The position numbers and the translations under genes were made by a program. The notes beneath the pieces were generated by a model. That model did not search any database. It was not told the origin of the DNA and was given only the letters and a program-made list of their open reading frames with translations. Shown piece by piece: positions 1-34,492 of a stretch of 34,492 nucleotides of DNA. Source of the stretch: Cyclobacteriaceae bacterium (GTDB taxonomy: Bacteria; Bacteroidota; Bacteroidia; Cytophagales; Cyclobacteriaceae); the NCBI GenBank assembly GCA_020436125.1, contig JAGQYK010000010.1:41571-76062 (forward strand), read 5' to 3'. Numbering within the stretch: position 1 is the first letter of the stretch; each line of letters begins with the position of its first letter.

Positions 1-758
1 CTTGATCCTGCGCCCTCTACTTCCAGCTGATACTCAGCTTTACTTTTTTTAGCCAACGCAATGATGTGATCAACAAACGATCTTCTTGGAATGTTTTTAT
101 CGCGTAATGATATGGCAACACCTTTTCCCAGAGCTACTCCGTCAGTTGCCCAGGTGATATCAGAAATTAATGCTTGTCTTACGCCCCATTCATTGTATAG
201 GTGATTGGCAAGGTATCCAACAGCCCCTCCACCGTGTTCTTCCCAGCAGCTAAAAACAATTACTCCATCTTTTAATTTTTCAGCCACCCTAAGGGCACTG
301 TAAATACCTAACCGATTGTCTAAATAAGGTGATTGTATAAAGCTTTTTGTGTCTCTAAAATTGGGTTTGTAGGTAAGGCTTGTTCCTCTGTCAATGGCTC
401 TGCCAAATTTGTAAAAGGCACGGTGGTCTTTATCGTATTCTAATTCACATTCGATCTCTCCTTTACTGTCGTGGCCCACCAGTAGAGTGCCTGCTTCAGC
501 ATGGGGGCTTCCTATAGGTAGCAACTGATTAAAATACCTTACGCTGAATCCAATGGAATCCATATGGGCAAAAATGGCCGTTCTTGGTTTTCCAAACTTG
601 AGCATAAAACAATCCTGAAATTCTTCGCCATCAATTATTTCAGGTTGGGTCTTCCATTTTTTTGCATTCTGTTTGATGTATTTCAACAAATGTTTTTTCA
701 TGGGTGCTTCAAACCCAGAGGGGGCATGCACCTGACATAGTTCTTTCAGAATTTTCAT
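1..758 (-). CDS. M42/M20-like zinc aminopeptidase, partial (3' end outside window)
   Basis: The reverse strand is open from an ATG at 758 to the window edge, giving 252 residues of an incomplete protein. Visible metal-centre motifs are AHMDS (H65, D67), YLDNR (D147), a CWEEHGGG stretch (E173 and E174, catalytic and metal acids) and SDITW (D200). This order fits the M42 glutamyl-aminopeptidase/cellulase-M group and related M20-clan enzymes, which cut N-terminal residues from peptides in the cytoplasm. No signal peptide is visible. The last histidine ligand expected near the C-terminus lies beyond base 1, so the active site cannot be fully checked. It diverges from the small membrane protein at 879, with 120 bases between them. 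Other clan MH peptidases are possible; the metallopeptidase call is secure, the substrate is not. Confidence 0.8.
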   Translation of the reverse strand, partial: MKILKELCQVHAPSGFEAPMKKHLLKYIKQNAKKWKTQPEIIDGEEFQDCFMLKFGKPRTAIFAHMDSIGFSVRYFNQLLPIGSPHAEAGTLLVGHDSKGEIECELEYDKDHRAFYKFGRAIDRGTSLTYKPNFRDTKSFIQSPYLDNRLGIYSALRVAEKLKDGVIVFSCWEEHGGGAVGYLANHLYNEWGVRQALISDITWATDGVALGKGVAISLRDKNIPRRSFVDHIIALAKKSKAEYQLEVEGAGS

Positions 759-843
759 AAGAGCAAGGGAGTAAAATGATGGTAAAGGAAAGTCAAACCA
801 GCTATAAATAAAAACTTTATATCATTCCTGATTGTAGATGCAG

Positions 844-851
844 TAAATTTG
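844..851 (+). promoter_or_regulatory. Candidate -7 promoter element for the 879 gene
   Basis: TAAATTTG matches the Bacteroidota -7 consensus TAnnTTTG exactly and lies 27 bases before the ATG at 879. No convincing TTG -33 element is seen at the usual distance, so this is a weak call. Confidence 0.35.
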
Positions 852-878
852 GGTCTTCGAGAAAAATTGAATTGATCT

Positions 879-1337
879 ATGTTGGAGGAGTTGTTAAAGG
901 CAATACCCGTTTTGTTTTCGAGTATGCTGAAATTTGTTTTGGGTCCTATAGGAGGTTTTGCTGCTGGTCTTAATCCTATAACAACTATTTTATCTACAGT
1001 TCTAGGAAGTATGGCAAGTGTTTTTGCTTTTACTTTTTTTGGTGAGTGGTTAAAGACCAGGGTGTTGAGCAGGATTGGAGGAAAGAAAAAAAAGTTTACA
1101 GTCAACAGTCGCAAGTTTGTAACCATATGGAGAAAGTACGGAATGGTGGGCGTGGCAACACTTATGCCGATATTGCTTACTCCAATAGGAGGGACCATAC
1201 TTGCTGTGGGGTTTGGAGCTCCTCGGAGTAAAATTATTTTCTACATGTTCATTAGTGCTTCAGCATGGGCCATCATTTTTACTTTTGCCATTTACGAATT
1301 TGGTAAGGCAGTGCTTCCTGATTTTGTGAAACCCTAG
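879..1337 (+). CDS. Small integral membrane protein, possibly PF06695-like
   Basis: This is a 152-residue protein with about four hydrophobic segments (near residues 10-30, 34-56, 92-112 and 118-140) separated by a basic loop containing GGKKKK. The second half has a YGMVGVATLMP-TPIGG-LGFGA-like pattern: a glycine/proline-rich re-entrant stretch, a short basic turn, then a helix with a tryptophan. This resembles the 'putative small multi-drug export' family and, more distantly, DedA-type proteins. The family link is by eye only and the function is unknown. Its TAG stop shares the four bases CTAG with the stop of the convergent serine dehydratase gene. A 147-residue frame on the opposite strand is judged a shadow because this strand has the membrane-protein pattern and a promoter-like element. 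Confidence 0.7.
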   Translation: MLEELLKAIPVLFSSMLKFVLGPIGGFAAGLNPITTILSTVLGSMASVFAFTFFGEWLKTRVLSRIGGKKKKFTVNSRKFVTIWRKYGMVGVATLMPILLTPIGGTILAVGFGAPRSKIIFYMFISASAWAIIFTFAIYEFGKAVLPDFVKP

Positions 1338-2239
1338 GATTCAGTTTCGTCTGGTAAAATTTCGATATCGCTGATTAATACTCTTTTGGAAATGGCCTGT
1401 CCTGTTTTGGTTGCAGCCAGTCCTCCCAGTGCTGTTTCTTTATAACGCGTTTCCATACTGGATCCGATTTCGCCCATTGCTTCAATTACCTCGTCTACGG
1501 GGATCACACTACTCACATTGGCTAATCCAATTTGTGCAGAACTGTTGGCGATAGCAGCGGCACTGGCATTGCGCACAACGCAAGGTATTTCTACAAGTCC
1601 TGCAACAGGATCGCAAACCAAGCCAAGCATACATTGAACAGTGATGGCCACGGCATTGAATATTTGATTGGTATCGCCATCAAGGCAATAGACGATAGCG
1701 CCAGCTCCCATGGCGGCAGCTGTTCCAGTTTCAGCCTGACAACCACCTACTGCTCCTGCAATGGAAGCTTTTTGTTCCATGATCAAGGCAATGCCTGCGG
1801 CCAGTAACATGGCCTCCAAAATCTTTTTGTCAGGTATATCATGAATCTCTTGTAACGTGAATAAAACGCCTGGCATGATGCCGCTGGCTCCAGCTGTTGG
1901 GGCAGCAACAATTCTACCCATACAAGAGTTGACTTCTTTGGCCGCCAATGCACGAGAAATGAGATTTTGAAACTCTTTGGAGAGTACGGTGACTTTGTGA
2001 TTGTATACTTTTTTTGCGCCATTGTTAATCATACCCGATCGGGAGGTCATGTCCTCATTCAAGCCGGTATGAACGGCATCTTTCATCACGTCCCAGGCTT
2101 GAGCAAGGCCTTCCCAGATTTTTTCTTCTGTTCTTCCTTTTTGTTCTATCTCATAGTCTATTACTGCTCGCACCAACGAAACATTGTTAGTGTCGCAATA
2201 TTTTTTCCACCCCTCAAATGAATCAAATAAAAAGCCCAT
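1334..2239 (-). CDS. sdaAA: L-serine dehydratase, iron-sulfur type, alpha chain
   Basis: This 301-residue protein is an alpha chain of the [4Fe-4S] L-serine ammonia-lyase, which converts serine to pyruvate and ammonia. Family signatures seen are NSCMGRIVAAPTAGASG (from residue 104), GGCQAETG (C167), LGLVCDPVAG (C209) and EIPC (C220); the last three cysteines fit cluster ligands. The enzyme either fuses an N-terminal beta domain (about 400-470 residues in total) or uses a separate beta chain. Here only the alpha part is present and neither neighbour is a beta chain, so the partner must be encoded elsewhere or the enzyme acts without it. The start is the ATG at 2239. The gene belongs with gcvP and the peptidases nearby in amino-acid breakdown. 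Confidence 0.92.
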   Translation of the reverse strand: MGFLFDSFEGWKKYCDTNNVSLVRAVIDYEIEQKGRTEEKIWEGLAQAWDVMKDAVHTGLNEDMTSRSGMINNGAKKVYNHKVTVLSKEFQNLISRALAAKEVNSCMGRIVAAPTAGASGIMPGVLFTLQEIHDIPDKKILEAMLLAAGIALIMEQKASIAGAVGGCQAETGTAAAMGAGAIVYCLDGDTNQIFNAVAITVQCMLGLVCDPVAGLVEIPCVVRNASAAAIANSSAQIGLANVSSVIPVDEVIEAMGEIGSSMETRYKETALGGLAATKTGQAISKRVLISDIEILPDETES

Positions 2240-2241
2240 AA

Positions 2242-2361
2242 TTTTCTGGATTAGTAACCAAAGTTGCTGTTTTTAATGCTGGTATTCAAGTGAATACAGC
2301 TAAACTCAGAGATGTAGTTGATGTTCAATTCTATGCCAATGAGGAAAATCAACTATCTTGA
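2242..2361 (+). other. Intergenic open stretch, possible gene remnant
   Basis: Thirty-nine sense codons without a stop run from just after a TAA at 2239 to a TGA at 2359, with protein-like content (for example VNTAKLRDVVDVQFYANEE). There is no ATG at the front, it overlaps the likely sdaAA promoter, and open runs of this size occur by chance. It may be a leftover 3' end of a lost gene or nothing at all. Confidence 0.15.
2259..2289 (-). promoter_or_regulatory. Candidate promoter for sdaAA
   Basis: On the reverse strand, TTG (2289-2287) is followed after 20 bases by CAACTTTG (2266-2259), a 7-of-8 match to TAnnTTTG. It ends 19 bases before the sdaAA ATG. Spacing fits Bacteroidota sigma-A promoters; the first base of the -7 element is off consensus. 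Confidence 0.4.
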
Positions 2362-2385
2362 ACCTTATTGAAAACTATTGCTGAT

Positions 2386-3762
2386 ATGAAAAAATTACTC
2401 TTCGCTTCTTTGGTGTCTCTGATTTCTTTACTGGCAGTTGGTCAGAATAATGAGGAGGCGCAAATAAAAAAAATATTTGATGCAGCCCTTAGCCACGGGC
2501 AATCTTATGAAATGCTGGAACATTTGACTACGCAAATTGGCCCGAGGCTTTCAGGTTCTCCAGGCGCTGCAGCTGCGGTGGAGTGGAGCAGAGAGGTAAT
2601 GACTGCCTACGGTTTTGATTCAGTGTGGTTACAGCCAGTAATGGTACCTCATTGGGTACGTGGAAAAAAAGAGGTAGGACGAATTGTGAATTCCAAAAAG
2701 CAGGGAAATATAGATGTGAACATTTGTGCACTAGGCGGGAGTATAGGGACGGGCAATGGAGGAATCAGCGCGCAGATTGTGGAGGTGAAAAACTTTGAAG
2801 AATTAAAACAGCTCGGGACAAAGAATGTGCAGGGCAAGATTGTGTACTTCAGCCGTCCGATGGACCCCACTCACATAGATACCTTTGATGCCTATAGCGG
2901 TGCATCCAACCAAAGAGGATCAGGAGCTGCGGAGGCTGCTAAATATGGCGCAGTGGCTGCGGTAGTTCGTTCGATGGGATCCAATATTGAAGAGTACCCA
3001 CATACCGGAGGGATGCGCTATGCAGATGGAGTAACTAAAATTCCGGGCGTAGCTATTAGTACAGCCCATGGTGATTTATTGAGTTCGCTTTTGAAGGAGG
3101 ATAAGGAGTTACGGTTATACATCGAAACGCACAGCCAGATTTTAGAAGATGTTCCTTCATTTAATGTGGTGGGTGAGTTAAGGGGAACTGAAAATCCTGA
3201 AGACATCATAGTAGTAGGTGGTCATTTAGATTCCTGGGATTTGGCACAAGGCGCTCATGATGATGGGGCAGGTTGTGTGCAGAGTATAGAGGTATTAAGA
3301 ATATTTAAAGAGATAGGGTATAAACCCAAGCGTTCCATTCGTGCCGTAATGTTTATGAATGAAGAGAATGGACTACGAGGGGGAACGAAGTACGCGGAAT
3401 TAGCGAAAGTCAATAAGGAAAAACACATCGGAGCCATTGAGTCTGATCGTGGAGGGTTTACGCCAAGAGGATTTACAATGTCTGCGACTGATAAAGTAAA
3501 AAAGAAGGTAAGAGGCTGGGCTCCCATGCTGGCTCCCTACGGATTGACTGATTTTAGCAAGGACGGTGGAGGTGCAGATATAGGTCCATTAGGTCCACAG
3601 GGGGTTGCCTTGTTTGGCTTTTTACCCGATTCTCAGCGCTACTTCAACTATCATCATACAGAGGAAGACACCTTTGATAAGGTGGATAAACGTGAGTTGG
3701 AGTTAGGGGCAGCTTCTATGGCGGCACTTACTTATTTAATTGATCAGGATGGATTGAAGTGA
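2386..3762 (+). CDS. Secreted M28 family metallopeptidase (carboxypeptidase Q-like) with PA insert
   Basis: This 458-residue zinc peptidase is exported by an N-terminal signal peptide (KK followed by a hydrophobic stretch ending near VGQ). The ATG at 2386 is preferred over an in-frame TTG at 2368 because it places the lysines directly before the hydrophobic core. An inserted PA-type region lies at about residues 110-250. The M28 dizinc site is complete: GGHLDSWD (H280, D282), GAHDDG (D292), NEENG (E326 base, E327 ligand), ESDRGG (D354) and NYHHTEED (H423 or H424). Overall order and length match plasma glutamate carboxypeptidase relatives, which release amino acids from short peptides. No type IX C-terminal sorting domain is seen, so a periplasmic location is most likely. 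A strong hairpin terminator follows. Confidence 0.9.
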   Translation: MKKLLFASLVSLISLLAVGQNNEEAQIKKIFDAALSHGQSYEMLEHLTTQIGPRLSGSPGAAAAVEWSREVMTAYGFDSVWLQPVMVPHWVRGKKEVGRIVNSKKQGNIDVNICALGGSIGTGNGGISAQIVEVKNFEELKQLGTKNVQGKIVYFSRPMDPTHIDTFDAYSGASNQRGSGAAEAAKYGAVAAVVRSMGSNIEEYPHTGGMRYADGVTKIPGVAISTAHGDLLSSLLKEDKELRLYIETHSQILEDVPSFNVVGELRGTENPEDIIVVGGHLDSWDLAQGAHDDGAGCVQSIEVLRIFKEIGYKPKRSIRAVMFMNEENGLRGGTKYAELAKVNKEKHIGAIESDRGGFTPRGFTMSATDKVKKKVRGWAPMLAPYGLTDFSKDGGGADIGPLGPQGVALFGFLPDSQRYFNYHHTEEDTFDKVDKRELELGAASMAALTYLIDQDGLK

Positions 3763-3785
3763 ATTGTTAAACTGTCCTTAAACAA

Positions 3786-3811
3786 AAAGCCCTGAATCAC
3801 TTCAGGGCTTT
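3786..3811. terminator. Bidirectional intrinsic terminator between M28 gene and gcvP
   Basis: A perfect inverted repeat, AAGCCCTGAA / TTCAGGGCTT, with a TCAC loop is flanked by an A-run on the left and a T-rich tail on the right. It lies between two convergent genes, so it can stop transcription from both sides. Confidence 0.85.
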
Positions 3812-3832
3812 CGTTTTCGATTATTTGTTTAA

Positions 3833-6700
3833 TTAACTGGCGTATTCCTCAATAGGCAAACAGCTACATACCAAATTGCGATCTCCGTAAGCATTGTCGA
3901 TGCGACTAACAGCAGGCCAGAATTTGGCGCTATTCACAAATGGCAGTGGATAAGCTGCTTTTTGACGACTGTAAGGTCTATCCCAATTGTCGGCAGTGAT
4001 TACTCCCGCTGTATGTGGTGCGCGGGTCAGCACATTATTTTCTTTGTCAGCTTTTCCTTCTTCTACTTCACGTACTTCCTTTCTGATTTCGATCAAGGCC
4101 TCTACAAAGCGATCCAACTCTTCCTTGGGTTCGCTTTCTGTTGGTTCAATCATCAGAGTACCAGCCACCGGGAAAGAAACAGTTGGTGCATGGAAACCAT
4201 AGTCCATCAATCGCTTTGCGATGTCCTCCACTTCAATTCCTGCCTTCTTAAAATCACGACAGTCTACAATCATTTCGTGGGCGCAACGTCCGTTTGCTCC
4301 TGTATACAAAATCTTATAGTGTTCGCTTAGGCGTTCTTTGATATAGTTGGCATTTAGAATAGCCATCTTGGTAGCATTGGTCAATCCTTCAGCCCCCATC
4401 ATTGCGATATAGGCATAAGAAATTGCCAAAATACTAGAGCTTCCCCAAGGCGCGGCTGAGATGGCTGAAATGGCTTTGTCTCCTCCAGTTTTTATAACGG
4501 CATGACCGGGTAGGAAAGGCTTCAGTTTGTCATTACAACAAATAGGTCCCATGCCAGGGCCACCACCACCGTGAGGAATACAAAATGTTTTGTGAAGGTT
4601 AAGGTGACAAACATCAGCGCCAATGTTGGCAGGTGAAGTAAGTCCTACCTGGGCATTCATATTGGCTCCATCCATGTATACCATTCCACCATTATTGTGA
4701 ATGGTTTCACAGATTTCAATAATGGATTCTTCAAACACACCGTGTGTAGACGGGTAGGTTACCATTAAGCAAGCAAGATTGTCTTTATGCTGTGCAGCTT
4801 TTGCTTTCAGGTCTGCCACATCGATCTTTCCTTCTGCATCTGACTTCACCACTACTACGTTCATGCCAGCCATTACAGCACTGGCAGGGTTAGTGCCATG
4901 TGCAGAAGCTGGAATAAGCGCAATATTTCTGTGACCATCATTATTATTCAAATGATAAGCGCGAATAACCATAAGACCAGCATACTCACCTTGTGCGCCA
5001 CTGTTAGGCTGAAGGGATACACCTGTAAAGCCAGTGATTTCCTTCAACCAGTCTTCAAGGTTTTTAATCATGGTCTGATATCCTTGCGTTTGATCAGCTG
5101 GAGCGAAAGGATGCATGTTGCCCAACTCTGGCCAGGTAACAGGAATCATTTCTGCTGTGGCATTTAGTTTCATGGTGCACGACCCTAAAGAAATCATGGA
5201 GTGGACCATTGATAGGTCTTTGTTCTCCAATTTTTTAATATACCGCAGCATTTGATGTTCAGATCCATTTGACCGGAAAATCGGATGTGTCAGATAGGTT
5301 GAGGTTCTTACCAGGGTGGAAGGCCAGCTAATAGGTTGCTCTTCAATTGCTAAAGAAGTTTTTTTATTTAACACATTGGCAAAAATGGAAACGATCTGCT
5401 CAATGTCCTTGGCTGAAGTTGTTTCATCAATTGAAATTCCAATGTGGTTGCCTTCAAAGTATCTGAAATTAATTTCTTGCTTGTTGGCCTCTGCTTCAAT
5501 GGCTTTTTTGTCCGCCACTTCAACCTTAAGCGTATCAAAGTAGTTTTCATTTTCTTGCTTAAGCCCCAATGACTTTAGGCCAGTCTCTAATGATTTGGCT
5601 AATCCATGAATGCGCAAGGCAATTTTCTTCAAGCCTTCGGGTCCATGATATACCGCATACATGCCGGCCATTACCGAAAGCAACACTTGCGCTGTACAAA
5701 TATTAGATGTTGCTTTTTCCCTGCGAATGTGTTGTTCGCGTGTTTGCAATGCCATACGATATCCCGGCTTTCCTTCCGCATCCAAAGAAGCTCCGATAAT
5801 CCTTCCAGGAATCAATCGCTTGTACTCTTCTTTAGTGGCAAAAAATCCAGCATGAGGACCACCAAAGCCCATAGGTACTCCGAACCGTTGGCTGTTACCA
5901 ACAACAATGTCAGCGCCCATTTCACCTGGAGATTTGAGGAGCAATAAACTCATCAAATCTGTTCCCATCACTACCGCTACTTCCTTTTCGTGCGCTGTAG
6001 CAATAAATGCGCTACGGTCTGCAATGGCTCCGTTGTTATCTGGATACTGAATGTACACCCCAAATAAGTTGGTGTCAGTGACATCAAATTTACTTAGATC
6101 ACCAATGACCAATTCTATTCCTAATGGTGCCGATCTGGTTTTGAGTACATCAATGGTCTGTGGAAACGTATTGATATCTACAAAAAACTTAGTAGCGTCT
6201 TTTTTTGCACCTTTTCTTGAGGCATACAACAAGTGCATGGCTTCTGCTGCAGCGGTTCCTTCATCTAGTAATGAAGCATTGGCAATTTCCATTCCAGTGA
6301 GGTCGATGATCATGGTTTGGAAATTGATCAGTGCTTCTAATCTTCCTTGAGCAATCTCTGCCTGGTAAGGTGTGTAGGCGGTATACCATCCGGGATTTTC
6401 AAGGATGTTGCGGAGAATGACGCCTGGGGTAATGGTATTATAATAACCCGTACCCTGATACGATTTATAAATTTTATTCTTTGAAAAGATGGTTTTGAAT
6501 TCATTCAAAAATTCGAATTCAGATTTGGCGGCAGGAAGATTGAGATTTTTCTTCAATCTAATGTTGGCAGGAATAGTTTGGTCGATGAGTTCGTCCACCG
6601 ACTTGGCTTTCACTGTTTTCAGCATCTCATTGATTTGTTCCTGATCGGGAGCGTTATGTCTGGACTCGAATTTTTCTGAGTAATGAGGAAGTGTATTCAT
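3833..6700 (-). CDS. gcvP: Glycine dehydrogenase (decarboxylating), single-chain P protein
   Basis: This 955-residue enzyme is the PLP-dependent P protein of the glycine cleavage system: it decarboxylates glycine and passes the aminomethyl group to lipoyl-GcvH. The protein has the two-half architecture of the homodimeric type, with gcvPA- and gcvPB-like parts in one chain. The PLP lysine is K704 in HLNLHKTF, followed by the glycine-rich [10 protein letters not shown]. The frame opens upstream at a TTG (6742), but the ATG at 6700 is chosen because it gives the normal N-terminus ([15 protein letters not shown]). ndk ends 50 bases upstream on the same strand, so the two may be cotranscribed. gcvT and gcvH are not in the window. 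Confidence 0.97.
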
Positions 6701-6750
6701 ACAATCTTTTCGAATAAGTGACAAATGATGTCTATGAGACAATTATTTTT

Positions 6751-7170
6751 TTAAAAGCGTTCGAATTGTGAAAAGAAGAAATTGCCTTCAATTTCTGCGT
6801 TTTCATCTGAGTCCGATCCATGAATGGCATTTGCATCGATGGATTTGGCGAATAATGCACGGATGGTCCCTGCTTCAGCTTTTTGCGGATCAGTAGCACC
6901 AATCAATTTTCTAAAATCTTCTATCGCATTGTCTTTTTCTAAGATCATAGGAACGATAGCGCCTGATGACATGTACTTGCACAAATCAGCATAAAAAGGT
7001 CTTTCTTTATGAACTGCATAAAAACTACCTGCTAATTCCGGTGTCAAATGAGTTTTTTTCATGGCAACCACTTTGAATCCGGCCTCCTGAATCATTTTGA
7101 TAATTGCTCCTGTATTTCCTGCACCTACCGCGTCAGGCTTGATCATGGTAAAAGTTCTGTTCCCTGCCAT
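6751..7170 (-). CDS. ndk: Nucleoside diphosphate kinase
   Basis: This 139-residue enzyme transfers the terminal phosphate between nucleoside triphosphates and diphosphates. The family markers are present: FTMIKPDAV near the N-terminus (K11) and the active-site histidine H117 in NAIHGSDS. Length is normal for bacterial Ndk. It is divergent from the DHH phosphoesterase gene across a 227-base region and is followed 50 bases later by gcvP. With rdgB and udk nearby, this part of the window is rich in nucleotide metabolism genes. Confidence 0.97.
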
Positions 7171-7231
7171 TTTGTTTTGTTTTACTTGGGTTAGTTGATT
7201 GAGTTTGATTCCTGCTTATGCAGGCAAGGCG

Positions 7232-7239
7232 CAAAAATA
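7232..7239 (-). promoter_or_regulatory. Candidate -7 promoter element for ndk
   Basis: TATTTTTG on the reverse strand matches TAnnTTTG exactly, 61 bases before the ndk ATG. No TTG at 17-23 bases upstream is found (the nearest TTTG is 26 bases away). The implied leader contains a short hairpin (CCTGC/GCAGG, 7211-7224). Confidence 0.4.
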
Positions 7240-7358
7240 GTGATTAGAACTCGGGATGCCAGTACCAAAAATCAAAGAAACTATGGGTATAACCTTAAAA
7301 TACCACATTACATCCATCCACCAGATGACGGGCCTACTCATGGAGCTAAAATTAGCAG

Positions 7359-7389
7359 TTTGTATTCCTGTCATTTATACTCATTTTTG
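7359..7389 (+). promoter_or_regulatory. Candidate promoter for the DHH phosphoesterase operon
   Basis: TTTG (7359-7362), 19 bases, then CATTTTTG (7382-7389), a 7-of-8 match to TAnnTTTG. Only 8 C-rich bases separate it from the ATG at 7398, so the mRNA would be nearly leaderless. The promoter at 11114-11143 has the same spacing. Confidence 0.45.
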
Positions 7390-7397
7390 CCCCTCTC

Positions 7398-8423
7398 ATG
7401 AAAGATCTAGAAGGATTCAAATCCCTTATTAGCGAGCCAAAAAAAGTGGTAATCGTTACCCATTTTAAGCCAGATGCTGATGCATTGGGTTCTTCATTGG
7501 GTTTAGCGGGATATTTGAAGAAAAAGGGACATGCTGTTCAGGTGATTACGCCAAGTGATTATCCCAGTTTTCTGGCCTGGATGCCAGGGAATGAAGAAGT
7601 GCTTGCTATTGAAAAAAATAATTCATCGGTAGAGGAAAAGGCTCAGCAATTTGTTTCCAATGCAGAGGTTATCTTTTGCCTTGATTTTTCAAACCTGAAT
7701 AGAATTAACGCTTTGGGAGATATGGTCAGGGAGGCTAAGGCCACTAAGGTGCTAGTAGATCACCATTTGGAGCCGGAACACTTTGCGGATTTTGAGCATT
7801 GGGACCCTAAAGCCGCATCTACTGCAGGTTTGATTTTTGACCTTATCAATATGTTGGGGGAAAAGTCAAGCATTGATAAGGACATTGCTAACTGCCTGTA
7901 TGCAGGGTTGCTCACTGATACGGGGGGATTCCGACATTCTAATACCACGCAGAAGGAGTTTTTAATTGCCTCCGAATTAGTAGGTGCTGGTGCCAATCCT
8001 TCCTGGGTTTCTAAGAAGATATACGATACCAATACCCTTGCGCGAATGAAGCTGACTGGTTTCGTGCTCAGTCAAAAATTAATCATAATTCCAGAATATA
8101 GAACCGTGTACATCTGTTTGGATACAGACGAACTGAAGCAATTTGATACGAAGACGGGTGATACAGAGGGCTTGGTCAATTACGGACTTTCTATTGAAGG
8201 TATCAGGCTTTCGGTTTTAATGTATGATAGAAAGGAAGAGATAAAACTTTCTTTTCGATCATTAGGTAGTTTTCCTGCTAATGAGATTGCCAGAAAATAT
8301 TTTGAGGGAGGCGGCCATCGGAATGCGGCCGGGGGATCATCCAAACTTTCTTTGGATGAAACCTTAAAAAAGTTTCTATCCATATTACCCGATTATAAAT
8401 CTCAGTTAGAGGTTGACGATTAG
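7398..8423 (+). CDS. nrnA: DHH/DHHA1 phosphoesterase, NrnA type (oligoribonuclease / pAp phosphatase)
   Basis: This 341-residue protein has the N-terminal DHH domain and C-terminal DHHA1 domain of NrnA. Catalytic motifs are THFKPDADALG (H22, D26, D28), CLDFSN (D96), VDHH (D121-H123) and LLTDTGG (D174). The DHHA1 nucleic-acid-binding signature is FEGGGHRNAAGG (from about 302). NrnA family members degrade very short RNAs and in several bacteria also dephosphorylate 3'-phosphoadenosine 5'-phosphate; which activity dominates cannot be read here. It is the first gene of a forward run continuing through the two FKBP lipoproteins, rdgB and udk. The start is fixed by the ATG directly after the promoter-like element. 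Confidence 0.9.
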   Translation: MKDLEGFKSLISEPKKVVIVTHFKPDADALGSSLGLAGYLKKKGHAVQVITPSDYPSFLAWMPGNEEVLAIEKNNSSVEEKAQQFVSNAEVIFCLDFSNLNRINALGDMVREAKATKVLVDHHLEPEHFADFEHWDPKAASTAGLIFDLINMLGEKSSIDKDIANCLYAGLLTDTGGFRHSNTTQKEFLIASELVGAGANPSWVSKKIYDTNTLARMKLTGFVLSQKLIIIPEYRTVYICLDTDELKQFDTKTGDTEGLVNYGLSIEGIRLSVLMYDRKEEIKLSFRSLGSFPANEIARKYFEGGGHRNAAGGSSKLSLDETLKKFLSILPDYKSQLEVDD

Positions 8424-8484
8424 CGGTCTGGGATTCAGTTCATCAAAAAATTTAAAGACACATAAATAGTAAAATAAGTAACGT

Positions 8485-9381
8485 ATGAAAATTAATAATT
8501 TTTTAATTGGTCTGTTGTTGATAGGTGCAGCGTGCTCTACCAATACAAAGGAAACTCCAAAGGGGTATAAGTACACCATGGTGAGAGAAGGAGAAGGAGA
8601 AGTGGGGAAGGTCGGTGAGTTTCTTCTGATCAATATGATGATTAAAGATGCTAAGGACTCGGTGTGGAATGATACCAAAGAGCAAAAAATTCCAATGATT
8701 TTGCCCATTAATGAAGTCAATCCAAATGATGAGGGCATTGAAGAAGTGTTTTCTGTTTTGAGAAAAGGTGATAGTATCCATTTTCCAATCAAAGCTAAAA
8801 CCCTATTTGAGAAACAGGGTGGAAGAGTACCTAACAACGTAGACTCTGCAAGTATCTTTACATTCTATTTAGGTGTTAAGGACATCCTGAATGAAGACCA
8901 AGTGAGAGCTTTAGAGCAGGAAGTTATGGGTAAACTTACTTCGGAGCAATTAGCCGTAGATATAGCATTAATTGATAGTTATTTGGCTGAAAGCAATACT
9001 GAAGTACAAACTACAGAGTCTGGCTTGCGTTATATGTTTACCAAAGAAGGAAGTGGTGCCAATGCTGCCCCGGGAAATGAAGTTTCGATTCACTATGCAG
9101 GTTATCTGCTTGACGGTACGCTTTTCGATAGTAGCATCGAATCAGTAGCCAAGGCAAACAATGCATACACTCCTGGCAGGCCTTATGAGCCGCTTACATT
9201 ACAAGCTGGAAGCGGACAAGTAATTTCTGGTTGGGAGGAAGCAATCCTTTTGATGAACAAAGGCTCAAAAATGAGAGTTTGGATTCCGTCTACTTTAGCT
9301 TATGGCCCAAGACAAAGGAGTGAGGTGATTAAACCAAATTCAGTGCTTGTGTTTGATATGGAAATGATTGACATCAAATAA
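8485..9381 (+). CDS. FKBP-type peptidyl-prolyl isomerase lipoprotein with extra N-terminal FKBP-like region
   Basis: This 298-residue protein starts with a lipoprotein signal ending in GAAC (C17), so it is probably anchored to a membrane. Residues about 195-298 form a typical FKBP isomerase domain (VSIHYAGYLLDGTLFDSS near 200, then SGWEEAILLMNKG and a VLVFDMEMIDI end). Residues about 25-135 (GYKYTMVREGEGEVGK onward, ending FTFYLGVKDI) look like a degenerate second FKBP fold that lacks the usual active-site residues; such halves often act as chaperone or dimer domains. It may assist folding of exported proteins. GldI of gliding bacteria is also a lipoprotein FKBP, and gldH lies 5 kb away, but assignment to GldI is not secure. 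Confidence 0.85.
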   Translation: MKINNFLIGLLLIGAACSTNTKETPKGYKYTMVREGEGEVGKVGEFLLINMMIKDAKDSVWNDTKEQKIPMILPINEVNPNDEGIEEVFSVLRKGDSIHFPIKAKTLFEKQGGRVPNNVDSASIFTFYLGVKDILNEDQVRALEQEVMGKLTSEQLAVDIALIDSYLAESNTEVQTTESGLRYMFTKEGSGANAAPGNEVSIHYAGYLLDGTLFDSSIESVAKANNAYTPGRPYEPLTLQAGSGQVISGWEEAILLMNKGSKMRVWIPSTLAYGPRQRSEVIKPNSVLVFDMEMIDIK

Positions 9382-9392
9382 AAAGATGAGTT

Positions 9393-9908
9393 ATGACTAG
9401 AATGGTGAAAGGAGCAATTGTGCTCATGGCAATAATTATAGCTTCTTGTAGTGGCGGAGAGGATTGCACTAAGGTCGTTCAACAATCGAAATTGGATGCA
9501 GTAAATGCCGCTCAGTTGGAGATTGATAAGAAGATCATTGATGATTATATCATAGCCAATGACATAGCCAATACCTTAGGGCCAATACAAGAGGTAAATG
9601 GTATTAAGTACGTCATCACTCAAGAAGGAAGTGGAGTGACACCTTGTTTAGAGAATAATGTAGTGGTAACCTATACAGGCAAGCTGTTGAGTGATGGTTC
9701 TACATTTGACAGAAACTTATCGGGGGTGTCTTTTCCTCTCGGCAACCTGATATTAGGATGGCAACTTACGTTTCCAACCTTTACCAAAGGCACCAGCGTC
9801 ACTATTTTTGTTCCGTCAGGTTATGCCTATGGTCCTTCAGGTTTTCCACCACGCATTCCAGGAAATGCCAATCTTATATTTGATGTTGACCTTACCAATG
9901 TACGGTAG
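9393..9908 (+). CDS. FKBP-type peptidyl-prolyl isomerase lipoprotein, small
   Basis: This 171-residue lipoprotein has an N-terminal signal with lipobox IASC (C19). A helical linker at about residues 25-60 (QLEIDKKIIDDYIIAN) is followed by one FKBP domain at about 68-171 (VVVTYTGKLLSDGSTFDRN, SGYAYGP, NLIFDVDLTNV). It begins 11 bases after the larger FKBP gene and 13 bases before rdgB, so it is surely in the same transcript. In size it resembles GldI-type gliding isomerases; that link is inference. Several aromatic residues of the classic FKBP pocket are replaced (for example around SFPLGNLILGWQLTF), so catalytic strength is uncertain. Confidence 0.85.
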   Translation: MTRMVKGAIVLMAIIIASCSGGEDCTKVVQQSKLDAVNAAQLEIDKKIIDDYIIANDIANTLGPIQEVNGIKYVITQEGSGVTPCLENNVVVTYTGKLLSDGSTFDRNLSGVSFPLGNLILGWQLTFPTFTKGTSVTIFVPSGYAYGPSGFPPRIPGNANLIFDVDLTNVR

Positions 9909-9921
9909 TTTTTGAGTTGCG

Positions 9922-10497
9922 ATGGAATTATGTTTTGCCACGAACAACCAGCATAAGCTGGACGAAGTAAGTCAGCTGCTAGGAGATTCATTTAAAGTAG
10001 TGAGCCTTGAGGCGATTGGGTGTACAGAAGAGCTTCCTGAAGAACAGGATACGCTGGAGGGCAACTCACTGCAAAAGGCAAAATATGTCAGTGATAAATT
10101 CAACATCAGCTGTTTTGCAGATGATACTGGGCTGGAAGTAGAAGCACTCGATGGAGCACCGGGTGTTTACTCTGCTCGCTATGCCGGGGAGCAACGTAGC
10201 AGTGAGGACAATATGAATCTGCTCCTTGAAAAGCTGGTGAATCAAACGAATCGCAAAGCTAGATTTAGAACAGTTATTACTTTGATCCTTGATAATCAAA
10301 CTTACCAGTTTGAAGGCATTGCCAACGGTGAGATACTAGAGAGCAAAAGAGGTGAAAAAGGTTTTGGGTATGACCCTTTGTTTTTGCCGGAAGGCATGAA
10401 TAAATCTATGGCAGAACTTACTTCAACAGAAAAGAACGCAATCAGTCATCGTGGAGAAGCTGTTAGAAAATTGGTAGCTTTTTTAAAGCAACACTAA
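9922..10497 (+). CDS. rdgB: RdgB/HAM1 family XTP/dITP diphosphatase
   Basis: This 191-residue enzyme hydrolyses non-canonical purine triphosphates (dITP, XTP) to monophosphates, preventing their use in DNA and RNA. Signature motifs are FATNNQHKLDEV near the N-terminus, FADDTGLEVEALDGAPGVYS (D67, D68), GFGYDPLF (148-154) and SHRGEA (175-180). Length is standard. Its TAA stop is directly followed by the ATG of udk with no gap, so the two are likely translated together. Confidence 0.95.
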   Translation: MELCFATNNQHKLDEVSQLLGDSFKVVSLEAIGCTEELPEEQDTLEGNSLQKAKYVSDKFNISCFADDTGLEVEALDGAPGVYSARYAGEQRSSEDNMNLLLEKLVNQTNRKARFRTVITLILDNQTYQFEGIANGEILESKRGEKGFGYDPLFLPEGMNKSMAELTSTEKNAISHRGEAVRKLVAFLKQH

Positions 10498-11124
10498 ATG
10501 CAAACTTTTACTATTGGTATTACTGGTGGAAGTGGATCTGGCAAAACACGGTTCATTCAGGATATGGCTGATCATTTCACATCAGATGAGATTTGCCTCG
10601 TTTCGATGGATCACTATTATAAACCTCTCGACCAGCAACCCCGAGATAACAATGGGATCGAAAACTTTGATTTGCCCAAGTCCATTGACTATGACGCATT
10701 GAAAGCTGATATACTGAAATTGAAACAGGGACAAATTGTAGTTAAAGAAGAGTATACATTTAATAACCCCCAAGCAAAGCCCAATCAATTGACTTTTAAG
10801 CCTGCGCCTATCCTTCTGGTAGAAGGGCTTTTTATTCAATACTTTGAAGAAATTGAAAAGGAACTTGATCTGAAAATTTTCATTGAGGCCAAGGATCACA
10901 TAAAATTAGGACGCAGAATTAGGCGAGACAAAGAGGAGCGTGGGTATGATCTGGATGATGTACTGTATAGGTATGAGCATCATACCATGCCTGTTTATGA
11001 TGAATTAATTGAGCCTCTAAAACACAAGGCAGATCTGGTGATACCTAACAACAGCGATTTCAAAGCGGCCATTGATGTACTAACAGGTTTTGTAAAGCTT
11101 AAATTAAGTGGTATTGCAAATTGA
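10498..11124 (+). CDS. udk: Uridine kinase family protein
   Basis: This 208-residue P-loop kinase phosphorylates uridine and cytidine in pyrimidine salvage. The Walker A motif GGSGSGKT is at residues 10-17. Other family markers are the SMDHYYKPLD region, NFDLPKSIDYD, PILLVEGLF and the lid RRIRRDKEERGYD. The ATG abuts the rdgB stop. The promoter proposed for the downstream small gene and secDF overlaps the last codons of this gene, so secDF can be expressed separately from the udk run. Confidence 0.93.
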   Translation: MQTFTIGITGGSGSGKTRFIQDMADHFTSDEICLVSMDHYYKPLDQQPRDNNGIENFDLPKSIDYDALKADILKLKQGQIVVKEEYTFNNPQAKPNQLTFKPAPILLVEGLFIQYFEEIEKELDLKIFIEAKDHIKLGRRIRRDKEERGYDLDDVLYRYEHHTMPVYDELIEPLKHKADLVIPNNSDFKAAIDVLTGFVKLKLSGIAN

Positions 11125-11143
11125 TGGCGATTCCATACTTTTG
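11114..11143 (+). promoter_or_regulatory. Candidate promoter for the small leader ORF and secDF
   Basis: TTG (11114-11116), a 19-base spacer, then TACTTTTG (11136-11143) match the Bacteroidota promoter consensus exactly in sequence and spacing. The element ends 8 bases before the ATG at 11152, so transcription should start only a few bases before that ATG, giving a nearly leaderless message. Confidence 0.6.
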
Positions 11144-11151
11144 TACCCCCT

Positions 11152-11481
11152 ATGCGAAATAGATCTTTTTTCAGAGTAATTATGATTGTGGTGGGCATTT
11201 TGGCCACTATAGCCATAGTGCTATCTCAGGCTCTTCCTGAGCAGGCTCCTGAAAAAGCGCAAACGGAGCAAACAGATCAGGATAAAGATGTAAAAATCCT
11301 TCCTGCTCCCTCTGATGTAGTGCCCGGAGGCATCGTTCAGGTAAACGATGCAGACAGGTCCTTGTTGGAGATTTTTGTCAACGAAGAACCTAAAATTCTT
11401 GAATTTGAGTGTGATGATCACATTCTATCAGCGTATTTGATCGTACTCTTCAGGGCTATCATTTCGCCCAATGCCCCGTAA
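11152..11481 (+). CDS. Unrecognised 109-residue membrane-anchored protein upstream of secDF; candidate leader or arrest peptide
   Basis: I do not recognise this family. It has a basic N-terminus (MRNRSFFR), one hydrophobic segment at about residues 8-26, a polar glutamine/glutamate-rich stretch (27-48), and a C-terminal part with a few hydrophobic runs ending FRAIISPNAP directly before TAA. A precise promoter element sits immediately upstream, and paired hairpins followed by secDF lie immediately downstream, with no other gene between. The distance from the membrane segment to the stop is about 83 residues, enough for the segment to have left the ribosome and entered the Sec machinery while the C-terminus is still in the exit tunnel. 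This fits a secretion-monitoring leader peptide, but a plain small inner-membrane protein is equally compatible with the sequence. Confidence 0.65.
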   Translation: MRNRSFFRVIMIVVGILATIAIVLSQALPEQAPEKAQTEQTDQDKDVKILPAPSDVVPGGIVQVNDADRSLLEIFVNEEPKILEFECDDHILSAYLIVLFRAIISPNAP

Positions 11482-11515
11482 ACCAATCTTCTGGTTGGTG
11501 GCGCTTGCCGCCATT
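11481..11515 (+). promoter_or_regulatory. Tandem hairpins between the leader ORF and secDF
   Basis: Directly after the leader-ORF stop lies AACCA/TGGTT (11481-11485 with 11492-11496), with an alternative ACCAA/TTGGT pairing (11482-11486 with 11495-11499). Next is TGGCG/CGCCA (11499-11503 with 11509-11513) with a CTTGC loop. The alternative first stem shares base 11499 with the second, so the pairings can compete. The following tail (TTTATTG) is a poor U-tract, so this is either a weak terminator or a switchable structure in the secDF leader. Confidence 0.45.
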
Positions 11516-11559
11516 TATTGATTTCTAATTAACATTTCATTTTTTAAATTTTATAAACA

Positions 11560-14500
11560 ATGCGTAACAAAGGAGTAGTAGTAGTCCTTACTATAATTAT
11601 AACTGCGTTGTGTCTTTATTACCTGTCGTTCACTTTCGTTTCAAGGAAAGTGCAGGAAGATGCAATCGCTTATGCCACCAATTCAAATGGTTCTGTGGAT
11701 TTGTCCAGAAAACAATCCTACATGGATTCGTTGTGGAGCAAGCCGGTGTACAATCTTTTTGGAGCTGAGTACACTTTCAAAGAAGTAAAAGAAAACGAGT
11801 TGAGCCTTGGTCTTGACTTGCAAGGAGGAATGCATGTAACACTGGAGATTTCTCCGGTGGATATTATAAAAGGGTTAAGTGGTAACAACCAAGATCCTGC
11901 GTTTATTTCCGCTCTTCAGAGTGCTGCTGAAATGCAAAAGTCTAGCCAGGAAAGTTACAGTACGCTTTTTTATGAAGCTTTTAAAGCAGCTAATCCTAAT
12001 CAAAACTTAGCTACATTATTTGCTTCTGCTGCCAATAAAGACCGCGTGAGCTTATCTGATGACGATAGCAAGGTGATGGCATTTATCAATGAGGAGATAG
12101 AAAGTGCAATTGATCGTTCGTTCACCATTCTTAAAACCCGTATCGACCAGTTCGGTACTTCTCAGCCCAATATTCAAAGGCTTCAGGGTACTGGAAGAAT
12201 TCAAATTGAAATTCCTGGTGCTGACAACCCAGCCAGGGTAAGAAAATTATTGCAAGGCGTAGCCCAACTTGAGTTTTGGGAAATTATAGAATACAATGAT
12301 GAGCAACTGAATCAGTCTCTATTTGCAATCAATGAGAAATTGGTGAAGGAGCAGAATGCTTCTAAGGCACTGGAGACTACAAATACTACTGCTGATCTTA
12401 AAGATGCATTGGTTGATACAGCTGATAGTACAAAGTCATTGTTAGAGGAGCAATTAAGCCAGGTACAAGACAGTGCCAGCAATCCATTGGATTCGATTAC
12501 AAATTCTAATCTTTCTCCTTTATTTGCTTTAAGTAATCCTGGTATTCCGTTTTTGTATGATGTAAAAGATACAGCAACAATTAACAGAATTCTTTCTCGT
12601 CCTGATATCAAAGCTTTGCTACCACGTAACATCTCTTACCGTTGGGATGTAAAAGCTGAACCAGAGATTACCCCTAATGTTGATGACCTTCGCTTAAATT
12701 TTGTCAACGTGTCGAGAAATGGAAAACCACTATTGACAGGCGAGGTAATTAATGATGCTAGACTTGATTATGACCAATTTGCAAGACCAGCAGTAAGCAT
12801 GACAATGAATGCGGCCGGTTCTCGTGCCTGGTCTAAGATTACGGCAGCAGCAGCAGCTAAATCACCTCCAGGAAGAATCGCTATTGTTCTTGATAACTAT
12901 GTGTATACAGCACCTACCGTTCAAGGCGAGATTCCAAATGGAAATTCACAAATCACTGGAAGTTTTGAATTGGAGGAGGCAAAAGACCTAGCAAATGTTT
13001 TGAAAGCAGGATCCTTGCCAGCGCCTACAAGAATTGTGGAGGAAGCTATCATAGGACCAACACTAGGTAAAGTGGCACAAAGCCAAGGGGTGATTTCTAT
13101 GGCTTGTGGATTGGCTATTGTTGCGTTATTTATGATTGCCTATTACTCTAAAGGTGGTTGGGTAGCCAATCTTGCTTTGTTGTTCAATATCTTTTTTATC
13201 CTTGGGATTTTGGCGCAGTTGAACGCTGCACTTACACTTCCAGGTATTGCTGGTATAGTACTTACGATGGGTATGGCAGTGGATGCCAACGTACTTATAT
13301 ATGAACGGATTAAGGAAGAGCTAAAAATGGGCAGTATGCTCAAAGAGGCGATTAAGAAAGGTTACAGCAGAGCATTCGATACGATTTTTGACTCTAACGT
13401 AACGACCATGCTTACCGCCATCTTCCTATTCGTATTTGGGCAAGGGCCACTAAAAGGTTTTGCCATTGTTTTGATGATTGGTATCGCAACTTCATTTTTC
13501 TCTGCAGTTTACATTTCGCGAGTAGTAGTGGAGTGGATGACTAGAAAAGGAGATCATGCCAAGGTTTCATTTGATTCGGTAATTGCTAAGAATATCCGTG
13601 AGCGCAAATACTATAACTTTATTGGGTATAGAAGATTAGCTTATACCATCTCGGGTGCAATCACCTTAATTGGTTTTATCCTTATTGGTATTAACGGATT
13701 GAATCTGGGTGTCGATTTCAAAGGAGGAAGATCGTATGTGGTTGCGTTTAACTCACCTGTAGTAGCTACAGATATGAAGCTTGCACTAACAGAGGGATTT
13801 GATAATAAGGGTACGGAGGTGAAAACCTACGGAAGCAGCAATGTAGTTAAGGTAACTACCTCTTATTTGGTTGAAGATGAGTCTGATGTAGCAGATACTA
13901 AAGTAAAGGATGCACTTGTAAATGGTTTAGAGAAGTTCACAGGGCTCGAATTCATTGATAACGATGCTAAGGTGGATGAGACACACTTTTCTATTCTATC
14001 ATCCTCAAAAGTAGGGGCGACTATCGCAGATGACATTAAGGACTCAGCCTTTGAAGCAGGAATTTATTCTCTGGTGGCTATTTTCTTGTTTATCCTTATT
14101 CGCTTTAAAAAATGGCAATTCAGTACTGGTGCGATTGTGGCTACCGCTCACGATGCCCTTTTTGTGGTGGCCATATTTGGTATAGCTGGTGCTTTTGGAT
14201 TCTCCTTTGAAATTGACCAAGTGTTTATTGCAGCGCTTCTATCAATCATAGGATATTCAATCAATGATACAGTGATCATCTTTGACAGGATCAGAGAGTA
14301 TACCGGACTGGGCACAACCCATGACAGGCTGAAAGTATTTAATGATGCCATCAATAGTACGCTAAGTAGAACTTTGATTACATCAGGTACCACCATGATT
14401 GTGGTGTTGGTATTGTTGTTCTTTGGTGGTGAAGTACTAAGAGGATTTTCTTTTGCTTTATTCGTTGGAATACTAGTGGGAACCTTCTCATCCATCTTCG

Positions 14501-14562
14501 TTGCAGCATCGGTTGTATATGACTTGGATAAGAAAAAATCGATAAACCCAAGTGTTGCTTAA
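11560..14562 (+). CDS. secDF: Fused protein translocase subunit SecDF
   Basis: This 1000-residue fusion of SecD and SecF uses the proton-motive force to help pull proteins across the inner membrane after SecYEG. SecD marks are the N-terminal membrane helix, GLDLQGGMHV (about 84-93), a large periplasmic P1 region, and a TMGMAVDANVLIYERI motif (about 569-584) whose aspartate lies in the proton path. SecF begins near residue 690, with GVDFKGGR (about 715) and IGYSINDTVIIFDRIRE (about 895-911). A Ser/Thr/Asp-rich stretch at about 265-330 enlarges the P1 region. Fused SecDF is normal in Bacteroidota. The leader ORF and hairpins just upstream suggest regulation. A strong terminator ends the unit. 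Confidence 0.97.
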   Translation: MRNKGVVVVLTIIITALCLYYLSFTFVSRKVQEDAIAYATNSNGSVDLSRKQSYMDSLWSKPVYNLFGAEYTFKEVKENELSLGLDLQGGMHVTLEISPVDIIKGLSGNNQDPAFISALQSAAEMQKSSQESYSTLFYEAFKAANPNQNLATLFASAANKDRVSLSDDDSKVMAFINEEIESAIDRSFTILKTRIDQFGTSQPNIQRLQGTGRIQIEIPGADNPARVRKLLQGVAQLEFWEIIEYNDEQLNQSLFAINEKLVKEQNASKALETTNTTADLKDALVDTADSTKSLLEEQLSQVQDSASNPLDSITNSNLSPLFALSNPGIPFLYDVKDTATINRILSRPDIKALLPRNISYRWDVKAEPEITPNVDDLRLNFVNVSRNGKPLLTGEVINDARLDYDQFARPAVSMTMNAAGSRAWSKITAAAAAKSPPGRIAIVLDNYVYTAPTVQGEIPNGNSQITGSFELEEAKDLANVLKAGSLPAPTRIVEEAIIGPTLGKVAQSQGVISMACGLAIVALFMIAYYSKGGWVANLALLFNIFFILGILAQLNAALTLPGIAGIVLTMGMAVDANVLIYERIKEELKMGSMLKEAIKKGYSRAFDTIFDSNVTTMLTAIFLFVFGQGPLKGFAIVLMIGIATSFFSAVYISRVVVEWMTRKGDHAKVSFDSVIAKNIRERKYYNFIGYRRLAYTISGAITLIGFILIGINGLNLGVDFKGGRSYVVAFNSPVVATDMKLALTEGFDNKGTEVKTYGSSNVVKVTTSYLVEDESDVADTKVKDALVNGLEKFTGLEFIDNDAKVDETHFSILSSSKVGATIADDIKDSAFEAGIYSLVAIFLFILIRFKKWQFSTGAIVATAHDALFVVAIFGIAGAFGFSFEIDQVFIAALLSIIGYSINDTVIIFDRIREYTGLGTTHDRLKVFNDAINSTLSRTLITSGTTMIVVLVLLFFGGEVLRGFSFALFVGILVGTFSSIFVAASVVYDLDKKKSINPSVA

Positions 14563-14582
14563 GAAGTTTAGCCATATAGATT

Positions 14583-14617
14583 AAAAAAAGCGGCCTACTT
14601 AATAGGCCGCTTTTTTT
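14583..14617. terminator. Strong bidirectional terminator between secDF and gldH
   Basis: AGCGGCCTA / TAGGCCGCT (14589-14597 with 14603-14611) form a perfect stem with loop CTTAA, flanked by seven As on the left and seven Ts on the right. It serves the convergent ends of secDF and the purD-ricT-gldH unit. Confidence 0.92.
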
Positions 14618-14632
14618 GTGCTTATCCTACTC

Positions 14633-15103
14633 TTAGTTGTTAGCGGTTTCTACTCGAATGCCAACTGAGAGAATGCCCTTCAGGGTATCTAATCGATTGA
14701 ATTGCTCAAGGGTAATAGCATACATCCCTGGCTTGTCGAAATGATAATTAGTAACAATGGGAAAGCGATGATCAAACAAATCACCAATGCTACTATTGCC
14801 AAAGGGCTCACCACTTTTTTGATCGAACAAGTAGGCAGAAAGAAGATCTTTTCTCAACTGCGAATCAGTTGAATCTGCTAAAGTATAGTTTACAAAAATT
14901 CTTGAGAATGGAAAATCCAACGAGTTGCGAACTGTATAGTAAAGGTTGTAGTTCTGGGTATGATCCTTTATCTCAAATTCGAAGTGCGGCTTATCTTGTA
15001 CTAACCAGGCTTTTTCCGAAAAGTCAACTTGTTGTTCGTAAATACGCGATTGGTCACAGGAGAATAAAACCAGCAATGACATCAAAACTAAAAATCGTCT
15101 CAT
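14633..15103 (-). CDS. gldH: Gliding motility lipoprotein GldH
   Basis: This 156-residue lipoprotein has a short signal with lipobox LFSC (C16) followed by a beta-rich domain. Recognisable family features are the YEQQVDF...W start of the mature part, NLYYTVRNSLDFPFSRIFVNY, an F-G-NSSIGDLFDHRFPI stretch and the FDKPGMYAITLEQF ending. GldH is one of the lipoproteins required for gliding and for the type IX secretion machinery in Flavobacterium-type bacteria; its exact role is unsettled. Its ATG overlaps the ricT stop (ATGA), so it should be translationally coupled to ricT, a pairing I also recall from other Bacteroidota. The presence of gldH alone does not prove that this organism glides. Confidence 0.85.
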   Translation of the reverse strand: MRRFLVLMSLLVLFSCDQSRIYEQQVDFSEKAWLVQDKPHFEFEIKDHTQNYNLYYTVRNSLDFPFSRIFVNYTLADSTDSQLRKDLLSAYLFDQKSGEPFGNSSIGDLFDHRFPIVTNYHFDKPGMYAITLEQFNRLDTLKGILSVGIRVETANN

Positions 15104-16254
15104 TCTTTCTTCTGATTTGATGGATTGTTTCTAGGTGGCCTTGGTTTTCTCTTTTTATTTTTCCTTTTTTTCTTTTTGTTCTTAGTCGTATATTTTTTGT
15201 CCATGTTCTCCAGATCACTGTTGAGTGATGAGATAGGAATTTTTTCAGCTACTGCGTTTTCTTCCAGGCTTGCAGGCTTTTTACCCTCCTTGTTCATCCG
15301 CAGGATTTCATTGACACGATCTACGTTTATTGGAAACCATGTATTTTCTCTATTGTATCCAAACCACATTATTCTTCTGAAGATGTCTGTTTTTTGAAGC
15401 ACAGCATCTCCTTGCTCTGTTTTTAACGACTCTTCTACTTTCGGAATCCCTTTCAGGGCGTCCATATAGGTTTCCAGTTCGTAGTTAAGACAACATTTTA
15501 ACCGTCCGCATTGGCCTGACAGTTTGCTCGGATTGAGAGAGAGGTTTTGATAGCGGGCAGCACTGGTGGCTACATTTTTAAACTCACTCAACCAAGTTGA
15601 ACAACACAATTCTCGTCCACACACTCCAATACCTCCAAGCCTTCCAGCTTCTTGCCTGAGACTAATTTGACGCATCTCTACCCTGATCTTGAACTCAGTT
15701 GCTAATATTTTAATTAATTCCCTAAAATCAACTCGGTCTTCAGCTGAGTAAAAGAAGATTGCTTTAGTATTGTCCGCCTGATATTCGATATCTGATAGCT
15801 TCATATTGAGCTTCATCTGACGAATGATTTCTCTGGTACGGTATAAGGTAGGGTGTTCTCTCTTCTTTACCTCTTCATATTTTTCAAGATCTTTTTGATG
15901 AGCAATTCTGTAGACCTTTTTGATTGATTTGTCATTCGGAATCTTCTTTTTTTGCATCTGCAAACGCACCAGCTCACCTTGCATGGCAACATGCCCTAAA
16001 TGATGGCCATTGGGTACTTCTACAATCACGGCATCGCCAGTGGTTAAGTCAAGACGGTCTGTATTTCTGAAGAAGTCTTTTTGACCTCCCTTGAATCGAA
16101 CCTCTACAATGTCCATTCGATCATTGGTTGGCATATCCATATTTGACAGCCAGTCAAAGACATTCATTTTGTTGCAGCCGCCTGTTTGGCATGCTCCGTT
16201 ATTATTACAGCCGCCTACTTTACCATCCTTCTCTGTTCCACATGCACAACCCAT
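15100..16254 (-). CDS. ricT: PSP1-domain protein RicT/YaaT with cysteine-rich N-terminus and basic tail
   Basis: This 384-residue protein carries the PSP1 domain (about residues 45-290) with the paired cysteine motifs GVCGRELCCSTWL and GQCGRLKCCLNYE. In Bacillus, RicT works with RicA and RicF as an iron-sulfur-bearing complex affecting RNase Y-dependent mRNA maturation; whether this is conserved in Bacteroidota is unknown. Two additions stand out: a start with five cysteines in 27 residues (C3, C5, C16, C22, C27) and a C-terminal tail of about 30 residues that is almost entirely Lys/Arg/Asn/Pro, suggestive of RNA binding. It lies 10 bases after purD and overlaps gldH by four bases. Confidence 0.88.
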   Translation of the reverse strand: MGCACGTEKDGKVGGCNNNGACQTGGCNKMNVFDWLSNMDMPTNDRMDIVEVRFKGGQKDFFRNTDRLDLTTGDAVIVEVPNGHHLGHVAMQGELVRLQMQKKKIPNDKSIKKVYRIAHQKDLEKYEEVKKREHPTLYRTREIIRQMKLNMKLSDIEYQADNTKAIFFYSAEDRVDFRELIKILATEFKIRVEMRQISLRQEAGRLGGIGVCGRELCCSTWLSEFKNVATSAARYQNLSLNPSKLSGQCGRLKCCLNYELETYMDALKGIPKVEESLKTEQGDAVLQKTDIFRRIMWFGYNRENTWFPINVDRVNEILRMNKEGKKPASLEENAVAEKIPISSLNSDLENMDKKYTTKNKKKKRKNKKRKPRPPRNNPSNQKKE

Positions 16255-16264
16255 AGTTATATTT

Positions 16265-17560
16265 TTATGAAAGTGAGCTCGCCCACTTTTTCAGATCTTC
16301 ACCAATATCTTTCCTGAAATATAATCCATCCCATTGGATACGCGAAACGGATTTGTAAGCCGCTGCTGAGGCTTCATCCAAAGTAGCACCAGTTCCGGTC
16401 ACAGCAAGTACTCTTCCTCCATTAGTGACTACATCATTTCCATTACTTTTTGTTCCTGCATGGAAGACTAACCCATCTTCTACTTTACTTAATCCGTCAA
16501 TCACTTTTCCTTTTTCATAGCCTCCAGGATAGCCTTCTGCCACCATCACTACTGTCATGGCCACTTCTTTTTTCTGAGGCACCGGTTTTGAGGTAAGTTC
16601 ACCCTTTGCGGTGGCAACCAAAAGCTCAACAAAATCTGCATCTATTCTGGGTAATACCACTTGAGTCTCCGGATCACCCATACGTGCATTGTATTCTATT
16701 ACAAAAGGCTCCCCATTGATGTTCATTAGTCCAATGAAAACAAAACCTTTATAGGGAATATTTTCTTTGCTGAGTCCAGCGATGGTAGGCTTAATTACCT
16801 TTTCTTCCACCTTTTTCATAAAAACCGCGTCTGCGAAGACAACGGGAGAGACAGCTCCCATGCCTCCGGTATTGGGGCCAGTATCTTTTTCTCCTATTCG
16901 CTTATAATCTTTTGCTTCCGGAAGGATCGCGTAATTCTTTCCATCCGTCATGACAAAGACAGAAAGCTCGATCCCATCCAAAAACTCTTCTATAAGTACT
17001 TTTGCGCTGGCTTCACCAAATTTTTTTTCTTCCAGCATTTCTCGAATTACATTTTTGGCTTCTGCTACGGTGGGGCTAATAACCACGCCTTTGCCAGCTG
17101 CCAATCCATCCGCTTTTAGTACTACAGGTGGTTGGATACTATCAAGATAGGTGTAAGCTTCATTCAATTGGCTGGCCACAAAAGTTTCTGCTTTTCCTGT
17201 GGGAATACCATTCCTTACCATGAATTGTTTTGAAAAATCCTTGCTCCCTTCCAGTCTTGCTCCGCTTTTTCCCGGGCCTACCATCAGGATTTTATTCAAT
17301 GTAGGATCTGCTTCAAAATAATCACGGATTCCTTTCACTAGAGCGCCCTCTGGACCTACTACGATTAGGTCAATGTCTTTATCCTTTGCGAACTGGCCAA
17401 GCTGATTAAAGTCTTCAACATCTATTGAAACATTTTGGGCAATGGTTGAACTGCCCGCGTTGCCAGGGGCTACATATAATTGATTACAATGGGTGCTTTG
17501 CTTTATTTTCCACGCCAGTGCGTGCTCTCGTCCACCACTTCCAATTATCAATATGTTCAT
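16265..17560 (-). CDS. purD: Phosphoribosylamine-glycine ligase
   Basis: This 431-residue ATP-grasp enzyme makes glycinamide ribonucleotide in purine synthesis. Motifs seen are the N-terminal GSGGREHALAWK, the ATP-grasp LKADGLAAGKGV, GFVFIGLM and EYNARMGDPETQ near residue 285. The ATG at 17560 is chosen over an upstream in-frame TTG (17590), because the TTG lies inside the recQ terminator hairpin and the ATG gives the standard MNILIIGSGGREHA start. ricT and gldH follow closely on the same strand, so purine synthesis, RNA metabolism and gliding genes share a transcript. Confidence 0.97.
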   Translation of the reverse strand: MNILIIGSGGREHALAWKIKQSTHCNQLYVAPGNAGSSTIAQNVSIDVEDFNQLGQFAKDKDIDLIVVGPEGALVKGIRDYFEADPTLNKILMVGPGKSGARLEGSKDFSKQFMVRNGIPTGKAETFVASQLNEAYTYLDSIQPPVVLKADGLAAGKGVVISPTVAEAKNVIREMLEEKKFGEASAKVLIEEFLDGIELSVFVMTDGKNYAILPEAKDYKRIGEKDTGPNTGGMGAVSPVVFADAVFMKKVEEKVIKPTIAGLSKENIPYKGFVFIGLMNINGEPFVIEYNARMGDPETQVVLPRIDADFVELLVATAKGELTSKPVPQKKEVAMTVVMVAEGYPGGYEKGKVIDGLSKVEDGLVFHAGTKSNGNDVVTNGGRVLAVTGTGATLDEASAAAYKSVSRIQWDGLYFRKDIGEDLKKWASSLS

Positions 17561-17575
17561 TTCAATGTTACCTAA

Positions 17576-17608
17576 AAGTAAAAACCTCAAAGATAGGCTC
17601 TTTGAGGT
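17576..17608 (-). terminator. Intrinsic terminator after recQ
   Basis: On the reverse strand ACCTCAAAG / CTTTGAGGT (17608-17600 with 17592-17584) forms a 9-base stem with a 7-base loop, followed by a TTTTTACTTTT-like tail. It lies 26 bases past the recQ stop and just before purD, separating the two units. Confidence 0.8.
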
Positions 17609-17633
17609 AATTTAGAATGTAATCACTTGAAAA

Positions 17634-19826
17634 TCAGTTGGCGTACTCTGACAGGAATTTAATCCGCATCAGTCGAATTTCCTCCTCTGAGAAGTCTGTC
17701 ATATCCTCATCTTGCAATGCTTCATCCAGACTGTCTGTTTCTGAGTTGAGAAAGTACTCAAAGATTTGTTCTTGCTTACTTTCATCCAACATATCATCTA
17801 TGTAATAATCCAGGTTAAGCTTTGTGCCGGAATAGCAAATGTTTTCTATTTCAGTTAATAGTTCTTCAAACGTTATTCCTTTTGAATCAGCAATCTCTTC
17901 TAGGTCCACTTTGCGGTCAACCTGCTGGATAATGAATATTTTAATTTTTGATTTATTGACCGAGGATTTAACTACAACATCTGCTGCAGTTTCAATTTCA
18001 TTTTCATCTACGTAATCTTTAATGAGTTCAAGGAAGCTTTTGCCAAACTTCTGCACTTTGCCCATTCCTACTCCGTTGACAGATGCTAACTCTTCTTTTG
18101 AGGTAGGGTAGGTTGTGGCCATTTCTTCCAAAGAAGGATCCTGAAAAATGACATAAGGAGGTAAGTCTTTTTCTTTGGCTATCTGCTTTCTGAGTGCCTT
18201 AAGCATTTCAAAAAGTCTTACATCATAAGCTTTTGAATTAATTGGAGCTCTTTCTGCTGATTCCTCTTCATCGCCCCCCTCAGAGGTAAAGTCATGGTCT
18301 CTGGCTAATTCAATTGGCTCTGGTTTCTTTAAGAATTTTAATCCTTTGTCTTTGATTTTAAGTACACCTATGCTATCAATGTCTTTTTCTAGGTACTGAT
18401 AAATCAACGTCTGTCTTATAACCGACTTCCAGAAATCGGCATCCTCATCAGCCCCCTTGCCGTACACCGGTAGCTCTTCGTGGTTATAACTTTTTACATA
18501 TTCATCGTCCACACCTCGGATTACATTGACGAGGTGACTTAGGCCAAAGCGTTCGTTTGTTTCTTTGACGGCTTCCAATACCAATTTTACTGCTTCTGTA
18601 CCATCGAAACGCTCTCGTGGATGCACACAATTATCACATGCACCACAGTTATCTACTTTAAATTCTTCGCCAAAGTAATGGAGCAATTGTTTTCTTCTGC
18701 AAATAGGTGACTCTGCATAGAACTCCATCTCTTGCAAAAGGATACGTGCATTTTCTCTCTCTTGAACAGGTTTGTCTTTATTAAACTTTTCAAGTTTACT
18801 CAAATCATTGTGGCTGTAGAACATAAGGCATATGCCCTCCAGTCCGTCTCTTCCTGCACGACCCGTCTCCTGATAGTACCCCTCCAGTGATTTTGGCACA
18901 TCATAGTGAATGACAAACCGTACATCTGGTTTGTCGATACCCATTCCGAATGCAATTGTAGCAACAACAATGTCTACCTCTTCATTGAGGAAGTTGTCTT
19001 GGTTTCTTACGCGTACATCAGGATCTAGTCCTGCATGATAAGGAGCTGCACTAAATCCATTTACATTAAGAAGTTGTGCAATCTCTTCTACTTTTTTTCT
19101 ACTGAGGCAATAGATGATACCCGACTTGCCTTTATTTTCTTTCAGAAACTTAATGAGTTGCTTTTTGGTCTCTTTTTTAGGACGAACTTCATAGTATAAG
19201 TTTTTCCTATTAAAGGAGGAGACGAAAATATCGGCATCCTCCATTTGTAAATTTTTCTGGATGTCGATTTGAACTTTTGGTGTTGCTGTGGCAGTCAATG
19301 CAATTACAGGCATGCTTCCCAGCTGCGCAATCATGGTTTTTATTTTCCTGTACTCAGGCCTGAAATCATGACCCCATTCAGAGATACAATGGGCTTCATC
19401 AATGGCAACAAATGAGACATTGGTTTTAAGTAGGAACTCAATGTATTCTTCTTTGTTTAGCGATTCAGGAGCAACGTATAGTAGTTTGATTTCTCCATTG
19501 ATACAATCCTTTTTAAGTCGTGTGATTTCAGACTTGCTAAGCGTTGAATTTAAGAAGCGTGCATTTATTCCGTAGGCGTTGAGCTGATCAACCTGATTTT
19601 TCATTAAGGCAATGAGTGGCGAAATGACTATGGCCATGCCGTCTTTAATCATTGCTGGTAACTGGTAACAAAGTGACTTACCAGCACCAGTCGGCATGAT
19701 CACGAACGTATTCTTTCCGTCAAGGATATTTTTGATGACAACTTCCTGGTTTCCTCTGAATGTGGTGTATCCAAATAATTCTTTGAGTTTCTCCCGTAAA
19801 GTATCTTTCTCTTCTGCGACAATCAT
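17634..19826 (-). CDS. recQ: ATP-dependent DNA helicase RecQ
   Basis: This 730-residue SF2 helicase unwinds DNA 3' to 5' in recombination and repair. Motifs are MPTGAGKS (44-51), DEAHCISEWGHDFRPEY (about 142), ATIAFGMGIDKPDVR, and motif VI YQETGRAGRDG. The RecQ zinc site is complete (CRRKQLLHYF ... CGACDNC). An HRDC domain lies at about 537-600. A further 120 residues contain a helix-turn-helix-like region (DLEEIADSKGITFEELLTEIE) and an acidic end; this long form is usual in Bacteroidota, unlike the roughly 610-residue E. coli enzyme. The ATG at 19826 is chosen over a TTG three codons earlier. Confidence 0.97.
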   Translation of the reverse strand: MIVAEEKDTLREKLKELFGYTTFRGNQEVVIKNILDGKNTFVIMPTGAGKSLCYQLPAMIKDGMAIVISPLIALMKNQVDQLNAYGINARFLNSTLSKSEITRLKKDCINGEIKLLYVAPESLNKEEYIEFLLKTNVSFVAIDEAHCISEWGHDFRPEYRKIKTMIAQLGSMPVIALTATATPKVQIDIQKNLQMEDADIFVSSFNRKNLYYEVRPKKETKKQLIKFLKENKGKSGIIYCLSRKKVEEIAQLLNVNGFSAAPYHAGLDPDVRVRNQDNFLNEEVDIVVATIAFGMGIDKPDVRFVIHYDVPKSLEGYYQETGRAGRDGLEGICLMFYSHNDLSKLEKFNKDKPVQERENARILLQEMEFYAESPICRRKQLLHYFGEEFKVDNCGACDNCVHPRERFDGTEAVKLVLEAVKETNERFGLSHLVNVIRGVDDEYVKSYNHEELPVYGKGADEDADFWKSVIRQTLIYQYLEKDIDSIGVLKIKDKGLKFLKKPEPIELARDHDFTSEGGDEEESAERAPINSKAYDVRLFEMLKALRKQIAKEKDLPPYVIFQDPSLEEMATTYPTSKEELASVNGVGMGKVQKFGKSFLELIKDYVDENEIETAADVVVKSSVNKSKIKIFIIQQVDRKVDLEEIADSKGITFEELLTEIENICYSGTKLNLDYYIDDMLDESKQEQIFEYFLNSETDSLDEALQDEDMTDFSEEEIRLMRIKFLSEYAN

Positions 19827-19858
19827 AAATAACAAAACATAATAACGAATGAAATACT

Positions 19859-19866
19859 TATCTTTG
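19859..19866 (+). promoter_or_regulatory. Candidate -7 element for kdsD
   Basis: TATCTTTG matches TAnnTTTG exactly, 30 bases before the kdsD start. No clear -33 TTG is present. Confidence 0.35.
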
Positions 19867-19896
19867 CATCCATTGTTTTCTAACTAGGTAAGAGCA

Positions 19897-20865
19897 TTGA
19901 ATTTAACAAAAAATATTAAGAAAGTAGCTACTGAGGTATTATTAAATGAAGCTCGGGCTATCGAAAAATTGACCCAATTTATTGATGATGATTTTGAGAC
20001 TTGTGTCAAAGAAATCATCCAGTCTAAGGGTCGAGTTGTTATTACAGGTATTGGTAAAAGTGCCATAATAGCTAACAAAATTGTGGCAACACTTAATTCC
20101 ACAGGAACACCTTCTCTCTTTATGCATGCGGCAGATGCCATACATGGCGACTTGGGCATGATTCAGAATGATGATATAGTTATCTGCTTATCAAAGAGCG
20201 GCAATACTCCTGAAATTAAGATGCTAGTTCCACTTGTGAAACGAAGGGGATTTAAACTTGTTGCATTAGTGAGCAACATTGATTCTTATCTGGCACAGCA
20301 AGCCGACTATGTACTTAATGCGACCATTGATGAGGAGGCATGCCCCAATAATCTGGCGCCAACTACCAGTACGACCGCCCACCTTGCAATGGGGGATGCG
20401 CTTGCGGTTTGCTTACTTAATCTTAGAAACTTTTCAAGTGAGGACTTTGCTCAATTTCATCCTGGAGGGGCACTGGGAAAACAACTTTATCTGCGGGTAG
20501 ATGATGTGATGGTAGGCAAGGAAATTCCTATGGTGGAGGAAAACACCCCACTAAGAGACGTCATTCTTGAAATCTCCTCTAAAAGACTAGGGGCAGCAGC
20601 AGTTGTGGATCAGAACAGGTCGCTGTTGGGGATTATTACTGATGGTGACTTGAGAAGAATGCTCCAAAAGGACATCCAAATAGACACTGCCATGGCTTCT
20701 GACGTTTTATCCAGAAACCCGAAAACAATTGAATCGGGGGAATTGGCCGTTAAGGCACTTCAATTAATGCAGCAAAATAGCATTACACAGTTGGTCGTAG
20801 TTAAGGAGGGTAGGGTTCATGGCTTTATCCATTTGCATGACCTTTTAAAAGAAGGGATTGTTTAA
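19897..20865 (+). CDS. kdsD: KpsF/GutQ family arabinose-5-phosphate isomerase
   Basis: This 322-residue protein has an N-terminal SIS sugar-isomerase domain (about 30-165; TGIGKSAIIANKIVATLNSTG and CLSKSGNTPE) and two C-terminal CBS domains (about 200-322). It interconverts ribulose 5-phosphate and arabinose 5-phosphate, the first step to Kdo of lipopolysaccharide. The start must be TTG at 19897: a TAG lies in frame four codons upstream, and the first in-frame ATG falls inside the SIS core. A weak AGGTAAGA lies before it. manC begins 17 bases downstream, so both supply envelope sugar precursors. Confidence 0.93.
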   Translation: MNLTKNIKKVATEVLLNEARAIEKLTQFIDDDFETCVKEIIQSKGRVVITGIGKSAIIANKIVATLNSTGTPSLFMHAADAIHGDLGMIQNDDIVICLSKSGNTPEIKMLVPLVKRRGFKLVALVSNIDSYLAQQADYVLNATIDEEACPNNLAPTTSTTAHLAMGDALAVCLLNLRNFSSEDFAQFHPGGALGKQLYLRVDDVMVGKEIPMVEENTPLRDVILEISSKRLGAAAVVDQNRSLLGIITDGDLRRMLQKDIQIDTAMASDVLSRNPKTIESGELAVKALQLMQQNSITQLVVVKEGRVHGFIHLHDLLKEGIV

Positions 20866-20882
20866 TTATCTGATTATATATA

Positions 20883-21956
20883 ATGGATAAAAAACTTTTT
20901 GTGGTGTTGATGGCCGGTGGTGTAGGTACAAGATTTTGGCCTTACAGTCGCAATTCGAAGCCTAAACAATTTTTAGATGTACTGGGTACTGGAAAGACAT
21001 TGATTCAATCTACTTACGAACGATTTCTACCACTTTGCCCTAAAGAGAATATTTTTATTGTAACCAACGAAGAATTAGCGGATATCACCAAGGAACAACT
21101 GGGCGTTGACGATGCTCAGGTATTGGTGGAGCCAATGAGAAAAAATACAGCTCCTTGTATTGCGTATGCCAGTTACCGGATTGCTATGAAGTCGCCTGAT
21201 GCGGTAGTGGTGGTGAGCCCGGCCGATCATTTAATACTCAACGAGGTGGAGTTTCAGGAAACTGTAAATAAATCTGTGGCTTATGCAAAGGATCAGGATA
21301 AGCTCATAACGATGGGCATTAACCCTGTGCGGCCAGAGACAGGGTATGGCTATATACAGTACCTGAACAGCAAATCCCCTATAAAGAAGGTTAAAACGTT
21401 TACAGAGAAGCCAGCATTGGCGCTTGCTAAGAAGTTTATTGATAGCGGTGATTTTGTGTGGAATTCAGGAATTTTCGTTTGGGGGGTGAAGGCAATTATA
21501 GCCGCCATGGAGAAATATCAACCAGAAATAGCAGAGGTGTTTGAGGAGGCTTCCTCCAAATTTTATACAGACCAGGAAAAACGGGCCATCAAAACAGCTT
21601 ACGTTCAAAGTAAGAATATATCCATTGATTATGGCGTAATGGAAAAAGCAGACAATGTGTATGTCTGGCTCAGTGATTTTGCATGGTCTGATCTTGGGTC
21701 ATGGAGCTCCATGTATGAGCTTAATAAGAAAGACGAAAATAAGAATGTGATTGACGCCAATGCGATGGTGTATGAGACACGCAACTCTGTAATTAAGGGA
21801 TCGAAAGATAAGTTAATAGTTGTACAGGGGTTGGATGGTTACCTGGTAGGAGAGTTTGATAATGTCATTATAGTGTGCCAAAAAGATCAGGAGGATTTGT
21901 TTAGAAGGTTTGTTAACGACCTCAAAGCAAAGCCTAATAGTAATGACTACTTATAG
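20883..21956 (+). CDS. manC: Mannose-1-phosphate guanylyltransferase
   Basis: This 357-residue nucleotidyltransferase makes GDP-mannose from GTP and mannose 1-phosphate. The signature VLMAGGVGTRFWPYSR and the PKQFL stretch lie at the N-terminus; VVVSPADHLI, FTEKP and FVWNSGIFVW follow. It lacks the C-terminal isomerase half of the longer bifunctional enzymes, so it is the single-function form. GDP-mannose feeds surface glycans and protein O-mannosylation, which may connect it with the DUF2723 protein 3 kb away. Its last 10 bases overlap the end of the convergent rRNA methyltransferase gene. Confidence 0.94.
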   Translation: MDKKLFVVLMAGGVGTRFWPYSRNSKPKQFLDVLGTGKTLIQSTYERFLPLCPKENIFIVTNEELADITKEQLGVDDAQVLVEPMRKNTAPCIAYASYRIAMKSPDAVVVVSPADHLILNEVEFQETVNKSVAYAKDQDKLITMGINPVRPETGYGYIQYLNSKSPIKKVKTFTEKPALALAKKFIDSGDFVWNSGIFVWGVKAIIAAMEKYQPEIAEVFEEASSKFYTDQEKRAIKTAYVQSKNISIDYGVMEKADNVYVWLSDFAWSDLGSWSSMYELNKKDENKNVIDANAMVYETRNSVIKGSKDKLIVVQGLDGYLVGEFDNVIIVCQKDQEDLFRRFVNDLKAKPNSNDYL

Positions 21957-22687
21957 TTCTTTTGCCTGATCACTTCGTAAAGTGCAATTCCTGCAGAAAC
22001 AGAAACGTTTAATGAACCAATGTTTCCAAACATTGGAATTTTAACAAGATGATCTACATCTCTGAGTAATAAAGGAGTGATACCATCTTCTTCTGAGCCC
22101 AATAACAATGCAATAGGCGATTTCATATCCACCTCATACAGTGGCTGAGTGGCTTTTTCAGTACATGCCAAAATTTGTATTCCGTTTTCCTTCAAAGTTT
22201 GAATGGCCTTTTTGAGGTCGCGGACCCTACAAACAGGAAGGAAACTGAGCGCTCCAGCCGAAGTTTTCATCGCATCGGCAGTGATTGGTGCGTTACCTTT
22301 ATCGGGGATGATTATACCTGTAAGACCTGCGCACTCAGCCGTTCGAGCAATAGCACCAAAATTTCTCACATCGGTTATTCTGTCTAGAATGAGAAAAAAT
22401 GGCTCCTTTCCATTGGCATAGGCATGATCTATCAGGTCTTCCACTACTGCATATTTGACAGCCGAGAGTAAGCAGATAACTCCCTGATGGTTTTTAGTAG
22501 AGAGTTTGTTTAGCTTTTGTTGAGGTGTAAACGATAAGGGCACATCGTGTTCCTTAGCAACAACAATTAGTTCTTTTACCAAATCATTGTTTAGTCCAGC
22601 CTGGATAAAAATTTTTTCTATTTCCCGACCTGCCCTCACGGCTTCCATTACGGCACGAGTGCCAAAGATCATTTCTGCTTTCTTCAT
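21947..22687 (-). CDS. rlmB: TrmH/SpoU family RNA 2'-O-methyltransferase, RlmB type
   Basis: This 246-residue protein has an N-terminal substrate-binding region (about 1-80, with NHQGV) and a SPOUT knot methyltransferase domain. The three SpoU motifs are clear: DRITDVRNFGAIARTAECAG, LLLGSEEDGI and IPMFGNIGSLNVSVSAGIAL. RlmB methylates the ribose of G2251 in 23S rRNA of E. coli; members of this family can also act on tRNA, so the exact site is inferred. It lies 61 bases after the GWxTD gene on the same strand and its end overlaps manC by 10 bases without an obvious terminator. Confidence 0.9.
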   Translation of the reverse strand: MKKAEMIFGTRAVMEAVRAGREIEKIFIQAGLNNDLVKELIVVAKEHDVPLSFTPQQKLNKLSTKNHQGVICLLSAVKYAVVEDLIDHAYANGKEPFFLILDRITDVRNFGAIARTAECAGLTGIIIPDKGNAPITADAMKTSAGALSFLPVCRVRDLKKAIQTLKENGIQILACTEKATQPLYEVDMKSPIALLLGSEEDGITPLLLRDVDHLVKIPMFGNIGSLNVSVSAGIALYEVIRQKNYK

Positions 22688-22748
22688 TGGTCGGCAAGTT
22701 CCAAAAAGGACAGCTTAAAACAAATAACAATCAAGGGCAGATGCGATT

Positions 22749-23915
22749 TTAGAACCGGCTTTTCCTCCAGAGATCAATGGTATTGTACCATAATTGGGTG
22801 AATCGATCATCCCTCATGAGGGTGTAGTAGTTGGGGGAATAGATGCTTCCCTTTTTGATAAACACAAACTTTGTTCGGGAGTCCTTATAATACCATATCT
22901 CATTTTGGCTGGTCTTGCGAATTTCATCGGGCAAACCAAAAATGATAAACGTCATTCCTTGATCGGTTTTCCATCCTTCTTTATATGATGTAAAGTATTG
23001 GTTGGCAAGCTCTACTCGTGTATAGTAACTTTTCATAAAGCGTTTTGCCCTGTCTCTGTCCCGCGTAATACCAATGATAGTTTTATCAAAAACTACTTTA
23101 TCGCCATTGGATTGCTGAAGTTGAATAAACTCGTCCTGAGTGGATACAAACACCAGTGGATCAACCAGGTCCTGAACACGCGTATATCTTGGGAAAGTGG
23201 AAGTGTGTACCCTAAAAGAAAACCCTTCAGCTGCGGTAGTGTCCGATTGTATTAAATACAATCCTTCTTGAGAAAAAGTAAGACTGCTTCCGTTGGAGAT
23301 GGTGAAGCTGGAATCGGGCAGTAAAATGGGGTCAGCGCCAGCTGTACTTTTTGAAAAAGGCGGGAAGGCGGAACTAAAACTTTGACGATATCGAAACACG
23401 TAAAGGTTGCTTGCCATTGAAGGTCCCTGAACGGTATATTGTTCTCCTAACTCTAAATAGGGTTTTAATACTATTTGTTCTCCTCTTTTTATTAATCCGT
23501 TTACCGGATAGTTTTTTTCAATCATAAAAGGATAAGACCAAGTAGTCGAGGTGGTAACTTTTGTTATGGTTAGTAGCAACATCCAAGGATCATTCTTTAG
23601 GTCGACTACAAAAACACCCATTTTTCTTGATCCGGGGGAAAGTAATAATGAATCTGACCTCATGACCTTACCACTTCTTTGAGAGAATGAATCTCTTTCT
23701 TCCCATTGCATCCGATACATTTCAGGAGAAGAGCCTGTGCCGGTAATGGTAAGGGCATAATATATATTCATCTGCCCATTCTGCTTCACCATATTCCATT
23801 CTAAATCAACTTCATCAGCGGGGTTATAAAGGTGATTAAGGTTTTCATTGGTCAGAGACTGTGCTCCTGCAATGAAATTGATGATGAGAAGAAAAGAAGC
23901 AAGGCTAAATTTCAT
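22749..23915 (-). CDS. Secreted GWxTD-domain protein
   Basis: This 388-residue protein has a signal peptide (MKFSLASFLLIINFIAGAQS) and probably works in the periplasm. The C-terminal part carries the GWxTD motif (GWKTDQG, about residue 313) followed by TFIIFGLPDEI and an EIWYY strand, typical of the Bacteroidota GWxTD family. No biochemical role is established for that family. The middle of the protein is beta-rich, with no further recognisable domain. A divergent methyltransferase gene begins 77 bases away; rlmB lies downstream in the same direction. Confidence 0.85.
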   Translation of the reverse strand: MKFSLASFLLIINFIAGAQSLTNENLNHLYNPADEVDLEWNMVKQNGQMNIYYALTITGTGSSPEMYRMQWEERDSFSQRSGKVMRSDSLLLSPGSRKMGVFVVDLKNDPWMLLLTITKVTTSTTWSYPFMIEKNYPVNGLIKRGEQIVLKPYLELGEQYTVQGPSMASNLYVFRYRQSFSSAFPPFSKSTAGADPILLPDSSFTISNGSSLTFSQEGLYLIQSDTTAAEGFSFRVHTSTFPRYTRVQDLVDPLVFVSTQDEFIQLQQSNGDKVVFDKTIIGITRDRDRAKRFMKSYYTRVELANQYFTSYKEGWKTDQGMTFIIFGLPDEIRKTSQNEIWYYKDSRTKFVFIKKGSIYSPNYYTLMRDDRFTQLWYNTIDLWRKSRF

Positions 23916-23968
23916 TTTGATGATTTGTTCGAATTTAAAATTACAACGATAAATCTAATGGATTGGCT

Positions 23969-23976
23969 TAATTTTG
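23969..23976 (+). promoter_or_regulatory. Candidate -7 element for the SAM methyltransferase gene
   Basis: TAATTTTG matches TAnnTTTG exactly and lies 16 bases before the ATG at 23993. A -33 TTG is not seen at the expected place. Confidence 0.4.
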
Positions 23977-23992
23977 GGCATAAATAGTCTAA

Positions 23993-24769
23993 ATGAGCAA
24001 GGTATTTACTACAGAGATTACATCGGATCAGCTTCCATCAGACAATCCACTTCATCAACGATTGCTGAAGGCATATGTTGCGGTGGAAGATTACATAATT
24101 GGTGATGTGCTCGAAGTAGGATGTGGAGAGGGAAGAGGGATTGAATTGGTAATGAAGAAAGCCAAAAGTTATACCGCAATTGATAAAATCAAGGAGGTAA
24201 TTGATAAGCTGAAAATCAAATATCCTGAGGGGAAGTTTTTGAGCGGCAACATACCGCCTTTTGATACTTTAGAAAGTAATAGCTTTGATACAGTAATAAG
24301 TTTTCAGGTGATTGAACATATTCAAGATGATGCCTTTTTTCTAAAAGAAATAAACAGGGTGTTGAAACCAGGAGGGAAAGCCTACCTTACTACACCCAAC
24401 AGAGTGATGTCGCTTACACGTAATCCCTGGCACATTCGCGAGTATACATCTGACGAATTGCTCTCGTTAGCTCAGAAATATTTCCCTAAGGCCACTATGA
24501 AGGGTATTGCCGGAGATGAAAAGGTAATGGCCTACTATGAGAGAAATAAAAAATCAGTTGAAAAAATAGCACGACTTGATTTTTTGAACCTTCAAAAACG
24601 ACTGCCAGCCGGGCTTTACAAAATTCCGTATGAACTTTTGAACCGGTGGAATAGAAATAAACTAAAAGAGGCGGATGATAAGTTGGTGAGTGCAATCACT
24701 CATGAAAACTATCCTGTAACTGACCAAGCGTCTAAAGCTTTGGACTTGTTTCTTTTTGTGCAGAAATAA
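23993..24769 (+). CDS. Class I SAM-dependent methyltransferase
   Basis: This 258-residue protein has a Rossmann methyltransferase fold: motif I VLEVGCGEGRG (39-49), an acidic residue after the second strand (AIDKIKE), NSFDTVISFQVIEHIQDD (motif IV area) and RVLKPGGKAYLTTPN (motif V/VI). The substrate cannot be read from the sequence. Small molecules, quinones or sugars are all possible, and its neighbours (a GT-C membrane protein and an envelope sugar cluster) make a cell-surface substrate a guess only. It faces the DUF2723 gene across a short hairpin. Confidence 0.85.
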   Translation: MSKVFTTEITSDQLPSDNPLHQRLLKAYVAVEDYIIGDVLEVGCGEGRGIELVMKKAKSYTAIDKIKEVIDKLKIKYPEGKFLSGNIPPFDTLESNSFDTVISFQVIEHIQDDAFFLKEINRVLKPGGKAYLTTPNRVMSLTRNPWHIREYTSDELLSLAQKYFPKATMKGIAGDEKVMAYYERNKKSVEKIARLDFLNLQKRLPAGLYKIPYELLNRWNRNKLKEADDKLVSAITHENYPVTDQASKALDLFLFVQK

Positions 24770-24798
24770 GCTATTGCCTCAAGAAGAGACAATAGCTT
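24768..24798. terminator. Hairpin between convergent methyltransferase and DUF2723 genes
   Basis: AAGCTATTGCCTC and GAGACAATAGCTT pair over 13 bases with one C-A mismatch and an AAGAA loop. The stem overlaps the methyltransferase stop codon. Neither side has a strong U-tract, so termination may be partial. Confidence 0.55.
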
Positions 24799-24806
24799 AA
24801 GGTATA

Positions 24807-27755
24807 TTAATAATCCTGCGGTGCTGTCTCATTGATTTGAAGATCTCGAACATGACGTTCATACATTTCTTCAAACTTGGTGGCCAAGTCACTTTCTCCA
24901 TTTTCCAGAAGTGTGCTTTGTAGCTCTCCGATGATGTAAATGTTCTTTCTCAATTCGATGGTAAGACCACCACCTTTTCTAATCAGATAGGACGCCATCT
25001 CATCTGCACGTTCACCAATAATATTGGCAATCTCCAGCGCTTTTTCCTTTTCACCCACCTGGAACAACAGGTTAACAGTTTCGGCAGCTGTGTGATCGTA
25101 AGGAACCGCTACGTCAGCCATTTTCTCAATGCTAAACAGCAATGCTTTTCTTGCTTTATCCAGATCACCCTTGTCAATAAGTGCTTGGGCAACTGAATTG
25201 AATGCACTGCGGTGATTCAATACAAAGTTTCTATAATCTTCCGAGTAGTAAATAGTAGGATCATCTAACCCACGATATGAGCATTTATTAACCAAATTGT
25301 CATAACTGAGGTCAGCGTTAACAAAATCTTTCCTTGGATTCGGATTTCTAATCGGGAGTATTCTGCTGGTATTGCCTTCTTGAATCGCATAAGGAGTCAG
25401 GTCTACTTTGAATTGAGAAAGAGAAGTATGGTTGACATAAATTGGTCTTTCCCAGTTATTAGTTGCCAATACATCAAGCATCGCCAAATCTTTTTTCTCC
25501 AGACCACCACCAGTCAGCCTGAATTGCATTTGATCCACCACCAGACTATCCATTCCCTCAGGAATTATGCCCGAAGCCAATACTTTGGCTTTATCTACTT
25601 TTAGGGTGAGCAATTTACTTGGAACTATGTTCCTGTCATCACTGCGTAATTGTGGATGATTCTTACTTAGCAAATCCAGGTATTGTTTGAGGTCAATTGC
25701 ATTGAGTTTCAAATCCATGAATGGCAGATAATCATTAGGTCCACCTTGGCGATAATCATTAAGACTAAGGGTATACTTTAAAGGCTCGCTGTCATTCATT
25801 TTACGCATCGATTGCTCGATGTACCAATCAGTATTGAAATAGCTCAAAACGATTACGCGCATATCCTGTCTATACTCCTCTACTTCTTGGGCATACCACA
25901 GCATGAATGTATCATTATCACCACCAGTATAAAGAATGGCATCCTCTGCACATGAGGCGAGGTAATTCTTACCTGAGTCTACAGAGAAGAAACGATTCGA
26001 TCTGTTGTGGTCGTCCCAACCTTCTGCAGCCATTATGGCTGGGGCAGAAGCACTGATAAGGATAGCGGCAATGGCAGATGCTCTTAGGTTTTTGAGGTAC
26101 CTGCCCAATGTTTCGCCAATAGCGATTACAGAAAACCCGATCCAGAATGCAAATGCATAGGTCGAGCCCGCATAAATGTAATCCCTCTCTCGCGGTTCTA
26201 CCGGAGGAGAATTGAGATAGACAACGATGGCCACACCAAGCATTATAAACAGAAGCCCTACGACAGCAAAATTCTTTGTGTCTCTGGTAAACTGGAAGAA
26301 CATCCCAATCAATCCTAAAACAAAGGGGATCATAAAGAAATTATTTCGACCACCATTCTCTGCTAGTGCTGTCGGTACTTTTTCAAACCATCCGTTGGGT
26401 CCCAACCAATCGGCTCCCTGTTCATCACTTTCTCTTCCGGCATAGTTCCACATAAAATAGCGCATGAACATATACCCAATTTGATGCTTGAACATGAAAT
26501 AAATATTTTGCGAGAAGCTGGGTTGTTGCCCTTCCTTCAGGCCAATAATATTTTTGTAAGAATCAGCATAATCGGAACTCCATGCACGAGGGAAGAAAGT
26601 CTCGTGGTCGTATACATATTCAAATTTCCTGTCTGCTATTTCGTACTTGTCCTTTCCTTTTTTATATACAGGAGCGCCATACTTGATGTCAATTGGCTGA
26701 GAGGTAAATGTTGGCCCGAACATAAGAGGGCGACTTCCGTATTGTTCACGTTTCAAATAACTCACGAAGCTCATTACATCACGCGGTGCATTTTCATTGA
26801 TCGGTGGATTGAAGTTAGAACGGATGACAATAGTTGCATACGAGCAATACCCAATCAAAATGAATGTAGTAGAAAGTAAAAAGGTATTAAGGATTGGCTT
26901 GTTGTTAATCTGACTGTAGCGAATTCCGAATACAAGGCTTCCTATTATTATCAACGAGAATACGATAACGCCAGACCCAAATGGCAGCCCAATGGTATTC
27001 ACAAAGAATATTTCAAAATTTCCTGCTAGGGTAGGTAGCCCTGGCACGATAAAATCATTGATAAAAATGATGATGGCAAAACTCAACACCAAAGCTCCGG
27101 CAATGCCCCAACGGGATGGTTTATATTTTTTGAAATAGTAGATCAGCCCTAGAGCTGGAATGGTGACAAGGTTGAGCATATGGACACCAATGGAAAGCCC
27201 CATCATATAGGCGATAAGAATTAGCCATCGGTTGGCTTTGCTTTCATCTTCAATAACATCCCATTTCAGTATGCCCCAAACCACAAAAGCGGTGAAAAAG
27301 GACGACATGGCATATACTTCGGCTTCTACCGCAGAAAACCAGAACGAATCGGAGAAAGTATAAGCAAGTGCACCAATAAGGCCGGCTCCCATCAAAAGAA
27401 GTGTTTTTGCTGAAGTGGATGAATCAGATTTGTCGATGTTGACCATCTTTCTGCCAAAAAGAGTAATGGACCAGAATAAAAAAAGGATTGTAAAGGCGGA
27501 AGCCAATACACTCATAAAGTTGATCCAATAAGCTACTTGGGTAACATCGCCTAAGGCCAGAAACGAGAAAAGGCGGCCTAGAAGTAAGAAAAGGGGAGCT
27601 CCGGGTGGATGCGGAACTTCCAGTTTGTAAGCCACCGCAATGAATTCTCCGACATCCCAATAACTGGCTGTTTCTTCAAAAGTGAGCCAATAAGTTATTA
27701 ATGCTATCGCAAATGCAATCCAGCCTGTAATGTTATTCGTTCTTTGAAAATTCAT
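24807..27755 (-). CDS. DUF2723 GT-C membrane protein (TMEM260-like), with helical repeat C-terminus
   Basis: This 982-residue protein has an N-terminal half with about a dozen membrane segments and a soluble C-terminal half. The first outside loop carries YWDVGEFIA (D34, E37) followed by PHPPGAPLF, the DUF2723 signature; such acidic residues are the usual catalytic site in GT-C glycosyltransferases. The human relative TMEM260 transfers mannose to proteins, so protein O-mannosylation is a reasonable inference, supported loosely by manC nearby. The last 110 residues (ALIDKGDLDKARKALLFSIEKM onward) look like helical TPR-type repeats. The family is widespread in Bacteroidota; no bacterial function is assumed here. 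Confidence 0.85.
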   Translation of the reverse strand: MNFQRTNNITGWIAFAIALITYWLTFEETASYWDVGEFIAVAYKLEVPHPPGAPLFLLLGRLFSFLALGDVTQVAYWINFMSVLASAFTILFLFWSITLFGRKMVNIDKSDSSTSAKTLLLMGAGLIGALAYTFSDSFWFSAVEAEVYAMSSFFTAFVVWGILKWDVIEDESKANRWLILIAYMMGLSIGVHMLNLVTIPALGLIYYFKKYKPSRWGIAGALVLSFAIIIFINDFIVPGLPTLAGNFEIFFVNTIGLPFGSGVIVFSLIIIGSLVFGIRYSQINNKPILNTFLLSTTFILIGYCSYATIVIRSNFNPPINENAPRDVMSFVSYLKREQYGSRPLMFGPTFTSQPIDIKYGAPVYKKGKDKYEIADRKFEYVYDHETFFPRAWSSDYADSYKNIIGLKEGQQPSFSQNIYFMFKHQIGYMFMRYFMWNYAGRESDEQGADWLGPNGWFEKVPTALAENGGRNNFFMIPFVLGLIGMFFQFTRDTKNFAVVGLLFIMLGVAIVVYLNSPPVEPRERDYIYAGSTYAFAFWIGFSVIAIGETLGRYLKNLRASAIAAILISASAPAIMAAEGWDDHNRSNRFFSVDSGKNYLASCAEDAILYTGGDNDTFMLWYAQEVEEYRQDMRVIVLSYFNTDWYIEQSMRKMNDSEPLKYTLSLNDYRQGGPNDYLPFMDLKLNAIDLKQYLDLLSKNHPQLRSDDRNIVPSKLLTLKVDKAKVLASGIIPEGMDSLVVDQMQFRLTGGGLEKKDLAMLDVLATNNWERPIYVNHTSLSQFKVDLTPYAIQEGNTSRILPIRNPNPRKDFVNADLSYDNLVNKCSYRGLDDPTIYYSEDYRNFVLNHRSAFNSVAQALIDKGDLDKARKALLFSIEKMADVAVPYDHTAAETVNLLFQVGEKEKALEIANIIGERADEMASYLIRKGGGLTIELRKNIYIIGELQSTLLENGESDLATKFEEMYERHVRDLQINETAPQDY

Positions 27756-27879
27756 GAGATGCTATCAAAAATTCAATTTGAAGTGGCGAAAATAAGGAAT
27801 ATTGTTCACAGTCTTTTGAGGCCATTTTGTGGTTTATGTAGCTTGGCATCAATAAATTACCCTTTAGTACGAGAAAAAT

Positions 27880-28986
27880 ATGATGTCTGTTCCCTTCTGC
27901 TCTCTAAAATACGCTCATGATCAGATCAAATATGAGGCAGAGAAGGCTATGGAGGGCGTGTACCGGAGAGGTCAGTTCATTTTAGGGACAGAATTAGAGG
28001 CCTTTGAACATGAATTGGCTACTTATGGTGGTACCCAATATTGCATAGGAGTGGCCAACGGGTTGGATGCACTCTATCTTTCCTTACACCTGCTGGGAAT
28101 CGGGCCAGGAGATGAAGTTATCGTTCCGGCTCACACCTATATCGCAAGTTGGTTGGCGATTACACGTACGGGCGCAAAGGTAGTTCCAGTGGATGCTAAT
28201 TCGGGTAATATGTTAATGGACACTTCACTCGTCACAGCAGCGATAACGGGGAATACCAAAGCTATAATGCCAGTTCATCTTTATGGGGCAGCTTGCGATA
28301 TGTCTCAACTGACAGCCATTGCCAAGGAAAACAACCTTTATATCGTTGAAGACAATGCTCAGGCGCACGGGGCAACCTGGAAAGAAAAGAAGACCGGAAG
28401 CTTCGGGGACTGTAACGCCACCAGTTTTTATCCAACAAAAAATCTGGGTGCACTAGGCGATGGCGGAGCGATAACCACTGATAGCAAGGCGTTGGCAGAA
28501 AGCGCTTTCAGCCTGAGAAACTATGGATCTACTGATCGGTTTACCAATCCAGTGGTAGGAATCAATTCTCGATTGGATGAGTTGCAGGCTGCTGTGCTTC
28601 GCGTGAAGCTGAAATACCTGGATGAATGGAATGAGTTAAGGAGGGTAATAGCCCAATCCTATTTAAAGCAATTAAAAGGAGTAGGTGATATTATACTTCC
28701 AACTGCAAGTTATGCCAGTGTTTATCATCTGTTTGTTATCCGCACGCAGTACCGTGAAGAGTTGAGATCTTTTCTTTTTCAAAAAGGAATAGGAACAACT
28801 GTTCATTATCCTATCCCGCCTCATTTGCAAGGTGCTTATGACTCAATGAGTTTTAAGAAAGGGGTATTTCCTGTGAGTGAAAAACTAGCAGAATCCGTGT
28901 TGAGTTTGCCCATGTGGCCCGGTTTGGAGGAGGAACAGGTTAATTGGGTGGTCAAGCAGATCAAGAAATTCTTTGAGGGCAAATAG
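27880..28986 (+). CDS. DegT/DnrJ/EryC1 family sugar aminotransferase
   Basis: This 368-residue PLP enzyme belongs to the sugar aminotransferase family that puts an amino group on a nucleotide-linked keto-sugar. The PLP lysine is K187 in SFYPTKNLGALGDGG, and the cofactor region EDNAQAHGA lies upstream. VANGLDALYLSLHLLGIGPGDEVIVP and the GINSRLDELQAAVLR motif are typical. It most resembles FdtB/QdtB-type enzymes making 3-amino-3,6-dideoxyhexoses, but position specificity cannot be assigned. Two ATGs lie next to each other at 27880 and 27883; either could be used. Its TAG stop touches the stop of the next, convergent gene with no base between. Confidence 0.92.
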   Translation: MMSVPFCSLKYAHDQIKYEAEKAMEGVYRRGQFILGTELEAFEHELATYGGTQYCIGVANGLDALYLSLHLLGIGPGDEVIVPAHTYIASWLAITRTGAKVVPVDANSGNMLMDTSLVTAAITGNTKAIMPVHLYGAACDMSQLTAIAKENNLYIVEDNAQAHGATWKEKKTGSFGDCNATSFYPTKNLGALGDGGAITTDSKALAESAFSLRNYGSTDRFTNPVVGINSRLDELQAAVLRVKLKYLDEWNELRRVIAQSYLKQLKGVGDIILPTASYASVYHLFVIRTQYREELRSFLFQKGIGTTVHYPIPPHLQGAYDSMSFKKGVFPVSEKLAESVLSLPMWPGLEEEQVNWVVKQIKKFFEGK

Positions 28987-29619
28987 TTAATTATAAACAA
29001 TTGAATAAAAAGCTAACCAAATTAGAAACAGCAGGACATAGGAAGATAGCACGATAAAGACGGCCGTGTTTCTTTTCTTTTTGGCATATACATGGACTCC
29101 ATAGATGAGTGCAACCCAATAAACGACCTCAAAAAGATTGAGAGCTTTGAGGGGATAAACAAACCTTTTTTGAAGTTGTTCCACATCAAAAAGATTGATG
29201 ATTGCTAATGGATAGAAGTTGAGGACCGAATTATAATCAGGGTCAGTATCGATAAACATGAACCAAATGATCTTGATGAATTCAGGAATAATGAAAATAA
29301 ACTCGGAAATAAGGGCGATGGACCAACAATTGCTATAGGTTACTTTGTAACCAAACATGAAGCAACCTACCCAGATAACAAAAGAGATGATGGTAAACTT
29401 CCACAAGTAAACCAGGGGGATAGTGAGGTATTGGATAGTCGTAAAAATCTGAAGAAAACTACCTTCTGGTCGATCCTGTAGGAATTCAAATACGGCAGTT
29501 TCGCTTTCAATAAATGATTTTTTTGTAAACAAAAGGAGGAAAGTGAGAAGGCAGAGGAGTAGGAAAGCTAACCGTTTGTCAGTTTCGTAGAACGAATTGT
29601 ATGCTGAGGTCGTTTCCAT
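28987..29619 (-). CDS. Unknown integral membrane protein (about five membrane segments)
   Basis: I do not recognise this 210-residue protein. It has about five hydrophobic segments (near residues 18-33, 55-85, 100-122, 158-176 and 186-206), two of them long, and many aromatic residues. There is a charged loop, DTDPDYNSVLNFYPL, at about 125-140. The pattern loosely resembles Yip1-type membrane proteins, but no motif makes this firm. The start is an ATG at 29619, 54 bases from the divergent TPR gene. It sits inside the surface-glycan neighbourhood, yet runs against the aminotransferase gene. Confidence 0.7.
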   Translation of the reverse strand: METTSAYNSFYETDKRLAFLLLCLLTFLLLFTKKSFIESETAVFEFLQDRPEGSFLQIFTTIQYLTIPLVYLWKFTIISFVIWVGCFMFGYKVTYSNCWSIALISEFIFIIPEFIKIIWFMFIDTDPDYNSVLNFYPLAIINLFDVEQLQKRFVYPLKALNLFEVVYWVALIYGVHVYAKKKRNTAVFIVLSSYVLLFLIWLAFYSIVYN

Positions 29620-29673
29620 GAATGGTTTTTACTGTTTAGGCGTTAATATTTTGTTTATTTGAAGCCGTTTTAA

Positions 29674-30882
29674 GTGTTCAAAGCTATAGTGAGTAATCTT
29701 AAAATTTATATTCTTTTTTCTATTCTTTTTGTGGGCTTAAATGTTAGTGCTCAGGAAAAAAAAGATACGACACTTATTCTCATCAATGACATACGTGTTC
29801 AGATAGAAGTTACTGAGGCGCTCAACGATTTGTATAATTTTAAGTTTGAAAAAGCGGAGCAGCAGTTTCGGTGGTTTAAGCAGAAATATGCTTGGCACCC
29901 ACTTCCCTATTTTTTGATGGGACTTAGCGAGTGGTGGAAAATTATGCCCAATACGAAGAATAAGGAATATGATGAGCGATTTTTGGCCTACATGGACAGT
30001 ACTATTTTGGTAGCTGAAAACCTTCATAAAAAATCACCCGAGTATCGGATAGAAGCAGCGTTTTTTCTTTCTGCGGCTTACGGTTTTAAAGGACGATTGT
30101 ATTCAGATGAGGAGCGAAAGGATTGGCGAAAAGCCGCTGTAGCAGGGAAAACTGCCTTGAACTACATGGAAGAAAGTAAAGAGAAGCAGGATTTGAGCGT
30201 GGAGTTATTGTTTGGAGACGCTTTATACAATTATTTTTCAGTTTGGGTGCCAGAGAATTATCCTGCACTAAAGCCATTGTTATGGTTCTTTAAGAAAGGG
30301 GATAAACAATTGGGTCTGGATCAATTGACGGAAGTGTCGTACAATGCTTTCTATACGCGAACGGAAGCGATGGTTTGGTTGATGAGAATACTTAATAGCT
30401 ACGAAAACAAGACAGCCAGAGCCTTTCAGTTGTCGGAGTACCTCCATCAAACCTATCCAGATAACCCCTACTTTCATCGCTATTATGCCCGCATGCTCTA
30501 CGGAAGGGGAGGATTTTCAGCGGAGATGGAGCAACAGAGCAAACAAATCATTCAGCGCATCGATAGTGGGATGGTGGGATATGAGGCCACGAGTGGCAGG
30601 TATGCAGCGTTTTTTCTTGGTCAGATGTACGAGCGCCAAAAGCAACTGGATGAAGCGAAGAAATATTATGAGATGGTGGTAAAGTATGCAACAGAAATTG
30701 AAGCCACTGATTCAGGGTATTATCTTTTTTCGCTTATAGCATTAGGCGAGATCAGCGAGAAGCAAGGCGACAAAGCAACTGCAAAAAGGTATTTTACAGA
30801 GGTGAAAAAGAAGTCCAACCGCAAAGACGAAGCCTGGAAGGATGCAAAAAAGAGGCTGAAGGCATTGGAGAAGGGAGATTGA
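29674..30882 (+). CDS. Secreted TPR-repeat protein
   Basis: This 402-residue protein has a signal peptide (ILFSILFVGLNVSAQ) and several tetratricopeptide-like helical pairs, clearest at about residues 45-75 (ALNDLYNFKFEKAEQQFRWF) and 310-390 (FLGQMYERQKQLDEAKKYYE, then GEISEKQGDKATAKRYF). Such proteins act as periplasmic scaffolds; the partner is unknown. A TAA stands directly before the frame and there is no ATG before the signal peptide, so the start must be GTG at 29674 (or GTG at 29689). The polysaccharide membrane gene follows 28 bases later, so they may be cotranscribed. Confidence 0.82.
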   Translation: MFKAIVSNLKIYILFSILFVGLNVSAQEKKDTTLILINDIRVQIEVTEALNDLYNFKFEKAEQQFRWFKQKYAWHPLPYFLMGLSEWWKIMPNTKNKEYDERFLAYMDSTILVAENLHKKSPEYRIEAAFFLSAAYGFKGRLYSDEERKDWRKAAVAGKTALNYMEESKEKQDLSVELLFGDALYNYFSVWVPENYPALKPLLWFFKKGDKQLGLDQLTEVSYNAFYTRTEAMVWLMRILNSYENKTARAFQLSEYLHQTYPDNPYFHRYYARMLYGRGGFSAEMEQQSKQIIQRIDSGMVGYEATSGRYAAFFLGQMYERQKQLDEAKKYYEMVVKYATEIEATDSGYYLFSLIALGEISEKQGDKATAKRYFTEVKKKSNRKDEAWKDAKKRLKALEKGD

Positions 30883-30910
30883 GTATCTTTAAAATCTGAA
30901 GACATAAGTT

Positions 30911-32227
30911 TTGGAACTCCGCGATCTCATAGTTACACCTATTATTATTTTCCTTGTGTACGCAGGGGCTTACTGGATAAGGCCTAGGGTAACAGATTCA
31001 GTCAACAGAAGGTATTTCATTCCAGCGCTTACAGTAAGGATTATTGGCGCTTTGGCTGTAGGGTTTTTATATCAGTTTTATTATGGTGGGGGGGATACTT
31101 TCAATTTTCATACGCACGGGAGTAGGCATGTATGGGAGGCCTTTATAGAAAATCCGATTATTGGAATTAAACTATTGTTGTCAGATGGGACGTATTCTAG
31201 TGGGACTTACAATTATGCTTCAAAGATAATTTTTTATGGGGACTCGGCTTCATATTTTATTGTTAAGGTTGCTTCAATTTTTGATCTTATTACTTTCTCA
31301 TCCTATTCTGCCACTGCAGTGCTTTTTGCTGTTTTAAGTTTTGTCGGGAGTTGGCTTTTATTTCTTGCATTTTATAAGAGATCACAAATGCTGATTAAGT
31401 GGCAGGCAGTTTCAATACTTTTTATTCCTTCTGTAATTTTCTGGGGGTCTGGCCTCATGAAGGACACTTTAACTTTTATGGCAGTTGGATTTTTAACCTA
31501 CTCGGTGGGGGAGATTTTTATCACCAGAAAATTCTTGGTCATTCGATTCATATTATTGCTGACTGGTTTATTTATTCTATTCAATGTCAAAAAATATATT
31601 CTGCTTTGTTATTTACCAGCCGCATTGCTTTGGGTTTTTGCGGGGAGGTTGGCAAGGATAAGATCACTTGCGCTTAAGGTTTTAATTATGCCGATAATAG
31701 CCTTTATGTTAATTCTGTGTGGTTATTATTCTATTATTTTGGTTGGAAAAGATGATCCACGATACGCAATTGATAGGTTAGCAGCTACTGCTAAAATTAC
31801 AGCGTATGATATTGGATTTTATACTGGTCGTGATGCGGGGAGTGGATACAGTCTGGGCGAATTAGATGGTACCTTGAGTGGAATGTTTTATAAAATTCCT
31901 CAGGCAATAAACGTGTCACTGTTTAGGCCCTATATTTGGGAAATTCGAAATCCATTAATGCTGTTATCCGCCATTGAAAGTTTTGTGTTTACAATACTCA
32001 CGCTATACGTGCTTATCTATCGAAGATCTATAATCATTAGATCGATGGGCGACCCAATAATAGTCTTTTGCTTAGTTTTTAGTTTAACATTTGCATTTGC
32101 TGTGGGTATTTCCACATTCAATTTTGGGACATTAGCCAGGTATAAGATCCCCATGCTACCATTTTACGCCTTATCCTTAGGGTATATATTGAATTATTCA
32201 AAAAGGGAGAGGAAAGTTACAGCCTGA
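30911..32227 (+). CDS. Polytopic membrane protein, candidate GT-C glycosyltransferase or polysaccharide polymerase
   Basis: This 438-residue protein has about ten membrane segments. An outside loop after the second segment carries YYGGGDTFNFHTHG with an aspartate (D62), and another carries FWGSGLMKDT; both recall GT-C glycosyltransferases and Wzy/EpsG-type polymerases, though no family match is certain. The start must be TTG at 30911, because a TAA lies two codons upstream and no ATG occurs before the first membrane segments. The gene is A+T-rich (31561-31620 has 16 G/C in 60). Its last 34 bases overlap the end of the convergent glycosyltransferase gene. Likely role: assembly of a surface glycan. 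Confidence 0.7.
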   Translation: MELRDLIVTPIIIFLVYAGAYWIRPRVTDSVNRRYFIPALTVRIIGALAVGFLYQFYYGGGDTFNFHTHGSRHVWEAFIENPIIGIKLLLSDGTYSSGTYNYASKIIFYGDSASYFIVKVASIFDLITFSSYSATAVLFAVLSFVGSWLLFLAFYKRSQMLIKWQAVSILFIPSVIFWGSGLMKDTLTFMAVGFLTYSVGEIFITRKFLVIRFILLLTGLFILFNVKKYILLCYLPAALLWVFAGRLARIRSLALKVLIMPIIAFMLILCGYYSIILVGKDDPRYAIDRLAATAKITAYDIGFYTGRDAGSGYSLGELDGTLSGMFYKIPQAINVSLFRPYIWEIRNPLMLLSAIESFVFTILTLYVLIYRRSIIIRSMGDPIIVFCLVFSLTFAFAVGISTFNFGTLARYKIPMLPFYALSLGYILNYSKRERKVTA

Positions 32228-33267
32228 GATTCAGTTGAATACTTATTTATGACTGTATTTCGGCCATTTTGACCTAGTCTTTTTCTTAGCTCTTCATCAT
32301 CAATTAAGTTTTGGAGGCAATTAACCCACTCTTCTTCTGTTGAAGCGAGGTATCCGTTTTCTCCATGTTGAATAATGTTAGTATTAACTCCAACAGCTGA
32401 CATAACTGTAGGTATTCCTAGAGCCATGTACTGAAGGCCTTTCAAGCCACACTTACCTTTTGACCATTCGTCATCAGGCAACGGCATAATGCCAATATCG
32501 AAATTTTGAAGGTCATCTACTTCCTTATCGAGTCGCCAATTTTTACCTACGATTTCAAGTTTGTGATTTTTAAAAGCACCATCACCTATAACTACGATTT
32601 CAATTTTATTCTGATACTTATTTTTTATTTTTTCAAGCACTGGAACTGCCTCTAAGAAATGATCGATTGTTGTCTTACTTCCACTCCATCCAATGGTTAT
32701 TTTGGCTGTGCTTTTTTTCGTTGAGGGAATGTATTTACTAGTATCAATAGTTGTAGGTATTATTATTACATTAGAATTGATAGGATATGCATAATTGGCT
32801 AGAAATTGGTTGCCAGCAACTACTACATCTGCTGTTCTTATTATTTGAGCCGTTTTAGCGGGGTTCTTGAGAAAATTTAGTTTTTTGTTCGGTGCTGAGA
32901 TTGAAACTTGATTTAGCCAAATGGAATCATCAAAATCATAAATTAACTTTGGTTTTGTTTTTGAAAAAGCCCATTCGAAAAATGCTGTACCTAACATAAA
33001 CGCTTCACGTTGTATGAAGATATAGTCATATCTGTTAGATCTTGCCAGATCATAAAATCTTCGTATAATACTTTTGAAAAGTATCCAACCTTTCGCCAGG
33101 TACTTGCCTTTCTTGTAGAAAATAGAATCATCCAATTCATTTAAAAGAAAGGAGTGTTCGATCATAAATCCATGATCAACAAGAATATTTAGATATTGCT
33201 CGTAGCGAAACCTTTGCGAAGGGGATCTTCCTTCACGATGCATGTCAATGAATAGAATCTTTTTCAC
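32194..33267 (-). CDS. GT4-like glycosyltransferase
   Basis: This 357-residue GT-B glycosyltransferase has an N-terminal domain starting KKILFIDMHREGRSPSQRFR and a C-terminal domain with TIGWSGSKTT, a nucleotide-sugar region GKCGLKGLQYMALGIPTV and HGENGYLA, the latter being the acidic motif of GT4 enzymes. Donor and acceptor are unknown. The start is GTG at 33267: the upstream epimerase stop lies in the same frame four codons before it, and the only nearby ATG would remove the first strand. It begins 9 bases after the epimerase, so the two form an operon. The gene is very A+T-rich (32581-32640 has 14 G/C in 60). Confidence 0.88.
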   Translation of the reverse strand: MKKILFIDMHREGRSPSQRFRYEQYLNILVDHGFMIEHSFLLNELDDSIFYKKGKYLAKGWILFKSIIRRFYDLARSNRYDYIFIQREAFMLGTAFFEWAFSKTKPKLIYDFDDSIWLNQVSISAPNKKLNFLKNPAKTAQIIRTADVVVAGNQFLANYAYPINSNVIIIPTTIDTSKYIPSTKKSTAKITIGWSGSKTTIDHFLEAVPVLEKIKNKYQNKIEIVVIGDGAFKNHKLEIVGKNWRLDKEVDDLQNFDIGIMPLPDDEWSKGKCGLKGLQYMALGIPTVMSAVGVNTNIIQHGENGYLASTEEEWVNCLQNLIDDEELRKRLGQNGRNTVINKYSTESQAVTFLSLFE

Positions 33268-33276
33268 AAGGGTTGA

Positions 33277-34275
33277 TTATTCAATCCAAGAAGGGGGTAA
33301 ATTATCAGTGATTTCAATATTGGAAAATGTGTTGCTTTTTTTGGACCCTGTCTTCAGCGCCCAAGCTCCCATTTTACTTAATCCTTCATGTAGCGGTGTT
33401 GATGGTAAGGTACCAAAAATACTTTCGGCCTTATCGTGGCTGGAATAAGCATGCGCTACCTCGTTACGAGCTTGGAGGTAGTTTATTTTTGTTTCCTCTC
33501 CTAATGCTTTACAAACTTCATTTGCTAATTGGTTAACGGTAAATTGCACGTCCGCCCCTATGTTAAAAATTTGATTTTGAGCTTTTGGAACTGATACTGA
33601 TTTGGCAATAATGGGAATTATGTCTCCAACATAACTGAATGCCCGTGTTTGCGTACCATCTCCAAAAATGGTGAGGGGTTCATTTTTCATTAATTGATTC
33701 ATGAAAATGCCAACCACATTTCGATATTTATCACCAAGGTTTTGGTATTCTCCGTATACATTGTGAGGTCTAAAAATAACATGTTTTAGTCCAAACATCT
33801 CGTAGGCACATTTTAGATCCTGCTCGATGGCAAGTTTAGCTATTCCATAAGGGTCTTCTGGGAGAGGTGTCATGTCTTCGTGCATGGGTAATTGCCCCCT
33901 GCCGTATACCGCAATTGAGGATGTAAAGACAAAGCATTCCACTTTATATTTTATGCTTGCGTTGATAAGATTAATGCTTCCAATAAGATTGTTTTCGTAA
34001 TTAAACTTTCTTATAAAATGGCTTAGACCTTCTGCAGCATAGGCAGCTAAGTGATACACGTAATCGAAGGAGTATTCTTCGAACAGATTAGTTACAGTTT
34101 CAGTACAAACTATGCTGCCTTTTACGAAAATACTTTGCTCTGGTATATTTTCAATAAATCCACCGCTCAAATCATCCAGAACGATAACTCTGTGATTAAG
34201 GCTTAAAAGATGTCTACATAGATGACTTCCCATGAAGCCAGCTCCACCAGTTACTAAAGATGTTTTTGTTTTCAA
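33277..34275 (-). CDS. NAD-dependent epimerase/dehydratase (extended SDR)
   Basis: This 332-residue protein is an extended short-chain dehydrogenase. The NAD site GGAGFMGSH is at 10-18, the catalytic pair is Y143 and K147 in PYGIAK with S120 in FTSS, and the RPHNVYGEYQ stretch is typical of UDP-glucose 4-epimerase-like enzymes. The exact sugar nucleotide is not determined. The start is TTG at 34275: no ATG precedes the glycine motif, and the first one (FMG) lies inside it. The last 30 residues (TGSKKSNTFSNIEITDNLPPSW) extend slightly past the usual fold end. It leads a two-gene unit with the glycosyltransferase. Confidence 0.9.
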   Translation of the reverse strand: MKTKTSLVTGGAGFMGSHLCRHLLSLNHRVIVLDDLSGGFIENIPEQSIFVKGSIVCTETVTNLFEEYSFDYVYHLAAYAAEGLSHFIRKFNYENNLIGSINLINASIKYKVECFVFTSSIAVYGRGQLPMHEDMTPLPEDPYGIAKLAIEQDLKCAYEMFGLKHVIFRPHNVYGEYQNLGDKYRNVVGIFMNQLMKNEPLTIFGDGTQTRAFSYVGDIIPIIAKSVSVPKAQNQIFNIGADVQFTVNQLANEVCKALGEETKINYLQARNEVAHAYSSHDKAESIFGTLPSTPLHEGLSKMGAWALKTGSKKSNTFSNIEITDNLPPSWIE

Positions 34276-34492
34276 TTCTGAGGGTCTAGATAAAGCGTAA
34301 AATTAGTAAAATGCTATCAACGATCTAATTCAATCATCTAAGCGCCACTAACTTTGCTTTTCAGGTTACCAAAAAGCGGTACCTTGCGTAATTGTTTCAA
34401 AATTAAATTCAATTGGCAAAGCTCCACCACCATCTTAGTGAATTTTATCGTTCTTTAAAGATAGAAGGGTCCTTTGCCCGAAACCTAATTGT
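34276..34492. other. Upstream region of the epimerase gene, to the window end
   Basis: These 217 bases are A+T-rich and hold no convincing gene. TAATTTTA on the reverse strand, about 25 bases before the epimerase start, resembles a -7 element with a mismatch at the last base. The polysaccharide locus probably continues beyond the window. Confidence 0.3.

Follow-up and report, generated by a model that had tools for sequence, protein, structure and literature searches.

A predicted Sec-monitoring arrest peptide of the uDF_NAP-stop kind upstream of secDF in the Cytophagales

The secDF gene in a Cyclobacteriaceae genome is preceded by a small open reading frame. The question raised by this locus is whether that upstream open reading frame (uORF) monitors protein export and, if so, by what step it acts on secDF. 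The window referred to below is the whole stretch of 34,492 nucleotides that was analysed. A family of arrest peptides, uDF_NAP-stop, has already been published (Fujiwara et al., 2024; PMC10987492, cited here from the sections available to us) and the window ORF joins it. With a probability of roughly 0.85, the uORF is a Sec-monitoring arrest peptide of this kind that controls secDF; if so, a stall on it would let the cell sense failing protein export. The features are collected in Table 1.

Table 1. Features of the uORF–secDF region; positions are those of the window.
Feature	Position	Strand	Basis
Predicted promoter TTG-N19-TACTTTTG, overlapping the end of the PRK-family gene	11114..11143	+	sequence; assumed consensus
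uORF, putative arrest peptide of the uDF_NAP-stop kind, 109 aa	11152..11481	+	sequence, relatives, PMC10987492 (in part)
N-terminal membrane/signal-anchor segment, residues about 9–28, with positively charged N-terminal flank	11176..11235	+	sequence; hydropathy and charge over relatives
Variable spacer, residues 29–95	11236..11436	+	alignment of 29 sequences
Predicted arrest motif LFRAIISPNAP, residues 99–109	11446..11478	+	relatives; stall site from toeprints of another member, PMC10987492 (in part)
TAA stop codon, expected A-site codon of the stalled ribosome	11479..11481	+	PMC10987492 (in part)
Hairpin 1, inside the assumed stalled-ribosome footprint or at its edge	11481..11496	+	fold
Hairpin 2, counterpart of the gap hairpin of relatives, with T-rich tail after it	11497..11512 (11496–11513)	+	fold, terminator scan
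G-poor, A/T-rich stretch before secDF, without Shine-Dalgarno sequence	11535..11559	+	sequence
secDF, 1000 aa, presumed regulated gene	11560..14562	+	annotation of window

A sequence-only reading of the window had pointed out a membrane-anchored ORF of 109 residues before secDF, ending FRAIISPNAP-stop, and the ORF stands as described. It is small, has the orientation of secDF and lies immediately 5′ of it, with 78 nt from the uORF end to the secDF start; a PRK/uridine-kinase-family gene (10498–11124) precedes it. Sequence and hydropathy place a membrane segment at the N-terminus. From the end of this segment to the C-terminus there are about 81 residues, close to the 83 given before and above the 30-residue spacer used to define uDF_NAP-stop. 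Over 175 loci the distance from membrane segment to stop has a median of 93 residues (5–95% range 85–115). Judged by length, such a distance should allow the segment to emerge from the ribosome. The 109 aa protein gave no Pfam match at E ≤ 1, and family scans of 29 members gave only scattered, weak matches; the commonest, TIGR03593 (YidC N-terminus; 6/29, best E = 0.001), most likely arises via the membrane segment. By Pfam and the other family scans, no known protein family is credible for the uORF. A YidD-like C-terminus was dropped, as the frame ends there and Pfam assigns no family.

If the uORF is an arrest peptide, the earlier reading argued, its C-terminus should be strongly conserved and its middle variable. 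This is what the relatives show: in a comparison of 29 sequences, mean pairwise identity is 0.69 in the last 15 residues vs 0.27 in the spacer (residues 28–94), with 0.47 in the membrane segment. Alignment A1 consists of loci found by a whole-protein search and excludes L024, whose N-terminal part is in another frame; one grouping of loci was chosen by hand. Compared with the three nearest relatives, the last 11 codons encode identical residues throughout and carry 2, 2 and 6 silent changes. The sequence I[SA]P[NQ]AP-stop lies directly before secDF in all 30 of the first relatives, the C-terminal N-A-P-stop of the family is found in the window and relatives, and the uORF precedes secDF in every relative closely examined. 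Four of the first 108 loci fall outside the pattern: L049, L053 and two in which the ORF before secDF ends in QSPNAP. Among 36 same-genus genomes, five have no match reaching the last residue. The motif extends to a hydrophobic residue then F/L at −11/−10, I at −6, N/Q at −3, A at −2 and P at −1, and I, L or V occupies −6 in 94 of 104 uORFs of the order (Ile104 in the window). The identity of the stop codon appears free (TAA 42, TGA 19, TAG 16) in 77 loci that were chosen by C-terminal pattern, the conservation claims resting on other alignments and codon comparisons.

An ordinary small membrane protein, e.g. an accessory subunit of SecDF, would also have a fairly conserved membrane segment and a place always adjoining secDF (30 loci). 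However, it would not be expected to have a variable spacer together with conservation extending exactly to the stop codon, it would have to be one without a credible family match, and the published family stalls in a stop-dependent manner (PMC10987492, in the sections cited). This explanation is highly improbable. Assignment to uDF_NAP-stop is by anatomy, secDF linkage and C-terminal motif; for the window peptide, a stall at the stop that places Pro109 in the P site is a prediction.

A survey anchored on secDF found a membrane uORF ending [AG]P-stop in 104 of 118 loci of the order Cytophagales, and none in the other 14; selected on [AG]P-stop, the survey gives little weight to its −2/−1 columns. 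Antisense control frames ended this way in 0 of 127 cases. Elsewhere in the class, 2 of 60 sampled loci carry such a uORF. All ten sampled genomes of 1.6 Mb or less are without it, whereas the two genomes in which secDF is present as two full copies have it at all four. A profile search of 295 class genomes gave weak matches, to the N-terminal part only, in five; as it failed to detect genomes of the order too, absence is left unproven. Seven genomes with two motif matches have a long-frame I[SAT]PNAP-stop match before secDF and the other match in a frame of 7–33 codons, and no second genomic target of the motif was found among the second matches examined. In G564 and G383 the second match ends in the codon TGG, with no stop. 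The window and 50 of its relatives are from Bacteroidota, as is the published family; these relatives are Cyclobacteriaceae, Flammeovirgaceae, Cytophagales, Bacteroidetes, Bacteroidia, Fulvivirga, Marivirga, Ekhidna and Chryseosolibacter. The pattern of presence and loss offers a natural experiment that asks when a cell can do without export feedback.

A consensus promoter had also been claimed before the ORF. What holds is a site ending 8 nt 5′ of the uORF ATG, which we take to be a promoter of the Bacteroidota type and which predicts a very short 5′ UTR. A sigma-70 scan of 11000–11700 returned a single candidate promoter, against an expectation of 1.8, and it lies on the minus strand. Over the relatives, 144 of 175 loci carry TAnnTTTG between 70 nt 5′ and 12 nt 3′ of the uORF start, vs 12 of 175 letter-shuffled stretches; within the uORF–secDF gap 3 of 175 loci carry it, vs 14 of 56 control gaps. 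Since the element sits at the uORF start and rarely in the gap, secDF transcripts should cross the uORF.

The two hairpins noted earlier right after the stop codon are present and adjacent, and hairpin 2 is followed by TTTATTGATT in the window. Compared with shuffles, the predicted fold is better than chance in the 40 nt that begin at the stop (z = −3.6, 0/200 shuffles as good) and in the 82-nt gap (z = −2.8, 2/200), but only z = −1.5 (19/200) is reached in a 142-nt stretch around the gap. A gap hairpin is present in most relatives and is stronger than in shuffles and control gaps, in statistics that ignore the kinship of these related loci; one clade displays paired changes in it, by a shuffle test that ignores descent. 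Three genomes supplied the control gaps, and their genes were predicted simply as long ORFs. The footprint of the stalled ribosome and the Shine-Dalgarno cores used below are values that we assume.

Hairpin strength and paired changes would suit a switch in which the ribosome-binding site of secDF is buried by the hairpin until a stalled ribosome exposes it, a route demonstrated for a RAPP-type uORF (PMC10987492, in the sections cited). However, a Shine-Dalgarno core precedes secDF in only 1 of 175 loci. Control genes have it in 0 of 56, therefore the missing Shine-Dalgarno sequence is a rule in these genomes, and Bacteroidia ribosomes are reported, in the part of PMC9976891 consulted, not to recognise such sequences. 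In 114 of 137 loci more than 10 nt separate the stop from the start of the main hairpin, which puts that start beyond the footprint we assume. The 3′ end of this hairpin lies a median of 48 nt before the secDF ATG, and a slope of 0.49 favours anchoring of its position neither to the stop nor to the ATG. A modelled stall changes the opening energy of the secDF start by a median of about 0 kcal/mol, with a change below −1 kcal/mol in 13 of 153 loci vs 10 of 56 control gaps. With no Shine-Dalgarno sequence and no predicted effect of a stall on the secDF start, unmasking is quite improbable and was rejected as a general route. The earlier proposal of a secretion-monitoring arrest peptide is supported by conservation, secDF linkage and the published family, but its hairpins are unlike a SecM-type switch.

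The hairpin and T-tract of the window could instead act as an intrinsic attenuator that terminates transcription unless a stalled ribosome prevents it, and terminator-like sites are found in 32 of 153 gaps vs 5.0 expected from shuffles. Control gaps are likewise enriched, however (8/56 vs 1.4 expected), 121 of the 153 gaps have no such site, and masking the ribosome-covered part leaves hairpin 2 standing in the window fold, which is the wrong polarity. Intrinsic attenuation is improbable and was set aside, as the terminator-like sites are not specific to uORF–secDF gaps. Competing hairpins were rejected as well: the two coexist in the fold predicted for the window, and the downstream one would survive a stall, again the wrong polarity. 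Immediately past the stop, the gap is rich in T and has a C level as in control gaps, so the sequence offers no direct sign of Rho.

In the favoured explanation, a Sec-monitoring arrest peptide, the signal anchor would be inserted while the chain is still being synthesised. When Sec export is slow, the C-terminal motif would keep the peptide from being released while the A site holds the stop codon, and a ribosome stalled in this way would raise expression of secDF. Under brisk export, pulling force would free the chain, the ribosome would depart and secDF would return to its basal level. Stalling by the window peptide, its relief by export force and the induction of secDF are all inferred; we know of no experiment on this peptide, and a literature search found none on such peptides in a host of the Cytophagales. 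For the last step a TnaC-like route is tentatively favoured, in which a ribosome parked on the stop codon would avert termination within the gap and let polymerase run on into secDF. The gap RNA may be remodelled instead, which appears rather unlikely, and protection of the mRNA is a weaker candidate still.

The best-understood Sec monitors expose a Shine-Dalgarno sequence. Because most of the order keeps the monitor though Bacteroidia ribosomes reportedly ignore such sequences, the coupling step must differ here. It is possible, at a little under even odds, that the Cytophagales have a Sec monitor without a Shine-Dalgarno switch, in which a release-blocked ribosome on the uORF stop, beside the gap hairpin, acts on secDF through a mechanism new for export monitors, e.g. 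antitermination as in TnaC or protection of the mRNA that depends on the stall. Within the order such a monitor, perhaps ancestral, would be near-universal where genomes are larger and would have disappeared as genomes were reduced. The gap hairpin, single upstream promoter and extended motif make the coupling step directly testable.

Among known systems, VemP of Vibrio and SecM are, like the window peptide, exported arrest peptides controlling secDF or secA, but they have other arrest sequences and arrest elongation before the stop codon. The SecM motif FxxxxWIxxxxGIRAGP precedes secA and is absent from the window ORF, which precedes secDF. Inspection of the sequence found no RAPP-like motif near the C-terminus of the window ORF, in agreement with the earlier reading, which saw no RAPP/RAPG or SecM-like motif; the motif is instead the known NAP-stop. 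TnaC, the E. coli tnaCAB leader, is a 24 aa peptide without an export signal that senses L-tryptophan with W12 and D16. Its Trp at −13 and Asp at −9 have no counterpart in the window peptide, which has Ile97 and Arg101 there. In the parts of PMC8429421 and PMC3902921 consulted, TnaC has Pro in the P site, stop in the A site and blocked release, as predicted for the window stall, and Ile at −6 is important (I19 of 24); the window has Ile104 at −6 and Pro109 at −1.

The remaining comparisons are with the sections of PMC10987492 cited. SecM acts by freeing a Shine-Dalgarno sequence. ApdA/ApdP and the RQH family are also exported stalling uORFs of secDF (or secA), but have a RAPP-like motif with its third codon in the P site and do not stall at the stop. 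Arrest-driven induction of downstream secDF is demonstrated there for the RAPP-type uORF only. uA_NSP-stop shares the stall on the stop codon and Pro at −1, but is found upstream of secA in Sphingobacteriaceae and ends N-S-P. The paper lists 396 sequences. For uDF_NAP-stop, toeprints of a member place the stop codon in the A site of the stalled ribosome, peptidyl-tRNA accumulates and residues −3 and −1 are needed, with only 30–50% of the product stalled on E. coli ribosomes. Like the window ORF, uDF_NAP-stop members are small ORFs before secDF in Bacteroidota with an N-terminal localisation signal and a C-terminal N-A-P-stop, and no difference appeared among the features that could be compared. 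To this family the present analysis adds positions −11/−10 and −6, the −3/−2 variants, the promoter, the gap hairpin and the spread within the order.

The product of the uORF preceding secDF has a basic N-terminus, a membrane segment at approximately residues 9–28 and then a variable stretch, and it ends with LFRAIISPNAP followed by TAA. A PRK-family (uridine-kinase-like) gene flanks the uORF on one side and secDF on the other. The gap between uORF and secDF is 78 nt, with two adjacent hairpins predicted at its start.

Features of the secDF locus (window positions)
Feature	Position	Strand	Remark
uORF, 109 residues	11152-11481	+	from sequence
Predicted promoter of Bacteroidota type	11114-11143		from sequence; 8 nt before uORF ATG
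GldH-type gliding lipoprotein gene	14633-15103	-	convergent to secDF

The uORF is a new member of an already published kind of arrest peptide, uDF_NAP-stop. Fujiwara et al. 2024 (PMC10987492) describe 396 such uORFs, located ahead of secDF and occurring chiefly in subsets of three Bacteroidota orders. They report peptidyl-tRNA at ~30–50% with E. coli and >50% with B. subtilis ribosomes, a requirement for the stop codon and positions -3 and -1 (-1 being the last residue before the stop), and toeprints that place the stop codon in the A site; induction of secDF by arrest is demonstrated there for a RAPP-type uORF. The sequence-only reading had proposed a secretion-monitoring leader peptide controlling secDF, and this idea is supported by a C-terminus conserved to the stop and of the published kind. 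A search for NAP-stop, or for arrest peptides with secDF in Bacteroidetes or Bacteroidota, with preprints and most subscription papers outside its scope, found no literature beyond PMC10987492 and PMC12992588, the abstract of the latter being about RAPP-like peptides.

Relatives were searched in 58 related genomes (36 same-genus, own included). A match extends to the last residue in 31/36 same-genus genomes; other genera gave weak matches only, none reaching the last residue. At each of the 30 loci retrieved, the uORF ends I[SA]P[NQ]AP-stop immediately upstream of secDF. Mean pairwise identity among 29 aligned sequences is 0.38 for residues 1–8, 0.47 for 9–27, 0.27 for 28–94 and 0.69 for 95–109. 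In comparisons with the three nearest relatives, the final 11 codons show 0 amino acid changes with 2, 2 and 6 silent changes, residues 95–98 show 3 amino acid changes each, and the spacer between membrane segment and motif shows 12, 22 and 16 (the third comparison covers the last 60 codons only). For 77 distinct loci selected with a C-terminal pattern, the identity of the stop codon is not fixed (TAA 42, TGA 19, TAG 16), and third bases of the last codons vary too. Thus selection at the C-terminal end is on the peptide. At L024 and L079 (G024, CP058703.1) the membrane part apparently lies in a different frame from the C-terminal part, whose SPNAP end ahead of secDF is retained; this may be either real decay or a sequencing error.

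Spread was surveyed in the 900 nt upstream of 118 secDF copies in the order Cytophagales (own genome excluded, two genomes with two copies); secDF was found in 117/118 genomes. A uORF was defined as 70–230 codons with a membrane segment, an [AG]P-stop end and the stop within the last 400 nt before secDF, and is present at 104/118 loci. Of same-length antisense frames, of which no membrane segment was required, 0/127 end in [AG]P-stop. The two genomes with two secDF copies (G090, L174/L175; G098, L210/L211) carry a separate [AG]P-stop uORF at every copy. All 10 sampled genomes of ≤1.6 Mb, from three families, keep secDF and have no such uORF (L112-L114, L116, L125, L152, L164, L165, L225, L226), as if export feedback were lost with genome reduction; larger genomes have it at 104/108 loci, the division resting on rounded genome sizes. 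The four misses are L117, with a RHAP-stop frame under the hydropathy cut-off, L142, L160 and L217. Outside the order but within the class Bacteroidia, one sample gave 0/20 loci and a second 2/40, the 40 drawn from 67 genomes with a match and covering part of the class lineages: L323 (IQPAQAP, good motif fit) and L320 (FCAAP, poor fit). A profile search picked up 75/390 genomes of the order at E ≤ 0.01, of which a few matched partially or at the N-terminus; this is an underestimate because the profile was built from one genus.

Among the 104 order uORFs, position -10 is F/L in 98, -6 is I/L/V in 94, -3 is N/Q in 93 and -2 is A in 99, while -4 is P in only 46; the published description stresses N-A-P (PMC10987492). 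The motif stretch would extend along the exit tunnel, starting at the peptidyl-transferase centre and reaching the constriction. Lineage-specific ends, IST[KQ]GP-stop and ALSPQAP-stop, replace ISPNAP-stop at some loci (L171-L173; L120, L124, L137). Genome-wide, I[SAT]PNAP plus a T[AG][AG] codon, which also admits TGG, matched in 95/148 genomes of the family, with 53 lacking an exact match; the reversed pattern gave 2 matches in these 148 genomes. Three of the listed matches end in TGG rather than a stop. Nine genomes have two matches: in the seven examined, one precedes secDF and the other is a chance frame of 7–33 codons, and in the remaining two the second match ends in TGG.

TAnnTTTG occurs in the stretch from 70 nt upstream to 12 nt downstream of the uORF start at 144/175 loci (12/175 in a letter-shuffled control) and inside the gap at 3/175, compared with 14/56 control gaps from three genomes. 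Thus secDF expression seems, from motif placement, to depend on transcripts running through the uORF.

One explanation of the readout is that a stalled ribosome exposes the secDF ribosome-binding site. A Shine-Dalgarno core precedes secDF at 1/175 loci (0/56 control genes), and the last 25 nt contain 3.5% G versus 12.5% in controls; Bacteroidia ribosomes reportedly ignore Shine-Dalgarno sequences (PMC9976891). With a footprint assumed to reach from 17 nt upstream to 13 nt downstream of the stop's first base, masking by the modelled stalled ribosome left the energy needed to open the secDF start unchanged (median change ~0), with changes below -1 kcal/mol in 13/153 gaps versus 10/56 control gaps. 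Predicted gap hairpins exceed those of shuffled sequences in strength: mean z is -2.37 for 155 gaps no longer than 160 nt versus -1.26 for the 56 controls (Mann-Whitney p 8e-5, which ignores shared descent), and -2.3 for a wider 172/175, 128 of them below -1. For one clade of seven loci, a 10-bp stem is paired in 88.6% of cells and scores 0.476 for covariation; for each of these values, 1/500 shuffles did as well. The stem has 4 pairs changed on both sides, a number that 63/500 shuffles reached. Among 12 hand-chosen clades, three had a consensus fold of at most -9.5 kcal/mol, six had one in the range -2.8 to -0.1 kcal/mol and the other three had no consensus fold, thus stem clarity differs between clades. 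Terminator-like sites occur in 32/153 gaps (5.0 expected), with similar enrichment in control gaps (8/56, 1.4 expected). Together the promoter, Shine-Dalgarno, hairpin, masking and terminator results argue against exposure of the ribosome-binding site.

In a Rho-dependent, TnaC-like readout, the stalled ribosome would shield the gap RNA, as the TnaC stall is reported to shield RNA from Rho (PMC8429421). The stretch after the stop has more T than controls (0.40 versus 0.31) and a C content that is not raised, so Rho involvement in secDF control is, by analogy, only a favoured guess. The point of interest is how the stall would be read out in bacteria that reportedly do not respond to Shine-Dalgarno signals. 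TnaC is the nearest working precedent for a ribosome halted at a stop codon preceded by a Pro codon. Its I19, five residues ahead of the final Pro, is reported as important (PMC3902921) and resembles the conserved -6 position of these uORFs. However, the Trp and Asp of TnaC are absent from the window uORF, thus the likeness is one of analogy, not membership.
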